From Kutzneria buriramensis (GTDB lineage: Bacteria; Actinomycetota; Actinomycetes; Mycobacteriales; Pseudonocardiaceae), in assembly GCF_003387475.1 (NCBI RefSeq), contig NZ_QUNO01000017.1, positions 1 to 64,000 on the forward strand: a stretch of DNA of 64,000 nucleotides. The letters are read 5' to 3'. Below, piece after piece: positions 1 through 64,000 of this stretch. A model generated the notes under the pieces. It was not told where the DNA came from, did not search any database, and worked only from the letters and a program-made list of their open reading frames with translations. How positions within the stretch are numbered: position 1 is the stretch's first letter; each line of letters starts with the position of its first letter. The translations under genes and the position numbers were made by a program.

Positions 1-237
1 ACGCCGACCAGCCTGGCCGACAAGTTCACCCGCTTCGCCCGGCACGGGGCGGTGCACGGGTTCAACATCACGCCGTACCTCATCCCCGACGGCCTCGACG
101 ACATCGTCGACCTGCTGGTGCCCGAACTCCAGGAACGAGGCGTGTACCGAAGCTCGTATGCCGGGACGACGCTGCGGGAGCATCTCGGGCTGCGGCCGCC
201 GCTGACCCACCGCGATGAGGCGGCGCGCGCGTCATGA
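1..237 (+). CDS. NtaA/SnaA/DszA-type FMN monooxygenase, C-terminal part
   Basis: This is the last 78 codons of a gene that begins before the window. The visible tail (TRFARHGAVHGFNI, a run around NITPYLIPDGLDD, then LLVPELQERGVYRSSYAGTTL) matches the C-terminal end of the NtaA/SnaA/DszA branch of flavin-dependent monooxygenases. Those enzymes use reduced FMN and oxygen to attack organosulfur or chelator substrates. The stop overlaps the next ATG by four bases (ATGA), so it is translationally coupled to the next flavin monooxygenase. The substrate cannot be told from the tail. A role in sulfur scavenging is inferred from the neighbours. Confidence 0.85.
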   Translation, partial: TPTSLADKFTRFARHGAVHGFNITPYLIPDGLDDIVDLLVPELQERGVYRSSYAGTTLREHLGLRPPLTHRDEAARAS

Positions 238-1289
238 AGTTCCTGGCGATCACCCTGATCGCGCACACGGCCGATCCCGCGACCGGGGCACCGAAGCCGA
301 CCCGGGCCCGCTTCCAGGAGGTGCTCGACAACGCGGTGCTGGCCGAGGAGCTGGGTTTCGACGGTTTCGGAGTCGGCGAGCGGCACGAGCGGCCGTTCAT
401 CTCCTCCTCGCCGCCCGTCGTGCTCAGCCACATCGCGGCGCTCACGTCGCGGATCCGGTTGTTCACGGCCGTGACGACGCTCAGCCTGCTCGATCCGGTG
501 CGGGCCTACGAGGACTACGCGACCCTGGACAACCTGTCCGGCGGCCGACTGGAACTGATCATCGGCAAGGGCAACGGTTCCGCCCAGCGGCAGCTGTTCC
601 ACGTCACCGAGGACGACCAGTGGGACCGCAACGCGGAAGGCTACGAGCTGTTCCGGCGGCTGTGGCGCGAGGACGAGGTCACCTGGAACGGCCGGTTCCG
701 GCCGCCGCTGGCGGACGCGGAGGTGTGGCCGAAGCCGTTGCAGCGGCCGATCCGGGTGTGGCACGGCAGCGCGACCAGCACGGAGTCGGTCGATCTGGCC
801 GCCCACTACGGCGATCCGCTGTTCTCGGCCAACGTGACCAACCCGATCGAGCCGTACGCCGCCCTGGTCCGGCATTACCGGGAGCGGTGGGAGTTCTACG
901 GGCACGACCCGGCGGACGTGGTCGTCGGGGCGGGCACCGCCGGCTACTACTCCACGCCGAGGTCCCAGGACGCGATCGACGCCTACCGTCCGGTGTTCGA
1001 GGCCAGCCTGGCTTTGCAGCAACGCCTGGGCCTCACTCCGGTCTTCACCACACTGGAGGATTTCGTCGAGCGAAGTTCGGCCCTGATCGGCAGTCCCGAG
1101 CAGGTCATCGACAAGGTGCACCGCTACCACGAGCGGCTCGGTCACACCGTCCTGCACCTGCACGCCGACGCGGGCGGTTTGACCGACGCCCAGCACCGCG
1201 AGTCCCTGGAGCTGTTCCAGCGGGACATCGCGCCGGTGCTGCGCAAGGACATCCCGGATCCGCCCTGGCCGCCGGAGGAGCCGTCATGA
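234..1289 (+). CDS. LLM class flavin-dependent oxidoreductase
   Basis: The 351-residue protein is a full-length bacterial-luciferase-like (LLM) TIM-barrel oxidoreductase. Family landmarks are the N-terminal FLAITL strand, a GFDGFGVGERH segment around residue 45, SSSPPVVLSHIAALTSRIRL near 65-85, and LSGGRLELIIGKGN near 105. The ATG lies inside the upstream stop (ATGA overlap), which fixes the start. The third monooxygenase follows with the same four-base overlap, so the three are one operon. LLM enzymes next to TauD-like and SsuABC-like genes usually act on sulfonates or sulfones. The exact substrate is unknown. Confidence 0.9.
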   Translation: MKFLAITLIAHTADPATGAPKPTRARFQEVLDNAVLAEELGFDGFGVGERHERPFISSSPPVVLSHIAALTSRIRLFTAVTTLSLLDPVRAYEDYATLDNLSGGRLELIIGKGNGSAQRQLFHVTEDDQWDRNAEGYELFRRLWREDEVTWNGRFRPPLADAEVWPKPLQRPIRVWHGSATSTESVDLAAHYGDPLFSANVTNPIEPYAALVRHYRERWEFYGHDPADVVVGAGTAGYYSTPRSQDAIDAYRPVFEASLALQQRLGLTPVFTTLEDFVERSSALIGSPEQVIDKVHRYHERLGHTVLHLHADAGGLTDAQHRESLELFQRDIAPVLRKDIPDPPWPPEEPS

Positions 1290-2386
1290 CCCCGCTCACG
1301 GTCCTGGATCTGGTGCCGATCTCGTCCGGATCGACCGCCGGCCAGGCGCTGCGCAACAGCGTCGACCTGGCTCGGCGGGCCGAGGAGTTCGGCTACGCCC
1401 GCTACTGGGTCGCCGAGCACCACCTCAATCCCGGCGTAGCCGGCACGTCCCCGGCGGTCGTGCTGGCGCTGACCGCCGCCGCGACCTCGACGATCAGACT
1501 CGGGTCGGGCGCGGTGCAGATGGGGCACCGCACAGCGCTGTCCACAGTGGAGGAGTTCGGCCTGCTCGACGCCGTCCACCCTGGCCGCTTCGACCTCGGA
1601 CTCGGCCGGTCCGGCGGTAAGCCCCGCGAGCCGGCGCCAGCTTCGGCACCGGCTCCACATGCGTCCAACGGATTGCTGATCCCGGCCCGGTTCTCGTACG
1701 CGCAGCTGCTGGCCTCGCCGCGGGTGGCGTTGCAGCGCAGGCTGTTGCAGCTGCCGAACGCACAGCCACAGGACTACGCCGACCAGGTGGACGACGTTCT
1801 CGCCCTACTCGCCGGAACGTACCAATCGGACGGTGAGGAGGCCCACGTCGTGCCGGGCGATGGCACCGAACTGGAGCTGTGGATCCTCGGCAGCAGCGGC
1901 GGCGAGAGCGCGACTGTCGCCGGCCGTCGTGGGCTGCGGTTCGCCGCCAACTACCACGTCAGCCCGGCCACCGTGCTGGAGGCCGTCGAAGGTTACCGCG
2001 CCGCGTTCCGTCCGTCGGCAGAGCTCGAACGCCCGTACGTGAGCGTCTCGGCGGACGTTGTCGTCGCCGAAACCGATGCAACGGCACGAGAACTGGCCAC
2101 GGGGTACGGTCCGTGGGTGCACAGCATCCGCACGGCGCTGGGCGCCATTCCCTTCCCGACGCCCGACGAGGCCCGCGCGCACAGGTGGACGGACGACGAC
2201 CGGCAGCTGGTCGCCGACCGGGTGGACACGCAGTTCGTCGGCACACCGGCACAAGTGGCCGATCAGCTGGAACTGTTGCGGGACGCCACCGGCGCGGACG
2301 AGCTGATCATCACCACGATCACCCACGACCACACCGACCGTGTCAGGTCCTATGCACTGTTGGCCGAGGAGTGGCACGGGCGCTGA
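1286..2386 (+). CDS. MsnO8-like LLM class oxidoreductase
   Basis: This 366-residue protein opens with LTVLDLVPISSG and continues with RRAEEFGYARYWVAEHH, the start pattern of the MsnO8 branch of luciferase-like monooxygenases. A second landmark is the HPGRFDLGLGRSGG stretch near residue 110. The ATG overlaps the previous stop by four bases. It ends the three-gene monooxygenase operon and converges on the MFS gene, leaving a gap of only 27 bases. The role in oxidising an organosulfur compound is inferred from context; the family is clear. Confidence 0.88.
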   Translation: MTPLTVLDLVPISSGSTAGQALRNSVDLARRAEEFGYARYWVAEHHLNPGVAGTSPAVVLALTAAATSTIRLGSGAVQMGHRTALSTVEEFGLLDAVHPGRFDLGLGRSGGKPREPAPASAPAPHASNGLLIPARFSYAQLLASPRVALQRRLLQLPNAQPQDYADQVDDVLALLAGTYQSDGEEAHVVPGDGTELELWILGSSGGESATVAGRRGLRFAANYHVSPATVLEAVEGYRAAFRPSAELERPYVSVSADVVVAETDATARELATGYGPWVHSIRTALGAIPFPTPDEARAHRWTDDDRQLVADRVDTQFVGTPAQVADQLELLRDATGADELIITTITHDHTDRVRSYALLAEEWHGR

Positions 2387-2413
2387 GCGGAGCGGCGTCC
2401 CGGGCAGGGGACG

Positions 2414-3781
2414 TCACACGTCGCCCGGCGCCGCCGCCACCATGGTCGGTTGGCCCGCACGGACGTCGATGTCCTCCAGGGACAGGTGCCGGGTCTCCTC
2501 GGCCCAGGCGAGGCAAGCCAGGAAACCGATGAACGTGATGCCCGCGCCCAGCGACAACGTGGCCGAGGTGCCGAGCGACGTCAGCGCCAGCGGCACGAGA
2601 AAGGTTCCGACGGCCGCGCCGAACCGGGTCAGCGCGATGGCCACGCCCAGTGCGGCGGCGCGGACCCTCGTCGGAAACAACTCGTTGGGATAACCCCATT
2701 CCAGGATGCCGGGTCCACCGGAGAACAGCGCGTACAGGCAGAAGCACGCGACCGCGAACGGCGCCGGAGCGTGCGCCCACACACCCAACGCGAGCAGCGG
2801 CAGCACCATCAGACCGAAGGACCAGATGATGGTGCGCCGCCGGCCCACCGTCTCCAACAGCTTCATCGCCGGCAGGCAACCGATGGCGAAGACCAGGTTG
2901 ATCAGCGCGGTGCCCAGGTTGGCCGCGTTGCCCGTGCCCAGGCCGAAAGCGCCCAGCAGTTGCGGACCGAAGGTCAACAGCGCGAACAGCGGGATGATCG
3001 CACAGGTGAAGAACACGACCACGAAGGCCATCCGGCGCAGGTGACCGCCGCGGAACAACTCGAGCAGGCTGCCACGCTCGCCGTCCCGGGGAACGTCGGC
3101 GAGGTCGGCAGCGCTGACCCGAACGCCGACCGCTCGCTCGATGACCTCCCGCGCCTGCTCGGACCGACCGGCGCCGACCAGCCAGCGTGGTGACTCGGGC
3201 GTGCCCAGCCGAAGCAGGAAGATCACCCCGGCCAGCACGGCCGCGCTGCCCAACATCCAGCGCCAGCCGCCGTCACCGACCACCGCCGTGATCAGGTAGC
3301 CGACCAGGTAGGCCAGGGCCGTGCCCACGTACCAAATGATGATCACCGAGGCGAACAGGCCGGCCCGGCGCTTGCGCGGCAGCCACTCGGTCAGCAGCGC
3401 GGTGGCGATCGGGTAGTCGGCGGCGATGGCGACGCCGATCGCGAACCGCAGCACGATCAGCTGCCACGCCGAGGTGACGAACACCGACAGCAGCGACGCG
3501 AGAAGGAGGACCAGCAGATCCACCGTGTACATGGGTTTGCGTCCGATGCGATCGGTGATCGGGCCGAACACCAGGCCGCCGAAGAACATGCCGACCAGGG
3601 CGGCCACGCCGATCACGGCGGACGTGGTGGTGCTGATGTGAAGCTCTGTGGTGATGCCGGTGAGGGCGATGCCCACGATGCCGAGCAGATACCCGTCCAG
3701 CAGTGGTCCGCCGCTGCACGCCGCGGTGAGCTTGCGGTGGAAGCCGGTGACCGGCGCGTCGTCGATGGCGGCGAAACTCAT
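2414..3781 (-). CDS. MFS transporter, sugar/aromatic-acid porter type
   Basis: This 455-residue membrane protein has about twelve hydrophobic segments. It carries the loop 2-3 motif DRIGRKP near residue 77, an RKRRAGLFASVII stretch after helix 4, and ESPRWL in the central loop, all typical of the metabolite:H+ symporter and sugar porter branches of the major facilitator superfamily. The chosen ATG gives the usual N-terminus before helix 1; longer versions of the frame run through the preceding dioxygenase. It lies 31 bases downstream of the TauD-like dioxygenase on the same strand, so it probably moves the substrate or product of that enzyme. Confidence 0.88.
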   Translation of the reverse strand: MSFAAIDDAPVTGFHRKLTAACSGGPLLDGYLLGIVGIALTGITTELHISTTTSAVIGVAALVGMFFGGLVFGPITDRIGRKPMYTVDLLVLLLASLLSVFVTSAWQLIVLRFAIGVAIAADYPIATALLTEWLPRKRRAGLFASVIIIWYVGTALAYLVGYLITAVVGDGGWRWMLGSAAVLAGVIFLLRLGTPESPRWLVGAGRSEQAREVIERAVGVRVSAADLADVPRDGERGSLLELFRGGHLRRMAFVVVFFTCAIIPLFALLTFGPQLLGAFGLGTGNAANLGTALINLVFAIGCLPAMKLLETVGRRRTIIWSFGLMVLPLLALGVWAHAPAPFAVACFCLYALFSGGPGILEWGYPNELFPTRVRAAALGVAIALTRFGAAVGTFLVPLALTSLGTSATLSLGAGITFIGFLACLAWAEETRHLSLEDIDVRAGQPTMVAAAPGDV

Positions 3782-3812
3782 GCTGCCTCCTGCTCGGCCG
3801 GTGCGGGGTGGG

Positions 3813-4739
3813 TCAGAACGGCCGGTCGCCCACGATCGCGACGCGTTCGGCGACGCGTGCGTGCGGGTGGTAGTCGTTGACCGCGTAGTGCTGGGTGGCC
3901 CGGTTGTCCCAGAACGCCACCGAGTTCTCGCGCCAGCTGAACCGCACCTGGAACTCGGGCGTGTGGGCCTGGAGGAACAGGTAGCGCAGCAGCTGGTCGC
4001 TCTCGTCGCGGTCCAGGCCGACGATGTGCGTGGTGAACGCCTGGTTGACGAACAACGTGCGCCGGCCCGTCTCCGGGTGGGTCCGCACGACGGGATGGGT
4101 GACCGGGGGAAACGTGTCCTGCCACCGCGCGAGCAGCTCCGGGTCGGAGAATCGGTCGAAGCCGGGGATGTAGTCGTGCACGGCGACAAGCCCGTCAATG
4201 CGCTCGCGCACCGCCTCGGGCAGGTTGTCGTAGGCGGCAGCCATGTCGGCCCACAGGGTGTCACCGCCGATCGGCGGCACGTCGATCAGCCGCAGCACCG
4301 AGCCGAGTGCGGGCTCGGGTCGCCAGGTCACGTCGGTGTGCCAGATGTTCTCGTAGCCGGGCATGGCGGCGGTGCGTTCGAAGCGGGTCACCTCGGCGTT
4401 GTCGCCCTGGGGTATGAACGGGTTGGTCTCCAGCGCCCCCCAGTTGAGCGCGAAGGCCCGTTGCTGGGCCGAGGTGATGTCCTGGTCACGGAAGAACAAC
4501 ACCTTCCACTCCAGCAGCGCGCGGTTCAACTCCGCCCGCAGCTCGGGCGTCACCGGATCGCTGAGATCGACGCCGTCGATCTCAGCGCCGATCACCCTCC
4601 CCAAGGGGCGCAACGTGAACAGGTCGTACGATGCGGTGGACCCGGTCGAACGGCGCAGCACACGGGGACCTTCGAGGATGCCGTCCGCGGGCGTGCTGGC
4701 CGTACGAAGACGGTTCTGCATGGAGACGTCCACGGGCAT
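3813..4739 (-). CDS. TauD/TfdA family dioxygenase
   Basis: This 308-residue Fe(II)/2-oxoglutarate dioxygenase has the iron-binding WHTD motif (His134, Asp136), the distal His284 in NRATQHYAV, and the family's FFRDQ strand near residue 82. Members cleave taurine, alkyl sulfates or related compounds to release sulfite or sulfate. The start is set by an AGGAG site seven bases before ATG; the frame upstream of it does not look coding. It is the first gene of a pair with the MFS transporter. About 170 bases with no convincing gene separate it from the acetyltransferase. Confidence 0.9.
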   Translation of the reverse strand: MPVDVSMQNRLRTASTPADGILEGPRVLRRSTGSTASYDLFTLRPLGRVIGAEIDGVDLSDPVTPELRAELNRALLEWKVLFFRDQDITSAQQRAFALNWGALETNPFIPQGDNAEVTRFERTAAMPGYENIWHTDVTWRPEPALGSVLRLIDVPPIGGDTLWADMAAAYDNLPEAVRERIDGLVAVHDYIPGFDRFSDPELLARWQDTFPPVTHPVVRTHPETGRRTLFVNQAFTTHIVGLDRDESDQLLRYLFLQAHTPEFQVRFSWRENSVAFWDNRATQHYAVNDYHPHARVAERVAIVGDRPF

Positions 4740-4913
4740 GTCGCTGCTCCTGACACAATTCGCGGCGCCGCACCAGCACCGCCGCGTCCTCCTCGACCAA
4801 CTGCTCGTGGATGCGGCCGAGCTGTCCGCCGCCGGGCTCGGCACTGGCGAACGTGGTCCTCATCGTCACCACGTTTCCCGCTCACCGTCAAGGATTCCAC
4901 ATGATGGACACGA

Positions 4914-5648
4914 TCAGCCGAACCCGACGATGCCTCCCGACTGGCCGTCCACAGGCACGCGAACGGCGACGAATCGTGTCCGGCGGCGTAGTCGGAAGCC
5001 GAGCGTCTCGTACAGGCGGATCGCGGTGGTGTTGCCGGCGCGCGCGTGCAGGAACGGAGTGTCGCCACGGTCGACGATGCCGGCTGCGACGGCGAGCACG
5101 AGACGGGACGCCAGACCCTGCCCGCGGTACGCCGGGTCGGTGCACACGGCGCTCACTTCGGTCCAGCCGGACAGGCGTAGTCGTTCCCCGGCCATGGCCA
5201 CCAGTCGACCGTTCCGGCGGATGCCCAGGTACCGGCCCATCTCGATGGTGCGTGGCAGAAACGGACCGGGCTGCGTCCGGGCGACGAGGTCGAGCATGTC
5301 GGGCACGTCGCCGTCGTGGAGGCGGACGGCCTCCACCTCCGGTGCGGTCGGGATCTGCTCGCCGGTGAGTTGGACGCCCGCCATGTCGGCGACGATCTCC
5401 CAGCCCGGTGGGGGCGGTGCCGTGATGGCGGACAGCGCCACCCTCGCACCGGGCCCGACCAGAGCGGCGAGGTCCTGCCAGTCCCGTGGACCGGGCTCGG
5501 CCGGCATGGTCACGAACCCGGCCACGTCCGGCCGGTAGCGCACCACCTGGCCGCGATGCACCGCGAGGTGCGAGTGCGGGCCGAGCAGTGCGGCGCGGGC
5601 CGGGTTGTCCAGCACGTGCTGGACAACCCGTTCCTCAGCAGTAGTCAT
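4914..5648 (-). CDS. GNAT family N-acetyltransferase
   Basis: This 244-residue protein has a variable N-terminal half. The C-terminal half is a standard GNAT fold, with acetyl-CoA binding motif A in VCTDPAYRGQGLASRLV (around residues 168-184) followed by LHARAGNTTAIRLYETLGF. It resembles the FR47-like group. It lies 15 bases after the amino acid ABC substrate-binding gene on the same strand and is probably its last operon partner. It may acetylate an amine or amino acid brought in by that importer. The substrate cannot be read from the sequence. Confidence 0.87.
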   Translation of the reverse strand: MTTAEERVVQHVLDNPARAALLGPHSHLAVHRGQVVRYRPDVAGFVTMPAEPGPRDWQDLAALVGPGARVALSAITAPPPPGWEIVADMAGVQLTGEQIPTAPEVEAVRLHDGDVPDMLDLVARTQPGPFLPRTIEMGRYLGIRRNGRLVAMAGERLRLSGWTEVSAVCTDPAYRGQGLASRLVLAVAAGIVDRGDTPFLHARAGNTTAIRLYETLGFRLRRRTRFVAVRVPVDGQSGGIVGFG

Positions 5649-5663
5649 GAACGCACCGCGCCG

Positions 5664-6668
5664 TCACGAGTTGGTGAGCGGGAGGCCGGGCGGATTGACC
5701 TCGGACTTCGCCACGGCCTCGCTGTCGAGGTGCCAGGCGCCGAGCCACTGCTTGTACTGGCCGTTGCCGATCAGGTGGTTGATCGCGGCGGCGAGCGGTT
5801 CGACGAGGCCACTGTCCTTCTTGGCCGTCGCGGCGATCAGGCCCTGCAGCGTGTCACCCGCGCCGGAGTGCGTGCCGGCGAGCTTCTTCGGGTGCGGTGA
5901 GCTCTTGCTCTGGCTGATCTGGTACAGCGCCCCGGGGCTCGGGCCGAGGTAGGAGTCGATCTGTCCGGAGTTGAGCGCCAGTTGCGCGGCGTTGATGTCC
6001 GGGTAGTAGGAGACCGTGAAGTCCTTGCCCTCGGCGCGCAGCTTGGTCTGCCACTCGAGCAGGATCTTCTCCTGGTTGGTGCCCTTGCCCACCGAGATCT
6101 TCTTGCCGGCCAGCACGTGGTAGTCGCCGGTGAACGTCCACGGGTTGCTCGCGAGGGCCTCGAAGGCGAGGTTGTCCTCGCGGTAGCTCGCGAAGTCGTA
6201 CTTCTCCTTGCGCTTCTCGGTGTCGGTGATGTTGGAGAAGCCGACGTCGACCCGGCCGCTGTCGATCCCGACGAACAGGTTCTCCCACGTCGAGTTCTGG
6301 AACTCGACCTTGAGGCCGAGCACCCCGGCGACGAGCCGGGCCAGGTCCGGCTCGGAACCGGTGATCGTCTGGTTGTCGGTGCCGACGAACGCGAGTGGCG
6401 GGCTGCCCGACGGCAGCGCGCCGATACCGATCTTGAGCGTGCCGCCGTCGCGGATCTTCTGCGGCAGCTTGGCCCGGATCTCCTGCACCGCCGCGACGGT
6501 GATCGGTGTTGCCGTGGCCGCGCCGTTGGACAGGGCGCCAACGGTGACCGTCGTGGTGCCGTCCGCCGAGGTGACGGCCGACTGCGCGCTGCCGCACGCG
6601 GTGAGCGCGGCGGCCAGGGCGGCGGCGATCACCGGGAGGACGGCGCGACGGGCGAGGTGTCTGGACAT
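5664..6668 (-). CDS. Amino acid ABC transporter, substrate-binding lipoprotein
   Basis: This 334-residue lipoprotein has a positively charged start, a hydrophobic segment and a lipobox ending at Cys25 (LTAC). The mature part is a type II periplasmic-binding fold of the polar amino acid family: LKIGIGALP, then GSEPDLARLVAGVLGLKVEF, then GRVDVGFSNITDTEKRKEKYDF. It lies between the ATP-binding gene (15 bases upstream) and a GNAT gene. The location in a sulfur island suggests a sulfur-containing amino acid as ligand, but that is inference. Confidence 0.9.
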   Translation of the reverse strand: MSRHLARRAVLPVIAAALAAALTACGSAQSAVTSADGTTTVTVGALSNGAATATPITVAAVQEIRAKLPQKIRDGGTLKIGIGALPSGSPPLAFVGTDNQTITGSEPDLARLVAGVLGLKVEFQNSTWENLFVGIDSGRVDVGFSNITDTEKRKEKYDFASYREDNLAFEALASNPWTFTGDYHVLAGKKISVGKGTNQEKILLEWQTKLRAEGKDFTVSYYPDINAAQLALNSGQIDSYLGPSPGALYQISQSKSSPHPKKLAGTHSGAGDTLQGLIAATAKKDSGLVEPLAAAINHLIGNGQYKQWLGAWHLDSEAVAKSEVNPPGLPLTNS

Positions 6669-6683
6669 CGTTCTCCTGAAAGT

Positions 6684-7466
6684 TCAGAGGACCTTGCTGA
6701 GGAACTCGCGGGTACGTGCGTGCCGGGGTTGGTCGAGAACTTGGCTCGGCGGCCCCTGTTCGACGATTCGGCCGCCGTCGAGGAACACCACCTCGTCGGC
6801 GACCTCGCGGGCGAAGGCGATCTCGTGCGTCACGATGATCAGGGTGGTGCCGGTGCTGGCCAGGTCCTTGATCGCGGAGAGCACCTCGCCGACCAGCTCC
6901 GGATCGAGCGCCGAGGTCGGCTCGTCGAACAGGATGACCCCGGGCCGCTGCGCGATCGCGCGGGCGATCGCGACCCGCTGCTGCTGCCCGCCGGAGAGCT
7001 GCCGGGGGTAGGCGTCCTCCTTGTCGGCAAGTCCGACGCCGGCGAGCAGCGCCCTGGCCTGCTCGAGCGCTTCGGACCTGGTCGCGGCGCCGGTGGTGAC
7101 GGGTGCTTCCGCCACGTTCTGTACCGCGGTGAGGTGCGGGAACAGGTTGAAGTTCTGGAAGACGAAGCCGATGTGCCGGCGCTGCGCGAGAATGGCCCGC
7201 TCGGGCAACTCCTTGAACCGGTCACCGAGCCGTCGCACCCCGATGGGCTCGCCGTTGACGCTCACGTAGCCCTGGTCGAGCTTCTCCAGATGGTTGATCG
7301 CGCGGAGCAAGGTCGACTTGCCGGACCCGGACGGCCCGATGATGACGGTGACCTTCCCCGCCGCCACGGTCAGGTCGATCCCGTCGAGAACTGTGTGTGC
7401 GCCGAAGGATTTGACCGCGCCGTGAACCTCGACCGCGGCCGGGCGGACGTCTTGGTCGGTGGTCAT
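6684..7466 (-). CDS. Amino acid ABC transporter, ATP-binding protein
   Basis: This 260-residue ABC ATPase has Walker A GPSGSGKST (residues 44-52), a Q-loop in FVFQNFNLFPHLT, the signature LSGGQQQR, Walker B VILFDEPTSALDPE and the switch histidine in IIVTHE. The order and wording match the GlnQ/HisP polar amino acid group. Its ATG overlaps the permease stop by four bases, so the permease, ATPase and binding protein are coupled. It supplies energy at the inner face of the membrane for amino acid uptake. Confidence 0.93.
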   Translation of the reverse strand: MTTDQDVRPAAVEVHGAVKSFGAHTVLDGIDLTVAAGKVTVIIGPSGSGKSTLLRAINHLEKLDQGYVSVNGEPIGVRRLGDRFKELPERAILAQRRHIGFVFQNFNLFPHLTAVQNVAEAPVTTGAATRSEALEQARALLAGVGLADKEDAYPRQLSGGQQQRVAIARAIAQRPGVILFDEPTSALDPELVGEVLSAIKDLASTGTTLIIVTHEIAFAREVADEVVFLDGGRIVEQGPPSQVLDQPRHARTREFLSKVL

Positions 7467-8431
7467 CGCGGCACCGCCACACGTGCGCGCAGCTGGGTGA
7501 ATCCACGGCGTAGCCGCTGCAAAGGGGTCGGTGGCAGCGTTCGCAGCGCGCCTCGGGCGAAGCGCCGCTCGACGTAGTACTGCACGATCGACACGACGCT
7601 GGTGAGGATCACGTACCAGACGGTCGCCACCAGCAGGAGCGGGACGATGTCACCGGGATAGGTGCTGCCGAGACTCTGCACGGTGCCGAACAGGTCGAGC
7701 AGCGACACGTAGAACACCAGCGACGTGCTCTTGACCAGACCGATCAGCAGGTTGACGTAGTTCGGGATGACCGAGCGCAGCGCCTGCGGCAGCACGATGC
7801 GCCGGAACTGAAGGTAGCGCGGAATGCCCAGCGCGGCTGCCGCTTCGTGCTGGCCCTGGTCGACCGAGAGAATCCCGGCCCGCACGATCTCCGCGGCATA
7901 GGCGGACTCGTGCAGCGTGAGCCCGAGGATGGCGATGACGGTGTCGGTCGCCAGCGCGGTGACACCGAACGTGATGAACGCCGGTCCGAACGGAATGCCG
8001 ATGCTCAGCGTCTGGTAGAGCGCGCTGAAGTTGTAGAGGAACAACAGCACCACGATCAGCGGGACGGACCGGAACAGCCAGATGTAGGTCCAGCTCACGG
8101 CCTGGAGAACGGGACTGCGCGAGAGCCGTGCGAGCGCCAGAACCGTGCCACCGGCCAGGGCGAGCACGGCGCTGGCCGCCGTGACGTAGATCGTGATCAC
8201 CAGGCCGTCGAGGACGGCCGGGTCGAAGAAGTAGTGGGCGAACCGACCCCATTGGTAGAACTGGTTGGTCACCAACCCGTGCGCCACCTGGGCGAGCAGG
8301 ACCAGCACCACAATGGTGGCGATCCACCGACCGGGATGGCGTAAGGGGATGACACGCCGAGCGGCGGCGTCAGGCACTGGTGCGGCCGGCGCATCGGGCG
8401 TCGACACGTCGGTATGCGCGGTTGGGGGCAC
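7463..8431 (-). CDS. Amino acid ABC transporter permease
   Basis: The permease has a long hydrophilic N-terminus, a first helix in WIATIVVLVLLAQVAHGL, and the HisM/GlnP-type core. The EAA-like loop reads EAAAALGIPRYLQFRRIVLPQALR, which contacts the ATPase. I chose the GTG at 8431 (322 residues) because GGAG lies six bases before it. A GTG at 8521 with a GAGG site upstream would add 30 residues that look non-conserved. It is the first gene of the importer operon, with its promoter in the divergent region before the SsuA-like gene. Confidence 0.85.
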   Translation of the reverse strand: MPPTAHTDVSTPDAPAAPVPDAAARRVIPLRHPGRWIATIVVLVLLAQVAHGLVTNQFYQWGRFAHYFFDPAVLDGLVITIYVTAASAVLALAGGTVLALARLSRSPVLQAVSWTYIWLFRSVPLIVVLLFLYNFSALYQTLSIGIPFGPAFITFGVTALATDTVIAILGLTLHESAYAAEIVRAGILSVDQGQHEAAAALGIPRYLQFRRIVLPQALRSVIPNYVNLLIGLVKSTSLVFYVSLLDLFGTVQSLGSTYPGDIVPLLLVATVWYVILTSVVSIVQYYVERRFARGALRTLPPTPLQRLRRGFTQLRARVAVPR

Positions 8432-8989
8432 GGTCGACTCCAGACTTCGCGCATGCGCGAGCAACGAGTGATCAGATCCTGGTGCACAGGCGAGCCCGAA
8501 CGGGTTTTTCCCGCTCAGCACAGTGGTTACCTCGGTGAACGACTCAGCATCAACACGACGCGCTGGATACCCGCAGGAGGTCGATGTGGCGCCGGGAGCG
8601 CAGCAGCGACCGGCTGCGGCGGCGCCACCCCACGGCCCATCGACTCGCGTTCATCCGGCTCTCCAACGGTTCTGTGCCCGCTCACGAACGGATCGAAAGT
8701 ACGAAGCGGCCGGCACCGGCGTCAACGAGTCCCACAGTGTGGTTGCCCGCGGTCCGGCCATTGCGTGCTCACCCGCCGGAGACCACTCGGGGTAGGACCG
8801 GATCGGCAGGCGTCCCTTCCCAGTACCTCGCAGACCGACGTTTCCCACCTCGTGGATCGACTTAGTTTCACGACTCGCAATGTTGACCGCCGGATCGCCC
8901 GACTTCCATGATGAACGGCGAATCAGGTGCGAAATTGTTTCTGCCTGATGCAGGAAATCCCGTAGCCGCATCCTCGGGAGAGGTATGTC
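8432..8989. other. Divergent intergenic region between two importers
   Basis: About 560 bases separate the amino acid permease from the SsuA-like gene. Open frames here have poor codon bias and I support none. Sulfur-responsive Cys-containing leader peptides are known before such operons in actinobacteria. The only candidate is a 22-codon frame at 8880-8948 ending in RRIRCEIVSA, which has no clear ribosome binding site. The region must carry two promoters, but I cannot point to convincing boxes. Confidence 0.4.
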
Positions 8990-10012
8990 ATGAGACGTTG
9001 GCGGAGCGTGGTCGCAGTCCTCGGCTTGCTGGTATTGGCCACGGGCTGCACCCCATCGAACACGGCCGAAAATTCGACCGGCGACTCGTTCGGCAACGGA
9101 TCGGTGACACTACGCATCGGCGATCAACAGAAAAGCCTGGAACTGCCGCTGCAGTTGTCCGGGCAGTTGGCGGACCTGCCGTACAAGGTCCAGTTCGACC
9201 AGTTCAACAGTGGGCCCCTGGTGGACCAGGCGTTCTCCGCCGGAGCCGTCGACGCCGGGTTCATGGGCGACACTCCGGCGATGTTCGCCCAGGCCAGCGG
9301 GATTGCCGTGCAGGTGGTCACGGTGAGCAGGACCGACGGCCCCTACGACTGGCTGGTGGCACGGCCGGGCAGTGGCATCCACACCCTGGCCGATCTGAGG
9401 GGCAAGAAGGTCGCGACCACCAAGGACACCGCGCCGCACGGCTTCCTGCTGCGCGCACTGGCGAAGGCCGGGCTGAGCCAGCACGACATCACGCTGGTCG
9501 ACGTGCCGTTGCTGCAATTGGGAAACATCCTGCAGTCGGGCACGGTCGACGCCGCCACCGTCAGCGTCCAACAGGCGGTCAACTACCAGAACCAGAACCC
9601 CGACGCGGTCCGTCTGGTCAGCGCGCAGCAGATCGCGCCGACCTACGGGTTCGGTCTGGCCACCCGCACGGCGTTGGCCGACCCGGCGAAGCTGGCCGCG
9701 CTGGAGGACTTCGCCCGTCGGCTGGTGTTGGCCAACGTCTGGAAACGCGGCCACGTCGACCAGTGGATCAGCGCCTACTACGTGCAGTACCAGAAGCAGA
9801 CGCCGGCGAACGCGAAAATCATCTATGACGGCTCCGGCGCGACCACCTATATTCCGGTCGACGACACCGTACGCGCAAATCAACAGCATCAGGCCGACCT
9901 GTTCCTGCAGAACGGCCTGATCTCGAAGCCGGTCGATTTCACCGCACAGTTCGATCCGACCGTCATCGGCGAGTTCAACAAGGCCATCTCCGCCGTCACC
10001 GGACAGCAGTAG
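8990..10012 (+). CDS. Sulfonate-type ABC transporter, SsuA-like binding lipoprotein
   Basis: This 340-residue lipoprotein has a lipobox ending at Cys20 (LATGC). The mature sequence has the SsuA/TauA features: LRIGDQQKSLELPLQLSGQL, AGAVDAGFMGDTPAMFAQASG, and LADLRGKKVATTKDTAPHGFLLRAL. These proteins capture alkanesulfonates, taurine or related sulfur compounds outside the membrane. The ATG follows a GGGAGAGG-like site; a two-codon frame (ATG TCA TGA) overlaps just before it. It heads a four-gene operon with a TauD-like dioxygenase, permease and ATPase. Confidence 0.9.
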   Translation: MRRWRSVVAVLGLLVLATGCTPSNTAENSTGDSFGNGSVTLRIGDQQKSLELPLQLSGQLADLPYKVQFDQFNSGPLVDQAFSAGAVDAGFMGDTPAMFAQASGIAVQVVTVSRTDGPYDWLVARPGSGIHTLADLRGKKVATTKDTAPHGFLLRALAKAGLSQHDITLVDVPLLQLGNILQSGTVDAATVSVQQAVNYQNQNPDAVRLVSAQQIAPTYGFGLATRTALADPAKLAALEDFARRLVLANVWKRGHVDQWISAYYVQYQKQTPANAKIIYDGSGATTYIPVDDTVRANQQHQADLFLQNGLISKPVDFTAQFDPTVIGEFNKAISAVTGQQ

Positions 10013-10038
10013 CACCGAAACCGAAACGGAGAACACGC

Positions 10039-11007
10039 ATGACCGCGGTACAGGACACACCCACCGGCACGATCACGGTTCGGCCGGTCGCCGGCCACAT
10101 CGGCGCCGACATCTCCGACGTCGACATCTCGCGGCCGTTGGACGAGCGGACGGTGGCCGAGATCCGGGACGCGCTGCACCGGTACAAGGTGATCTTCTTC
10201 CGGGACCAGGTCCTCGACCACGCCACCCAGATCGCCTTCGGCCGCCAGTTCGGCGAGCTGACCTACGCCCACCCGCACGACGACGCCCCGCCGACCGAGC
10301 ACCCGGAGATCTTCACCATCGACCCGCGCCGGTACGAGGACCGCTACGGCGCCGACTTCCGCAAGGCGATCCGCCGGCAGTACAGCTACTTCAACGGGTG
10401 GCACACCGATGTCACCGCCGCGGTGAACCCGCCGGCCGCGTCGATCCTGCGCGCCGACGTCGTGCCGGAGATCGGTGGCGACACCCAGTGGACGAACCTG
10501 GTCTCGGCCTACGAGGGTCTGTCCGAGCCGGTCCGCCGCTTCGTGGACACCCTGCGCGCCGAGCACCGGTACGGCGGCTCACGGCCTGCGGAGGACAACA
10601 GCGCCTATGCCAAGCGCATCAACGACAACCTGCTGGTCGCCGTGCACCCGGTGGTGCGGGTCCACCCGGTCACCGGCGAGCGGGCGCTGTTCGTCAACCC
10701 TGGCTTCACCAGCCACATCGTCGACGTGTCGCCCGCCGAGAGCCGCGCCATCCTGGAGTTGCTGTACGCGGAGATCACCCGGCCCGAGTACACGGTGCGG
10801 TTCCGCTGGGAAGCCGGCAGCGTGGCGTTCTGGGACAACCGCGCCACCGCCCACCTCGCGCCGCGCGACATCGAGCACCTGGACCTCCAGCGGCGGCTGC
10901 ACCGCATCACGCTGATCGGCGACGTGCCCAAGGGGCCGGACGGCCGCGAGTCGGACCTGGTGGCCGGCAAGCCGTTCACGAACGAGCACACCGTCGTCGT
11001 CGACTGA
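10039..11007 (+). CDS. TauD/TfdA family dioxygenase
   Basis: This 322-residue 2-oxoglutarate dioxygenase has WHTD (His122, Asp124), the distal His272 in NRATAHLAP, and FFRDQ near residue 53. It lies between the SsuA-like binding protein and the SsuC-like permease, so its substrate is probably what the importer brings in: it would hydroxylate the carbon next to the sulfonate and release sulfite. It differs clearly from the other TauD-like protein at 3813-4739, so the island probably handles two substrates. Confidence 0.9.
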   Translation: MTAVQDTPTGTITVRPVAGHIGADISDVDISRPLDERTVAEIRDALHRYKVIFFRDQVLDHATQIAFGRQFGELTYAHPHDDAPPTEHPEIFTIDPRRYEDRYGADFRKAIRRQYSYFNGWHTDVTAAVNPPAASILRADVVPEIGGDTQWTNLVSAYEGLSEPVRRFVDTLRAEHRYGGSRPAEDNSAYAKRINDNLLVAVHPVVRVHPVTGERALFVNPGFTSHIVDVSPAESRAILELLYAEITRPEYTVRFRWEAGSVAFWDNRATAHLAPRDIEHLDLQRRLHRITLIGDVPKGPDGRESDLVAGKPFTNEHTVVVD

Positions 11008-11042
11008 CGCACGGCGGTCCGACTACCGACACGGGACATCGC

Positions 11043-11918
11043 ATGTCGACAATCGACGCGCTGACGGCGGCCGGGTCCCCGGCCCCGGCTTTCCGGGAGG
11101 GCCGCCGGGAACTGGTCGAGGCCCGCACCGTCGGCGGCCGGCCCGGGTGGCGTGTTCCGCTGCCCCGGCCGGTCCGCCGGCTGGCCGGACCGGTGCTGCT
11201 GGTCGTGATCTGGCAACTGCTCGGCTCGCTGGGCGTGGTGTCCGACGCCGTGCTGGCGCCGCCGAGCGCGGTGCTGGCCGCCGGCTGGGACCTGGCCAGC
11301 ACCGGCGAGTTGTCCGCCAACCTGGTGGCCTCGCTGGTCCGCGCGGCCGACGGGCTGGCCATCGGCGTGACCGTCGGGCTGGCGCTCGCGGTGCTGGCGG
11401 GACTGTTCCGGCTCGGCGAGGACCTACTCGACTCCACCATGCAGATCCTGCGTGCGTTGCCGGTGCTGGGCCTGGTGCCGCTGGTGATCATCTGGTTCGG
11501 CGTCGGCGAGGTGCCGAAGGTGGCGCTGGTGGTGTTCGCCACCCTGTTCCCGGTCTACATCAACACCTACGCCGCGATCCGCGGCGTGGACAACCGGCTG
11601 GTCGAGTCCGGTCGGGCCTTCGGGCTCGGCCGGCTAGGCCTGGTCCGGCACGTGATCCTGCCCGGCGCGGTGCCCGGTTTCCTCGTCGGACTGCGCTATG
11701 CCCTGACGACCAGCTGGCTGGTTCTGGTCATCGCGGAACAGCTCAACGCGACCACCGGGGTCGGCTACCTGATGAACGAGGCGCAGACCTGGAACCGCAC
11801 GGACATCATCGTGTTGGGGCTGCTCATCTACGGCGTGCTCGGCCTGGCCTCGGACGCGCTGGTGCGGTTGCTGGAGCGCCGGCTGTTGGTGTGGCGGCGC
11901 GGATTCGGCGGAGCGTGA
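11043..11918 (+). CDS. Sulfonate-type ABC transporter permease, SsuC-like
   Basis: This 291-residue permease has about six membrane segments. The BPD inner-membrane loop is recognisable as ESGRAFGLGRLGLVRHVILPGAVPG, and the strand LRALPVLGLVPLVIIWFGVGE is typical of SsuC/TauC. I chose the ATG at 11043, 35 bases after the dioxygenase stop; the frame upstream of it is a shadow of the dioxygenase gene. It forms the membrane channel for the SsuA-like receptor. Confidence 0.88.
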   Translation: MSTIDALTAAGSPAPAFREGRRELVEARTVGGRPGWRVPLPRPVRRLAGPVLLVVIWQLLGSLGVVSDAVLAPPSAVLAAGWDLASTGELSANLVASLVRAADGLAIGVTVGLALAVLAGLFRLGEDLLDSTMQILRALPVLGLVPLVIIWFGVGEVPKVALVVFATLFPVYINTYAAIRGVDNRLVESGRAFGLGRLGLVRHVILPGAVPGFLVGLRYALTTSWLVLVIAEQLNATTGVGYLMNEAQTWNRTDIIVLGLLIYGVLGLASDALVRLLERRLLVWRRGFGGA

Positions 11919-11922
11919 CCAC

Positions 11923-12639
11923 TTGACGACGACAACGACGCCGGCGGTGCGGGTGACCGGCCTGCGCCGGGCGTACGGTGAGCGAGAAGTGCTGGCGGGG
12001 CTGGACCTGGAGATCGCGCCGGGCGAGTTCGTCGCGCTGCTGGGCCGCAGTGGCTCCGGCAAGAGCACCATGCTGCGCGCGCTGGCCGGGCTCGACCCGG
12101 ACTACGCCGGCAGCGTGCTCGTGGCCCCTCGCCGGGCCGTGGTGTTCCAGGAACCACGGCTGCAACCCTGGAAACGGGTAGTGGACAACGTGGCCATCGG
12201 GCTGCCGGGCAGGGACGCTCGATCACGTGCCCGGCAAGCGCTTGCGGAGGTCGGCCTGGCCGGACACGAGCGGGCCTGGCCGGCCACGCTGTCCGGCGGC
12301 GAGGCGCAGCGGGCAGCACTGGCGCGGGCGCTGGTGCGCGAGCCGGATCTGCTCCTGCTGGACGAGCCGTTCGGCGCCCTGGACGCGCTGACCCGGATCC
12401 GGATGCACGCGCTGCTGCGGCAACTGTGCGCGCGGCACCGGCCGGCCGTGCTGCTGGTCACCCACGACGTGGACGAGGCGATCATGCTCGCCGACCGGAT
12501 CACCGTGCTCGGCGAGGACGGCCGGCTCGGCTCCGACGTGCCGGTCCGGCTGGCCGGCCCGCGGCAGCGCGACACGACGGAATTCGGGGCGTTGCGCGCC
12601 CACCTGCTCACCGAACTCGGGGTCACCGAATCCGAATGA
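11923..12639 (+). CDS. Sulfonate-type ABC transporter ATP-binding protein, SsuB-like
   Basis: This 238-residue ABC ATPase has Walker A GRSGSGKST (residues 41-49), signature LSGGEAQR, Walker B LLLLDEPFGALDALTR and switch THDVDEA, the SsuB/TauB pattern. The start is a TTG four bases after the permease stop, giving MTTTTTPAVRVTG. A GTG nine codons downstream is an alternative. It is the last gene of the operon, with a hairpin terminator 26 bases beyond the stop. Confidence 0.88.
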   Translation: MTTTTTPAVRVTGLRRAYGEREVLAGLDLEIAPGEFVALLGRSGSGKSTMLRALAGLDPDYAGSVLVAPRRAVVFQEPRLQPWKRVVDNVAIGLPGRDARSRARQALAEVGLAGHERAWPATLSGGEAQRAALARALVREPDLLLLDEPFGALDALTRIRMHALLRQLCARHRPAVLLVTHDVDEAIMLADRITVLGEDGRLGSDVPVRLAGPRQRDTTEFGALRAHLLTELGVTESE

Positions 12640-12664
12640 CCACGGTAAGCACCAGTCATGGGAC

Positions 12665-12703
12665 CGACATGAGCCGTGGTCGTCACGAGCATGGCTCATG
12701 TCG
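12665..12703. terminator. Hairpin terminator after SsuB-like gene
   Basis: CGACATGAGCC at 12665-12675 pairs perfectly with GGCTCATGTCG at 12693-12703. It lies between the convergent ATP-binding gene and the carbonic anhydrase remnant, so it could end transcription from either side. No U-tract is visible, which is usual in high-GC actinomycetes. Confidence 0.6.
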
Positions 12704-12709
12704 AGCGGG

Positions 12710-13063
12710 TCAGGCGACCTCAATACCGGTCTCGGTCTGGACGGCGGCCTTGAACTCGTCGTCGGTGAAGGTCAGCATGCCGCAGTCGGTGCGGTGGATG
12801 AGGATCACCTCACGGGTGCCGAGCAGGCGCTGGCTGATGGCGAATGAACGGATCTCGTCCTCGGTGACGACGCCGCCCGCGTTGCGGATGACATGGGCGT
12901 CGCCCTCGGCGAGTCCCAGAATGGCGTAGACGTTGAGACGAGCGTCCATGCGTGCGACGACAGCGATGTGCTTGGCGGTGGCAGGGGCAGCCTGGTGACA
13001 GGCTTCGTCGAACAGGCGGAGGCGTCGGGTCGGCCGGAAGGCCTCGAGCGACGTCGTGCCCAT
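12710..13063 (-). pseudogene. Beta-carbonic anhydrase remnant, zinc ligands lost
   Basis: The frame encodes 117 residues clearly homologous to the first two thirds of an actinomycete beta-carbonic anhydrase (KHIAVV, DARLNVYAILGLAEGDAHVIRNAGG, then DEIRSFAISQRLLGT). It stops after TGIEVA, where the family normally continues for about 50 residues. The zinc-binding Cys before MDARL is Arg (CGC for TGC). The zinc-binding His in the HHTDCG motif is also Arg (HRTDCG, CGC for CAC). Each is one transition. The N-terminus is also aberrant. I read it as a decaying gene rather than an active hydratase. The start is uncertain (13063 or 13075). Confidence 0.75.
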
Positions 13064-13169
13064 GGCCCAGCTCATGCCGGGCGACACGACCGGTCGCGGT
13101 GATCGTCGAACGCAGGTCGTTTGCGGCTCTTCAGGGTTTCGCGTCCTTCTCTGCTCGGCGGCAGCTCGG

Positions 13170-13850
13170 TCACCCCTTCCTGGGCAGGTAGCCGTAGAGG
13201 AAGGTGTGTACGCCGGCACGGGCGACGCGGTCGATCTCGGACTCGAGGGCAGTGGTGCTGACCTCGGCGCGACCGATGGTGGCGTCGGTGATGAGCGCCA
13301 TGAACTGCTGGGCGGCGAGTTCGGGATCGGGCATGACCAGCAGGCCGCGGTCGGCCAGGAGGGCCATCCGGGCGGCCAGGGCGCGGCGAGCACGGAAGGG
13401 GCCGGCTTCCTGCCAGCTGCGCACGACCTCGCGGGGGAAGCGGTCGGACTCCGCCCGCAGCCGACGCACGACACGGAAATGGTCCTCGAAGTCCGGATTG
13501 GGCCGGACCCATTCCTTGGCCAGCGCGATCAGCGCGCTCTCGAGGTCGGTGACGACACCGAGGTGCTGCTCGACGAGGGCCTCCCGGGTGACGGCGACCC
13601 GGGTGGAGCTCTCCAGCAGCACAGTGGAGAACAACTCCTCCTTGTTCTCGAAGTGGTTGTAGATGGTCCTGGTCGAGACGTCGGCCTCGGCGGCGATCAT
13701 GTCGATGCTGGCGCCGAGGTAGCCGACGCGGCCGAACACCCGCAGCGCCCCGTCGAGGATGGCGCGGCGCTTCTGTGTGCGGCGACGCGGCGCGCTCGTG
13801 GTCGGTCCGGTCACTCCCACTCCTCGGGAAGTCGTCGGGTTCCGCGGCAC
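13170..13850 (-). CDS. TetR/AcrR family transcriptional regulator
   Basis: This 226-residue protein has a TetR DNA-binding domain at about residues 24-72: RRTQKRRAILDGALRVFGRVGYLGASIDMIAAEADVSTRTIYNHFENKEELF. The ligand-binding C-terminus resembles the AefR-like group. It is divergent from an AIF-like flavoprotein gene that starts 84 bases away, and a small inverted repeat lies between them. By the usual pattern it would repress that flavoprotein. An internal GTG at codon 11 is an alternative start. Confidence 0.88.
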   Translation of the reverse strand: MPRNPTTSRGVGVTGPTTSAPRRRTQKRRAILDGALRVFGRVGYLGASIDMIAAEADVSTRTIYNHFENKEELFSTVLLESSTRVAVTREALVEQHLGVVTDLESALIALAKEWVRPNPDFEDHFRVVRRLRAESDRFPREVVRSWQEAGPFRARRALAARMALLADRGLLVMPDPELAAQQFMALITDATIGRAEVSTTALESEIDRVARAGVHTFLYGYLPRKG

Positions 13851-13859
13851 TAATTGCCA

Positions 13860-13870
13860 TACACGTTGTA
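13860..13870. promoter_or_regulatory. Possible TetR operator
   Basis: TACACGTTGTA has symmetric TACA/TGTA arms around a three-base centre. It lies 10 bases before the TetR start and about 65 bases before the flavoprotein start, where a divergently acting repressor would bind. The arms are short, so this is tentative. Confidence 0.35.
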
Positions 13871-13934
13871 CTTTACCTCAGGGCGGGGACCGTGCCGCGC
13901 CACGTGCCGGTTCGGCTGGGGGATGAGGAGATCG

Positions 13935-15023
13935 ATGAGCACTACCGTTGCTGTCGTCGGTGGTGGCTACGGCGGCGTCACCGCCGCGAAGGCCCTTGAC
14001 GAGTTCGCCGACGTGGTCCTGGTCGAACCGCGGGACGCCTTCGTGCACAATGTGGCCATCCTGCGGCAGCTGGTCGACCCGGACTGGTCGGGGCGGCTCT
14101 TCTTCCCGTACGACCGGCTGCTGGCCCGCGGCAGGGTGATCCGCGACCGGGCGATCGCCGTGGACGCCACCGGAGTGATGCTCGGTTCCGGCGATCACGT
14201 GCCGGCCGACTACATCGTGCTGGCGACCGGCGCGCACTACCCGTTCCCGGCCAAGGTCGAGGAACTCACCGCCGACGAAGCCGCGGCCACGCTGCGCACC
14301 GCCCACGACGCCCTCGCCGGCGTCACCGGCGCGCTGCTGCTCGGCGCGGGCCCGGTCGGCCTGGAACTCGCCGGCGAGATCAAGGCCAGGTGGCCGGGGA
14401 CCGCCGTGACGATCGTGGACCCGGCGCCGGACATCCTCGGCGCGACCGCGCTGCCCGGGGAGCTGCGGGCCGAGCTCCGGCGGCAGCTCGACGAGCTGGG
14501 CGTCGAACTGGTGCTGGGCACTGCTCTCCGGGCGGACCCGCCAGGCCGGCCCGGTGACGCCGGCACGTTCACCGTGACGACGGAGTCCGGTCGGGACATC
14601 ACCGCCGGCATCTGGTTCCGTTGCCACGGCGTGGTTCCCACCACCAGCTACGCCGGTGGCTCGCTGGCCGCCGCCCGCGACGCCCGCGGGCACCTGGTCG
14701 TCAACCCCGACCTGCGGATCCCCGGGCACCCCACCATCTTCGCCATCGGCGATGTGACCGCGATCCCGGAGGCCAAGATGGCCAAGGCCGCCGAGCAGCA
14801 GGCCGTGGTCGCCGCCGCCAACATCCGGACGCTCATCGAGGGCGGCGGCGAGCTGGCGACCTACTCCCCCGCTTCACCCGGCATCGCGCTGCCACTGGGC
14901 CCCGCGGGCGGCGCGTCCTACAACGAACAGGTCGGCGTGCTGGGCGCGGCCCAGACGTCCCAGATCAAGGGCTCGAGCCTGCGCGTCGACTCCTACCTTC
15001 GACTGCTCAACCTGGACCAGTGA
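13935..15023 (+). CDS. AIF/FSP1-like NAD(P)/FAD oxidoreductase
   Basis: This 362-residue two-dinucleotide-binding flavoprotein has an FAD motif VVGGGYGGV at residues 6-14, a second Rossmann motif LLLGAGPVGLELA near 137, and the flavin-binding AIGDVTAIPE near 275. The pattern fits type II NADH dehydrogenase or AIF/FSP1-like quinone reductases. GAGGAG lies four bases before the chosen ATG. It is divergent from the TetR gene. Its electron acceptor is unknown. Confidence 0.87.
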   Translation: MSTTVAVVGGGYGGVTAAKALDEFADVVLVEPRDAFVHNVAILRQLVDPDWSGRLFFPYDRLLARGRVIRDRAIAVDATGVMLGSGDHVPADYIVLATGAHYPFPAKVEELTADEAAATLRTAHDALAGVTGALLLGAGPVGLELAGEIKARWPGTAVTIVDPAPDILGATALPGELRAELRRQLDELGVELVLGTALRADPPGRPGDAGTFTVTTESGRDITAGIWFRCHGVVPTTSYAGGSLAAARDARGHLVVNPDLRIPGHPTIFAIGDVTAIPEAKMAKAAEQQAVVAAANIRTLIEGGGELATYSPASPGIALPLGPAGGASYNEQVGVLGAAQTSQIKGSSLRVDSYLRLLNLDQ

Positions 15024-15082
15024 GCGGCCGGTGGCGGCGTCCTCAACCAGCAGGTTCGCGCCGCCCTCAGCCGCCCGGGAGA

Positions 15083-15580
15083 CTACTGCAGCCCGGCCCG
15101 AACCGACGTGATGCGCTGGGTGTTGAAGCCGAGCCAGTGCATGCGGCCGATGTAGCGGGCGTGTTCGACCTTGATGCAGCGGTCCATGATCACGGTCACG
15201 CCGCCCTCCTCCGCGATCCGCCCGCCCTCGGCGTTGATCACGTCGAACTGGCTCCAGAGCGCGCCGGCGCCGATGCGCACCGTCTGCTCGGCGATCTCCG
15301 GCAGCGCATCGGGCGCCCGGAAGACGTTGACGATGTCCACCGGCTCCGGCACGTCGAGCAGGCTCGCGTAGCTGGTCTCGCCGAGGATCTCCGAGACCTT
15401 GGGGTTCACCGGGACGACCCGGTAGCCGTGCCGCTTGAGGTAGTAGCCGACGAAGTAGCTGGCGCGCAGCTCGTTGTTCGACAGGCCCACGATCGCGATG
15501 GTCCTCGCGGTGTTGAGGACCCGCTGGATCTCGAGGGGATCCTGGTAGCGCTGGGGCACGGTCATCTGGGGCACGGTCAT
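15083..15580 (-). CDS. CoA-binding domain protein (YccU-like)
   Basis: This 165-residue single-domain Rossmann protein of the CoA_binding family has TIAIVGLSNNELRASYFVGYYLKRHGYRVVPVNP near residues 28-61 and ETSYASLLDVPEPVDIVNVFR after it. Its ATG overlaps the metY stop by four bases, so the two are coupled. The N-terminus reads MTVPQMTVPQ, a perfect duplication of 15 bases, so the original start may be the second ATG at 15565. Its biochemical role is not established. Such genes commonly follow metY in actinomycetes. Confidence 0.85.
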   Translation of the reverse strand: MTVPQMTVPQRYQDPLEIQRVLNTARTIAIVGLSNNELRASYFVGYYLKRHGYRVVPVNPKVSEILGETSYASLLDVPEPVDIVNVFRAPDALPEIAEQTVRIGAGALWSQFDVINAEGGRIAEEGGVTVIMDRCIKVEHARYIGRMHWLGFNTQRITSVRAGLQ

Positions 15581-16914
15581 GCGGACGCGACCTCCTCCCG
15601 CACAGTGGCGGCGACGTGGACGAAACCCTGTTCGAGGTCCCACACCAAATCCTCGACCGACTCGGTGCCGACCGACAGGCGCACCGTGCCCGGGCGGACG
15701 CCCGCCGCCAGCAGTTCCTCGTCGGACAACTGGCGGTGCGTGGTGCTGGCCGGATGGATGACCAGACTCTTCGCGTCCCCGACGTTCGCCAGATGCGACC
15801 ACAGGGTAAGGCCGCGGATGAGCGCTTGCCCGCCGGCGCTGCCACCCGCGACGTCGAAGGAGAAGACCGCGCCCGCACCGCGCGGCAGGTACTTCTCGAC
15901 CAGGCGGCGGTACGGGTTCGCGGGCAGCCCCGGGTAGGTCACCGCCGACGCGAGGTCGTGGGACGACAGGAACTCCGCGATCCGCCGCGCATTCGCCACG
16001 TGGCGGTCCATGCGCAGCGACAGCGTCTCCATCCCTTGCAGGATCAGGAAGGCATTGAACGGCGACAGCGCGCCGCCCAGGTCGCGCAGCGTCTCGGCCC
16101 GCAGCTTCATCAGGTAGCCGTAGGTCCCGAACGTCTCGTGGAACCGCAGCCCGTGGTAGGCGGGCGACGGGTCCGCGACGACGGGGAACCGCCCGTTGGA
16201 CCAGTCGAACGTGCCGGCTTCGGCGACCACACCGCCGATGCTCGTGCCGTGCCCGCCGAGGAACTTGGTCGCCGAGTGGACGACGATGTCGGCACCCCAC
16301 TCGATCGGGCGGCACAGGTAGGGCGTGGCGAACGTGTTGTCGACGACCAGCGGCACCCCGTGCTCGTGGGCGACGGCCGCCACGGCCTCGATGTCGAGCA
16401 CGTTGCCCGCGGGGTTGCCGATGGTCTCGGCGAAGAACGCCTTGGTCTCCGGGCGCACGGCGGCCCGCCACGCGTCGATGTCGTCGGGGTCGACCCACGT
16501 CAGGTCGACGGTCATCTTGCGCAGCAGGTGTTTGAGCTGGTTCACCGTGCCGCCGTAGAGCGCGGAGGACGAGACGACGTGGTCCCCGGGCTCCAGCAGG
16601 GTGAACAGCGCGGCCGCCTGGGCGGCGATGCCGCTGGCGAAGGCCACCGCGCCGGCCGCGCCCTCCAGGTTCGCGACGCGCTCCTCGAACACCGCGACCG
16701 TGGGGTTCATGATGCGGGAGTAGGTGTTGCCGTACTCCTGCAGGTTGAAGTAGGCGGCCGCGGACTCGGGGTCCTCGAACACGTAGCTCGTCGTCTGGAA
16801 GATCGGCACCGCGCGGGCTCCCGTGTTCGGGTCCGGTCGCTGCCCGGCGTGCAGCTGCCGGGTGTCGAACCCGAACGCGTGCTCCTGCTCGATTCGGGGG
16901 GAATCGTCGGTCAC
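15577..16914 (-). CDS. metY: O-acetylhomoserine sulfhydrylase
   Basis: This 445-residue PLP enzyme of the Cys/Met metabolism family is full length. Landmarks are FDTRQLHAGQRPDPNTGARAVPI at the N-terminus, YSRIMNPTV, and the PLP lysine in HSATKFLGGHG (around residue 222). It condenses O-acetylhomoserine with sulfide to give homocysteine, the point where scavenged sulfur enters methionine synthesis. It lies 13 bases after metX, which makes its co-substrate. Confidence 0.93.
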   Translation of the reverse strand: MTDDSPRIEQEHAFGFDTRQLHAGQRPDPNTGARAVPIFQTTSYVFEDPESAAAYFNLQEYGNTYSRIMNPTVAVFEERVANLEGAAGAVAFASGIAAQAAALFTLLEPGDHVVSSSALYGGTVNQLKHLLRKMTVDLTWVDPDDIDAWRAAVRPETKAFFAETIGNPAGNVLDIEAVAAVAHEHGVPLVVDNTFATPYLCRPIEWGADIVVHSATKFLGGHGTSIGGVVAEAGTFDWSNGRFPVVADPSPAYHGLRFHETFGTYGYLMKLRAETLRDLGGALSPFNAFLILQGMETLSLRMDRHVANARRIAEFLSSHDLASAVTYPGLPANPYRRLVEKYLPRGAGAVFSFDVAGGSAGGQALIRGLTLWSHLANVGDAKSLVIHPASTTHRQLSDEELLAAGVRPGTVRLSVGTESVEDLVWDLEQGFVHVAATVREEVASA

Positions 16915-16927
16915 CAGTACCTCTTTC

Positions 16928-18124
16928 TCACGCGGCCAGGAACCGGCGGACGATCGGCGTCTGTCGTCGTTCTTCCAGCAGGAAGCAGTCGTGGCCGTAC
17001 GGCGCGTCGATGACGTGCAGCTCGGCCGGTTTGCCGAGCGAGCGCAGCGCCGCGTACAGGTCCTCGGACGCGGCGGGCGGGTAGAGCCAGTCGGAGCTGA
17101 ACGCGATCAGCAGCGTCCTGGCCGAGACGTCGGTGAGGGCCTGGGTGAGCGCACCGCCGCCGTACTGCCGCGCGAGGTCGAAGTAGGTCAGGGCGCGCGA
17201 CATCGTCAGGTAGGTGTTGGCGTCGAAGCGCCGGACGAACGAGTCGGCTTGGTGCCGCAGGTAGTTCTCCACCTCGAACTCGGGTTCGGTGAGGGTGTAG
17301 CGGAGGTCGTCGGCGAACTGCAGCCTGCGGCCGAACTTCTCGCCCAGGGCCGGCGCCGAGAGGTAGGTGACGTGCCCGACCATCCGGGCCACGCCCATGC
17401 CGGCGTCGGGGCTGCGGCCCGTGTCGTGGTAGCGGCCGCCCTGCCACGCGGGGTCGCGCATGATGGACTCGCGGGCGATCGCGTTCCACGCCACGCCTTG
17501 CGGGTGCAGGGCGTGGGTGCTGGCGATGACAACGATCGAGTCCACCTGATCGGGGTACAGGATCGCCCATTCGAGGGCCTGCATTCCGCCGAGCGAGCCG
17601 CCGGCCACCGCGGCGAGCCGGTCGATGCCCAGCACGTCGAGGAACGCGCGCTGGGTGCGAACCATGTCGGCCACGGTGAGCACCGGAAAGTCCGGTCCGT
17701 ACGGCCTGCCGGTGGCGGGGTCGACGGACGACGGGCCGGTCGTGCCACGGCAGCCGCCGAGCAGGTTCGTGGACACCACGAAGTACCGGTCGGTGTCGAA
17801 CGCCTTGCCGGGTCCGATCATGCCGTCCCACCAGCCGAGACCGGCGCCGGCCGTGCCGTCGCGGTCCTCGGCGCCGAAGCCGTCCCGTGTGCTCGCCTCG
17901 GGCCGGACCGCGGAGACACCGGCGGCGTGGGCGTCGCCGCTGAGCGCGTGGCACACGAGAATCACGTTGTCGCGCCGTGGTGAGAGGGCGCCGTAGGTCT
18001 CGTATGCGACGCGGACGGGAGACAGCTCGCGGCCGCAATCCAGGCGCACCGGATCGGGCAGGTCGAGGTACCGAGTCCGCACCTCGCCGACGGATCCGGC
18101 GGCCGGCGCCGAGCCGATGACCAT
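16928..18124 (-). CDS. metX: Homoserine O-acetyltransferase
   Basis: This 398-residue alpha/beta-hydrolase-fold acyltransferase has YETYGALSPRRDNVILVCHALSGDAHA near the N-terminus, the nucleophile elbow GGSLGGMQALEW near residue 160, and the C-terminal catalytic His in YGHDCFLL. It activates homoserine for MetY. The sequence alone does not separate acetyl from succinyl use; pairing with metY favours acetyl. A TATGAT -10 box (18131-18136) ends only six bases before the ATG, suggesting a leaderless transcript. Confidence 0.93.
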   Translation of the reverse strand: MVIGSAPAAGSVGEVRTRYLDLPDPVRLDCGRELSPVRVAYETYGALSPRRDNVILVCHALSGDAHAAGVSAVRPEASTRDGFGAEDRDGTAGAGLGWWDGMIGPGKAFDTDRYFVVSTNLLGGCRGTTGPSSVDPATGRPYGPDFPVLTVADMVRTQRAFLDVLGIDRLAAVAGGSLGGMQALEWAILYPDQVDSIVVIASTHALHPQGVAWNAIARESIMRDPAWQGGRYHDTGRSPDAGMGVARMVGHVTYLSAPALGEKFGRRLQFADDLRYTLTEPEFEVENYLRHQADSFVRRFDANTYLTMSRALTYFDLARQYGGGALTQALTDVSARTLLIAFSSDWLYPPAASEDLYAALRSLGKPAELHVIDAPYGHDCFLLEERRQTPIVRRFLAA

Positions 18125-18130
18125 ACCGCC

Positions 18131-18136
18131 ATCATA
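18131..18136 (-). promoter_or_regulatory. -10 box for metX, leaderless
   Basis: TATGAT on the minus strand lies six bases before the metX ATG at 18124. A -10 box so close to the start codon implies transcription starting at the ATG itself, common in actinobacteria. No clear -35 box is visible. Confidence 0.4.
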
Positions 18137-18221
18137 GGCACACCGGCGCGTTCACCCGCCCGGCCTCAACCCGTGTCTCGAAGTCTGAGACGCAGGTCAG
18201 CGCCGGTGTACCGTCCGTCAC

Positions 18222-18779
18222 ATGACGACGATCGACCGCGCCGACAACGGCGTCAACGTCCAGGCACTACTCGACGCCAGGGAAGCGCTCAAGGGCGCGC
18301 CCGAGGCCGCCCAGTTCACCTGGCGGTCCACCACGCGGTGGGAAAGCGGCGTGCACACCACCTCGACGGTCAAGGACTTCTTCGGGCTCGGCGCCGAGCA
18401 GACCCACAAGGCCGAGTCGACGTTCACGGCCGACCACCCGGAGGTCTTCGCGGCCGAGGACCACGGCATCACGCCGATCGAGTACCTGCTCGTCGGACTC
18501 GGCAGTTGCCTGACCGCCGGCGTCGCGTCCGTCGCACAGAACCGGGGCATCCAGCTGCGCTCGGTGACCGCGACCATCGAGGGCGCGCACGACATCCGAG
18601 GGATCCTCGGCGCCGACAGCGACGTCCGCAACGGCTACAACGGCATCAAGGTCACGTTCGAGGTCGACGCGGACGCGTCCAAGGAGGACATCGAGGCGCT
18701 GGTCGCCCAGTCCCAGAAGCGTTCCGCAGTGTTCGACGCGCTGACCAACCCGACGGACGTCACCGTCGAGGTTCGCTGA
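18222..18779 (+). CDS. OsmC family protein
   Basis: This 185-residue OsmC/Ohr-fold protein has HPEVFAAEDHGITPIEYLLVGLGSCLTAG, with the first family cysteine near residue 106. The second reactive cysteine of true peroxide reductases is absent: the stretch reads KRSAVFDALTNPTDV. It therefore belongs to the one-cysteine subgroup often found near sulfur genes. It is divergent from metX and lies eight bases before a flavin monooxygenase. A role in thiol or redox chemistry is inferred. Confidence 0.88.
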   Translation: MTTIDRADNGVNVQALLDAREALKGAPEAAQFTWRSTTRWESGVHTTSTVKDFFGLGAEQTHKAESTFTADHPEVFAAEDHGITPIEYLLVGLGSCLTAGVASVAQNRGIQLRSVTATIEGAHDIRGILGADSDVRNGYNGIKVTFEVDADASKEDIEALVAQSQKRSAVFDALTNPTDVTVEVR

Positions 18780-18787
18780 GTCCTGGC

Positions 18788-20035
18788 GTGCGCACCACCA
18801 CGGTCGTCATCGGCGCCGGGCACGCGGGCCTGGCGGCGAGCCACTTTCTGTCCGAGCGGGCGATCGACCACGTGGTGCTCGAACGGGGCGAGGTGGCCAA
18901 CTCCTGGCGGACCGAACGCTGGGACTCGTTGCGGCTGCTCACACCCAACTGGCAGAGCCGCTTGCCGGGCCACGACTACACCGGCCAGGATCCCGACGGC
19001 TACATGACGATGGGCGAGGTGGTCGAGTTCATCGACCGTTTTGCCGCGCATACCCGCGCGCCCGTCCGCACCGGCACGACCGTCACGGCGGTGCGGCGCA
19101 CCGAGGACGGCTACCGCGTGACCACCGACCGCGGCGAGATCGCCTGCCGCACGGTGGTCATCGCCAGCGGCGCGTGCAACCTGCCCGCCGTGCCGAAGCT
19201 CGCCGAGGCAGTGCCGGGCACCGTCGAACAGGTCACGCCGTTCGATTACCGCGGCGCCGACGCACTGCCCGACGGCGGTGTGCTCGTCGTTGGTGGGTCG
19301 GCGACCGGCGTGCAGCTCGCGGCCGAGCTACAACGGTCGGGCAGGCCGGTCACCCTGTCCACCGGCGAGCACGTCCGGATGCCGCGCACCTACCGCGGCC
19401 GTGACGTGCTGTGGTGGATGGACGCCGCGGGCGTGTGGGACCAGCGCTACGACGAGCTGCCCGACCTCACTCGGGCCCGGCGGCTCGGTTCACCACAGCT
19501 CGCGGGCACGACGGACCGGACGTCGCTCGACCTCAACGTGCTCACTGACATGGGCGTCGAGGTGGTCGGCCGGGCCGCAACCGTCCGGGACGGCGAAATG
19601 CTGTTCTCCGGTGGGCTCCGCAACGTCGTATCGCTCGCCGACCTCAAGATGGACCGGCTGCTGAACACGTTCGACCAGTGGGCGGCCGCGTCCGGGACCG
19701 ACGGCGACGTCAAACCGCCCGAGCGGTTCGACGCCACCCGCGTGCCGGAGCGCGCCCGGTTACGGCTGGATCTTCGCAGCGGCGAGATCCGGACCGTCGT
19801 GTGGGCGACGGGTTACCGGCCGGATTACTCATGGCTGGACGTGCCCGTGCTCGACGGCAAGGGCCATCTGAGACACGACGGGGGCGTCGTCGACAGCCCC
19901 GGGCTGTACGCGCTGGGCCTGCCCGTCCTGCGCCGGCGCAAGTCCACATTCATCCACGGCGCCTCCGACGACGCGCGGGACGTCGTCGACCACCTCGCCC
20001 GACACCTGGCGGCCCGCGCGACAGTGCCCGGGTAG
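18788..20035 (+). CDS. Flavin-containing monooxygenase-like NAD(P)/FAD protein
   Basis: This 415-residue protein has FAD motif VVIGAGHAGLAASHFL at residues 5-20, NSWRTERWDSLRLLTPNW typical of flavin-containing monooxygenases, a second nucleotide motif LVVGGSATGVQLAAEL near 169, and an ATGYRPDYSWL motif near 342. The GTG start nine bases after the OsmC stop fits the N-terminus; upstream frame is a shadow. It is probably cotranscribed with the OsmC gene. The substrate is unknown, possibly a sulfide or thiol. Confidence 0.86.
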   Translation: MRTTTVVIGAGHAGLAASHFLSERAIDHVVLERGEVANSWRTERWDSLRLLTPNWQSRLPGHDYTGQDPDGYMTMGEVVEFIDRFAAHTRAPVRTGTTVTAVRRTEDGYRVTTDRGEIACRTVVIASGACNLPAVPKLAEAVPGTVEQVTPFDYRGADALPDGGVLVVGGSATGVQLAAELQRSGRPVTLSTGEHVRMPRTYRGRDVLWWMDAAGVWDQRYDELPDLTRARRLGSPQLAGTTDRTSLDLNVLTDMGVEVVGRAATVRDGEMLFSGGLRNVVSLADLKMDRLLNTFDQWAAASGTDGDVKPPERFDATRVPERARLRLDLRSGEIRTVVWATGYRPDYSWLDVPVLDGKGHLRHDGGVVDSPGLYALGLPVLRRRKSTFIHGASDDARDVVDHLARHLAARATVPG

Positions 20036-20627
20036 CCGACCACGCCACCAAACAAATGACCTTGGTGTTTGTATAGCGCGACGGCCGCCGTTGCTGTCCT
20101 GTACGGCTCAAAACCTGTGGCTGCAGTTCAGGTGCTCGGCTTCATCGCCCAGGATGGCGGTGGACCCGACGTCTTCGTGCGCTACTCGGAGATCCAGGGC
20201 ACCGGCACGTCCGCCAGCAGGGCCGTACGGATGCCGAAGAGCGGTCCCGCAAGCGTCTCACCGTTGATCTCGCCGACCGTTGCGAAACGGCTGCCCCACA
20301 ATCCACGCCACGAGCGGGTCGATGTCGGCTACGAGACCCAACTCTTGGCCGGAGCCACCCTGCGAGCGCAGCGTCCGCCGGTGGCTGGGGCTGCACGCCA
20401 GAAAATCGAAAAGCACCCGTCTGGGTGACTCACCTGGTGTTCCCTGAGCCCTGACGCGGATCACCGGCAGGACCACCATCCCTCCCGCCGTGCTGCTACG
20501 CCACCCCGACCTCGCCCGCACCGGCCTGGTCACGTCCACACGGCGCCACCGACGAACAGCACGACTGAGCGACACCGGGCGCCGCGGTGCATCTCATTTC
20601 TGCTGACGCTGCCTCACGTTCGACCGA
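20036..20627. other. Intergenic stretch with cold-shock remnant only
   Basis: Apart from the cold-shock fragment near 20111-20260 I see no supported gene in these 590 bases. Frames on both strands have stop codons or poor codon bias. No clear terminator was found after the flavoprotein stop. Confidence 0.4.
20111..20260 (+). pseudogene. Cold-shock protein remnant
   Basis: One frame reads LGFIAQDGGGPDVFVRYSEIQGTG, which is the central half of an actinomycete cold-shock domain (the RNP motifs) with one His replaced by Arg. The expected VKWF start is missing or out of frame, and the C-terminal half is not readable beyond a PKSGP-like scrap. An intact relative lies at 22961. I call it a degraded copy. 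Confidence 0.6.
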
Positions 20628-20855
20628 TCAGCGCCGCGAGGAGGGAAACGTGCCGCCGGCGCGGCCCAGAGCGATCAGCGCGGTGTACTGGTCCTGCCAC
20701 GAGCGTTCGGTCGTCAACAGGTCCGCCAGGTGCTGCACCCATGTCTCGTCAACGGGCGGGGCGCCGGCCATCAGATGACTCAGGGTCTCTTCCCTGGCCT
20801 TGACCCACTCGGCCAGCGTCGGACCGATCACGGGACCGCCAGCCGCTGCCGTCAT
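20628..20855 (-). CDS. Small hypothetical protein
   Basis: The frame from ATG at 20855 gives 75 residues with good codon bias: a polar helix-rich protein containing TLAEWVKAREETLSHLM and TWVQHLADLLTTERSWQDQY. No known domain is recognised. The ribosome binding site is weak (GAGG lies too close to ATG), so the start may be further upstream. It stands alone between the cold-shock remnant and the DUF6292-like gene on the opposite strand. Confidence 0.55.
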   Translation of the reverse strand: MTAAAGGPVIGPTLAEWVKAREETLSHLMAGAPPVDETWVQHLADLLTTERSWQDQYTALIALGRAGGTFPSSRR

Positions 20856-21212
20856 GCCTCGACAGTACTCCCGGCTTTCACCCCATGGCAGCGCATTCTG
20901 GGGTACGGTGGGCCCTGCCGAGGCTTTTCGCACGCCGGCACCCGAACCGGTGGCGCACTCGGCAACCACACTGGCCGGATCCGTCCGGCCAGGGACGGGA
21001 GCGTCCGCATCACGTCGGCTCGCCTGTTCGGATGTCCTTCTTGGCCCTGTGGCCATCGAGCCGCCGCGGCAGACCGTTTCTCGCGACGACGAAGCCGTAG
21101 GCGCCCACGATGAAAGACGCCGAGCCACCGGACTCCTCGTAGCCGGCCTTCCACACCGGGCTGCCGGCGGCCACCCGCCACCGGCCCGGCTCCTTCTGCG
21201 AACGGAGTCCGC
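20856..21212. other. Intergenic stretch, nothing supported
   Basis: About 360 bases between two divergent hypothetical genes. Open frames here are out-of-phase shadows or lack codon bias. It presumably holds promoters for both neighbours, but I could not identify boxes with confidence. Confidence 0.4.
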
Positions 21213-21851
21213 ATGACCCACGTGCGACCGGCTGGACCGGGCAACGAACGAGGTCGACTTGCCCACACGGGGACTCTGACCATGGTGGTGGATCTCGCAC
21301 ACCGGGCCAAGGCTGCCCGCACCGTGGCGACCAACGCCACAGACGCCCAGGACTGCCGGACGCTGCTGTCCATGCTCGGACTGGAGCCGGAGCACCAGGC
21401 CCACGACCGCACGCCGCCCCAAGCACACGACGACGCGGCAGCCGACTGCACGCCCGCCCTGACACGCGGACTCGCCGGCTATCTGCACGCCGTCGCAGAA
21501 GCAGTTGGCGTGCCCGTCGACGGCACCTCGTATGAAGTCAGTGATACCGCGACCGCCTACCTCGCGTTGATCCGCCGCACGTCCGACCGACCGGGCCGCG
21601 ATCTGATGCTGGTGTGGAGCGAACACGATGGATGGGCGGTGTCGGTCGAGACGGAACCACTGGAACCGCCGATCCTGCTGTCCTTCCACGGCGGTGAGGA
21701 TCCAGTGCCCGACCCGCGGATCGTCGCACACTTCGTGACCGAGGTACTCGACGGTCGTCGAGGAGCCGGCCGGCCCACCAGCCCGCGCGGCCGCGCGCAT
21801 CTGGCCGAACGACTGACGTCTTACGCCGTTGCCGCCGAGCCCATGTGTTGA
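21213..21851 (+). CDS. DUF6292-like protein
   Basis: This 212-residue protein has two parts. The N-terminal part carries ATDAQDCRTLLSMLGLEP near residue 42, a motif repeated in the small protein at 22675. The central part, GLAGYLHAVAEAVGVPVDG followed by TATAYLALIRR and LMLVWSEHDGWAVSVET, resembles the DUF6292 family found widely in actinomycetes. GGAG five bases before the ATG supports the start. Function is unknown and no enzyme motif is visible. Confidence 0.75.
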   Translation: MTHVRPAGPGNERGRLAHTGTLTMVVDLAHRAKAARTVATNATDAQDCRTLLSMLGLEPEHQAHDRTPPQAHDDAAADCTPALTRGLAGYLHAVAEAVGVPVDGTSYEVSDTATAYLALIRRTSDRPGRDLMLVWSEHDGWAVSVETEPLEPPILLSFHGGEDPVPDPRIVAHFVTEVLDGRRGAGRPTSPRGRAHLAERLTSYAVAAEPMC

Positions 21852-22674
21852 TGTGTGGCCGGGTCTACGGTGACGCCGATGGATTGTGCTGCGCCGGCAC
21901 CAAATCCCACTGAACGTAGCGAATTCGCCGACCTCTGCGGTGTCATGAGCGGCACAGGCTACCGAGCCGGATCCCGCAGCCAACCTCACAGCGGTCTGCC
22001 CCTGCTTCCTGCGGCAGTTCCTTCTGCACCAACGCATCCCGCACAACGAGCCAGCGCTGCCCGCCGCGCCCCAGATACTTCGCCACCCTCGTGCGGCCGG
22101 AACACTCTTACGCTCCAAGGACAGCGGGACAACGGTCTGTCGAATAACACCGTCAGCCTCGATCTGTCACGCATTCCCTGCGGGATGAGGATCGCGGCAG
22201 GGCCAGATTCCGAAAGGGACAGTGCCGGCACCCGCCGGCCGCTCAGCTCCGACGCGCACCGACCCCGTTGGCCAGGCAGACGAACCGCCTGAGGGAACGC
22301 CGGCGCTCACCGTTGCCGTGCCGCACCCCGCGCCCCGGCCGTCTCCAGGACTATCCATACCGGTCAGGAAACGCTGCGACCACGCCGCGTTCCACCACCC
22401 CATGCCCTGGTTCGATGGGGTAGGCTCGGCCGAGATGGGACACGAGCCGTCGGCATCCAGCCGGCGCGGTCCCCACCCAATCCCACCGCGCGGGTTTCTC
22501 CGCGCGGGGACGGGAGCACTGCTTGCCCCCGGACCACTCACGCACACCACCAGCTTCCTTATCTGGCATGCGTTGTTACCCGGCCGCACCGATTCTTCCC
22601 GTCTCCGTGCGCAACGGCGGCGACCCCAACCGGCTGCGGCCACAGGGCCCTGTCCATCGGCGAAGGCGGCATGG
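21852..22674. other. Intergenic stretch without supported gene
   Basis: About 820 bases. One long frame (22222 onward) is open on the plus strand but its first 150 codons are proline/arginine-rich and look random; only its last 57 codons, annotated separately, look real. No repeat, tRNA or clear terminator was seen. It may contain decayed genes beyond recognition. Confidence 0.35.
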
Positions 22675-22848
22675 ATGAGGCAACCCGGACCGGATAGACC
22701 ACCAGGGTTCGCCGACGCGCGGGCCTCGGCCGAACAAGCGGAAGCGGCCCAGCGTCGTCAGGCCGCCCGGCTGGTGGCCGGCAAGTCCCTCGACGCGGAC
22801 GACTGCCGGGAATTGCTGTCCATGCTCGGTCTGACCGGCCGGCGCTGA
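22675..22848 (+). CDS. Small protein with DCRELLSMLGL tail
   Basis: From ATG at 22675 this encodes 57 residues: a disordered start, a helix AEQAEAAQRRQAARLVAGK, and the ending SLDADDCRELLSMLGLTGRR. The ending matches the motif in the N-terminal third of the DUF6292-like protein at 21213. The start could lie upstream, but that frame loses coding character. Function unknown. Confidence 0.5.
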   Translation: MRQPGPDRPPGFADARASAEQAEAAQRRQAARLVAGKSLDADDCRELLSMLGLTGRR

Positions 22849-22960
22849 GCACGGCGCCGGCGCATGGTCCCGGCCTTCCTACACGGGTCCGGGATCAGCA
22901 CTCGTACCACCCAGACCGGGTCACCCCCGGCGCATTCCAGTTGGCAGAAGGAGCATGCGC

Positions 22961-23164
22961 ATGACACAGGGAACCGTCAAGTGGTTCAGCGGCGCCAAGG
23001 GGTTCGGTTTCATCACTCCCGCCGGCGGCGGACGGGACCTCTTCGTGCACCACTCGGAGGTCCAGGACTACGACTTCACCGGGCTCGCGGACAATCTGGC
23101 GGTCGAGTTCGAGGTCAGCGAGGGCCAGAAGGGCCCACAGGCCAAGTCGGTCCGCGTTCTGTGA
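22961..23164 (+). CDS. Cold-shock family protein
   Basis: This 67-residue protein is a single cold-shock domain: TVKWFSGAKGFGFI (RNP1), RDLFVHHSEV (RNP2) and a GQKGPQAKSVRVL ending. It binds single-stranded RNA or DNA and acts as an RNA chaperone. An upstream ATG at 22955 is only one base from the GGAG site; the ATG at 22961 has correct spacing of seven. Monocistronic, with a strong terminator 15 bases after the stop. Confidence 0.92.
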   Translation: MTQGTVKWFSGAKGFGFITPAGGGRDLFVHHSEVQDYDFTGLADNLAVEFEVSEGQKGPQAKSVRVL

Positions 23165-23179
23165 TGCCCTGACGGCGTA

Positions 23180-23215
23180 GGCGGACCCGGACACATCGCT
23201 GTGTCCGGGTCCGCC
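23180..23215 (+). terminator. Hairpin terminator after cold-shock gene
   Basis: A perfect 16-bp stem: GGCGGACCCGGACACA at 23180-23195 pairs with 23200-23215 around a TCGC loop. It lies just after the cold-shock stop, so it is an efficient factor-independent terminator candidate. Confidence 0.8.
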
Positions 23216-23329
23216 CAGCACCGCCACGGGCCGCTGCACTGGCCGTCTTGTCGGCGTCGGCGGACATAGCGGCTAGGGCAGGGCAGTACCGCACGCCAGT
23301 GACAGCTTCCTTACGTCATTGAGGGCGTG

Positions 23330-23845
23330 ATGACCATGGCTGATGCAGGGTGGTGGATGCCCGGCAGCGATTGGCAGATCACGCTCACCGACTTGTCGGC
23401 ACTGTTCACGGCGATACCGCCGGCGCAGGACGGCAGTGCTGACTTGTCGTGGCAGTTGCGCGTCAACACGGGTGTCGGGTGGGGAATCCCCCTCGTTCGT
23501 GTCGCATCGCTGGATGAGGCGATCGGGGAGATACTCGATCAGCCGGCGGTGCGCCATTGGCTGGCCGGTCCGCATAACGCGGCCCCGTGGTGGCACATGG
23601 GCATCGATCGCGTAGAGCACGTCCTCTACATGACCGCACGCGGTGGTTGTGCGGTTGGTGGGCGGGCTGGGGCGGACGGACGTGACGACGGTGCGCAATG
23701 CGCTGGTGAGATGCGTCGTCGACGAACCATTGGGCATGGTCGTCCACCTCGGCCAGACGACGGTGGTGACGCCTGTGGGGGTCGACGTTTCTCGGCGGCG
23801 TCGCCGGCAACGTGGCTGGCTGGGCCGGCCTCCAGGTCGTCCTAG
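23330..23845 (+). CDS. Hypothetical protein, C-terminus uncertain
   Basis: The first 100 or so residues have convincing codon bias and a Trp-rich pattern (GWWMPGSDWQITLTDLSALF, then VRHWLAGPHNAAPWWHMGIDRVEHVLYM). GAGG lies five bases before the ATG. After about position 23640 the frame degenerates into Gly/Arg-rich sequence that overlaps, out of frame, the STAS remnant. Either the real gene is frameshifted near 23650 or the tail is junk. No family recognised. Confidence 0.45.
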   Translation: MTMADAGWWMPGSDWQITLTDLSALFTAIPPAQDGSADLSWQLRVNTGVGWGIPLVRVASLDEAIGEILDQPAVRHWLAGPHNAAPWWHMGIDRVEHVLYMTARGGCAVGGRAGADGRDDGAQCAGEMRRRRTIGHGRPPRPDDGGDACGGRRFSAASPATWLAGPASRSS

Positions 23846-24290
23846 GGGCGCGCTGGGTCGTTCCCGAGAACTACTGCGGGCCAACGCGATCGACGCTATG
23901 TGCCCACCTGAACGTTGCTTCCGGAGGCGATCCAGGGCCCGCGTTCCGCCAGCTCGTGCCGCAGGAGCTGCCGGAGGCCGACCGGAGCTCAGCCGCCGGC
24001 CGACGCTTCGTCGCCGAACTTGCCGGGGGGCTGGCGGATCGACGACGTGACCGACAACGCGTGTTTGATCGTCACCGCACTGGTGGAGAACGCCGTCCTG
24101 CACGGCCACTCGTCGGCACGGCTGCGGCTCGAGCTTCACCGGAGTCTGCTCACCGTCGCGATCCGCGACAGCTCTCCCTGCCGCCGGTGCCACAGCCGCC
24201 CGACGGTTCGTCGCCCGGAGGCCGTGGCATCTTCCTCGTGGACGCCGTGTCGACGATCTGGGGAGCTGCCAGCGTCCGCGATGTATGCCG
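23643..24290 (+). pseudogene. STAS plus anti-sigma ATPase gene, multiply frameshifted
   Basis: The pieces follow the order of an actinomycete STAS/HATPase regulator. Phase one reads VVRLVGGLGRTDVTTVRNAL and VVHLGQTTVVTPVGVDV (STAS). Near 23785 the reading moves to another phase: VAGWAGLQVVLGARW. Near 24030 it moves again: DNACLIVTALVENAVLHG, the N-box of an anti-sigma kinase. Near 24190 it returns for GRGIFLVDAVSTIWGA, the G-box. At least three frameshifts separate one recognisable protein, so it is a pseudogene unless the sequence has errors. Confidence 0.7.
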
Positions 24291-24471
24291 AGAATGTCGA
24301 GACGAGGGTCACGAGCACCAGGTCAAGCACAACGTCCACCGGCATGCGCTCCACGCGGTACGGACACGGCGCTGTGGCGTCCGGCCGGCGGTCGTGCAGC
24401 TGCGCAGCCGATGGAGCTGGTGGGTGACACACTGGCTTGACAACTACAGCCACGAAGGACGCGGTGACGCG

Positions 24472-24840
24472 ATGAGCACCCTGCCCGAGGACAATCAGGC
24501 GATCGGCCAGCAGGGAGAGATCGACGCGGAGACGGCCGAATCGGTGGCGGCGATGTACGCCGAGTTCAGCGAGAAGCAACATCGCCTCGACCAGCGCGAA
24601 GCCGACGTGGCGGAGCGGGAACGACGGGCTGATCTACGTGATCGCCAGGCCGAGGACCGCGACCGTCAGGCTGACCTACGCGACATGCACGCGAACCTAC
24701 GTGACCGGCAGGCCGACCAACGGGACCGCCACTCTGACGGCCGCGACCGGCAGGCCGACCGCCGCGACCGCGAAGTCAATCAACGCGAACGGCAGGCCGA
24801 CCAGCGGGAGATCGACGCTCAGATCCAGCCCGGGAGTTGA
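24472..24840 (+). CDS. Charged heptad-repeat protein
   Basis: This 122-residue protein has an acidic N-terminal third followed by about ten tandem copies of a seven-residue unit of the form RDRQADx, interrupted by DMHANL and DRHSDG. The repeat would form a long charged coiled coil or single alpha-helix. No enzyme domain, signal peptide or membrane segment is present. Such RDRxAD runs occur as linkers in actinomycete sensor proteins, so it could be a detached stalk. Codon bias is good. Function unknown. Confidence 0.7.
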   Translation: MSTLPEDNQAIGQQGEIDAETAESVAAMYAEFSEKQHRLDQREADVAERERRADLRDRQAEDRDRQADLRDMHANLRDRQADQRDRHSDGRDRQADRRDREVNQRERQADQREIDAQIQPGS

Positions 24841-25100
24841 CCGGGGACACCCTCCCACCCCTACCCGGCGCGACCGGCACCCCTACCGCGCTGGTCCGCA
24901 TCACCCGCCTCGACTTCGAGCACGACCTCGTCACCGCCGTGGCGCGCACCGGCGCGACACGGCGTCCGCACCATGCTGGAACTCGGATTCCTTGAGGTGC
25001 GGGAAGGTCGTCGCCGGCGAACCGAAGGTTGTCCCCGTAGCACACGGTCCACGGCGTGGTGGCGTGTATGGCCATGGCGGCCAGTGAGGCGCATCGCTGG

Positions 25101-25880
25101 TCAGGCGTCGGAGCCGCTGGCGATCACGTCGGACGGCGTGACCGGCACGGACCGACCCGGCTCCAACGAGATCGCGAACCGGGTCAGCCCCCGGGCCGAC
25201 GCCGGCCAGTTCACCAGCACCGGGCCGACACTGCCGGCGGGCACGTCGAACGCGGCCAGCCCCTTGGGACCGGAACCGTCGACCAGGCCCCAGGCCACAT
25301 ACGTCTGGTTCGCGGCGTTCGGGGCCATGCCCAGCGGCATCACGACCGCCCCGGACGGGCTGGTCACGAGCAGCGCGGCGGGCTTGCCGCCGGCGTTGGT
25401 GAGCACGGCGCGCTTCGCCGCGGGATCCGCGACGACGGACCGCACCAGCGCGTCGCCGGCGGCCTGCGCCCGTTGCTGCGCGTGGACGTTGCCGAGCTGC
25501 ACCCCCAGCACGGTCGTGGCGCCGCCCAACGCGACCAGGACCACCGCGGCGGCCGCCAGCAGCACGCGCGTGGGGCGCCGACGCTGGCGACGGGCCGCGT
25601 CGAGCGACACCGGCGGCGTGGCGGTCACCGACGGTCGAGGCGCGTCCTGGATCGCCGCGAGCACCCGCTCGCGCAGCTCCGGCGGCGGGCTGTCCCCCGG
25701 CACGGCCGCGGCCAGCAGAGCACCGACCTGCTCGGTCGCGCGCACGGTCTCCTGGCACACCGGGCACGTGGGAAGGTGCGCGCGGATGGCGTGTTCGTCC
25801 TGGGGTTCCAGCGCGTACAGCGCCCAGCCCACCGTGTTCTCCAGCTGCGGGCAGTGGCCGTCGTCTCGGACCGCGTCCAT
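25101..25880 (-). CDS. rskA: RskA-like anti-sigma factor
   Basis: This 259-residue membrane protein has a cytoplasmic zinc-binding anti-sigma domain with HLPTCPVC near residues 35-42, one transmembrane helix (VLLAAAAVVLVALGGATTVLGV near 105-126), and an extracytoplasmic RskA domain containing GMAPNAANQTYVAWGLVDG. It holds the adjacent sigma factor until a signal outside triggers proteolysis. Its ATG shares one base with the sigma stop, and GGGAGGTG precedes it, so the two are tightly coupled. Confidence 0.88.
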   Translation of the reverse strand: MDAVRDDGHCPQLENTVGWALYALEPQDEHAIRAHLPTCPVCQETVRATEQVGALLAAAVPGDSPPPELRERVLAAIQDAPRPSVTATPPVSLDAARRQRRRPTRVLLAAAAVVLVALGGATTVLGVQLGNVHAQQRAQAAGDALVRSVVADPAAKRAVLTNAGGKPAALLVTSPSGAVVMPLGMAPNAANQTYVAWGLVDGSGPKGLAAFDVPAGSVGPVLVNWPASARGLTRFAISLEPGRSVPVTPSDVIASGSDA

Positions 25881-26494
25881 CACTGCACCTCCCATCCCTC
25901 GTTGTCGTCGTGTCCCACGGTCAGCGCGGCCAGCAGGTGCCGCAGACGTTTGATCCCGGCGAACGTGCGGGACTTGACCGTGCCCAGCGGCAGCCCGGTG
26001 ATCGAGGAGACCTCGGCCTGGGTGTAGCCGCCGAGGTAGGCCAGCCCGATGACCTGGCGCTGGTCCGCGGACAGCTGCCGCAGGGCGTCGCGGACCAGGC
26101 CGCTGACCACCCCGCCGATCGCCTTCTCGTCCGCGCCGCCGGTTGCCGGCGTCGCCTCGTCGATGAGTTCGTCGCCGAACAGGTTGCGCTTGCGGTGGTT
26201 CGCCTGTCGCCTGACGACGTCCACCGAGCGGTGGTGCACCAGCGTGAGCAGCCAGCCGGCGAACCCGCCGCGGGCTGGGTCGAACCGGCCGGGTTCCCGC
26301 CAGACTGCCAGGAAAGCTTCTTGCACGGCCTCCTCGGCGAACTCCGGGTCCACGCAGACGCGCCGGGCGAGCGAGTAGGCCTGCCGGCAGTAGCGGTCGT
26401 ACAGCGCCGCGAACGCCGCCTGGTCACCGGCGGCTACCGCCTTGACCAGGTCCGCGTCCGCGGCCTGCGTCGCGGCGCTCGAGTCGGCGTCCAT
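25880..26494 (-). CDS. sigK: SigK-like ECF sigma factor
   Basis: This 204-residue ECF sigma factor has region 2 (AFAALYDRYCRQAYSLARRV, then FAEEAVQEAFLAVWREPGRFDPARG) and region 4 (LRQLSADQRQVIGLAYLGGYTQAEV, then LPLGTVKSRTFAG). Pairing with an RskA-like anti-sigma and a fasciclin lipoprotein mirrors the mycobacterial sigK/rskA/mpt83 system, so I use sigK as the likely orthologue name. The ATG at 26494 begins MDADSS; a GTG at 26506 is an alternative. Confidence 0.85.
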   Translation of the reverse strand: MDADSSAATQAADADLVKAVAAGDQAAFAALYDRYCRQAYSLARRVCVDPEFAEEAVQEAFLAVWREPGRFDPARGGFAGWLLTLVHHRSVDVVRRQANHRKRNLFGDELIDEATPATGGADEKAIGGVVSGLVRDALRQLSADQRQVIGLAYLGGYTQAEVSSITGLPLGTVKSRTFAGIKRLRHLLAALTVGHDDNEGWEVQ

Positions 26495-26690
26495 GCAGAT
26501 CGTCACCTCGGTAGTTCGGCCGTGACCGGTGATCCGGTTCTGAGGAGCCGGCACGGCAGACCGTCCATCCCGTTCTCCTTCGCGCGGGGTGCGTGGTGGC
26601 GCCAACCCCCGATGGCGGCGGCACCACGCACCGCCGGTTGTTCGCGCGCCGACGCCGGATCGGTTCGCACGGCATCGGTCACGACCCGCG

Positions 26691-26723
26691 TCTGCGCCCC
26701 GACGCCGGGCGTCGGGGCGCAGA
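26691..26723. terminator. Hairpin terminator after fasciclin gene
   Basis: A perfect 14-bp stem, TCTGCGCCCCGACG at 26691-26704 with its complement at 26710-26723 and a five-base loop, lies 18 bases beyond the fasciclin stop. It separates the fasciclin transcript from the sigma factor gene on the same strand. Confidence 0.8.
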
Positions 26724-26740
26724 AGGTCGCGCGGGTCCGC

Positions 26741-27385
26741 TCAGCTCCCCGGGGTGAGCACCTTGTCGATGACGAAGACGGTGGCGTTGCCGGTGGGGAT
26801 GTTGCCGCACAGCACCTTCGCGCCGTTGACCGTCATGCCAGACGTCTTGTCACCGCTGATCTTCACCGTGCCGCCCTGGAGGGTCTTCTCCGAGCCGGCG
26901 GCGATCAGACCGTCGGCGTCGAAACGCTGCGGCAGCACGTGGTACTGCAGGATCGGCGCCAGGGTGGCGGGATCCTTGGCCAGCGCGGCGAACTTGTCCG
27001 CGCCGAGCGCGTCGAACGCCGGGTCGTACGGGGCGAACACGGTGATCGCCTTCTGCGAGTTCAGGGTGTCGCCGAGGTTGGCGGCGCCGACGGCGGCGAC
27101 GAGCTTGGTCAGCAACGGATTGTTGCTCGCGGCGGTGGCGACCGGGTCGGAGGCCATGCCGTTGAGGGAACCCTTGCCGCTGCTGGGAATCTGGCCGCAG
27201 GCGGGGCCGAAGGTGTCACTGGTCTTGGTCACGCCGTCGGACGCGCTGGTGGTGGTGGTGGTGGTCGGCGCCATCGAGGTCGTGCTGCTGGCACCGGAGG
27301 AGGCGGTGCCGTTGCCGCAGGCGGCCAGGGAGACGGCGGCCGTCGTGATGACCGCAGCGGCGGCGACGCGGTGGAACGTGCGCAT
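26741..27385 (-). CDS. Fasciclin-domain lipoprotein (MPT83-like)
   Basis: This 214-residue lipoprotein has a lipobox ending at Cys23 (SLAACG), a Ser/Thr-rich linker, and one fasciclin domain at about 75-212 with ITVFAPYDPAFDAL and YHVLPQRFDADGL motifs and a VIDKVLTPG end. It closely resembles mycobacterial MPT83/MPT70, surface proteins controlled by SigK. Its position just upstream of sigK/rskA supports the same regulatory link. It probably sits on the outer face of the membrane in adhesion or envelope roles. Confidence 0.9.
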   Translation of the reverse strand: MRTFHRVAAAAVITTAAVSLAACGNGTASSGASSTTSMAPTTTTTTSASDGVTKTSDTFGPACGQIPSSGKGSLNGMASDPVATAASNNPLLTKLVAAVGAANLGDTLNSQKAITVFAPYDPAFDALGADKFAALAKDPATLAPILQYHVLPQRFDADGLIAAGSEKTLQGGTVKISGDKTSGMTVNGAKVLCGNIPTGNATVFVIDKVLTPGS

Positions 27386-27869
27386 GCGAAATCAACTCCA
27401 TACGTTGGGGGAGAAAGACGTTCCGCTCTGACGGGGGGACGTCGTCTGCATCTGCCCTCACGTTCGAACCGCCTAACGGGACCGGTTCGCCACCCCGGGT
27501 AACGGTCGAGTAACGCGGTGCTCGTGGCGCAGCCGTCGACCAACACCTCATCCCCGCCGGCCCGTCCGGAGACGCCCCCCGCCGCGACCGGCCGCACCCA
27601 CCCACCGAACGCGTCTGGACCACACCCGAGAAGGTCCTGCGCGCCGCCGAGCAGGCCGGCATGCTCCGCGAAGTCCAGGCCACGCACGTATGGCCGCGCC
27701 TCCAGCTCTCACGCCACCCCGGCGGTCGCGCCGCCTGCGCAATCCAACTCGACGACCGCGACCTGCCGACTGCCGCGGGCGAGGCCGCCGAGTGGATAGG
27801 CGTACACCCACGCGAGGTCGTCGTCCCGCAGACGACTCCACCGCGCCGCCAGCGCCGGCGGCGACAGCG

Positions 27870-28030
27870 ACCGCGCGGCAGATCGGGGCCAGAGGCCTCA
27901 CGCCGGCGTCTGCCAGCTCGCCGCCGACGACGACCAGTTCCGGGTTGAACATTGTGACGGCCTGAGCCACGCGTCGCCCGCGTCCTCCACGGCGCGGATG
28001 CCCCCACCGGACCAGATCCGTGACCTCCAC
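27870..28030 (-). pseudogene. ROK family protein fragment
   Basis: The minus strand encodes VAQAVTMFNPELVVVGGELADAGVRPLAP, which matches the conserved C-terminal lobe of ROK sugar kinases and regulators. The N-terminal HTH/ATP site is absent and downstream sequence is frameshifted. It lies beside cellulase genes, where ROK regulators are common. Only the fragment is supported. Confidence 0.5.
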
Positions 28031-28167
28031 CGCCGACAGCCGGTGGCCGGCGCGTGCGCGAGCAAGTGACCGATGGCCTTGCGCACATCGGCGTCGCGGA
28101 ACTCCGTTGGACGACGCCGGTACGCCAAGCCCCTGTCGTCGTCGATCGACGGGATCGTGATGCCGGC

Positions 28168-28181
28168 CTGAAATCTTTCAG
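28168..28181. promoter_or_regulatory. LacI-type operator upstream of GH6 cellulase
   Basis: CTGAAATCTTTCAG is a perfect 14-bp palindrome about 190 bases before the GH6 start. The same 14 bases occur at 37105-37118 beside a LacI gene and the CBM2 remnant. A half-like copy (ATATTTCAGC) follows within a tandem repeat. Confidence 0.6.
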
Positions 28182-28367
28182 CGCGGAACAGGAATATTTC
28201 AGCGCGAAACAGGCCCTGACCTCGGGCGCTCCCATCGGAAAGCACAATCCGTTGACTTCTCAGATGCGGCGGCCAACTCTCCGACCAGCCGACCTCACGG
28301 TCGGTAGCCCCTTCCGCACCTCCGTCTCGGACACCGTGGCGGACGTCTTCAAGGAGTGAGGACCGAA

Positions 28368-30350
28368 GTGTCCCGAACCATCCAGGCGCTGCGCGCGGGC
28401 GCGGTGTCGCTGGCAGTCACCGCGTCGGTGCTCTCGCCGCTGACGGTGACCGCGGCGCACGCGGCCACACATGTGGCCAACCCGTATGTAGGCGCCACCC
28501 AGTATGCGAGCCCGGACTACGCAGCCGAGGTCAACGGTCAAGCCGCCGCCGACCAGGCAACGAACCCGACGCTGGCCGCGGCCGAGGCCAAGGTCGCCAA
28601 CGACCCGACCGCGGTGTGGATGGACAAGATAGCCGCGATCAGCGGCGACACCGTCCACCATGGCCTGCAGTGGCACCTCGACCAGGCGCTGGCCCAGCAG
28701 CAGGGCAGCACGCCGATCACGGTCGAGGTGGTCATCTACGACCTGCCCGGCCGCGACTGCGCCGCGCTGGCCTCCAACGGCGAGTTGCCGGCGACCGCCG
28801 CCGGCCTGGCCACGTACGAGTCCCAGTACATCGACCCGATCGCGGCGATCCTGTCCAACTCGAAGTACGCCAACGAGCGGATCGTCGCCATCATCGAGCC
28901 GGACTCGTTGCCCAACGCCGTCACCAACTCGAGCAAGCCGTCCTGCGCCACGGCCACTCCGTACTACGAGGCGGGCGTCGAGTATGCGCTGAACAAGCTG
29001 CACGCGATCTCCAACGTCTACAACTACGTGGACATCGCGCACTCGGCGTGGCTGGGCTGGTCGAGCAACATGCCGCCGGCCGCACAGGAGTTCGCCAAGG
29101 TGGCCAAGGCGACGACCGCCGGCTTCGCCAGCGTGGACGGCTTCATCTCCGACACCGCCAACTACACGCCGACCACCGAGCCGTTCCTGCCCAACTCCAC
29201 CCTCTCGGTCGGCGGCCAACCACTGGACTCGGCGAAGTTCTACCAATGGAACCCGTACTTCGACGAGAAGAGCTACGACGAGGCGATGTACTCGCAGCTG
29301 GTGGCTCAGGGCTTCCCCTCGACCGTCGGCATCCTCATCGACACCTCGCGCAACGGCTGGGGCGGCCCGAACCGGCCGACCTCGCTCAACTCCTCGCCGA
29401 CCACGCCGGACGCCTACGTCGCGGCCAACAAGATCGACCAGCGGTCCTTCCGCGGCGACTGGTGCAACCAGAACGGCGCGGGCCTGGGCGCGGCGCCCAC
29501 CGTGCAGCCCTACGGCGCCGCCGACCCGATCATCGGCTTCGTCTGGATCAAGCCGCCGGGTGAGTCCGACGGCGACTACCCGACCGCCTCGCACAGCCAC
29601 GGCGATCCGCACTGCGACCCCAGCGGCATCAACTCCGACGGCAATGGCGGCACCTACCCGACCGGCTCCATCCCCGGCTACGACGTGCCGGCCGGCCAGT
29701 GGTTCGGCGCCCAGTTCCAGCAGCTGGTGACCAACGCGTACCCGTCGCTGATCTCCGGCGGCGGCAACGGCTCGGTGACGGTGACCAACCCGGGCGACCA
29801 GACCAGCAGCGTGAACACCGCTGCCAGCCTTCAGATCACCGCGACCGACACCGCCGGCGGCACCCTGACCTACAGCGCCACCGGACTGCCGGTCGGCCTG
29901 TCGATCAACGCCACGACCGGCCGCATCTCCGGCACACCTACGACCGCCGGCGTCTCGACGGTGACCGTGACCGCCCGTGACACCAGCAACGTCGCCGGCT
30001 CAGCCTCCTTCACCTGGACGGTCACCTCGTCCACCGGTGGGGGTGGTGGCGGCTGCTCGGCCACGTACACCATCGGCAGCTCCTGGGACACCGGGTTCAC
30101 GGCGAACGTGACGGTGACCAACACCGGCACCTCGGCCACCCAGTCGTGGAAGGTCACCTGGACGTGGTCGGGCAACCAGCAGATCACGAACGCCTGGAAC
30201 GGGACCGAATCGCACAGCGGCCAGAACGAGACCGTGTCGAACGCGGCCTACAACGGTGCGATCGCACCGGGGGCGAACACCTCGTTCGGCTTCCAGGCCG
30301 GCTACAGCGGAACGAACACGAACCCGACGCTCACCTGCTCCGCGAGCTGA
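28368..30350 (+). CDS. GH6 cellulase with Ig-like and CBM2 domains
   Basis: This 660-residue secreted enzyme has a signal peptide (about 1-33), a GH6 domain (about 38-460), a putative Ig-like domain (about 470-555), a Gly-rich linker and a C-terminal CBM2 (about 565-660). GH6 landmarks are VVIYDLPGRDC with Asp130 and IIEPDSLPN with Asp179, equivalent to the two catalytic-site Asp residues of fungal Cel6A. It cleaves cellulose by inversion; whether endo or exo is not clear. The GTG at 28368 follows GAGG at good spacing. LacI-type operator upstream, terminator downstream. Confidence 0.92.
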   Translation: MSRTIQALRAGAVSLAVTASVLSPLTVTAAHAATHVANPYVGATQYASPDYAAEVNGQAAADQATNPTLAAAEAKVANDPTAVWMDKIAAISGDTVHHGLQWHLDQALAQQQGSTPITVEVVIYDLPGRDCAALASNGELPATAAGLATYESQYIDPIAAILSNSKYANERIVAIIEPDSLPNAVTNSSKPSCATATPYYEAGVEYALNKLHAISNVYNYVDIAHSAWLGWSSNMPPAAQEFAKVAKATTAGFASVDGFISDTANYTPTTEPFLPNSTLSVGGQPLDSAKFYQWNPYFDEKSYDEAMYSQLVAQGFPSTVGILIDTSRNGWGGPNRPTSLNSSPTTPDAYVAANKIDQRSFRGDWCNQNGAGLGAAPTVQPYGAADPIIGFVWIKPPGESDGDYPTASHSHGDPHCDPSGINSDGNGGTYPTGSIPGYDVPAGQWFGAQFQQLVTNAYPSLISGGGNGSVTVTNPGDQTSSVNTAASLQITATDTAGGTLTYSATGLPVGLSINATTGRISGTPTTAGVSTVTVTARDTSNVAGSASFTWTVTSSTGGGGGGCSATYTIGSSWDTGFTANVTVTNTGTSATQSWKVTWTWSGNQQITNAWNGTESHSGQNETVSNAAYNGAIAPGANTSFGFQAGYSGTNTNPTLTCSAS

Positions 30351-30353
30351 CCG

Positions 30354-30397
30354 GCGGGCGGCCCCGCACCGCCGTGCGGCCCTGCGGGGCCGCCCGC
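30354..30397 (+). terminator. Hairpin terminator after GH6 gene
   Basis: A 15-bp perfect stem (30354-30368 with 30383-30397) with a 14-base loop starts four bases after the GH6 stop. It separates GH6 from the GH12 gene. Confidence 0.75.
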
Positions 30398-30468
30398 ATC
30401 GCCACGGCCGCCACCGTGACGCGCATCGAACCCCCTGCACCACAGGCGCTTCCCTGCCTCGGTTCGTC

Positions 30469-30482
30469 CGGGAGCGCTGCCG
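30469..30482. promoter_or_regulatory. CelR-like near-palindrome before GH12
   Basis: CGGGAGCGCTGCCG has one mismatched pair and resembles the TGGGAGCGCTCCCA operator of the LacI-family cellulase regulator CelR. It lies 40 bases before the GH12 start. High GC makes chance matches possible. Confidence 0.4.
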
Positions 30483-30521
30483 CCGCCGGAGTGCGGCGGA
30501 CTTACGAGAAGGTGACCCCTG

Positions 30522-31646
30522 ATGGTCCTACGCTTCACCAGGCTCCGCGCGGCCGTGGCCGCGGCGGCGATGACGCTGGCCGCCTCGGCGATCGCCGCCG
30601 CGGTCGGCGCGCCGACCGCGGCGGCCGACACCTCCACCTGTTCCGGCAGCGGCACGATCTCGGCCGGGGACTACATCATCCAGGCCAACGAGTGGAACTC
30701 CTCCAGTCAGCAGTGCCTCAACTACTCCGGCGGCACCGCGTGGTCGGTGAGCCAGGCCGACTTCAACCTGCCCACCAACGGCGCCCCGGCCACCTACCCG
30801 TCCATCTACAAGGGCTGCCACTGGGGCATGTGCACAGCCAACAGCGGCCTGCCGATCCAGGTCAGCAGCCTCGGCAGCGCGGCCTCGTCCTGGAGCACCG
30901 TGCAGCCCGGCTCCGGGGCCTACGACGTCGCCTACGACATCTGGTTCAACTCCACCCCCACCACGAGCGGCCAGCCCGACGGCACCGAGATGATGATCTG
31001 GCTCAACAGCCGGGGTGGCGTGCAGCCGTTCGGATCGCTGACCGGCACGTCCAACGCCGCCGGCTACAACTGGAACGTCTGGACCGGGCAGCAGGCCTCG
31101 TGGAAGATCATCTCCTACACGCTCAACCCCGGCGGCACCTCGTTCAACAACCTTGACATCAAGGCTCTGGTCAACGACGCGGTCGCGCGCGGCTCGCTCA
31201 ACCCCTCGCACTACTTGATCGACGCCGAGGCCGGCTTCGAGATCTGGCAGGGCGGCCAGGGGCTGGCCACGAACAGCTTCTCCTTCAACGCCACCTCCGG
31301 CAGCAACAGTGGTGGTGGCACCGGTACCGGCGGCGGTGGCACCGGCGGATGTTCGGTTGCCTACACGGTGAGCAACCAGTGGGACACCGGCTTCACCGCC
31401 AACGTGACCGTCACCAACACCGGGACGGCGCCCACCAACGGCTGGAAGGTGACCTGGTCCTGGGGTGGCAACCAGCAGATCAGCAACGTCTGGAACGCGA
31501 CCGAGAGCCACAGCGGTTCGAGCGAAACCGTGACGAACGCCGGTTACAACGGCGCGATCGCCCCAGGCGGCAACACCTCCTTCGGGTTCCAGGCCGGCTA
31601 CTCGGGCGCCAACCCGGCGCCTACGCCGGTCTGCACGGCGAGCTGA
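30522..31646 (+). CDS. GH12 endoglucanase with CBM2
   Basis: This 374-residue secreted enzyme has a signal peptide (1-36), a GH12 domain (about 38-262), a Gly/Thr linker and CBM2 (about 275-374). The nucleophile Glu156 is in GTEMMIWLN and the acid/base Glu240 in AGFEIWQGG. GH12 enzymes cut beta-1,4-glucan or xyloglucan with retention. The CBM2 is very similar to that of the GH6 protein, and the two presumably work together on cellulose outside the cell. Confidence 0.92.
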   Translation: MVLRFTRLRAAVAAAAMTLAASAIAAAVGAPTAAADTSTCSGSGTISAGDYIIQANEWNSSSQQCLNYSGGTAWSVSQADFNLPTNGAPATYPSIYKGCHWGMCTANSGLPIQVSSLGSAASSWSTVQPGSGAYDVAYDIWFNSTPTTSGQPDGTEMMIWLNSRGGVQPFGSLTGTSNAAGYNWNVWTGQQASWKIISYTLNPGGTSFNNLDIKALVNDAVARGSLNPSHYLIDAEAGFEIWQGGQGLATNSFSFNATSGSNSGGGTGTGGGGTGGCSVAYTVSNQWDTGFTANVTVTNTGTAPTNGWKVTWSWGGNQQISNVWNATESHSGSSETVTNAGYNGAIAPGGNTSFGFQAGYSGANPAPTPVCTAS

Positions 31647-31696
31647 CGAATCGAATCGACTCGAATTCGACGGGTCCGGCCGATCCATTGCTGGGC

Positions 31697-32340
31697 GGCC
31701 GGGCCCGTGAGTTGGGACCCGCGCCCGGAAGCGTCACCTCCGCCGCGTCCGGCCGGTGTCTGGACGTCAACGGGGCCAGCACGGCTCCGGGCAGCCAGGT
31801 CCAGATCCGGGACTGCGACGGTGCGGCCAACGAGGGCTGTGTCCAATCAGGACTGTGCCTCGACGTGACCGGAGCCGGCACCGCCAATGGCACCCCGTCG
31901 AGCTGTGGACCTGCAACGGCCAGAGCAACCAGCAGTAGAGCATCCACTGACCGCTGGTCAACTCACCGGCCTCGGCTACACAGCATCCCGTTCAGGCGGC
32001 GACGCCGACAGTCCACGTCACGGTCAACGCCCACGAGGGCCTGGGCAGCACTGTGCCGAGCACCGCGTACGGCGCCGATTAGGCGTTGTGGGACAACAAC
32101 ATGAACACGCCGGCCACCGCGGACTGGGTGCGGTACGCCACCATCATCAAGGGCTACCAAGACCGTCCTGCCGATCGTCGGGCCCTACATCGACGTCGCC
32201 ATCGTGCACTACTACCCCGACCACATCACCGCCGCCGACGTTCTCCAGCAGGCCGGCCTGCTGCCGGCCGAACTGGCCCGGCTGCGCCAAAAGATCAACA
32301 CATCCGCCGGTCCGAGCGGACGCCATTCATTGAAAACCCT
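31697..32340 (+). pseudogene. Arabinofuranosidase (GH51-like) with ricin-type domain, decayed
   Basis: First come ricin-trefoil pieces: SAASGRCLDVNGASTAPGSQ, CLDVTGAGTANGT, then out of phase VELWTCNGQSNQQ. Next, VHVTVNAHEGLGSTVPSTAYGAD, an in-frame TAG near 32081, then ALWDNNMNTPAT joined directly to ADWVRYATIIKGYQ, with the catalytic core missing. A final piece reads TVLPIVGPYIDVAIVHYYPDH and LPAELARLRQKI. These are segments of one actinomycete alpha-L-arabinofuranosidase with deletions, frameshifts and a stop. Confidence 0.7.
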
Positions 32341-32430
32341 TTCACGAGGCGAGGTTTCGTCGAATTCGCGTCGAAGCGCCCGCGATCGTTCGCCGGCAAG
32401 CTTTCCCCAGGTCAGATGGACCGCAGACCC

Positions 32431-32459
32431 TTGACGTGAGGGACGTTCATGCCAATGAT
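32431..32459 (+). promoter_or_regulatory. Promoter for second GH12 gene
   Basis: TTGACG (32431-32436) and AATGAT (32454-32459) are separated by 17 bases, 44 bases before the GTG start. Both boxes fit the main vegetative sigma factor consensus reasonably well. Confidence 0.45.
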
Positions 32460-32502
32460 TTGAACCGCTTCACGCAGCCCCTCAACGGAGAGGACATCTC
32501 TC

Positions 32503-33237
32503 GTGCTTCGTACTCCGCTCGACCGCGGGATCACCGGGTTGAAGCGCACGATCATCGCGCCGGTGGTCGCGCTGCTCGCCGCCTGCCTCGCCCTGGCGGT
32601 GACCGCCGCTCCCGCCTACGCCGCTGCCTGGGGTTCCAGCGACAGATGGGCGTCCTGGAGCGACGGCGGCTACACGCTATACAACGACGTCTGGGGCGAC
32701 GGGGCCGGGCCGCAGTCGATCTGGGCGAACTCCTACAGCAACTGGGGCGTGTGGTCGGACCAGCCCGACACCGGGGGCGTGAAGTCCTATCCGAACGCCA
32801 CCAAGTGGGTCGGCACGCCGATCAACTCGCTGAACTCGGTGACGTCGGGCTTCACCGTCTCGGTGCCTTCGGGCGGCGCCTACGAGACCGCCTACGACAT
32901 CTGGGACTCGTCCAACTCCAACGAGATCATGTTGTGGCTCAACCAGACGGGGCCGGTCGGCCCGATCGGCTCCTACGTCACGACCGTGTGGCTCGGCGGC
33001 TACAACTGGAACGTCTACAAGGGCTGGAACGGAGCCAACAACGTCTACTCCTTCGTCAACACCGGCAGTTCGACGTCCGGGACCGTCAACATCCTCGACG
33101 TCATGAGGTGGCTGGAGAACAGCGCCCACTGGATCGGCAACGTCACCCTGGGCAACGTCCAGTTCGGCTGGGAGATCACCTCCTCCGGCGGCGGCATGAA
33201 CTTCCAGACCAACAGCTACTGGGTCTCCTACAACTGA
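32503..33237 (+). CDS. GH12 glycoside hydrolase, single domain
   Basis: This 244-residue secreted protein has a signal peptide (about 1-40) and a GH12 domain with no carbohydrate-binding module. Nucleophile Glu141 is in NEIMLWLNQTG and acid/base Glu224 in FGWEITSSGG. It differs markedly from the CBM2-bearing GH12 at 30522; absence of a CBM suggests action on soluble or hemicellulosic glucan such as xyloglucan. GTG start at 32503 follows GGAGAGG with a nine-base gap. Confidence 0.88.
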   Translation: MLRTPLDRGITGLKRTIIAPVVALLAACLALAVTAAPAYAAAWGSSDRWASWSDGGYTLYNDVWGDGAGPQSIWANSYSNWGVWSDQPDTGGVKSYPNATKWVGTPINSLNSVTSGFTVSVPSGGAYETAYDIWDSSNSNEIMLWLNQTGPVGPIGSYVTTVWLGGYNWNVYKGWNGANNVYSFVNTGSSTSGTVNILDVMRWLENSAHWIGNVTLGNVQFGWEITSSGGGMNFQTNSYWVSYN

Positions 33238-33425
33238 CGGCCTCGAACGGCTGTCCTCTGTGGAGTTTCCGCCCAGGGCACCCCCGACATCGTCCAGAGC
33301 CCGCCCCGGCACGACGGTGCCCGTCACGATGAGCACCGCCGTGGCCGGGGCCTGCGGTGGTCGTGGCTCCCGCGGACGCCGCCGACACCGTCGTCATCTC
33401 AGGGAGACACACGGGGGGCATCTAC

Positions 33426-33640
33426 ATGGTGACCTCGTCGAACTACGTGAACCAGTGGTGCTGATTCGACTACGGCAGCGGTGAAACCTCGCACACCGAC
33501 ACCGGCAACGCGACCACGAACGCCATCGAGTGGGGCACGGCGTGCTGGTTCGGCAACTGTGTCGGCACCGGCCCGTGGGGCGCGGCCGACCTGGAGAACG
33601 GCATGTACCACAACGAAACCGGCTCCAACAAGGACCGGCG
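33426..33640 (+). pseudogene. GH54 arabinofuranosidase fragment with in-frame stop
   Basis: The frame reads SSNYVNQWC, a TGA stop, then FDYGSGETSHTDTGN and TGPWGAADLENGMYHNETG. This matches GGCCFDYGNAETSNNDTGN and NGPWVMADLENGLFSG in the intact GH54 encoded just downstream. The second Cys of the vicinal Cys-Cys pair has become the stop codon. Neither the N-terminal nor the C-terminal part of the domain is recognisable. It is a dead relative of the next gene. Confidence 0.7.
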
Positions 33641-34038
33641 ACAACAGCCCGAGCGGCGCCGGCGAGTGTGGCCGGAACCGACGCGTCAAGTCCATGACGG
33701 ACCGACAGTGGCGCGCCAGCGCGAGCCTGCGGTCCCGACCGTCAAAGGAAGATGCGTAATGTCAGGATATAGATCCTTGTTCAGAGGGTCCGCCACACGA
33801 CAACGGCGGCGACCTCCGGCTGCGGCACCTACGGCTACAAGTTGTCCCGCTGCAGGCTTCGACGGGTGGACCGTCACACCAGCCTTGCCACTCGACGAAG
33901 AGCCAACGGCAGTCGCGGTTCGTGTTGTGGCGTCGCCGGCCTCGACATCTTGACGGCGCGTCCGCCTTGGAGCGATAGTGATGGCCGCCACCCGCAGCCC
34001 CCGGAGTCCATCTGAACCTTCTTCTTCGCCGACAGGAA

Positions 34039-34052
34039 TGTTAGCGCTAACA
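34039..34052. promoter_or_regulatory. LacI-type operator upstream of GH54
   Basis: TGTTAGCGCTAACA is a perfect 14-bp palindrome with the central CG typical of LacI-family sites. It lies 57 bases before the GH54 start in an otherwise gene-free stretch, where a repressor would block the promoter. Confidence 0.6.
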
Positions 34053-34108
34053 GTACCGTTGGCCTGCGGGCGACCGGTCACCACCACGATGAACAAGGGA
34101 GTTCACCT

Positions 34109-35578
34109 ATGGTCTTTCGACCGTGGAAGCCACGCACCGGACGGCTACTCCTGGCCGCGGGTGCCTCGGCGCTGCTCGCGGCCGGCGTCGCCGTCGGCAC
34201 GGCACCGATGGCGCCGGCCGCTACCCAGGGACCGTGTGACATCTACTCGGCCGGCGGAACGCCGTGCGTGGCCGCGCACAGCACCACCCGAGCGCTCTAC
34301 GGCTCGTACTCGGGCAGCCTCTACCAGGTCAGACGCTCGTCGGACAACGCTACCCGGGACATCGGCGTGACCAGCGCCGGCGGATACGCCGACTCCGCCG
34401 CGCAGGATTCCTTCTGCGCCAGCACGACGTGTCTCATCACGGTCATCTACGACCAGTCCGGCAAGGGCAACAACCTCACCCAGGCGCCGGGCGGCGGCGC
34501 GGCCGGCGGCCCCGACAACCTCGCGAACGCCACGGCTGCGCCGACGACCCTCAACGGGCACAAGGCCTACGGCGTCTACGTGGCCGCCGGCACCGGCTAC
34601 CGCAACGACCACACCTCGGGCATCGCCACCGGCGACCAGCCGGAGGGCATGTACGCGATCTTCGACGGCACGCACTTCAACGGCGGCTGCTGCTTCGACT
34701 ACGGCAACGCCGAGACCAGCAACAACGACACCGGCAACGGCCACATGGAGGCCATCTACTTCGGCAACATCAAGGTCTGGGGGTACGGCGCCGGCAACGG
34801 CCCGTGGGTGATGGCCGACCTGGAGAACGGGCTGTTCTCCGGGGTGAACGCCGGATACAACGCCAACGACCCGAGCGTCAACTACCGCTACCTGACCGCC
34901 ATGGTCAAGGGTGGCGCGAACCAGTGGGCCATCCGGGGCGGCAACGCGCAGTCCGGCGGGCTGTCGACGTTCTACAGTGGACAGCGTCCGAACGTCTCGG
35001 GCTACAACCCGATGCACAAGGAGGGCGCGATCATCCTCGGCATCGGCGGCGACAACAGCAAGGGTTCCGCCGGCACCTTCTACGAGGGCGTCATGACCTC
35101 CGGCTACCCCTCGGACGCCACCGAGAACTCGGTGCAGGCCAACATCACCGCGGCCGGCTACGGCGCCGGCGGCACCGGGACGAGCAGCGGCCCGCTGCAC
35201 GCGGTCGGCGCGGGCAAGTGCCTGGACGTGCCGAACGGGACCACGACCCTGGGCACCCAGACGCAGATCTGGTCCTGCAACGGTCAGGCCCCGCAGAACT
35301 GGACGCGCAGCTCGTCGAACCAGCTGACGGTCACGCTCGGCGGCACGACGCTGTGCCTGGACGCCTACGGCCAGGGCACCACTGCCGGCACCAAGGTGGT
35401 GACGTGGTCCTGTAACGGGCAGGCCAACCAGCAGTGGAACCTCAACTCCGACGGCACGATCACCGGCGCGCAGTCGGGGCTCTGCCTGGACGTGACGGGC
35501 GCGTCCACCGCCGACGGGGCGCTGGCCGAGCTGTGGACCTGCAACGGCGGCAGCAACCAGCAGTGGACCCTGGGGTAG
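34109..35578 (+). CDS. GH54 alpha-L-arabinofuranosidase with ricin-type CBM13
   Basis: This 489-residue secreted enzyme has a signal peptide (1-39), a GH54 catalytic domain (about 41-358) and a beta-trefoil lectin domain (about 363-489) with three CLD/QxW repeats. Vicinal Cys194-Cys195 (GGCCFDYG) matches the rare Cys176-Cys177 disulfide of Aspergillus kawachii AbfB. Counting on the same offset, Glu239 in MADLENG and Asp315 in GIGGDNS fall exactly on its nucleophile Glu221 and acid/base Asp297. It removes arabinose side chains from arabinoxylan. Confidence 0.92.
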   Translation: MVFRPWKPRTGRLLLAAGASALLAAGVAVGTAPMAPAATQGPCDIYSAGGTPCVAAHSTTRALYGSYSGSLYQVRRSSDNATRDIGVTSAGGYADSAAQDSFCASTTCLITVIYDQSGKGNNLTQAPGGGAAGGPDNLANATAAPTTLNGHKAYGVYVAAGTGYRNDHTSGIATGDQPEGMYAIFDGTHFNGGCCFDYGNAETSNNDTGNGHMEAIYFGNIKVWGYGAGNGPWVMADLENGLFSGVNAGYNANDPSVNYRYLTAMVKGGANQWAIRGGNAQSGGLSTFYSGQRPNVSGYNPMHKEGAIILGIGGDNSKGSAGTFYEGVMTSGYPSDATENSVQANITAAGYGAGGTGTSSGPLHAVGAGKCLDVPNGTTTLGTQTQIWSCNGQAPQNWTRSSSNQLTVTLGGTTLCLDAYGQGTTAGTKVVTWSCNGQANQQWNLNSDGTITGAQSGLCLDVTGASTADGALAELWTCNGGSNQQWTLG

Positions 35579-35600
35579 CCGAGAGCGGCTGCCGCAGTCG

Positions 35601-35645
35601 CGTGCCGGGGCAGACCCCTATCCCGCCCCGGCACGTTCCGGTGCT
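35601..35645 (+). terminator. Hairpin terminator after GH54
   Basis: CGTGCCGGGGC at 35601-35611 pairs perfectly with 35635-35645. It begins 22 bases after the GH54 stop. Confidence 0.7.
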
Positions 35646-35834
35646 GCGCCGTAAGGGACGAACAGGAAGTGCGGTTCGCCGCCGTAGAACCCGTGCCGGC
35701 CCATGCGAGCCGGCGGGCTGAGTGATCCGGATCAACGGCACCGGTCGCCAGCACGGCCAGCACCGAGCCCGAGGGTGGCTCGCAGGCGCCCCACAACGCC
35801 TGCGAGCCACTCACCCCCCGAACGGAGGTCGCCG

Positions 35835-36563
35835 TCAACCGCCGGACACCGCGGCGACGATATCGATCACGAAGACCAGCGTGTCATCGCCTTCGACAGC
35901 GGGCTTTGCCGCTTGGCCGTAGCCCAGTGCCGGTGGCACGGTGAGCAACACTCGACTGCCCACCGGAAGACCGCCCAGTCCCTGCTCCCACCCTGGCAGC
36001 ACCTGGCCGGCGCCGAGGACGAACGTCTGCGGGACTCCGTGCTGCCACGACGAGTCGAACTGCTTACCGGTCCGCCAGACCACGCCGCTGTACTGCGTGA
36101 CCACGGTCTGTCCGCTGAGGATCGGCGGTCCGCTCCCGCGCCGCAGGGGCGCCGTGGCGAGCTTGTCCGGCGGTTTCGACTCGGTGGGCACGGTGATCTC
36201 CGACCCGTGCAGTCCGTCCTTGACACTCGGTTGGTCGGCCGTGGGGTGATAGGGCTGCATCGCGCCGTCCGCGGCCGCGGTGGGCGCGATCGCCTGGAGC
36301 ACGTCGAACACGAACACCAGGGTGTCGGTGGCGGTCACGCTGGCCGCCGGATTGCCGGACGAGCCGAATCCGTCCTTGGGCGGCACGACCATCATGACGC
36401 GAGAGCCGACGCGAGAGCCGGCCAGGTGCTGCCATGCCGGCATCGCAGTGGACAGCGGCAATCCCTGTGGCGCCCGGTTCGTGTAGCTGTCCACGACCGA
36501 TCGGTTGCCCTGCCACACCTTTCCCTCGACGTTGACGAGCACGTAGTCACCGGACTCGACCAC
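35835..36563 (-). CDS. FKBP-type peptidyl-prolyl isomerase, N-terminally truncated
   Basis: The 242-residue frame holds two FKBP domains: one at about 1-90 (SGDYVLVNVEGKVW, AGSRVGSRVMMVVPPKDGFG, TLVFVFDVL) and one at about 145-240 (SGQTVVTQYSGVVW, LGAGQVLPGWEQGL, GSRVLLTVPPALGYG). Actinomycete relatives are lipoproteins; here the signal peptide and leading strand are missing. The first codons run directly into a CBM2 remnant in another phase, so the gene lost its 5' end by deletion. Only a weak GTG at 36563 remains. Probably not secreted and possibly not expressed. Confidence 0.7.
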   Translation of the reverse strand: MVESGDYVLVNVEGKVWQGNRSVVDSYTNRAPQGLPLSTAMPAWQHLAGSRVGSRVMMVVPPKDGFGSSGNPAASVTATDTLVFVFDVLQAIAPTAAADGAMQPYHPTADQPSVKDGLHGSEITVPTESKPPDKLATAPLRRGSGPPILSGQTVVTQYSGVVWRTGKQFDSSWQHGVPQTFVLGAGQVLPGWEQGLGGLPVGSRVLLTVPPALGYGQAAKPAVEGDDTLVFVIDIVAAVSGG

Positions 36564-36962
36564 CTGGCCGGTGCCGGGTGAAGTTTGCCCCGATCTTGGT
36601 GGAGGCGCCGGTGTCCAGCGCGCCGTTCCAACTGGCGTAGGTCACCGTGACCTGCGCGCCGGACCGCGACCAGGTGCCGTTCCAGCCCTGCTGGACCTTC
36701 TGGTTGCCCGAATACGAATACTGGAGCGTCCAGCTGGAGATCGCCGGACCGGTGTTGGTGATGGTGATGGAGACGCCGAATCCGCTTCCCCAGTCACTGG
36801 TGACGGCATAGGCGACCTGGCAGGACGCCGCGGTGGCTGCCGGCCGTGGGCCGCGGCGCTGCCGCTGGTGGCGGCAACCACCACGCAGGCCAGCAGGCAG
36901 GCAAGTGTGGTGACGAGCCGGCGCACCCGGTGCGATCGCCATCGCAGGGTGAGCGTCCACAT
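36547..36962 (-). pseudogene. Secreted CBM2 protein, frameshifted and cut by deletion
   Basis: A good ribosome site (GGAGGA) precedes ATG at 36962, which starts a signal peptide (RRLVTTLACLLACVVVAATSG). Near 36840 the coding signal moves to another phase, which reads CQVAYAVTSDWGSGFGVSIT, then WTLQYSYSGNQKVQQGW and WNGALDTGASTKIGANFT, a typical CBM2. It ends at GANFT, about 15 residues before a CBM2 normally ends, where it joins the FKBP gene. So it has one frameshift and a 3' deletion. It may have been a CBM2-only protein or the start of a larger one. Confidence 0.7.
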
Positions 36963-37104
36963 GGTCTTCCTCCGGATGTGGGGTGACTCCGAGGCTGAGT
37001 TCGTGCCCGCCCCAACCGCGAGAAACTGCCACGTCGGACAGTCCACACTGGCCCGACAAGCCCCTCTGAGCAGCGCAGACGTCCGGGGAGCCCGTCGGCT
37101 GCCA

Positions 37105-37118
37105 CTGAAATCTTTCAG
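37105..37118. promoter_or_regulatory. LacI-type operator, second copy of CTGAAATCTTTCAG
   Basis: This is identical to the palindrome before GH6. It overlaps the stop codon of the LacI gene and lies about 145 bases upstream of the CBM2 remnant's start, so it probably served that gene's promoter. The exact reuse points to one LacI repressor for both genes. Confidence 0.6.
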
Positions 37119-38143
37119 GCCGACTCGCGGACGACGAGTTGGGTGTCCAGGACCGCTCGGCGGCGGTGCGGAGCCGGCGTCTGGATCAGCGTGAGCAGCT
37201 CCCGGACCATCAGGCCGCCCATCTCCTCGATCGGCTGGCGCACGGTGGTGAGTTGGGGTTCGGTCTGACGGGCGATCGGTGAGTCGTCGAAACCGACGAC
37301 GGCGATGTCCTGGGGCACCCGGCGGCCGTGCCGGCGTAACGCGCGTAACGCCCCGGCGGCCATCAGGTCGGAGGCGCAGAAGATCGCGTCCACGTCGGGT
37401 CGCCGGTCCAGCAGCAGTTGCACGGCATGGTCGCCGGAGGACTGGCCGAAGTCGCCGTATGAGATCAGCCGGGGATCGAACAGGCCGGCGTCCAGCAGCG
37501 CCGCCCGGTAGCCGGCGAGCCGGTCCACTCCGACCGCCATGTCACCCGGGCCGGCGATCGTCGCGATCACGCGACGACCGGAGTTGATCAGATACCGCAC
37601 GGCACGCTCCGCACCGCCGCGATTGTCCGCGTCCACGTAGCACAACTTCTCGGCGTCCGGACCGATCGGACAACCGCAGAACACCACCGGCACGGACACG
37701 TCCTCCAGATCGATGGGATACCGCCCGTGCATGCTGACCAGCAGCGCCCCGTCGACGCTGCCGCCTCGCAGATACCGCACGGCGGCGGTCTGGTAGTCCT
37801 GAGGCGAGCGAAGCATGAGCAGCACCAACTGCATCCCGGTCGGCGCCAGTTCGCGGCTCGCACCCCACAGCACGCGCGCGAAGAACGGGTCGGAGAACAC
37901 GCGGGTGCCTTCCTCACACACGATGAACGCGATCGAACCGGTGCGCTCCGGCTCGGTGTCGCGCGTCGACCGCCGTCGCGCATAGCCCAGTTCCGCCATC
38001 GCCTTCTCGACCTGCCGCCTGGTCTCGGGCCGAACCTGATGGAACCCGTTCAGCACCCGAGACGCGGTCGCGGGCGAGACGCCGGCCGTGCGCGCCACGT
38101 CCAGCAGTGTCGGGCGCTCACGCGAAGTCGGCACCGTGGTCAC
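37115..38143 (-). CDS. LacI family transcriptional regulator
   Basis: This 342-residue regulator has an N-terminal LacI HTH (TLLDVARTAGVSPATASRVLNG, about residues 13-34) and a periplasmic-binding-like sensor (residues 65-342) with VDADNRGGAERAVRYLINSGRR and VVGFDDSPIARQTEPQLTTVRQP. GTG at 38143 with AGGAGG five bases away is preferred over a GTG at 38170 that would add a Cys-rich lead. It resembles the LacI gene just upstream. It probably represses the surrounding hydrolase genes in the absence of a plant sugar. Confidence 0.9.
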   Translation of the reverse strand: MTTVPTSRERPTLLDVARTAGVSPATASRVLNGFHQVRPETRRQVEKAMAELGYARRRSTRDTEPERTGSIAFIVCEEGTRVFSDPFFARVLWGASRELAPTGMQLVLLMLRSPQDYQTAAVRYLRGGSVDGALLVSMHGRYPIDLEDVSVPVVFCGCPIGPDAEKLCYVDADNRGGAERAVRYLINSGRRVIATIAGPGDMAVGVDRLAGYRAALLDAGLFDPRLISYGDFGQSSGDHAVQLLLDRRPDVDAIFCASDLMAAGALRALRRHGRRVPQDIAVVGFDDSPIARQTEPQLTTVRQPIEEMGGLMVRELLTLIQTPAPHRRRAVLDTQLVVRESA

Positions 38144-38178
38144 AGCCACCTCCTGGTCACAACAGCACACACACCGTT

Positions 38179-38188
38179 ACACCGGTGT
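38179..38188. promoter_or_regulatory. Possible autoregulatory LacI site
   Basis: ACACCGGTGT is a perfect 10-bp palindrome 35 bases before the LacI start at 38143. A second, TGAAAGTTTCA at 38255-38265, is symmetric around one central base and shares TGAAA/TTTCA arms with the operator before GH6. Either could serve autoregulation. Confidence 0.4.
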
Positions 38189-38308
38189 CACCGGATGGAA
38201 CTTGTGGCGACAACCTCCGTCAACTACGAAGTGGCCGAACGCAGGCACAGGCCATGAAAGTTTCAAGCGACCGGATCTCCACCACACGACAGCACCAGAC
38301 CGGTGAAG

Positions 38309-39307
38309 TCACGCCGATTCGCGCAGCACCAGGCTGGTCTTCAGGACGGTCGCGCGGCAGGACTCGTCGGCGACGAGCAGCTCGGCGACCGCCCGCGCGC
38401 CCATCTCCTCGACGGGCTGTCGGACCGTGGTCAGCCGCGGCATCGTGTGCCTGGCCAGCGTGCCGTCGTCGAACCCGACGACGGCCACCTGGTCCGGCAC
38501 CCGCACGCCCAGCCGGCGTAATCCGCGTAGCGCGCCGAAGGCCATCAGGTCCGAGGCCGCGAACACGGCGTCCAGAGCCGGATACCGATCCAGCAACCGC
38601 AGCATGGCATGCTCACCCGAGTCGACCGTGAAGTCCCCACGGCAGACGATCCCGTCCGGCGCCAGACCGCCCTCCGCCAGCGCGCTGCGATAGCCGGCCA
38701 GGCGGTCGTCGGCCACGATCATGTTGCTCGGTCCCGCTATCGTGGCAATGGCCTGTCGACCCGAGGAAATCAGATACGACACGGCCTGCCGGGCCCCACC
38801 CGTATTGTTGGCATCCACATAGGACAGTCCGGCGACGGCGGGGCGGCCGACACACATGACCGGCACCCCGGCCTCCCGCACCACCTGTGCCGGCGCTCCG
38901 TCGGACGGCATGCCCACCATCACGACGCCGTCCACGTGGCCGCCGCAGAGGTAGCGCAGCAGCGTGTCCCGAGGGGCGTTCCGCAAGGCCGTTGACACGA
39001 CAAGCTCGCGACCGGCCCGCAGCGCGGCGCGCTCGGCTCCGACCAGTAGCCGGCTGTAGAAGGAGTCGCGCTGGTAGCGCAGCATGTCGTCGAACACGAC
39101 CACCGACACCGCGCCGCTGTGACCGCGCGCGAGGTGCGGCGACCGCTGCCGCACGTAGCCCAGGTCGGCGACGGCCCGCTCAACCCGGGCCGCGGTGTCC
39201 TCGTTCACCGGCGCCGACCGGTTGAGCACCCGTGAGGCCGTCGCCACGGAAACACCGGCCCACCGAGCCACGTCAGCCAGCGTCGGCTGACGGTCGGGTG
39301 CGACCAT
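38309..39307 (-). CDS. LacI family transcriptional regulator
   Basis: This 332-residue LacI protein has HTH TLADVARWAGVSVATASRVLN (about 9-29) and a sensor domain sharing wording with its neighbour (SYLISSGRQAIATIAGPSN, then DDRLAGYRSAL; VGFDDGTLARHTMPRLTTVRQP). The two are paralogues from an old duplication. GAGGAG seven bases before ATG at 39307 supports this start. It lies 165 bases upstream of the other LacI on the same strand. Its own target may be the rhamnosidase remnant, which faces away on the other side. Confidence 0.9.
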   Translation of the reverse strand: MVAPDRQPTLADVARWAGVSVATASRVLNRSAPVNEDTAARVERAVADLGYVRQRSPHLARGHSGAVSVVVFDDMLRYQRDSFYSRLLVGAERAALRAGRELVVSTALRNAPRDTLLRYLCGGHVDGVVMVGMPSDGAPAQVVREAGVPVMCVGRPAVAGLSYVDANNTGGARQAVSYLISSGRQAIATIAGPSNMIVADDRLAGYRSALAEGGLAPDGIVCRGDFTVDSGEHAMLRLLDRYPALDAVFAASDLMAFGALRGLRRLGVRVPDQVAVVGFDDGTLARHTMPRLTTVRQPVEEMGARAVAELLVADESCRATVLKTSLVLRESA

Positions 39308-39661
39308 CAAAGCACTCCTCACCAGAGCACGCGCCTCGCGACCTACGCGCTCGCCGCCGCCCGAATCGAGCGTCCGACCGACGGCCGAGCCCTGCCACAA
39401 TCGAGACAATCGACGCCGCGGATCACACAATGCCGATCGGTTGCCATCGCAGGAGGCAGAGGTGAACCGAACCGCCTACGGAAGATTCCACCACGCCCAC
39501 GGCCGAGCTCGACCCCGAACCTCTTTCCGTATTTCATGCGACTGTCCGGATCGCGAACGCCACAGCTCAGTTCAGTGTGCACAACTTGTCAAGCGGCCCA
39601 TGACGCTCACGGCTGTTGTAAATGTTTTCACTGCTGGGCCTGACGAACTGGTCGCGTAAGC
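39308..39661. other. Region between LacI gene and GH78 remnant
   Basis: About 350 bases. It includes the LacI promoter region and a lower-GC stretch. TGTAAATGTTTTCA at 39617-39630 resembles a LacI/CcpA-type site (one mismatched pair) 32 bases before the rhamnosidase remnant. No gene is supported. Confidence 0.4.
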
Positions 39662-40159
39662 ACCGGGTTCATCGGCACGCCCCTGGCGCCCGCGCTCAGC
39701 ACCACGGGCCACGGCGACGACGCCTACGCCCTGCTCCTCCAGCAGGAATACCCGTCCTGGCTGTACGCCCTAAAACATGACGCGACCACCGTGTGGGAAC
39801 GCTGGGACAGCATGCTGCCCGACGGCACCGTCAATCCCCCCGGCGAGATGACCTCCTTCAACCACTACGCCCTCGGTGCGATAGCCCAGTGGCTGCACAC
39901 CACCGTCGCGGGACTTTCCACGGCGGCGCCGGGCTATGGGGAGGTCGTTTTCCGGCCCCGACCAGGCGGAGGACTGACCTGGGCCGAAGCAGCCCACCAA
40001 TCGCCCTACGGCCGAGTGGCGATCCGACGGGAACTGCACGCCTCGCGCATCGAGGTGCGCACCACCGTGCGCACCGGCGCCAGCGCGCGAATCGAGTGGC
40101 CCGACGGAAGTGTCACGAACGTGCCGACCGGCACCACAACCACACTGCGGCCGACGTAG
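39662..40159 (+). pseudogene. GH78 alpha-L-rhamnosidase, C-terminal remnant
   Basis: The frame from 39662 reads TGFIGTPLAPALSTTGHGDD, YPSWLYALKHDATTVWERWD and NPPGEMTSFNHYALGAIAQW, then a beta-sandwich tail to the stop at 40159. These are the last 165 or so residues of a GH78 alpha-L-rhamnosidase, which is normally about 900 or more residues. The (alpha/alpha)6 catalytic entry, including the general acid, is missing, and no start codon fits. A LacI-type site sits right before the junction, so the body of the gene was deleted between promoter and tail. Confidence 0.72.
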
Positions 40160-40344
40160 ACCAGCGCCACTGTCCGTGCTCGAAACCATGCCGGTGACGC
40201 CCGGACGGCGACCGCCCCGGACCAGGTCGTGCTGTTTCTACACGGCAGCGCACACATCGACGAGATCAACGGCTTGCGCCGGCCACCGGCGTCCAGGCCG
40301 GCCGCCAGGTCGAGGTTCCCGGTCTACGCGTTGGCTCCGCAGTC

Positions 40345-41034
40345 TCAGCCGTCGACGCGAAATCGGCGCAGGCCATTGATGATCAATTCCAGGCCGAAGG
40401 TGAACTCGTCCGCCAACGGCACCGGCAGCGAATCGGCGACGGTGAGGGTGGCGGGAAACTCGGACGGATCCAGGCCGTGAAAGAGGGTGGACGCCTGCCC
40501 GTCGTCGGTCTGGCCGGCGGGACCGGCGAGCTGAATGGCGAAGCCCAGGACGAATCGGGCGAGCGTGGCGTAGGCGCGGGCGGCCACCGGTGGCGGAAAG
40601 CCGCTGCCGAGCAGGCGGGCGAGACATCGTTCGCGCAGGATCAGCGCGTTCGGCCCGATCGGTATCTGCCCGACGAGCAGCGGCGCGACATTCCGGTGCC
40701 GGCCGAGAGCGTCGAACATGGCCTCGGCGACCGTTCGGCAGGCCTCGTCCCAGTTCATCGTGGCGAACACGTCGGGAGCGAGGTCGACCTCGCCGAACAC
40801 GTGGTCGACGACGCGGGCGACCAGCACCGTCCGGTTGGCGAAGTGCCGGTAGAGGGTGGCAGTGCTGGAGTCGAGCCGTTGCGCCAGCGTCCGCATGGAG
40901 AGGGCCTCGCCGCCGTCCTCGTCGACGATCTGCAGCGCCGTCGTGATGATCCGCGCCACCGGAAGGGCCGGGCGGCCGCGAGAACGGCGGCCCGTGGCGG
41001 ATGTCTCGTCCGCGGCGCGGTCATTGGCCTTCAC
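40345..41034 (-). CDS. TetR/AcrR family transcriptional regulator
   Basis: This 229-residue regulator has an HTH region RGRPALPVARIITTALQIVDEDGGEALSMRTLAQRLDSSTATLYRHFANRTVL (about 20-72) and a TetR_C-type effector domain. I chose GTG at 41034 because the frame beyond it is a shadow of the divergent gene. A 25-bp inverted repeat lies 38 bases upstream and overlaps the start of the divergent hydrolase fusion, so it probably represses that operon. Confidence 0.88.
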   Translation of the reverse strand: MKANDRAADETSATGRRSRGRPALPVARIITTALQIVDEDGGEALSMRTLAQRLDSSTATLYRHFANRTVLVARVVDHVFGEVDLAPDVFATMNWDEACRTVAEAMFDALGRHRNVAPLLVGQIPIGPNALILRERCLARLLGSGFPPPVAARAYATLARFVLGFAIQLAGPAGQTDDGQASTLFHGLDPSEFPATLTVADSLPVPLADEFTFGLELIINGLRRFRVDG

Positions 41035-41055
41035 GGGTGGTGAGTATGCCGTCTC

Positions 41056-41061
41056 TTGACA
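41056..41061 (+). promoter_or_regulatory. -35 box for the hydrolase-fusion operon
   Basis: TTGACA lies 34 bases before the ATG at 41095. The -10 region would fall inside the operator and has no good consensus, so the call rests on the perfect -35 hexamer. Confidence 0.35.
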
Positions 41062-41071
41062 CACCCGGTGA

Positions 41072-41096
41072 ATAACGGCAACACTGTTGTCGTTAT
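41072..41096. promoter_or_regulatory. TetR operator overlapping the start codon
   Basis: ATAACGGCAACA and TGTTGTCGTTAT flank one central C. Eleven of twelve arm positions pair. The right arm ends within the ATG of the 41095 gene, so bound TetR would block initiation directly. It lies between the TetR gene and its divergent partner. Confidence 0.7.
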
Positions 41097-42369
41097 GACG
41101 ACCTCGTGCGAGATGGATCCCGACTCCCGGTACGCCACGGTGGACGGCGTCCGAATCCACTACAAGCGCGCTGGCCACGGACCTGCGGTCGTGCTGCTGC
41201 ACGGCAGCGGATCGTCGGCGCACGGCTTCGAACGAGTGGCGGAGATGGTGTCGGCGTCGTTCGACGTCATCCGCCCCGACCTGCCCGGATTCGGTCTGAC
41301 GGGCCCGCGCCCCGACCGCGACTACCGCGTCACGACGTACGCGGCGACCGTCGAGCGCTTCATGGCCAAGCTGGAGGTGCCGCGCTACGCGGTCGTCGGC
41401 AACTCGCTCGGTGGCAACATCGCGTGGAACCTGGCGCTGGACCAGCCGGACCGGGTCGACCGACTGGTGCTGATCAACGCGACGGGCTACCCGGAGAAGT
41501 CCCTGCCCGCTGGTCTCCGGTTGGCGCGCAACCCACTGCTGCGGCCGCTGCTGCGGCGTTGGCTGCCTCGCAGTGACTTCCGTTGGCAGTCGGTGTTCCG
41601 GCCCAACATCCGCCTGGCCGAGGGATACCGACGCGGGCGCGTCTTCCTCGCCGGCGACGCCGCCCACGTGCACACTCCGGCCGGCGCGCAGGGTCTGAAC
41701 ACCGGGATCCAGGACGCCTACAACCTCGGTTGGAAACTCGCCCAGGTGCTGGCCGGCGCCGATCCCGCGCTGCTGGACAGCTACGAAGCCGAACGACTGC
41801 CGATCGCCGCGAACGTGCTCGGCCTGTCCACCCAGAAGTACGAGGGCATCTCCAAGCTCTCCCCATCGAGCATCCGTCGCGGCAAGGACGAACAGCAACT
41901 GTTGTTGACCTATCACGGCGGCCCGCTGGCACCAGGCCACGGCGAACGCACGAAGACGCTGCGGGTGGGCGACCGTGCCCCGAACGCCGACCTGCTCCGC
42001 GCCGACGGCACACGGGTGCGGCTGTTCGACCTCTACCGCGGGTCCCACTTCACCGCCGTAGGCTACGGCGTCCGCGGCGTCGCCACCCTCGGCCTTCTCG
42101 ACTCCCCCGCGTCCGGCGCGCCTCTCGAGCGGGTCGCGGTCGACGCGGGCTTCCACACCGCCAGAAGCGACGGGGTCCAGACCCTCGCCGACAACGCGGA
42201 CTCCTTTCGCCGCGCCTACGGCGTGAGTCAGGACACCGTGCTGCTCATCCGTCCCGACGGCTACATCGGACACATCGCGACCAACGACCTACTCGACTCG
42301 ACTCGCGCCGTCGTGCAAGCGATGACGCCCCCGGCATCGCCGGCCACGATTTCGGGGGTGGAGGAATGA
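41095..42369 (+). CDS. Chimera of alpha/beta hydrolase and FAD hydroxylase
   Basis: This 424-residue frame joins two unrelated proteins. Residues 1-160 are an alpha/beta hydrolase start with [15 protein letters not shown] and the nucleophile elbow VVGNSLGGN, but the cap, catalytic Asp and His are gone. From about residue 163 ([19 protein letters not shown]) it becomes the second half of a PheA/TfdB-type FAD hydroxylase, with [20 protein letters not shown], then [16 protein letters not shown] and a thioredoxin-like tail, but without the GxGxxG domain. An in-frame deletion between two neighbouring genes explains it. Neither half looks catalytically complete. Confidence 0.75.
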
Positions 42370-43775
42370 ACCGGACCCTGCTGCGAGGCGCTCGGGTGAT
42401 CACCATGGCGCCGCACCGGCCCGACGTCGAACGTGCCGACATCCTCATCGACGGCGACTGCATCGCGGCCGTCGGACCCGATCTCGACGACCCCGCGGCC
42501 GAGACCGTCGATTTCTCCGACCGCATTGTCCTGCCCGGGCTGGTCAATGCGCACCTGCACACCTGGCAGACCGCGTTGCGCGGCGTAGGCGCCGACTGGA
42601 CTCTGGCTGCGTACCTCGCACACATGCACGGCGACGTCGCCCGGAAGTTCACGCCGGACGACATGCACATCGCCACGCTCGCCGGCGCCTTGAGCCAGAT
42701 CAACTGCGGCACGACGACCTTGGGCGACTGGTGCCACAACAACCCCACTCCTGACCACACCGACGCCGCCGTCGACGGACTGCTGCGCTCCGGGATCCGT
42801 GGCGTCTACCTGCACGGCACGCCCTACGTCTCGCCCAGCGCGGCGCACCCGGTGCACGAAGTCGACCGCTTGCTCGACGGGCCGGTCCGCACGCACGACC
42901 TGCTCACCGTCGGAATGGCCGTCCGCGGGCCGCAGCTGTCCACGCCCGAAGTCGCGGTGGCCGACTTCCGAGCAGCACGCGAGCGCGACATCATCGTGTC
43001 GACGCATCAAAGCGTCGGCATCCCCGGGTCCGGCTGGCAGGCGGTGCGCGCCGCCGGTCTGCTCGGGCCCCGCACGAACGTCGTCCACGGCGCCGGCCTC
43101 TCCGAAGACTGGGTTCAGACCTTGATCGAGGCTGGGGCCAGCTTCACCTGCACCCCCGAGAACGAACTCGGCCAAGGCCACGGCGCGCCCATCACCGCGC
43201 GATTGCTTCCGCTCGGAGCGGCGCCCTCCCTGGGCACCGACACCGACGCCGTCGTGCCTGGCGACGTCCTCACCGCCGCGCGGATCGCGCTGGCCCACCA
43301 GCGCGGCCTCGATCACGATCGTCTCCGGCAGTCGCCGACCGGGCAGTTCACCATGGAGCCGACGATCAGCGGCAAGCAGGCGTTGGCTTGGGCGACGGTC
43401 GAAGGCGCGCGGGCTCTCGGCCTGGCCGACCAGGTCGGCAGGATCGAGCCGGGTATGCAGGCCGATCTGGTCGTCGTCGACGGCCGCCGGCTGAACCTGT
43501 GGCCGGTGCACGACCCGATCGCCGCGGCGCTGCACGCCGGTGTCGGCGACATCGAGGCCGTCATGATCGCCGGCCGGTGGCGCAAACGCGACCACATCCT
43601 GACCGACGTCGACATCGCGGCATTGAAGGAAGAACTCCAGGAATCGGGTGATCGCCTGGCCCGCCGGTTGAGCCGCACCGGTCCCGTTGCGGGGTTACGC
43701 CGGCGAATCGTGCGGCGCGTCGTTCGGCAGAGCATGATCCGGCAGATCCGCACTCCCGGCCGTGAGGCCCCCTGA
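42366..43775 (+). CDS. Amidohydrolase family protein (AtzB/deaminase-like)
   Basis: This 469-residue metal-dependent hydrolase has the HxH metal motif in [11 protein letters not shown] (around residue 65), a later His in [10 protein letters not shown], His in [12 protein letters not shown], and the catalytic Asp in [10 protein letters not shown]. It resembles chlorohydrolase/deaminase members acting on purine- or triazine-like rings or on aryl amides. The ATG overlaps the upstream stop (ATGA), so it is coupled to the chimera and shares its TetR control. The long basic C-terminus is unusual. Substrate unknown. Confidence 0.87.
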
Positions 43776-43799
43776 CCGCGCCGACGTGGCGGTACGCGC

Positions 43800-44028
43800 T
43801 CTCAGGCTGACGGGCTGGAATGAACATGGCCTCTACTACGTGGCCATCTGTGGATCCAGTTCGTTCACGGCGGCAGCGAACGAACTGCTCGTGGCTCATC
43901 CCTCGCTGTCGCAGCAGATGAGTACGCTGGAGGCACTGGGGGCCGAACCACTCGAACGCGACCGCCAGGGCTTCGCACGCGTCCTCGTACCCAGGGCGAT
44001 TCGAATCCGAGCACAACTCGGCCTCTGA
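43800..44028 (+). pseudogene. LysR-type regulator, N-terminal remnant
   Basis: The reading WNEHGLYYVAICGSSSFTAAANELLVAHPSLSQQMSTLEALGAEPLERDRQGF matches the winged HTH of LysR regulators, with the helix pattern shortened (one residue missing in LEAxLGAELLER) and no sensor domain. It ends in unrelated sequence at 44028. A truncated, non-functional copy. It follows the amidohydrolase on the same strand. Confidence 0.6.
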
Positions 44029-44152
44029 GCTTGAAGCCGCCAAGTGGGTGCGCTCTCTCCACACGGCCTGACAAGCCCTCGGGCTTCGTCATGAGTATCC
44101 ACGGACACGGCGCGACGCCGCTCTCTTCCGGGCTACGCGCCTACGAGCGGTC

Positions 44153-44168
44153 TGTTGAGATGTCAACA
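44153..44168. promoter_or_regulatory. MarR operator 1
   Basis: TGTTGAGATGTCAACA has perfect TGTTGA/TCAACA arms and lies 21 bases before the MarR ATG. The same arms recur at 45621-45636 by the SDR gene. Confidence 0.7.
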
Positions 44169-44189
44169 CACCCGGGTTAAGCTGACGCC

Positions 44190-44621
44190 ATGGAGAAGCT
44201 GACCGATGAGGAGATGGCGTTGTGGCAGGCATGGAAGCTCGCCTCCGAAACGGTGCGCACCCACATCGCCGCTGACATCACGGCAGCGACCGGACTGTCC
44301 GATCCGGACTTTGGCGTGCTGACTCGTGTTGTGGAGCTCAGCGGAGGCCGGATGCGGCAGAACCGATTGGCGGAGCTGATGGGCTATCACCGCAGCCGCC
44401 TGTCACATCACTTGGCGCGCATGGAAGAGCGCGGTTTGATCAGCCGAGAGGCCGTCGGTTCCGGGATGGAGGTCGTCGCCACCGCGGCCGGACGCGAAGC
44501 CGTGGCATTGGCCCGGCCCGTGCACGCGGCGGCCGTCCGTGAACACCTCATCGAACCGCTACGACGCGCTGATCCCAGCGTTTTCCTGGCCGGGCTGCGT
44601 GAGCTCACACCGTCGAAATAG
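44190..44621 (+). CDS. MarR family transcriptional regulator
   Basis: This 143-residue winged-helix regulator has SDPDFGVLTRVVELSGGRMRQNRLAELMGYHRSRLSHHLARMEERGLI (residues 36-84). It converges on an SDR oxidoreductase gene. Its own promoter and the SDR promoter carry near-identical palindromes, which defines a two-gene regulon: it probably represses itself and the SDR gene until a small phenolic or quinone-like ligand binds. The ligand type is inferred from the family. Confidence 0.9.
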   Translation: MEKLTDEEMALWQAWKLASETVRTHIAADITAATGLSDPDFGVLTRVVELSGGRMRQNRLAELMGYHRSRLSHHLARMEERGLISREAVGSGMEVVATAAGREAVALARPVHAAAVREHLIEPLRRADPSVFLAGLRELTPSK

Positions 44622-44753
44622 GCCCCCAAACCGAAACAACCCCAGTTCATGCCTGGACCGGTCCCCCGCCACTGCCACTGGCCCCGCTCAGGTCCAACTC
44701 GGCGCATCCACGGCAGCGCGATTTTCACGACCATGGCCCGGGGTCATGTCCGG

Positions 44754-44852
44754 TCAGCGCGGTCGCGACATGCCGAGTTCGGCGGCCACCGCGCGTCCGA
44801 TGCCGCGGGTCGCGCCGATGGCCTGCACGACCCGGGCGGAGGTGGTCACCAT
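44754..44852 (-). pseudogene. SDR N-terminal fragment
   Basis: A 32-codon minus-strand frame, MVTTSARVVQAIGATRGIGR, continuing AVAAELGMSRPR, contains a degraded copy of the TGxxxGIG cofactor motif of short-chain dehydrogenases. It begins inside the last codons of the intact SDR gene. It looks like what is left of a tandem SDR copy. Confidence 0.5.
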
Positions 44853-45598
44853 GTCAGTTGCACCTCGTCCTCGAACACGGCACCGGTCGGGCCGTCCTTG
44901 GGCAGTGTGGCCAGACGGATGGCGACCACGGCGGCTTCGGCGGGCCCGCGAGTACCGCGGAAGTTGTTGAAGTCGGTGGCCACGTGGCCGGGAGCCGCAC
45001 CGTTGATCTTGATAGGGGTGTCGGCCAGCTCACGCGCGTAGTGGACGGTAATGGCGTTGAGCGCGGTCTTGGAACTGGAGTAGGCCATGTCCGGTTGGCC
45101 CACCCACGCGCCGGGCTCACCGATCGAGCCACGCTTGCTGGTGACGTTGACGATGCGACCAGCGGGTGACGCGTACAGGAGCGGCAGGAACGCGTTGATC
45201 ATCCGTACGACGGCGAAGACGTTGGTCTCGTAGACGAACCGGAAGTCCTCGACGGTCTCCTCGGTCGGCTTGGGCAGGTGATCCAGCGGACGGTGGTTGA
45301 GCGTGTTCACCCCGGCGTTGTTGACCAGTACGTCGAGGTGGTCCCACGTGTTCTTGACCTGCGCAGCCGCCGACGCTACCTGCGCGTCGGAGGTGACGTC
45401 GAGTTCCATGACGCGGACGTCACCCAGTTCCGAGAGCTGGACAGCCGTCTCGGCGCCGCGTTGTGCGTCGCGCGCTCCGACGTAGGTGACGAAGCCCAGT
45501 GTGGCCAGCTCGGCGGCGATTGCCCGCCCTATCCCCTTGTTGGCGCCGGTTACCAGGGCCACTCGCGCGGCGGACGACGTCTCATGCGGTGTTGTCAT
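44846..45598 (-). CDS. SDR family NAD(P)-dependent oxidoreductase
   Basis: This 250-residue short-chain dehydrogenase has TGANKGIGRA (residues 17-26), NNAG near 93, the catalytic Ser in NVTSKRGS, and Tyr/Lys in YSSSK near 173. The family oxidises or reduces small carbonyl compounds. Its start codon lies inside one MarR-type palindrome (45590-45605), and a second lies 23 bases upstream, so it is under control of the convergent MarR. It resembles carbonyl reductases that respond to electrophilic compounds. Confidence 0.92.
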   Translation of the reverse strand: MTTPHETSSAARVALVTGANKGIGRAIAAELATLGFVTYVGARDAQRGAETAVQLSELGDVRVMELDVTSDAQVASAAAQVKNTWDHLDVLVNNAGVNTLNHRPLDHLPKPTEETVEDFRFVYETNVFAVVRMINAFLPLLYASPAGRIVNVTSKRGSIGEPGAWVGQPDMAYSSSKTALNAITVHYARELADTPIKINGAAPGHVATDFNNFRGTRGPAEAAVVAIRLATLPKDGPTGAVFEDEVQLTW

Positions 45599-45636
45599 AT
45601 CAACACCATAGGTTCACCCATGTTGATATGTCAACA
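45590..45636. promoter_or_regulatory. MarR operators 2 and 3 at the SDR promoter
   Basis: TGTTGTCATATCAACA (45590-45605) spans the SDR start codon. TGTTGATATGTCAACA (45621-45636) has arms identical to the site before marR. The pair would let MarR cover both promoter and start codon. Confidence 0.7.
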
Positions 45637-45650
45637 CGCGCAGTCCGCCG

Positions 45651-45962
45651 TAGGATCGCGCACCGGCCGCACCACAGACGAAGTGGACCTGGCCTGGCCG
45701 GCGTTCCCGCGCCGGTTCGACATCGAGCACACCTTCCGCATGCTCGAGCAGACCCTGGGCTGGACCACCCCGAAACTCCGGTCCGACCGCTGGACCTGGC
45801 TGCTGCCGGCCGCCTGCACCCAACTGCGTCTGGCCCGCGTCCGGCGCGGGTATCGGCACCTACGCCGGCCCATCACGTGTCCGGCCGGTGTCCCGAAACC
45901 GTCCCGGCCCGGCCCCGGACGCCCCGCGGGAGTGCCCAACCGCCGGCCTGCCCGCCAACTGC
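45651..45962 (+). pseudogene. Transposase C-terminal remnant
   Basis: The plus strand reads FPRRFDIEHTFRMLEQTLGW, DRWTWLLPAACTQLRLARV and CPAGVPKPSRPGPGRPAGVP, the conserved end of a DDE transposase family common in actinomycetes. Only about 100 residues remain, and no terminal inverted repeats were found. It marks a past insertion between the SDR and GH44 genes. Confidence 0.65.
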
Positions 45963-46002
45963 AGTACTCGTACGGCGGCACGGTGATTCACAGCGGCGCT
46001 GC

Positions 46003-47943
46003 TCAGGTCGGGGTACAGGTCAGCGCCGGTGACGCTGCCGCCCCGGTGGCCTGGATCCCGAAGCTCGTGCTGCCACCCACACCGATCGAGCCGTTCCACC
46101 CGGCGTCCGTGGCGACCACCCTGCTGCCGTTCTGCTTCAGGCTGGTGTTCCACGAGTTGACGACCTGCTGGTCGCCGGGCCACGTCCAGCTCACCCGCCA
46201 CCCGGTCATCGGCGTGTGGCGGTCATTGGTGACGGTCACCGTCGCCACGTGTCCGGTGCCCCAATCGCCGTTGATGTGCAGGCTGGCCGAGCACCCGGCC
46301 GCCGGCAGCACCAACAGCGTGATGGAGTTCGCCGGGTACGTCGCGTCGACGTGGCCGTTGCTCACCTGGAGATCACCACCGCGCACGATGGCTCCCAGGT
46401 TGTCTGGGCTGTAGGTGAACCGCTGCGCCGCGGCGGCGTTGTCGAAACCGGCAACCGACAGCGACGAGGTCAGGTCGCCGCCGGTCTTGTTGACGACCAT
46501 GACCGTGAGCGCCTCGTCGGAGGAGCGCTGCGCCGCGTACACCGCCAGTTGGCCCTGGTCGGCCGAGGTCGCCGACACGCTGACGTCACCGAAGCGGCTG
46601 CCCGCGCCGTCGTAGTCGCGGTACATCCGGAACGCGTACGCGCCCGGATCGGTCGGTTTGGGCTCACCCCACAGCATGGCCAGGTCGAGGCCCTCACGGC
46701 CGAAGATGCCCAGGACGTCGGCCTCGGCCAACGCGCCGTTGATGTCGTCCAGCGCGCCCCAGTTGTACTCGGTGATGGCGGTCTTGGTGCCGGGGTTGTA
46801 CTGGGCGACCCAGGACTTCATGGTGCGGACGAACTGCAGCGGCGGCGCGTTGACCCCGCTGGGGCCGATCCAGGACTCATCGACGTAGGTCGGGTCCCAC
46901 AGCGACCGGGTGGACCGCAGTCGCAGCGCGTCGGACGCCGGGTCCGTGCCGCCGCTGATCTGCGGGTAGTAGTGCTGGTCGAAGTAGTCCAGGTAGCGCT
47001 TGCCGCCGTGGGCGTCGCTGTAGTCCTTCATGTTCTTGAGGTACCACTGGGAGAGGTTGAGCCCGCCGTGCGCGGCCGCGTCGGCGCCGGGCGCGCAGCC
47101 GTCCAGCCCGGAGGCAACCCACTCGCAGTAACCCCAGCCGGACGGGCCGAGGACCGCCGCGCTCGGGTCGGCCGCCTTGATGGCCGCCGCGGCGGCGGTG
47201 CCCTTGCCGCCCAGTTCGTCGTCGGAGACAGGATCGGGGTGCACGTCGCGATGCGTGCTGGACCACAGCACCGGTTCGTTGTCGAGCTCGTAGACCGGCA
47301 CACCGCCCTGCGCCGCCGTGCCGAACTGGCTCACCAGGTGCGACACCATCTCGCCGTCGAAGGCCGCGTCCTGCGGGATCGAGGTGTCCGTGGGCACACC
47401 GGTCAGCTGCTGCCCGTTGAGCTGACCGTTGCCGCAGTTGGGGTCCCACTGGTCGAAACCGTCCTGCTGCGGAAACCGGGTCGCCGGAAAGCCGCAGGCG
47501 TACGGGTGCGACGCCGGCGAGTCCTTGGCCACCCACCCGATCAGGGGCACGGTGACGACCGGCTTGATGCCGCGGTCGAGGTTGGACTTGACCACGCCTT
47601 CGACGGAGTGTTGGTCGTCGGCGACGATGTTCTCGAAGTACCAGTCGCTGCCGGTGTTGTAGGTGTGGTTCTTGAAGTTGTAGCGGGTCGACGCGTTGCC
47701 GCCCCAGCGGGCCACGGTCTGGCCGATCTCGGCGCTGAAGGCCGGATCGCCGCCGTTGAGGCCGTAGATGTCGGGGCTGATCGCGTGGCGGGCGGCGGAC
47801 ACGTCCACAGACAGCGCGGGCCCGGCGGTCGCCGCCGCGGCGTTCATGGCTGCCGGGTTCGTCAACATCATTGCCACGACAGACGCCGCCAGGCCGACAG
47901 CCGTGACCGGTTGTCGCTTCCGCCATCGCCGAGTACCCACCAC
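46003..47943 (-). CDS. GH44 endoglucanase/xyloglucanase with CBM2
   Basis: This 646-residue secreted enzyme has a long basic signal peptide (RRWRKRQPVTAVGLAASVVA), a GH44 catalytic domain (about 45-545) and a C-terminal CBM2 (about 550-646). Key motifs are ARWGGNASTRYNF, the acid/base Glu in YELDNEPVLW and the nucleophile Glu in KTAITEYNWGAL. GH44 enzymes cut beta-1,4-glucan and xyloglucan with retention. GTG at 47943 follows GGAGG by five bases; the TTG at 48021 would add 26 residues before the signal peptide. Confidence 0.9.
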   Translation of the reverse strand: MVGTRRWRKRQPVTAVGLAASVVAMMLTNPAAMNAAAATAGPALSVDVSAARHAISPDIYGLNGGDPAFSAEIGQTVARWGGNASTRYNFKNHTYNTGSDWYFENIVADDQHSVEGVVKSNLDRGIKPVVTVPLIGWVAKDSPASHPYACGFPATRFPQQDGFDQWDPNCGNGQLNGQQLTGVPTDTSIPQDAAFDGEMVSHLVSQFGTAAQGGVPVYELDNEPVLWSSTHRDVHPDPVSDDELGGKGTAAAAAIKAADPSAAVLGPSGWGYCEWVASGLDGCAPGADAAAHGGLNLSQWYLKNMKDYSDAHGGKRYLDYFDQHYYPQISGGTDPASDALRLRSTRSLWDPTYVDESWIGPSGVNAPPLQFVRTMKSWVAQYNPGTKTAITEYNWGALDDINGALAEADVLGIFGREGLDLAMLWGEPKPTDPGAYAFRMYRDYDGAGSRFGDVSVSATSADQGQLAVYAAQRSSDEALTVMVVNKTGGDLTSSLSVAGFDNAAAAQRFTYSPDNLGAIVRGGDLQVSNGHVDATYPANSITLLVLPAAGCSASLHINGDWGTGHVATVTVTNDRHTPMTGWRVSWTWPGDQQVVNSWNTSLKQNGSRVVATDAGWNGSIGVGGSTSFGIQATGAAASPALTCTPT

Positions 47944-48021
47944 GGAGGCCTCCGCCCGATCCAGTGCGCGGACATTCTTGATTGGCCGACAGGATGCTGG
48001 AGGACGTGCGACATCCGTCAA

Positions 48022-48345
48022 GTCGCCCGTGACCGCCGGCGGCAGGAGCCGTCCGCCGCTGCAATCGGAAACCCTTGCTGCACCGTCACGTCAATGCCGT
48101 TGCGCCTCACGGCGTTCGACCGCCGGCTCTCCCGCGCCGTGTCACAGGCGACCGGTCAAGCCTTGGCTCTACCAGGGGATCTGGCGCCGGTAGCGCGGAC
48201 ACGTCAGCCGCGGCACGCGCCGCCTGCCCCACTGGGAAAGGCGGCGATTTCGCTTCTGTGCGTTGCGGGTTCGACTCCCGCGCCCTTCCATGACATCCCC
48301 GGCAGGCACGGAGGTGCTGGCACTGAAACTTACATGACCGGTGCT
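48022..48345. other. Non-coding stretch with tRNA T-arm remnant
   Basis: About 320 bases upstream of GH44. GCGGG TTCGACT CCCGC at 48265-48281 is a perfect tRNA T-arm, followed by GCCCTTCCA resembling an acceptor end; GGAAAGGCG at 48235-48243 could pair with CGCCCTTCC. No D-arm or anticodon arm fits. It is probably a tRNA 3' fragment, as left by integration at a tRNA gene. Confidence 0.4.
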
Positions 48346-48654
48346 CTACGCGATCACGCATTGCCTGATCTCGTGTTTCGCCCAGCACACCGTGCAGGTG
48401 TTGGCCCTGCGCAGCTGCGTGCCCGTGGGGGCGTGGGAACCGTCGACCGTGACGGTGATGGGCGATGCGATCCACGCGATGAGTTCAGCACTGGACATCG
48501 GCGCCACATCGCACTGCGCGACGCGCACGTCCTCGGTGACGAACTGCTCGCCGTGGCCGGCGGGGTAAGGCCACGGCCACGTGGCGGTCGGCGTGAACAG
48601 GTGACGGGTCACGGACGGTGGCCCACGTGTCGCCGCACCCAGCTCGCGGCTCAA
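48346..48654 (-). CDS. Hypothetical small protein with CxxC
   Basis: The minus-strand frame gives up to 102 residues. The second half has good codon use and reads VTEDVRVAQCDVAPMSSAEL, then PITVTVDGSHAPTGTQLRR and NTCTVCWAKHEIRQCVIA. The CTVC plus a later Cys could bind metal. The N-terminal third is less convincing, so the true start may be an internal GTG or ATG (for example at MSSAEL). No family recognised. Confidence 0.4.
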   Translation of the reverse strand: MSRELGAATRGPPSVTRHLFTPTATWPWPYPAGHGEQFVTEDVRVAQCDVAPMSSAELIAWIASPITVTVDGSHAPTGTQLRRANTCTVCWAKHEIRQCVIA

Positions 48655-48765
48655 CAGGAGCCCCCGGCCCAGTGGGCCACCCTGAGTCTGCGCAGGTCAG
48701 CGACGCACGCGTGGCGCCAGAGCACACATGCGTCAGCCGTCAGAGAAAATCTATGCCAGCCGGGG

Positions 48766-48795
48766 TAGACATTCGGCCGTGGGTGCGTGTAGTGT
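48766..48795 (+). promoter_or_regulatory. Possible promoter before the tandem repeats
   Basis: TAGACA (48766-48771) and TAGTGT (48790-48795) are 18 bases apart, with -35 matching consensus at five of six bases. Transcription would start near 48802 and read through the repeats. Confidence 0.35.
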
Positions 48796-48831
48796 TCTGC
48801 TCGTCACGAGAGAAAAAACGTCAGATGGCAC

Positions 48832-49335
48832 GGGAGATGACGAACTACCCGTGGAGCACAGGTAAGACGGCCAGGCATATCGGAGCCGATCACGGTACGG
48901 GGTTCCGGTGGGTGGCCGAGGACCGTCGCTCCCACCGGGCAGATACACCAGAGCCCAGCAGTGACGGTCGCAGCATGGAACGCAAGAGGGATCGACGCGG
49001 GAGATGACGAACTACCCGTGAGCAGTGGCTAGACGGTCACCGGCCGGAACCGATCGGTGAAAGGGGTTCCGGCGGGTGACCGAAGCAGTGAGCCGAAGGG
49101 GATCGGATCGTTCACTCGGTCCCGCGCGGTGACGCAGGTTGGAAATGCACAAGGCACGACAGCAGGACGCGGGAGATGGTGGACCGCCCGCGAGTCAGGG
49201 ATGAAGTGCAGGACGGTCAGGTGCGCCGGAGCCGATCGGTGAAAGGGGTTCCGGTGGGTGACCAGCGGCATCAGGTGCTGGGCCCGAGCAAGGTGAGGGG
49301 TTCCGGGCATGATCGCCGCGAGAGGACGAGCACGA
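48832..49335 (+). repeat. Three imperfect tandem repeats of about 170 bp
   Basis: Units start at 48832, 48999 and 49171. Units 1 and 2 share 22 identical starting bases (GGGAGATGACGAACTACCCG then TG). Unit 3 keeps GGGAGATG, the hairpin with GATCGGTGAAAGGGG, and TTCCGGTGGGTGACC. The rest has diverged, so this is an old duplication in which the hairpin was retained. Confidence 0.7.
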
Positions 49336-49633
49336 AAGTCACACAGTGGTTCATCACGTGTGAACAGCAGTACAGCAAGTCGAAGTACAGCAAGCGCAAG
49401 TGGCAGTACAGGTAATGCACGTCAGGTAGTCAGAGGAGAAGGGAAGGGTTACACGCCGTCGGATCGCCCGCTCCAGGCTGTGTCGCGCCGGGCGGGTACC
49501 GCAGTCCCATCGGAATGGAAGGTGGTCTTCGGTTACGCATATGCGATCCCCGCAGGTTCTGCCTCTCAGGCGGGCCACGCGGACAACGGAAGCCGGTCTC
49601 ACGGCCGGTTGATGGTGATGAACCCGAACCCCT

Positions 49634-49664
49634 GGGGCCCCGGCGCTACACGCGCCGGGGCCCC
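49634..49664 (+). terminator. Strong hairpin before MerR gene
   Basis: GGGGCCCCGGCGC (49634-49646) pairs perfectly with 49652-49664 around TACAC. It lies 18 bases before the MerR ATG, so it either ends the upstream non-coding transcript or folds in the merR leader. Confidence 0.7.
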
Positions 49665-49682
49665 TCGTGATGCGGAGGCTCG

Positions 49683-50015
49683 ATGATCCCAGACCAGCAG
49701 GACACGGCCGGCACAAGTGCGGCCGACAAGTTCGACGATGAGCACTACCCCGCCTACACGATGGGCCGCGCGGCGGAGATGCTCGGCACCAGCGCGGGAT
49801 TCCTGCGCAGCCTGGACGAGGCGAAACTGATCGAGCCGCAACGCTCGGCCGGTGGCCACCGTCGCTACTCGCGCCACCAGCTGCGGATCGCCGCCCGGGT
49901 GCGGGAACTGGTTGATCAGGGCACCGCGTTGGACGCGGCCTGCCGGATCATCACCCTGGAAGACCAACTCCACGAAGCCCAACGTGTCATCGCCGAACGA
50001 GACGACCAACCCTGA
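49683..50015 (+). CDS. MerR-type helix-turn-helix regulator
   Basis: This 110-residue protein has a MerR-like HTH, YTMGRAAEMLGTSAGFLRSLDEAKLIEPQRSAGGHRRYSRHQLR (about 26-70), then a short helix LEDQLHEAQRVIAERD. There is no effector domain, as in the small BldC/HspR-like MerR group. GGAGG lies four bases before the ATG. Just upstream is the tandem-repeat RNA candidate with its hairpin, so translation or transcription may be linked to it. The target is unknown. Confidence 0.85.
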   Translation: MIPDQQDTAGTSAADKFDDEHYPAYTMGRAAEMLGTSAGFLRSLDEAKLIEPQRSAGGHRRYSRHQLRIAARVRELVDQGTALDAACRIITLEDQLHEAQRVIAERDDQP

Positions 50016-50287
50016 CCACAGGTCCCGGTTGACCGGTCGAGGGTGTTGCTGAGGACGGTCGTAGCGGTCGGTGTCATCATTGGTCGGCCTCAGCAACTGT
50101 TCGCCCCGACGCGGCGCACGGACAACGCCTTCGGCATCGCACCGTCTGCTGGTTGCCCGTCAGCTTGTGGGGCTCGGGAACGCGATTCCATCTCCGACCC
50201 GGGTCTGCCTGGCCGCCGACCGGCGGGCTGCGACATCACGTAGTGCTGTTGTCGCTGCTCCACCTGATCGTGCGAGGCAGCGGTGGC

Positions 50288-51361
50288 TCAGCGGTTCGGA
50301 AGCGCGTAGCGAAGGATGCGTCCCCAGGTGGAGGCGTACTGCCGGAACAATGGGCCGGTGACGTAGGGAAGGCCGTAACGCTGGCAGATCGCGCGTACCC
50401 GGGGCGCGAGCGTGGCGTAGCGGTTGCTGGGGAGGTCGGGGAAGAGGTGGTGTTCGATCTGGTGACTGAGGTTGCCGGTGAGGATGTGGAAGAGGGGGCC
50501 GCCCTCGATGTTGGCCGAGCCCTGGATCTGGCGGAGGTACCACTGGCCGCGGGTCTCCTCCTGGACCTGCTCCTCGGTGAAGGTCTGGACCGCGCCGGGG
50601 AAGTGGCCGCACATGATGATGGTGTGCGACCAGATGTTGCGTACGGTGTTGGCGCAGAGGTTCCCCAGCAGGCAGGGAACCGCCGAAGGCCCCGCGAGTG
50701 CGGGGAAGAGCAGGTAGTCCTTGGCGAGTTGGCGCAAGGCCTTGGCCGCCAGTCTCGCCGCGTCGTTGACGAGGCGGCGAGGGCTCCTGCCGCCGGACAG
50801 GACCACGTCCGGTTCCAGGTCGTACAGCGCGATTCCCCATTCGAACACGGGGGCGAGCAGCGCGTTGACGAGCGGTTGGGCGAGGTGGGCCGGGTGCCAG
50901 GGCTGCTCGGGGCTCATCCGCAGGATGGTGTAGCCGAGGTCGCGGTCGCGTCCGACGACGTTGGTCCAGGTGTGGTGTTGGTGGTTGTGGGTGCGTTTCC
51001 AGGCGTCGGCCGGGGTGAGGAAGTCCCATTCCCACGTGCTGGAGTGGATCGCCGGGTCGCCCATCCAGTCCCATTGGCCGTGCAGGACGTTATGGCCTAG
51101 TTCCATGTTCTCCAGAATCTTGGCGGTGCTGAGCATCAGGGTCCCGCAGACCCAGGCGGGTGGGAACAGCGAGAACGCCAGGGCGATCCGGCCGGCGATC
51201 TCGAAGGCCCGCTGGTTGGTGATGATCCCTCGGATGTAGCGGGCGTCGCGCTCGCCGCGGGTGGCGATGACCTCGGCCCGCAGGCGGTCGAGTTCCTCCC
51301 CCAGTGCTTCGACCCACTCGGGCTGGGGCAAGGAATCGGATTCTGCGCCAGACGCGCGCAC
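50288..51361 (-). CDS. Membrane fatty acid desaturase
   Basis: This 357-residue di-iron desaturase has the three His boxes HNVLHG, HNHQHH and HQIEHH in the right order and hydrophobic segments between them. It introduces a double bond into acyl chains, like mycobacterial DesA3. It lies 19 bases downstream of a ferredoxin-type reductase gene on the same strand, which would supply electrons. Gene order and type resemble the Rv3229c/Rv3230c pair. Confidence 0.9.
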   Translation of the reverse strand: MRASGAESDSLPQPEWVEALGEELDRLRAEVIATRGERDARYIRGIITNQRAFEIAGRIALAFSLFPPAWVCGTLMLSTAKILENMELGHNVLHGQWDWMGDPAIHSSTWEWDFLTPADAWKRTHNHQHHTWTNVVGRDRDLGYTILRMSPEQPWHPAHLAQPLVNALLAPVFEWGIALYDLEPDVVLSGGRSPRRLVNDAARLAAKALRQLAKDYLLFPALAGPSAVPCLLGNLCANTVRNIWSHTIIMCGHFPGAVQTFTEEQVQEETRGQWYLRQIQGSANIEGGPLFHILTGNLSHQIEHHLFPDLPSNRYATLAPRVRAICQRYGLPYVTGPLFRQYASTWGRILRYALPNR

Positions 51362-51380
51362 GCTGGGTTCTCCTTCGGGT

Positions 51381-52496
51381 CTAGATGTCGAGGGCGAGGC
51401 GACCGGCTGCGGCCGACACGCAGGTCTGGATCAACCGGCCGGGTTCGTCATGGATCTCGCCGGTCCTCAGGTCGCGCACTCGACCGTGTACCAGCGGGGT
51501 GAGGCAGCCGAAGCACAGGCCGCGACGGCATCCGTAGGGCATCGTGACGCCCGCCTGTTCGCCGATGTCCAGCAGGGGGACGGTGGTTGCGGCGTCGGTG
51601 TCGACACCGGTGCGGAGAAAGCGGACGCGGCCACCGGCGGTATCGCTTTCGTGCGGCGGAAACGGGGCCAGGCGGAAGCGCTCCACGTGCAGCTGCTCGG
51701 TCAGCTGGGCGTCGGCCCAGTGCGCCTCGACGGCGTGGAGCATCGCTTCGGGGCCACAGGCCCAGGTCTCTCGTTCGCGCCAGTCCGGGCAGAGGTCGGC
51801 GATACGCCCCGGGGTGACATGCCGGGACGGCTCACCGCCAGGGCGGGTGTGGTGTGGGACGAACCGGAACCAGGGCAACTGTCGGTGCATGGCCTGTAGC
51901 TCGTCGCGGAACAGGCACTCACGGATGGTGCGGCTGCTGTGGATGAGGAGCACATCAGGGTGCGCACCGGTCGGGGGGCGTTGGGCCAACGTGCGGAGCA
52001 TGCCCATCACCGGGGCGATGCCGCTGCCGGCGGTGACCATCAGGATGCGCGGCGGGGGCGGGTCAGGAAGGCTGAAGTCGCCTTGCGCCGGCCCCAGTCG
52101 CAGCACCGTTCCCGGTGGCGTGTCCTGGGCCAGACGTGGCGAGATGCGGCCGCCGGCAACGGCCTGGACGGTGATGGACAGGAGCCCGTCGGTGGGCTCG
52201 GGCGGACAGGTCAGCGAGTAGGTGCGCCAGTGCAGCGCACCGTCGATCCGCACGCCTATGGGCAGGTACTGTCCGGCTTTGTGTCCGGCCCACCCCCGGC
52301 CGGGTTTGATCAGGAGTGTGGTGGCCTTGCCGGTCTCGGGCCGCGCCGCCACGACACGTCCGGCCGGGTGGCGGGCGCACAGCAGCGGATCGATCAGGCC
52401 GAGGTAGTCGTCCACAGTGAGCGGGCTGGTCAGCCAGGTCGCCGCGGCCAACAGGGGGTTGCCGCTCCAAGCTGGACGCAGAGGGAGTGCGGGCAT
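51381..52496 (-). CDS. Flavodoxin/ferredoxin-type reductase with 2Fe-2S domain
   Basis: This 371-residue electron-transfer protein has an FAD-binding domain with RTYSLTCPP (around 91), an NAD-binding domain with VTAGSGIAPVMGML (around 155) and CGPEAML, and a C-terminal 2Fe-2S domain with CRRGLCFGC plus a final Cys in LIQTCVSA. It moves electrons from NAD(P)H to the desaturase encoded next. It starts the two-gene operon; upstream is about 300 bases before the LLM remnant. Confidence 0.9.
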   Translation of the reverse strand: MPALPLRPAWSGNPLLAAATWLTSPLTVDDYLGLIDPLLCARHPAGRVVAARPETGKATTLLIKPGRGWAGHKAGQYLPIGVRIDGALHWRTYSLTCPPEPTDGLLSITVQAVAGGRISPRLAQDTPPGTVLRLGPAQGDFSLPDPPPPRILMVTAGSGIAPVMGMLRTLAQRPPTGAHPDVLLIHSSRTIRECLFRDELQAMHRQLPWFRFVPHHTRPGGEPSRHVTPGRIADLCPDWRERETWACGPEAMLHAVEAHWADAQLTEQLHVERFRLAPFPPHESDTAGGRVRFLRTGVDTDAATTVPLLDIGEQAGVTMPYGCRRGLCFGCLTPLVHGRVRDLRTGEIHDEPGRLIQTCVSAAAGRLALDI

Positions 52497-52799
52497 TCGA
52501 GGGCTCCTCTTGCCTCAACTGCGCAGGGGGTGCTCGTACTCGCCTGCCCGCCCGGTCCGACTTCTTTCCTGCGGGAAGCAGTCGACCCCGGACGCACCCG
52601 AGCTTGCCTCGGGAACGCGCCGCGTGGGAGCCTGTCAGAACGCCAAAATTGTTGCGGTGCAAGGCGTTCGCCCTCCACCGCCGCTGTCCGAGGTCGGTTC
52701 TTATTGTGAGCCAGATACGGGGGTGGGGACAGGGGGCCATTGACGGCCTGCTGGCGGGGCTCAGTGCCAGCGATACCGCACAGGTCCGTGCTACGACGA

Positions 52800-53300
52800 C
52801 AGCTCAACGGTCTGATCCGCTACGAGCCCACAGACCGATTCTGGCTGGCCGCACTGTCGTCGCTGCTGGCGTGCCGTCCACGGTGCATCCGGTCGCGGTG
52901 GCCGAGCAGGTGGCGCTGCTGGATCAGCTCTCTGGCGGCCGGTTCCAGCTGGGCGTCGGGCGTAGTGGGCCGTGGGTGGACCTGGAGGTGTTCGGCACCG
53001 GCCTGGACCGTTGCGAGCAAGGCTTCGCCGAGAGCCTGGACCTGCTGCTGACGGCCCTGAGCACGGGCCGGGTCCGGGCGGGCGGCGAGCGCTTCGCGTT
53101 CCGCGAGGTGCCGATCGTGCCCACCCTACGGCGGGCATCACCGCCGGTAGTGGTGGCGTGCACCTCGCCTGGCACCGTCGAGACGGCGGCCGCGCGCGGG
53201 TTGCCGATGCTGCTGGGATGCACATCGGCGACGAGGAGAAAGCCGCGATAGTGGCCCACTACACGAAGACAGCCGCCTGTAACGGCCGCGACCCCCACGC
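52800..53300 (+). pseudogene. LLM flavin oxidoreductase, frameshifted and truncated
   Basis: Pieces of one luciferase-like protein lie in changing phases: YEPTDRFWLAALSSLLA, then (near 52870) VPSTVHPVAVAEQVALLDQL and SGGRFQLGVGRSG, PPVVVACTSPGTVETAAARG, then (near 53210) AGMHIGDEEKAAIVAHYTKTA. At least two frameshifts break it, and neither the FMN-binding start nor the end is present. It ends next to a Zur-type palindrome. Confidence 0.65.
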
Positions 53301-53318
53301 GGTGCGGCACACAACAGA

Positions 53319-53333
53319 TGACAATCATTGTCA
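53319..53333. promoter_or_regulatory. Zur/Fur-type box
   Basis: TGACAATCATTGTCA is a perfect 7-1-7 palindrome, close to actinobacterial Zur boxes (TGAAAATGATTTTCA type). It lies 86 bases beyond the 3' end of the His-rich gene and has no intact gene starting after it, so its target gene seems lost. Confidence 0.6.
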
Positions 53334-53418
53334 GCCGTACTGGGCGTCGTCGTGCGTGGCAGAGGTCGAGCCGGTTGTCAGCGGGACGGACCAGTCGGTC
53401 GCCGACGCCGGCGATGGG

Positions 53419-53715
53419 TCAGTGCTCGTCGACGTGGTCGCCGTGGACGGCGTGTCGGTGGCCGTCGTGCACGTAGTCGACGTGGTCGCCGTGCGGCACC
53501 GCGACGTGCCCACAGCCCTCGCCGTGAACGTGCCCGTGCGCGTCGTGGATGGTGTGGTCGGCCGGCTCGCACTCGTCGACGTGCCCCTCGTGCGCGCGGT
53601 GCAGGTGACCATCGTGGGCGTAGTCGACGTGGTCGCCGTGCGGGAGTGCGACATGACCGCAGCCCTCACCGTGAACGTGTTTGTGGCCGGAGTGCTCGAC
53701 GTGAGTCGTCGTCAT
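53419..53715 (-). CDS. Histidine-rich metal-binding protein
   Basis: This 98-residue protein is about one third His plus Asp/Glu, and is built from two copies of a unit of about 40 residues: HVHGEGCGHVALPHGDHVDY and HVHGEGCGHVAVPHGDHVDY, each followed by a HDGHxH run. It has no signal peptide. Such proteins bind zinc, nickel or cobalt in the cytoplasm. ATG at 53715 begins MTTTHVEH. Surrounding genes (ArsR and ZnuB fragments, Fur-type regulator) point to zinc storage. Confidence 0.8.
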   Translation of the reverse strand: MTTTHVEHSGHKHVHGEGCGHVALPHGDHVDYAHDGHLHRAHEGHVDECEPADHTIHDAHGHVHGEGCGHVAVPHGDHVDYVHDGHRHAVHGDHVDEH

Positions 53716-53747
53716 AATGTTGCTCGCTTCCTGGAAGCGTGATGCAT

Positions 53748-53912
53748 GTCCAGACGTTCGAGACAACCGCCAGTGTAGTGACAGCAGCCAGCCAGCACCT
53801 GCGGATCCTCAGGGAGGTCCGTGCCGTGCACTGCCAGCGGCACGGCCACGAGATCGCCTATCGGCTGGTGGACGAGCACCTCGCGTGCATAGTGACCAGT
53901 GGTCGCGCGATG
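53748..53912 (+). pseudogene. ArsR-family regulator fragment
   Basis: The reading SQHLRILREVRAVHCQRHGHEIAYRLVDEHLACIV is the recognition helix and wing of an ArsR metal-sensing regulator. The first helices are missing, and the C-terminus runs into a transporter fragment. Divergent from the His-rich gene. Confidence 0.6.
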
Positions 53913-54173
53913 CCCACCGCGGCAACGCGTGGATCCTCGGACTCGGTGTCCTCTTCCTCACCGTCTACCCCACCAGCCGCAGCACCGCCAACGGCTCAGC
54001 CGGCGCCACCGTCCTGTTCGGATCGACCTTCGGCATCAGCTCCAGTGACGCGATCGCGGCCGCCGCCGTCGGCGCGGCAGTTTGCGTGCTGATGGTGGCG
54101 CTGGCCCCGACCGTTGCTGTTCGCGACCCTGGATCCCGCCGTCACCGCCGCACGCGGACTTCCCGGGGGGTAA
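53905..54173 (+). pseudogene. ZnuB-like zinc ABC permease fragment
   Basis: Pieces read NAWILGLGVLFLTVYPTSRS and ATVLFGSTFGISSSDAIAAA, then VGAAVCVLMVALAP, matching the middle of ZnuB-type permeases. Near 54120 the phase changes to LLFATLDPAVTAARGLPGG and a stop at 54171. Both ends of the permease are missing. A remnant of a zinc importer operon. Confidence 0.65.
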
Positions 54174-54191
54174 GACGAGGACCTCCGTGGC

Positions 54192-54593
54192 ATGACGGCG
54201 AACGGGGCACGTCGGGTTCACCACTACGAGACCCAGCAGCGGCGAGCAATCCTGCACGCGCTCGCCCGCGCTCCCGGCTTCCTCAGCGCCCAAGCCCTGC
54301 ACGCCCACATGCACGCCGCCGGCCACACCATCGCGTTGACTACCGTCTACCGCGCCCCGCACGTCTACGCCGACACCGGGCGCATCGACAGCACCTACGA
54401 CGCGACCGGCGGGCGGCTGTTCCACCTGGGACCCGACACCGGCCGCAGCCACTACCTGGTCTGCCGCGGCCTCCCCCTCGACGCAGCCGTCGCACGGGAC
54501 TGGGCCGCAGCCACCGCCGCGGACAACGGGTTCACCGACATCAACCCAGTCATCGAACTCACCGGCATGTGCCCCGCCTGCAGCGCCTCCTGA
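54192..54593 (+). CDS. Fur/Zur-family regulator, partly degenerate
   Basis: This 133-residue protein has the Fur winged helix (TQQRRAILHALARAPGFLSAQALHAHM, then TTVYRAPHVYADTGRID) and a dimerisation half ending CPAC. The first structural zinc pair is damaged: SHYLVCRGLPLDA has one Cys where relatives have CRxCG, and part of the His-rich metal site is missing. It may be losing function along with the zinc genes before it. ATG at 54192 lies 18 bases after the ZnuB remnant stop. Confidence 0.72.
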   Translation: MTANGARRVHHYETQQRRAILHALARAPGFLSAQALHAHMHAAGHTIALTTVYRAPHVYADTGRIDSTYDATGGRLFHLGPDTGRSHYLVCRGLPLDAAVARDWAAATAADNGFTDINPVIELTGMCPACSAS

Positions 54594-54645
54594 CCTCAAA
54601 GGCCAAGGCAACGTGGCTGCCATGCGGCGGCGAGGTACGGGCCGT

Positions 54646-54679
54646 GGGGTCCGTCTGCCTGGCCAGGCAGACGGACCCC
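54646..54679. terminator. Perfect 34-bp palindrome between convergent genes
   Basis: The 17 bases at 54646-54662 are the exact complement of 54663-54679. It lies between the Fur-type gene (plus) and the LAXTG gene (minus), so it can serve as a bidirectional terminator. Confidence 0.85.
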
Positions 54680-54690
54680 GGTGCCAGGGA

Positions 54691-55335
54691 CTACCGGCGG
54701 CGAGCGGCGAGCCGGAGCGCGAACAGGAGGCCGGCGCCGAGCGCGAGCAGTCCGGCCGCGATGCCGATCAGCGCGCCGGAGTTCACACCGGTGTTGGCCA
54801 GCGCGGTGTTCTCCACCGACGGGGCCGTTGTCGTCGGCGTCACTGCCACTGCGGTGCTGGTCGTAGTGGGCGCCGTCGTGGTCACCGTGGTCGTGGTGGT
54901 CGTCGTTGTGGTGGTCGTCGTGGGCGGCGGCGTGCTCTTCTGGCAGGCCGCGGCCGACAGCTTCTTGGTGAACGACCAGCCGTTCGTGCCGTTGGCGTCG
55001 TCCCACGCCTTCACCGTGACCACGAACGTCTCGGCCACGTCACTCGGGATGGTCGTCGCGTCGTGGAACGTCGCGTGGTACGAGTCCTGGAACGTGGTGT
55101 CGACCAGGCTCGTCGCCTTGTCCGCGCCGGACTGCTGGACCGTGGCCGACACCGTGTTGGGGTGGCTGCCGTTGTAGTCCTTGAGGTCGATGGTGAGCGT
55201 GGTCTGCCCGTCCGCGCATCCCGCGGTCACGGTCGGCGTGTGCGCGTTGGCGGGCGCGGCAAGCAGAAGTGCGGCGCCGAACGCGGCAGCCGCCGCGGAG
55301 CCGATGCCGAACGACCGTCGCGCTGTGGGTGTCAT
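54691..55335 (-). CDS. LAXTG-anchored cell-wall protein
   Basis: This 214-residue surface protein has a signal peptide (about 1-31), a single globular domain (32-130) with two or three Cys, a Thr-rich linker, the sortase signal LANTG at 179-183, a hydrophobic helix and an RR ending. LAXTG is the signal used by class E sortases in actinomycetes. The Thr run is encoded by GGT/TGG-rich DNA that could vary in length. It lies downstream of the phosphoesterase on the same strand. Function unknown. Confidence 0.82.
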   Translation of the reverse strand: MTPTARRSFGIGSAAAAAFGAALLLAAPANAHTPTVTAGCADGQTTLTIDLKDYNGSHPNTVSATVQQSGADKATSLVDTTFQDSYHATFHDATTIPSDVAETFVVTVKAWDDANGTNGWSFTKKLSAAACQKSTPPPTTTTTTTTTTTTVTTTAPTTTSTAVAVTPTTTAPSVENTALANTGVNSGALIGIAAGLLALGAGLLFALRLAARRR

Positions 55336-55495
55336 CCGTCGTTCCCGTTCTCTGATCAGCCAGGGGAGAGCAAGGATCGAGCGACCCTATGAGCCACGAC
55401 GGGCATTGGACGAGAACGCCCAGCGCGCATTTGGGTATCGGATTGGTGACGATCGGTCCAGCCCACTACACCCAAATGCACTCGAAGGGGCCCTC

Positions 55496-55529
55496 ACGGG
55501 TGGCGCCGGCAGGTGTCGACGCCACCCGT
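55496..55529 (-). terminator. Hairpin terminator after phosphoesterase gene
   Basis: ACGGGTGGCG (55496-55505) pairs with CGCCACCCGT (55520-55529) around a 14-base loop, nine bases beyond the stop at 55539. Confidence 0.6.
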
Positions 55530-55538
55530 CACGATTTG

Positions 55539-57644
55539 TCAGGCGGCCAGGCGGGCGGCCTGGTTCAGCAGGTCGTGGGCCTGGTCCAGCAGCTGACAGC
55601 CCTGCCGGTCGACGGGACGACCGTGGAAGGCGGCGTCCATCAGCACGGCGCCGATCCGATTGGTCAGCTTGTCCCGCTGGTCACCCAGATCCGCCAGCCG
55701 CTTGGCCGCGGCGGGATACGCGGTCGGGTCACCGCTGATCGCCTTGGTGGACGCGGTGAGCGTGTTCCGGGCGAACTGCCCGTTCGCGGCGAGCAGCTGC
55801 TTGTACGCGTCACCGAGCTGGCGCACGGTGTCTTGGTTGAACCGCAGCGACCACGGCAGGTTGCCGGGCTTGAGGTCCTCGACGAGCACGCGGCCGTCGT
55901 CCTGGTACCGATCGCTGAGTCCGGTCAGCGCGAGAATGGTCGGCCGGTTGTCGGTCTGATCGGCCCACGTCGTCCGGTCCACGCCCCGATGCGCGACGCC
56001 GGGACCGGCCAGCCCCAGCCAGATCGTGGCCATGTCCGGCCACAGACCGCCGTGGTTCCAGGCGTACCCGGACGAGGTGTACACGCACGGCTTCTGGCAG
56101 TTGGGCGCACCGCCGCCGATGTAGTCGTCCTCACCGGAGAACGCGGTGAACGTCGGCGTCCGGGCGGCGTCCGGTCCGACGAAGTGCAGGATCTTCTCCT
56201 CCACCTGGTCGGCGATCTGGTAGGCGACCTTGTCGGTGCCGCCGGTCAGCGGATTGGTCACGGACAGCTTCGTGACGTCGCGCTCCAGCGACAGCGCGGT
56301 CGGCGAACCAGCCTGCGGGTTGCCCTGCACCCACACGGCCGGCGCCGGGTCGCTGTGGATGGCGAACGGCGTGGTGTTGCCGGCCTGCGTGGCGAGCAGA
56401 CCCGGCAGGTTCACGTTCACCTCGGACCGCGTGGTGTAGGAGCAGGTGTTGCCCGCGGCGCCGGTGCAGTTGGCCGGGGTCGGGGCGCTGCCGGAGAAGT
56501 GGTCGCCCTCGTCGGTGGTCACCGAGAACAGCGTGTTGGCCGGGGTGATCCCGTCCTTGGCCAGTCGCGCCAGGAACTGTCCGAACGAGCGGTCGTAGTC
56601 GTGCAGCTGCTGGGAGTACAACGCCTCGCCGGGACCGAGGTCGCCGGTGTTGGCCGCGGTGTGGTCGCCGTGCACGTCGGACAGGTACACGTTGGTGATC
56701 GGGACCCCGTGCTCCTGCAACAACGCGGCGTAGCCCAGCGAGTTGGTCGCGGTCTGCGCGTCGAAGCCCGGAAAGCCGGGATTGCCCTTGCTGTCCGCGA
56801 TGATCTGGCCGTCCAGGTTCGTGGCCGGCCCCGAACCCAACTCGGGCGCCACCTCGGCGTTGCCGAACAGCGCCTTGTAGCCCGAGTAGCCCCCGGGCTC
56901 GTCCGGCAGCACGTCGCTCTGGCCGTTGCCGCAGACCGCCGAGGTCCGCGCGCAGTGCACGGCGTAGCCGACGAAGTCGGCAGTCGCCTTGGCGGGGTTG
57001 GCCTTCGCCTCGGCCTGCTGCGGCGAGTCGGAGCCGAACACGGTGGGGATGTCGGTGGCGATGTTCTCCAACACGGTGTTGGACATGCCCACCTCGCCGA
57101 CGTTGCAGCCGGCCCGGGTGAACGTCGTCCACGGCGCCGGCGTGTTCACGTTGGCGCTGATCGGGTTCTGCGAGCGGTCCGCGCTGTAGGCCATGTTGTA
57201 CCGGGTGTCCGCCGGTGACCCGCTCGGGTCGTACAGCGGGTCCGTCCAGTACGCGAAGGACACGCCGGTGTGCGTCTTCCCGGCCGCGTCGTAGTAGGAG
57301 AAGCTGTTGGACTGCGTGACGCTGGTCCGGTCGGGGTAGAGCCCGGTCTGGTTGGACGTGAAGTTCGTGGCGGTGTGGCTGAGCACGTCGTGGTCGTTGC
57401 TCAGCAGCGTCCCGTTGTGCTCCAGGAATCCGAGCAGGTTGGGCATCTGCTCCAGGTCGCTGGGCACGTTCGGGTTGTCCCGGGTGAAGTGCACGTTGTC
57501 GAACTGGATCGAGATGACGTGCTTGATTCCGTTGTCCAGCTGGCAGCCGGTAGGCCGCTGCGCGGACGCCTGCGCCGTCGTCGCCATGCTGAGCGCGCCG
57601 AGCACGCCCAACGCGGCGGCAACGGCTCTTCGGGTCTTGTTCAC
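55539..57644 (-). CDS. Secreted phosphoesterase-like protein
   Basis: This 701-residue protein has a signal peptide (RRAVAAALGVLGALSMATTAQA). Its layout resembles the alkaline phosphatase superfamily: HVISIQFDNVHFTRDNPNV at the start, HTATNFTSNQTGLYPD, NVYLSDVHGDHTAANTG, and TTDEGDHFSG near the middle, an Asp/His pattern typical of binuclear metal sites. Actinomycete relatives are annotated as phosphoesterases of unknown substrate. GTG at 57644 follows GAGGGG by seven bases, removing 17 doubtful residues. Confidence 0.78.
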   Translation of the reverse strand: MNKTRRAVAAALGVLGALSMATTAQASAQRPTGCQLDNGIKHVISIQFDNVHFTRDNPNVPSDLEQMPNLLGFLEHNGTLLSNDHDVLSHTATNFTSNQTGLYPDRTSVTQSNSFSYYDAAGKTHTGVSFAYWTDPLYDPSGSPADTRYNMAYSADRSQNPISANVNTPAPWTTFTRAGCNVGEVGMSNTVLENIATDIPTVFGSDSPQQAEAKANPAKATADFVGYAVHCARTSAVCGNGQSDVLPDEPGGYSGYKALFGNAEVAPELGSGPATNLDGQIIADSKGNPGFPGFDAQTATNSLGYAALLQEHGVPITNVYLSDVHGDHTAANTGDLGPGEALYSQQLHDYDRSFGQFLARLAKDGITPANTLFSVTTDEGDHFSGSAPTPANCTGAAGNTCSYTTRSEVNVNLPGLLATQAGNTTPFAIHSDPAPAVWVQGNPQAGSPTALSLERDVTKLSVTNPLTGGTDKVAYQIADQVEEKILHFVGPDAARTPTFTAFSGEDDYIGGGAPNCQKPCVYTSSGYAWNHGGLWPDMATIWLGLAGPGVAHRGVDRTTWADQTDNRPTILALTGLSDRYQDDGRVLVEDLKPGNLPWSLRFNQDTVRQLGDAYKQLLAANGQFARNTLTASTKAISGDPTAYPAAAKRLADLGDQRDKLTNRIGAVLMDAAFHGRPVDRQGCQLLDQAHDLLNQAARLAA

Positions 57645-57817
57645 GTGCTGTCCCCTCAAGTGATACCGACCGGTCCTCACCGAGCTCCGATTCATGAGCC
57701 CCGCACACCCTGGGCACCCACCCCGCCGAAGTCAAGCTTTTGGCCCAGCACCGGGCTGCCCGTGTTGCATTCGTCGAAAGGTCGTGCGGACCGTCGCGAT
57801 GCGTTACCTACCAGGAC

Positions 57818-58123
57818 ATGTCGGACACCGCGCGGCAGGTTTCCCGCGCGGCCATCACGCTGGCCGGCGGGGAGGCGGTCGCGGCCGGAGGCGGATACGA
57901 CTTCGACCGTGCCCACCGCAAGCGGCTCCACGCCGAGATGGCGTACTTGGACCACAAGGGCCTGTCCACGCGGGCCGGAGTTCACGCGAAGCTGGACGGC
58001 CTCTACATCGATCTCAGCCTCGACCCGTGCCCTCTTCAGCAGGTCGACGAGAACCTCCTCGGCCAGTTGCCGGCCGAGGACATGGCACCGCGCCGGCCGG
58101 TGAGTACGAACCGCTCGGCGTAG
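57818..58123 (+). pseudogene. NACHT-type NTPase N-terminal fragment
   Basis: From ATG at 57818 the 101 residues include GGGYDFDRAHRKRLHAEMAYLDHKGLSTR and KLDGLYIDLSLDPCPLQQV, which resembles the region just before the P-loop in actinomycete NACHT/STAND-like NTPases. The reading ends in unrelated codons before any nucleotide-binding motif. A leftover of a large signalling or defence NTPase is the likely explanation. Full proteins of this kind exceed 700 residues. Confidence 0.5.
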
Positions 58124-58289
58124 CAGTCCGCCCGTGGGACAACGCTGTGGGATCCTGACCGCCGTGGTGCCCGCCTGATCAAACGAGTACGAACAGGCCG
58201 CGTAAAACTACTGGTCAGAGCCAGTGACTGACTTCTGGAACCCCACAGGCGGCCGGCGAGGACAGGCCGTGACGGGCAACTGCCGATGA

Positions 58290-59495
58290 TCAGCTGACGT
58301 TGGGCGTGGTGTCGTCGAGGACCAAGGACGTCTGCTTGACCGAGGCCTGCGGCGTCCAGGTGATGCGGGTGGCGCAGAGGAAGACGACGAAGGCGGAGAC
58401 CGCCACGGCGAGCAGACCGACGGCGAGGGTGGTGGCGGCGGCGAGGAGACCGATGGCGGGCGGCCCGGCGAGCAGGCCGACGGTGCCCATGCCGGCGACA
58501 AAGGTGAGGGCGTCCGGGCCCTGACGGGCGGCGGCGACGTACACGCACGGTGTGACGGCGGCGACGCCGAGACCGACGCAGGCGAAGCCGACCAGGGCCG
58601 GGAGGACACCGCCGAGGAGCACGCCGACAGCGAGGCCGAGGGCAGCCAGGGCGGTGCCGACGAGCACCACCCGGCCGTCGCCCCAGCGCGACCGCCAGCC
58701 GTCGGCGAAGAGCCGGGCCAGCACCATCATCACGGACACGACGGCGATGCCCATGGGCTCCACAGCCACCGATGCGTGCACCGAATTCCGCAGGTAGAGC
58801 GCGGACCAGTCGTTCATGGCCCCCTCCGTCACAGTGCCGAACACCATGGCGCAGCCCAGCAACAGCGTCATGGCGGACGGCGCCCGCCTACGACCGCGCT
58901 CCTTCTTCACGGGGGCCTGGTTCTCGGCGAGCAGGCCGGGCCGGGCGCACGCGACCAGGACCAGCACGACAGCCAGCGCCAGCCAGAAGTGCCCGGAGAC
59001 GCTCGGCGTCAGGGCGGCGACCCCGGCCGCGACCAGGGCCGCGACCAGCGAACCTCCGCTGAAGCTGGCGTGCAGCCTGGCCATCACCGGCCGGCCGTAG
59101 CGGTCCTCCAGCGCCGCGCCCTGGGCGTTCATCGCCACGTTCAGGCATGCGACGGCGACGCCGTCGACGAACAGCGTGGCGACCGCGGCCGGGTAGTCGG
59201 CCACGACGGGCAGCGCCACCAGGACGAACCCGAGAACGAGGGCGGCCAGGCAGGACAGGTCACGCGAGCCGAGCCGGGCCATGAGCAGCGTGACCAGCGG
59301 GTACGACACGACGGCACCGACGCCGCAGGCCAACAGCAGCAGCCCGACCTCCGCGCTGCCCAGGCCCAGCCGACCGGCGATGGCCGGCAGCCGCGCCGCC
59401 CACGTCGAGTACTGGAAGCCCAGCAGGAAGAACAGGGCCGCGGTGGACAGGAACCGCCGGCCGAACCGGCCGTCCACTGTGGATGTGTCTGTCAC
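58290..59495 (-). CDS. MFS transporter (YbjJ-like)
   Basis: This 401-residue membrane protein has about twelve helices and MFS features: LFFLLGFQYSTWAARLPAIAGRLGLGSAEVGLL at the N-terminus, GRPVMARLHASFSGGSLVAAL in the first half and TEGAMNDWSALYLR at helix 7. The GTG overlaps the acetyltransferase stop (GTGA) and follows GGAG by five bases. It ends a minus-strand biosynthetic operon, so it probably exports the product. Confidence 0.88.
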   Translation of the reverse strand: MTDTSTVDGRFGRRFLSTAALFFLLGFQYSTWAARLPAIAGRLGLGSAEVGLLLLACGVGAVVSYPLVTLLMARLGSRDLSCLAALVLGFVLVALPVVADYPAAVATLFVDGVAVACLNVAMNAQGAALEDRYGRPVMARLHASFSGGSLVAALVAAGVAALTPSVSGHFWLALAVVLVLVACARPGLLAENQAPVKKERGRRRAPSAMTLLLGCAMVFGTVTEGAMNDWSALYLRNSVHASVAVEPMGIAVVSVMMVLARLFADGWRSRWGDGRVVLVGTALAALGLAVGVLLGGVLPALVGFACVGLGVAAVTPCVYVAAARQGPDALTFVAGMGTVGLLAGPPAIGLLAAATTLAVGLLAVAVSAFVVFLCATRITWTPQASVKQTSLVLDDTTPNVS

Positions 59496-59986
59496 GTGCT
59501 CTCCGTTCCGATGGCCTTCGACATGTACACGGCGCCGGGCCCGTAGCCGGCCGGCACGGTCACCCCGCGGACCGTGCGGAATCCCCTGGCGGCCCAGAAG
59601 ACGTCGCTGCCGCCGACCGCGGCCAACGAGACGTGCGTGTACGCCCGGGCGGTCGCCGCCGCGAAACCGTCGAGCAGCAGCCGGGCCAGTCCGCGGCCGC
59701 GAAACCGCTCGGCGACGACGAGGTCGTGCAGGTGGACGTTGTCCGAGCGGCACCCGGCCCGTTCCGGCGTCACCAGGTCGGGACAGCGAAACCGCGGGTA
59801 GGGCAGCGAGATCAGGTAGCCGGCGATGACCTCGCCGTCGGCCAGCACGAAGCACGTCGACGGCGAGCGGCCAGCCCTCGACCGCAATGCCTCGACGCCT
59901 TCCGACAGCCCCCTGTCCCGGTACGCGGCGACCTCGAGGTCCCCGATCGCGCTCCAGTCGCCGGCGGCGATGCCCCGCGTGCGCAT
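59492..59986 (-). CDS. GNAT family N-acetyltransferase
   Basis: This 164-residue GNAT protein has motif A in LHDLVVAERFRGRGLARLLLDGFAAA (around residue 93) and FWAARGFRTVRG near the end. ATG at 59986 lies just after the decarboxylase stop at 59989. In this operon it could acetylate an amine made by the PLP decarboxylase, masking it for transport or resistance. That role is inferred. Confidence 0.88.
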   Translation of the reverse strand: MRTRGIAAGDWSAIGDLEVAAYRDRGLSEGVEALRSRAGRSPSTCFVLADGEVIAGYLISLPYPRFRCPDLVTPERAGCRSDNVHLHDLVVAERFRGRGLARLLLDGFAAATARAYTHVSLAAVGGSDVFWAARGFRTVRGVTVPAGYGPGAVYMSKAIGTEST

Positions 59987-59988
59987 GG

Positions 59989-61203
59989 TTACACCGGTCC
60001 CGGAGTGGAGGCGGGGACGAGGCTCGGCGCGAACGTGTGTGGCAGCGGGAAGAATCCGTTGAATCCCTGGGTCTGGTAGCTCACGGAGTAGGCGCCGCAG
60101 GCGAGGATCCACACCGGATCGCCGGACACGACGGTCGCGGGCACCAGCGTCGGCTCGGCGCCGAGGATGTCGTCGCTGTCGCAGGTCGGCCCCGCGACCA
60201 CGGCCGGCACGAGGTCGGCGTCGCTCCGGGTCGGGAACACCAGCCGGTACCGGAGCTGGTCGCTCTCGTACAGGCCGTTGAACCGGCCGCAGCTCAGGTA
60301 GAGCCAGTGCTGCCGCCGGCCGTCCGGTCGCCGCCGGGCCGACAACCGCGACACGTGGGCGCGGATCACGCCGTGGTCGGCGACGAGGTGCCGGCCCGGT
60401 TCCATGACGAGGTCGAGCGGCGCCGGGGCGAGGCGGCGGAGCTCGCGCATGCCGGTCCGGATGGCCGCGAACATCGCGTCCAGCGGGGGTGCGAGCGCCC
60501 GGCCGTGGCGGTCCAGGTAGCCGAGCGCGGGCAGGCCGCCGCCGAGGTTGACGTGGTCGAGGACGATGCCGCGCAGGCTCAGCTCGGTGATCGCCTCGGC
60601 GATCAGGTCGAACGCCGTCCGCCAGGCCCGCACGGTCAGCTGCTGCGACCCGACGTGCACCGACAGGCCGGCCGGGGTCAGCCCGAGCTCACGGGCCCGG
60701 TCCAGCACGAGCACCGCGTCCGCGACCGAACACCCGCACTTGCGGCTCAGACCCCAGAGCGCGCCGTCCCCGTCGGTGGCCAGACGGCAGAACACCCGCG
60801 AGCCCGGGGCGCCGGCGGCGATTGCCGCGACGTCCTCGACGCTGTCGGTGGCGAAGTCCCGGACGCCGAGCCGGTATGCGTCGGCGATGTGCCGGTCGGA
60901 CTTGACCGTGTTGCCGTAGTGGATGGCGCCGGCCGCCACGCCGGCGGCGAGCGCCTGGGCGATCTCGCCGGGGCTGGCCGCGTCGACGCCGGCGCCCTCT
61001 CCCGCGAGGCGGCCGATCACCTCGTCCACCGGGCAGGCCTTCATCGCGAACCGGACCCGGACCCCGGGCAGCTCCCGGCGCAGCGCGGCGGACCGCCCGG
61101 CGATGCCGTCGAGGTCGAACACGATCTGGTCGTCGCCGGCCGCCGCCAGCGCGGTCCGCAGCCGCTGGCCGACCAGCTCCGACGCGTCACCGGCCCGGAA
61201 CAC
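59989..61203 (-). CDS. Type III PLP-dependent decarboxylase
   Basis: This 404-residue enzyme has the ornithine/diaminopimelate decarboxylase fold: PLP lysine Lys55 in RFAMKACP, SVHVGSQQ, GGGLPALGY, EPGRHLVAD and the catalytic Cys in GPTCDSDDI. The family's NPxKS element reads GNTVKS here, a small change at the substrate loop. It removes CO2 from a basic amino acid to yield an amine. It overlaps the DUF6271-like gene by 17 bases. Together they may prepare an amine building block. Confidence 0.88.
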   Translation of the reverse strand: MFRAGDASELVGQRLRTALAAAGDDQIVFDLDGIAGRSAALRRELPGVRVRFAMKACPVDEVIGRLAGEGAGVDAASPGEIAQALAAGVAAGAIHYGNTVKSDRHIADAYRLGVRDFATDSVEDVAAIAAGAPGSRVFCRLATDGDGALWGLSRKCGCSVADAVLVLDRARELGLTPAGLSVHVGSQQLTVRAWRTAFDLIAEAITELSLRGIVLDHVNLGGGLPALGYLDRHGRALAPPLDAMFAAIRTGMRELRRLAPAPLDLVMEPGRHLVADHGVIRAHVSRLSARRRPDGRRQHWLYLSCGRFNGLYESDQLRYRLVFPTRSDADLVPAVVAGPTCDSDDILGAEPTLVPATVVSGDPVWILACGAYSVSYQTQGFNGFFPLPHTFAPSLVPASTPGPV

Positions 61204-62488
61204 CGGTCGTCCCGCTCGCTTCGACCAGCCGCGGCCAGGCCTCGATCAGCAGGGCGAAGTCCGCCATGTCCCGGCGGGCCTCCTCCAGCAGCCGGTCCCG
61301 TTGTGCCGCCAGGAGTTCCGCAACCGCCCGATACCGGCCGCCGAGCGCCCGGTAGGCCCGGTCGAGCACATCCAGGCGACGCGCGTTCGGCGCGACGTCC
61401 AGGCTCGTGCTCTCCAGGACGAACCCCGCGACCAGGTCCGGCCGGACGTGGCCGTCGCCGTCCAGCAGCGACTCGCCGGCGGCCGCCATCCGCTCGTACA
61501 CGTGGTGCAGGTACCGCATCGACAGGAAGAACTTCGCCAGCCGCCGCTGGTAGGCCGGGAATCCCGCGTCCGTCTTGCGCTCGGCGGTGTGGAAGTTGAC
61601 GATGTGCCGGTTGTGCTGGACGCCCGGCAGCCGGGCGGCCCGCACCAGATGCAGCAGGAAGTAGTCGCTGCCGATGGTGTCCACCGCGGGCGGCAGCGGA
61701 ATCCGCTCCTGCACCCGGGAGAACGCGACGTTGCACATGTCCACGTGCATCGGATCGACGATCGTCAGCACCGAGTGGTCGGCGGTGAAGGGCTCGGCGC
61801 CGGCGCCGGTGAAGGACTTCTCGACGAGATCGCGGCGTTGCGTCTCGGTCGCGCCCTCGGCGGCCCAGAGCCCGACCACCTCGCGGTAGACGGCCGGGTC
61901 CAGGTCCCGGATCTCGGCGATGTCCACCGACAGGTCCCCGATGAACGAACTCCCGACCAGCACGACGGTCTTGTCCCCGTCGACAGGGTCGAGCGCGGTC
62001 TCCGTGACGGCGGTCGCCGCGTCGCGGGCGCGCCGGCCCAGCGACAGCAGCTCGTGCCGGATGGGGAAGACCGGCGCCCCGTCGGCGGTCTGGTACCGAC
62101 TGTCGGAGTCGCGGCGGTGCACCGACACGCAGCCCAGCGCCGCGCCGATCAGGAAGGCGCGATTGGTGCACGCCCCGTACGAGACGCCGGCGGGCAACAT
62201 GAGCTCCTGCACCAGCTCCGGCTTGGCCACACCGGAGCGGGCGACCACATCGGACAGGAACCGGTGCTGCCGGGCCTCGTCGAGATGGTGCACGACCACG
62301 CCCGGCGCGGCGATCCCGCCGAGCACCGAGGCGTGGGCGGCCCGGTCACGCTCGCCGGCCGAGTCGAGAACCAGGAGGTGCACCTCGACGTCGAAGGTGC
62401 GGGCGGCGTATTCGGCCTCCTCGGCCACGGCGGCGATCGTCCGGGCGCAGCCCCGGTTCGTCGGCAGGGTCAGGCAGACCGCACGCAT
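61187..62488 (-). CDS. DUF6271-like protein
   Basis: This 433-residue protein opens with RAVCLTLPTNRGCARTIAAVAEEAEYAARTF and has HRRDSDSRYQ, TEPFTADHSVLTIVDPMHVDMCN and GSDYFLLHL, the pattern of the DUF6271 family. The opening strand and the DSD element recall nucleotide-sugar glycosyltransferases (GT-A DxD), so it may be a glycosyl- or similar transferase. It overlaps both neighbours and travels with a PLP decarboxylase, as in other actinomycete clusters. Activity unproven. Confidence 0.78.
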   Translation of the reverse strand: MRAVCLTLPTNRGCARTIAAVAEEAEYAARTFDVEVHLLVLDSAGERDRAAHASVLGGIAAPGVVVHHLDEARQHRFLSDVVARSGVAKPELVQELMLPAGVSYGACTNRAFLIGAALGCVSVHRRDSDSRYQTADGAPVFPIRHELLSLGRRARDAATAVTETALDPVDGDKTVVLVGSSFIGDLSVDIAEIRDLDPAVYREVVGLWAAEGATETQRRDLVEKSFTGAGAEPFTADHSVLTIVDPMHVDMCNVAFSRVQERIPLPPAVDTIGSDYFLLHLVRAARLPGVQHNRHIVNFHTAERKTDAGFPAYQRRLAKFFLSMRYLHHVYERMAAAGESLLDGDGHVRPDLVAGFVLESTSLDVAPNARRLDVLDRAYRALGGRYRAVAELLAAQRDRLLEEARRDMADFALLIEAWPRLVEASGTTGVPGR

Positions 62489-63534
62489 GCGACATCCCCG
62501 TCGACCCGGTCCCACTCGTGCCCCGCCCACGGCTCCAGCCCCAGCAGCCGCGCCCCCAGCTCGGTCAGCTGTGCGCCGCGGTAGCGCTCCGCCTCCGGCT
62601 TGATCGCGTCACCGAGCAGGGTCGGATTCCAGTCGGGGGTGCTCAACGTCCGCCAGGAGTCCACACGGGACCGTCGCAGCTCCTCATGGGACTCGAGCGC
62701 CGGCATCATCGACAGGTACTGCACCGCCCGGACGCCGTCGGCGGAGGTGTTCGGGGCGACGCCGTGCGCCAGCATGCCGTTCCAGATCAGCAGATCGCCG
62801 GCCGCCAACTGCGGGCGGACGATCGGAAACTCCGTGCGGTCGACGTCCGGCCGGATCGGGTCCCGGTGCGCCGGCTGGGTGGCGCACCACTTCTCGAACC
62901 GCCGGAACAGCTCCGGGCAGCACTGGAAGCCGCCGAGTTCCGGGCTGGTGTCGGTCAGCGCGATCAGGCCCTGCACCCGCTGCGGCGGCTCCGCCGGCGT
63001 GCTGTCGACGTCCCAGTGCAGCTCGATGTCGAAGCCGCGTTCGGTCGGCGCGATCAGCGAGCGGCTGCGGTTGCCCACGTTGGGCGGGTTCAGGTTCAGC
63101 CGGTCCAGCGTGACCCACAGCTGCTCGCAGTCCCACACGTCCACGAAGGCGTCGTACACGCGTGGGTTCTGTCTGCTGTCCCAGATCAGCTGGTGATGGT
63201 AGGCCTCGACGAAGCCGTAGACGTGCAGGTCGCGGTCCAGCTCCGAGCGGAACTCCCGCTGCGGGTACCAGGTCTGCGGCCGCTCGGGGTCGAGACCCTG
63301 GAAGTCCCAGGCGAAGTCGAGCAGTCGCTTGGCCGCCGCGGTCGAGATCGCCTGCCGGACGATGACGTATCCGTAGGTGCGCCAGCAGTGCAGGTCCGCT
63401 TCGGACAGCACCCGCGACGGCAGCGACTTCGTCAGGTGTCGCAACTGGGTCGGGGCCCGGTAGGTGTCCGCGTCCGCGCTGAGGTAGGGCACCGGAGTCG
63501 CGGATCGATACAGCGTGGTTTCGGCTGTGCTCAT
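62470..63534 (-). CDS. PhyH-family 2-oxoglutarate dioxygenase
   Basis: This 354-residue non-haem iron dioxygenase has TYGYVIVRQAISTAAAKRLLDFAW at the N-terminal part, the metal motif LHWDVD (around residue 175) and the distal His in MLAHGVAPN. The phytanoyl-CoA dioxygenase family hydroxylates natural-product intermediates in such clusters. I chose ATG at 63534 (MSTAETTLYRS); the frame before it is poorly coding. Overlaps the DUF6271-like gene by 19 bases. Confidence 0.85.
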   Translation of the reverse strand: MSTAETTLYRSATPVPYLSADADTYRAPTQLRHLTKSLPSRVLSEADLHCWRTYGYVIVRQAISTAAAKRLLDFAWDFQGLDPERPQTWYPQREFRSELDRDLHVYGFVEAYHHQLIWDSRQNPRVYDAFVDVWDCEQLWVTLDRLNLNPPNVGNRSRSLIAPTERGFDIELHWDVDSTPAEPPQRVQGLIALTDTSPELGGFQCCPELFRRFEKWCATQPAHRDPIRPDVDRTEFPIVRPQLAAGDLLIWNGMLAHGVAPNTSADGVRAVQYLSMMPALESHEELRRSRVDSWRTLSTPDWNPTLLGDAIKPEAERYRGAQLTELGARLLGLEPWAGHEWDRVDGDVACVRSA

Positions 63535-63669
63535 GGGTTTTTCGTCCCGTGCTGAGAGTCGACGGTGTGCTCGGGTGAACGCTCCCACGAATCGGCGACC
63601 GTCGAAAGTACGGACTTCGATGTGCGCGGGCACCTCGAGGTGCGCAGTTTTCCTTGTGCGCCAGGGTAA

Positions 63670-64000
63670 TCAGGACACGATCCGGGCTACGGCGTCGAGC
63701 ACCGGCGTCATCCCGTCCTCGGCCCGGATCGCCGCCGCGAGTCGCTCGGCCCGCGCCCTGAGGCCGACGTCGGCCACCGCGCCACGGATCGCGGCACCGA
63801 GTTCCGCGCCGGAGACGGTGCGCAGCCGCAGCGCGCCGGTCGGCGCGACACCGAGATCGACGAGCCGGTCGGCCCAGAAGGGTTGGTCCGGAGAGGTGTA
63901 GGGCAGCGGCACCGCGGGGACACCGGCCCGCAGGCCGGCCGCGGTCACGCCCGCGCCGGCGGCGTGGACCACCGCGGCCGTGCGCGGGAACAGCCACTCG
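63670..64000 (-). CDS. GT-B glycosyltransferase, C-terminal part
   Basis: The visible 110 residues, EWLFPRTAAVVHAAGAGVTAAGLRAGVPAV, then PYTSPDQPFWADRLVDLGVAP, are the nucleotide-sugar binding end of an antibiotic or sterol type GT1 glycosyltransferase (the HAAGAGT and DQPFWA motifs). The gene begins beyond the window. It implies the adjacent cluster makes a glycosylated product. Confidence 0.87.
   Translation of the reverse strand, partial: EWLFPRTAAVVHAAGAGVTAAGLRAGVPAVPLPYTSPDQPFWADRLVDLGVAPTGALRLRTVSGAELGAAIRGAVADVGLRARAERLAAAIRAEDGMTPVLDAVARIVS

What the first reader, a model, noticed from the sequence alone, without database searches (positions are those of the whole stretch)
48766..49664. 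Tandem-repeat structured element with domain-V-like hairpins, no ORF
Three units of about 170 bp keep a hairpin in which GGAGCC, GGAACC and GGAGCC all pair with GGTTCC, while flanking sequence has drifted. This is covariation at one stem position. Two copies share GATCGGTGAAAGG inside the loop, resembling a shortened group II intron domain V, yet no reverse transcriptase is present. A promoter-like pair precedes it and a 13-bp hairpin follows, just before a small MerR gene. It could be a novel regulatory RNA, a degenerate ribozyme array or a mobile-element relic.
Basis: partly seen in the sequence, partly recalled or inferred. Interest (0 to 1): 0.78.

Follow-up and report, generated by a model that had tools for sequence, protein, structure and literature searches.

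The report
Widespread actinomycete stress-linked structured RNA
The stretch is one copy of a large, folded RNA gene that is found beside a small heat-shock-type regulator in many soil actinomycetes, often near cold-shock genes in Streptomyces, and that I could not match to any catalogued RNA family.

Summary
The observation largely holds, but it is part of something larger. Window 48747-49668 has a conserved promoter (AAATCT-N13-TAGACAT, then TAGTGT), purine-rich hairpin repeats, a multibranched core (49450-49621) and a 13-bp terminal hairpin; a merR gene (49683-50015) follows. A covariance model of the core finds it in 129 of 150 sampled Streptomyces-genus genomes, 1-7 copies each; other loci include Micromonosporaceae, Pseudonocardiaceae, Streptosporangiaceae, Nocardiopsis, Frankia and Actinocrinis. 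Pairing covaries strongly: 286 double-changed cells against 106 in shuffles, 26 of 46 pairs. No Rfam family reaches its threshold. The tandem units are a local elaboration. MerR follows in 141 of 153 evaluable places; 12 lack it, 10 of these with promoter motif and terminal hairpin. In nine genomes 27 of 29 promoter motifs lie before this RNA, and one lies before an RNA-less merR. I read it as a stand-alone structured RNA gene sharing an autoregulated promoter with an HspR-like MerR and linked to cold-shock loci. A purely cis-acting leader is the main rival. Group II domain V, ribozyme and mobile-relic readings are not supported. Function and expression are untested.

The parts
48747..48752 (+). 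conserved upstream promoter box AAATCT
   Evidence: AAATCT-N13-TAGACAT with at most 3 mismatches upstream of 153 of 155 evaluable distinct copies, 145 of them with at most one (earlier count with duplicates)
48766..48772 (+). TAGACAT box, used as -35-like element
   Evidence: same motif; reversed-pattern control 0 in 9 genomes
48790..48795 (+). -10-like TAGTGT; predicted transcript start near 48802 (inferred)
   Evidence: majority ta..gt at this place in the aligned homologues; generic sigma-70 scan found nothing
48829..48853 (+). 5' hairpin A1 with apical loop ending GAAC
   Evidence: main form counted in 38 homologues: 95.9% paired, 36 double changes against 10.8 shuffled, but copies were picked by a stem search; the window copy is a variant with a bulged A
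48879..48909 (+). accessory hairpin B1 (GGAGCC/GGTTCC)
48996..49020 (+). second copy of hairpin A
49034..49082 (+). accessory hairpin B2 with outer helix (GGAACC/GGTTCC)
   Evidence: 18-nt arms, 94% complementary
49168..49192 (+). third, diverged copy of hairpin A
49225..49255 (+). accessory hairpin B3 (GGAGCC/GGTTCC)
49277..49308 (+). accessory hairpin C
   Evidence: similar GCTGGGACCGATC..GGTTCCAGC hairpins in relatives
49432..49448 (+). conserved purine tract AGAGGAGAAGGGAAGGG just before the core
   Evidence: SD-like, but by eye no shared start codon follows and no core frame is open throughout
49450..49621 (+). conserved multibranched core (model R1). Helices: P1 49454-49460/49611-49617, P2 49461-49466/49544-49549, P3 49467-49471/49492-49496, P4 49498-49502/49522-49526 (P2 and P4 pairs nearly invariant), P6 49550-49553/49579-49582, P6b 49559-49563/49569-49573, P7 49591-49597/49604-49610
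   Evidence: 166.9 bits to R1, which was built with this copy; covariation over 99 copies
49634..49664 (+). 13-bp terminal hairpin, likely 3' end or terminator of the RNA
   Evidence: a stem of at least 9 pairs at this place in 156 of 160 distinct copies, with compensated arm changes such as GGGGCC/GGCCCC and GGGACC/GGTCCC (stem search); two merR-less paralogues lose similarity 5 nt after it; no U-run
49674..49678 (+). SD-like GGAGG of merR
49683..50015 (+). merR gene, 110 aa, HspR-related DNA-binding protein
   Evidence: Pfam MerR_1 3.6e-12; NCBIfam HspR 51.7 bits, below the 105 cut-off; downstream of the core in 141 of 153 evaluable places

Best explanation
It is a gene for a large structured non-coding RNA (about 870 nt here, much shorter elsewhere). 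It starts at its own conserved promoter and ends at the 13-bp terminal hairpin. An HspR-like MerR protein, usually encoded immediately downstream and reached by read-through past the hairpin, most likely binds the AAATCT-N13-TAGACAT site and autoregulates this shared promoter. The RNA probably works mainly in trans, in the temperature/RNA-chaperone stress response of filamentous actinomycetes. Shown: a conserved, covarying RNA family; the promoter motif; linkage to merR; merR-less copies with intact ends; clustering with cold-shock genes in the Streptomyces genomes tested. Inferred: transcription, termination at the hairpin, MerR binding, trans action, stress role.
For: Covariation in the core with shuffled and slid controls, and in the 5' hairpin (copies picked by a stem search). 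The promoter motif occurs 29 times in nine genomes, 27 upstream of RNA hits (28 hits in all); reversed-pattern control 0. One of the two other sites sits directly before an RNA-less merR with a short leader (G027, L179), tying motif to MerR. 12 of 153 evaluable places lack merR; 10 of the 12 keep the promoter motif, one (L066) has no upstream DNA held, one is a degraded copy without it. Two of these, in G027, are 95.3% identical over 641 nt, from 12 nt before the promoter box to 5 nt after the terminal hairpin, with no further match in the DNA held. In four Streptomyces-genus genomes 11 of 16 RNA copies lie within 10 kb of a cold-shock-domain gene, 0.34 expected. The order csp, DEAD-box helicase, a third gene, RNA, merR recurs, complete in at least 6 of 142 loci although many loci are cut short. 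By locus-tag order the S. coelicolor HspR homologues SCO5917 and SCO4688 stand in the corresponding places after csp and helicase genes, and SCO5917 is the gene most polysome-associated at 42 relative to 30 C (9.2-fold) (PMC6009599 section 13; table passages of PMC6637917).
Against: No expression data were available. In most copies merR follows at once, as behind an ordinary leader. The terminal hairpin lacks a U-run. Two merR-less copies (L177, L160) have transposase-like sequence close by (my reading, no family search) and could be recent losses. The five merR-less rows of A2 pair at 80.4-88.6%, against a mean of 88.9% (sd 4.8, minimum 76.1) in 93 others (the script also put L037:640-817, 82.6%, in the first group although merR follows it). 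L048 has a core without the promoter motif. The window's own family shows little cold-shock linkage (2 of 12 within 10 kb, 0.15 expected) and the window's nearest csp is 26 kb away. Over the 142 loci, csp was seen in the held DNA of 27 and the helicase in 16. That SCO5917 and SCO4688 are preceded by this RNA is inferred from gene order, not checked on the S. coelicolor sequence.
Confidence: 0.55

Rival explanations
1. A purely cis-acting leader of merR: a long structured 5' UTR (thermosensor, attenuator or protein-binding leader) that sets MerR translation or read-through, for example letting ribosomes on at high temperature. Copies without merR would be decaying leftovers.
For: merR directly downstream in 141 of 153 evaluable places; SD about 10 nt behind the hairpin; SCO5917, probably such a gene, gains 9.2-fold polysome association at 42 C; merR-less rows pair slightly less.
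Against: 12 places without merR, 10 of them with the promoter motif; a duplication spanning promoter to hairpin without merR; an RNA-less merR with the same promoter; the size and near-invariant parts of the core seem more than a thermosensor needs (judgement).
Confidence: 0.33
2. The conserved sequences are DNA sites: an array of MerR operators, with dyads kept as protein-binding palindromes.
For: MerR proteins bind dyads (recalled); the upstream motif is probably such a site.
Against: Stems change on both sides while keeping pairing, which sequence-specific DNA sites are not expected to do; helices are nested and long-range (P1, P2).
Confidence: 0.04
3. Degenerate group II intron or ribozyme array, or a mobile-element relic.
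For: Tandem repeats; several copies per genome; matches in 23 plasmid records, one of them an 11.9-Mb replicon.
Against: No Rfam intron or ribozyme match at E up to 5 on 48000-50100; no reverse transcriptase among the six proteins or frames scanned; loop motif not conserved; no common ends or target duplications noticed by eye in the duplicated copies; conserved promoter.
Confidence: 0.03

Closest known systems
HspR (MerR-family heat-shock repressor of actinomycetes)
   Same: The downstream protein matches NCBIfam HspR over residues 23-106 (51.7 bits); SCO4688 and SCO5917 of S. coelicolor, its probable counterparts, are called HspR homologues in PMC6009599; likely autoregulated through a two-part site.
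   Different: Below the HspR equivalog cut-off (105 bits); promoter motif AAATCT-N13-TAGACAT differs from the HspR site CTTGAGT-N7-ACTCAAG (recalled); comes with a large RNA.
Long leaders of cold-shock genes such as E. coli cspA (recalled)
   Same: Structured 5' RNA tied to a temperature-stress gene and to cold-shock proteins and helicases.
   Different: No Rfam match at threshold; far larger; followed by a regulator gene; exists without that gene in some places.
Large orphan bacterial RNAs (OLE, GOLLD, ROOL; recalled)
   Same: Hundreds of nt, complex fold, conserved, function open; this one has a usual partner gene.
   Different: No Rfam family reaches its threshold; different partner gene and host range.
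Streptomyces motifs of the 50-genome survey (PMC11109978)
   Same: Structured RNAs upstream of genes in Streptomyces.
   Different: The passages seen (12 of 22 places) name dauA, livJ, pntA and asfR motifs for Streptomyces, none before merR or csp; the rest of the paper was not read.

Membership tests
Group II intron domain V | match to group II intron covariance models | tested here: not met
   no group II family among matches with E up to 5 on 48000-50100; none at gathering in the window
Group II intron domain V | intron-encoded reverse transcriptase nearby | tested here: inconclusive
   six proteins or frames of 46.0-52.5 kb scanned against Pfam, no reverse transcriptase; rest of window not scanned
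Any Rfam 15 family | score at or above the gathering threshold | tested here: not met
   0 matches in the 64-kb window and in 10 homologous loci
Conserved structured RNA | compensatory base changes in homologues | tested here: met
   26 of 46 pairs with double changes, 286 cells against 106 in shuffles, slid versions 28-46% paired against 88.7% (alignment fitted to the structure); double changes also in the unfitted alignment
HspR equivalog | NCBIfam NF047375 curated cut-off 105 bits | tested here: not met
   51.7 bits
MerR superfamily | MerR DNA-binding domain over Pfam threshold | tested here: met
   PF13411 46.6 bits, cut-off 21.6
Riboswitch or RNA thermometer | ligand- or temperature-dependent refolding that controls expression | not testable with these tools
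   needs probing and reporter assays
Intrinsic terminator | G+C-rich hairpin followed by a run of U | tested here: not met
   hairpin present, no U-run, scan found none; similarity between two merR-less paralogues nevertheless ends 5 nt behind it

The most novel reading that the evidence does not exclude
A trans-acting large stress RNA of filamentous actinomycetes whose transcription is governed by a dedicated HspR-like MerR encoded at its 3' end. It has 1-7 copies in most Streptomyces genomes sampled, often sits near cold-shock protein and DEAD-box helicase genes there, and may work with these RNA chaperones or on ribosomes during temperature shifts.
Probability: 0.4. Interest if true: 0.87.

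Novelty: new variant of a known kind. Interest (0 to 1): 0.74.

Why it matters
A large structured RNA present in most Streptomyces genomes sampled (129 of 150) but without an Rfam family would be a major addition to the regulatory RNAs of antibiotic producers. It also offers a testable cause for a published puzzle: SCO5917, an HspR homologue of unknown role, is the gene most strongly associated with polysomes at 42 relative to 30 C in S. coelicolor (PMC6009599). The covariance model, the promoter motif and natural copies without merR make function directly testable.

Tried and rejected
Group II domain V, ribozyme array and mobile relic: rejected. Protein-coding remnant: rejected. Phage origin: no DNA match in the phage collection at E up to 0.1 and no core-pattern match in viral contigs. 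Operator-array reading: rejected for the core by covariation. A promoter regulon beyond this element: the motif is almost private to it in nine genomes. A tRNA at 48235-48289: only a weak tRNA-Sec-like fragment, ARAGORN none. A solved relative of MerR: none by sequence at E up to 0.001. Searches for sRNA names at the S. coelicolor loci (scr4686-4688, scr5916-5919) found nothing. The first search for hairpin A accepted wrong hairpins in some copies and was tightened (98 of 156 loci with the motif; the 58 misses include many Micromonospora, Actinoplanes and Nonomuraea loci, so hairpin A is not shown to be universal). The G371 hit (25.5 bits) is taken as doubtful.

Full report
OBSERVATION. The three units, the GGAGCC/GGAACC/GGAGCC arms facing GGTTCC, the shared GATCGGTGAAAGG, the 13-bp hairpin at 49634-49664 and the merR gene at 49683-50015 are all there. 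The difference between arms is G-U against A-U on one side only, so by itself it is not compensatory. The stretch is purine-rich and U-poor (A 22, C 27, G 37, T 14%) and folds better than shuffles (z -3.8 with 20 shuffles; z -2.9, 1 of 200 shuffles as good).

HOMOLOGUES. A DNA search of 100 genomes, the window's own included, found the stretch or part of it in 26, in 19 of 72 genera. In the 20 loci fetched, merR lay directly downstream in all 20. The best conserved parts are the 5' end and the last 260 nt, not the units. By simple tblastn 106 of these 119 have merR within 400 nt; 7 of the 13 others end within 500 nt. The records include Streptomyces and relatives (Kitasatospora, Actinacidiphila, Wenjunlia), Micromonospora, Actinoplanes and relatives, Amycolatopsis, Lentzea, Saccharothrix, Actinokineospora, Allokutzneria, Kibdelosporangium, Umezawaea, Nonomuraea, Streptosporangium, Microbispora, Herbidospora, Actinomadura, Nocardiopsis, Actinocrinis and Frankia. 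The same pattern had no match in viral contigs; 23 plasmid records hold similar DNA, one of them an 11.9-Mb replicon.

RNA STRUCTURE. An alignment of 30 diverse copies (A1) gave a multibranched core: P1 encloses P2 (with P3-P5 inside it), P6 with P6b, and P7; the terminal hairpin follows. The 30 were taken from 33 diverse sequences; I left out L045, L103 and L123, whose lengths were outliers. A covariance model (R1, 171 positions, 46 pairs) was run on 99 of the loci then held and gave 99 matches (two in L037, none in L025). On that alignment 88.7% of cells pair against 82.8% in shuffles, 286 cells carry double changes against 106, 26 of 46 pairs show at least one double change, and sliding the partner by 1-3 columns drops pairing to 28-46%. 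The alignment was fitted to the structure, so these figures lean towards it, and related sequences inflate the shuffle contrast; but double changes were already visible in the unfitted alignment, for example in P1, P3 and P7. P2 and P4 are nearly invariant, so they are neither supported nor contradicted; P5 (66% of cells), P6b (75%) and the inner part of P3 (78%) are only partly kept. The 5' hairpin A has 95.9% paired cells and 36 double changes against 10.8 shuffled in 38 copies. These copies were picked: a stem search found hairpin A in 98 of 156 loci, 65 distinct hairpins were listed, I took 49 by eye and then left out 11 of a bulged variant, so the pairing percentage is biased upward. Its near-fixed place, mostly 73-85 nt after the start of the promoter motif, and its loop ending GAAC support it apart from pairing. 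A terminal hairpin of at least 9 pairs was found in 156 of 160 distinct copies with compensated arm changes, again by a stem search.

NOT KNOWN TO RFAM. No family reaches its gathering score in the window or in ten homologous loci. At E up to 5 only three weak matches appear in 48000-50100, none to an intron.

THE REPEAT UNITS. The stretch from the start of the promoter motif to the core varies from 83 to 718 nt. L182 (G027) and L038 (S. alfalfae) have almost nothing between promoter and core. The window and its three nearest relatives (L001-L004) carry long versions with 4-6 strong hairpins; over 156 loci I count 206 such hairpins against about 46 in mononucleotide shuffles. The tandem units are therefore accessory and expanded in this lineage.

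PROMOTER. Upstream of the RNA is AAATCT-N13-TAGACAT followed by a -10-like hexamer. With up to 3 mismatches it is found in 153 of 155 evaluable distinct copies (120 with none, 25 with one); 9 further copies had too little upstream DNA; L048 and the degraded L163 lack it (one search gives 158 of 161 before duplicates were merged). In nine whole genomes the motif with at most one mismatch occurs 29 times and the reversed pattern never. 27 sites lie just upstream of RNA hits (28 in all), one directly upstream of a merR without RNA in G027, one elsewhere (G122). The motif is thus nearly private to this element and to merR, which points to autoregulation by that protein (inference).

MERR AND COPIES WITHOUT IT. 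In the nine genomes 23 of 28 RNA hits are followed by a close merR. Of 26 merR matches at 57% identity or more, 3 have no RNA hit: one keeps the promoter with a short leader (L179), one keeps only the last part of the RNA (L180), one is a 57% relative (L181). Over all loci, 145 of 158 instances with at least 450 nt downstream have merR. Five places are held twice; merged, this is 141 of 153 places, and 12 lack merR: L175, L176, L024, L174, L112, L131, one of two in L037, L177, L071, L160, L066 and L163/L178. Ten keep the promoter motif with at most one mismatch, L066 has no upstream DNA held, and L163/L178 is degraded (76 bits). L177 and L160 have transposase-like sequence close by (my reading). 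L175 and L176, both from G027, are 95.3% identical over 641 nt, from 12 nt before the promoter box to 5 nt after the terminal hairpin, with no further match in the DNA held. This is why I favour a stand-alone RNA gene ending at the hairpin. Against it, the five merR-less rows of A2 pair slightly less (80.4-88.6%) than the mean of 93 others (88.9%).

DISTRIBUTION. R1 hits 129 of 150 sampled genomes of one genus, 1-7 copies each; that genus is taken as Streptomyces because contigs match named Streptomyces records in length (for example G340:C6 and S. griseoviridis, 381,451 bases). In 396 genomes drawn across the phylum 12 had a match: ten of that genus, the window's own genome, and one doubtful. 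The strict filters and few scored candidates make both lower bounds; the family is clearly not general in the phylum. The window's genome has one copy.

NEIGHBOURS AND FUNCTION. In four genomes of that genus 11 of 16 RNA copies lie within 10 kb of a cold-shock-domain gene (0.34 expected for evenly spread genes); in five genomes of the window's family 2 of 12 (0.15 expected) (using 73 of the 88 rows; 15 were dropped as repeat domains of one protein, a fragment, or below cut-off). Linked copies within a genome are not independent. In the 142 loci, csp was seen in 27 and the helicase in 16; many loci are cut short. The order csp, DEAD-box helicase, a small gene that I label SCO5919-like (label recalled), RNA, merR is complete in at least 6 (L063, L075, L080, L091, L117, L128), and other copies have merR followed by csp or by csp and helicase. 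In S. coelicolor, SCO5921 and SCO4684 are cold-shock proteins, SCO5920 and SCO4685 DEAD/DEAH-box helicases, and SCO5917 and SCO4688 HspR homologues. PMC6009599 (section 13 read) places the csp genes SCO4684 and SCO5921 and the HspR homologues SCO4688 and SCO5917 among 74 genes translated more efficiently at 42 C, with SCO5917 the most polysome-associated (9.2-fold), and says that nothing is known of the roles of the two homologues. PMC2631018 (one passage) reports SCO5917 lowered by acid shock. That these two genes follow this RNA is an inference from order.

VERDICT. A real, widespread structured RNA family with a nearly private promoter and an HspR-like neighbour; most likely an RNA gene autoregulated by that MerR and tied to temperature stress; a purely cis-acting leader remains the main rival.

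Noticed in passing
window 48235-48289 (+): Weak tRNA-Sec-like fragment (24.4 bits, E 0.063), perhaps a tRNA remnant; ARAGORN finds no tRNA.
   Followed up: partly
window 50288-51361 and 51381-52496 (-): Fatty-acid desaturase and ferredoxin-reductase-like genes run convergently towards merR; a desaturase also lies 2.2 to 4.2 kb from four other copies (L051, L052, L101, L102).
   Followed up: partly
window 22961-23164 (+): Cold-shock-domain gene in the same window, 26 kb from the element.
   Followed up: no
L180 (G122 about 4651.6 kb, - strand): A merR that keeps only the 3' end of the RNA (P7, 3' strand of P1, terminal hairpin by eye), apparently a natural partial deletion.
   Followed up: no
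L174 (G551 3134.5-3136.7 kb): A merR-linked copy and a merR-less copy of the RNA stand back to back, their promoter motifs about 1 kb apart, next to a haemolysin III-like, SCO5919-like, CBS-like and helicase-like gene row (names from reading the ORFs).
   Followed up: partly
L037 (Streptomyces sp. SID3343), 640-817 and 1639-1811 (-): Two copies of the core in tandem about 1 kb apart, only the second followed by merR.
   Followed up: no
window 49432-49448 and homologues: A purine tract resembling a ribosome-binding site is conserved just before the core although no conserved reading frame follows; it could bind ribosomes.
   Followed up: no
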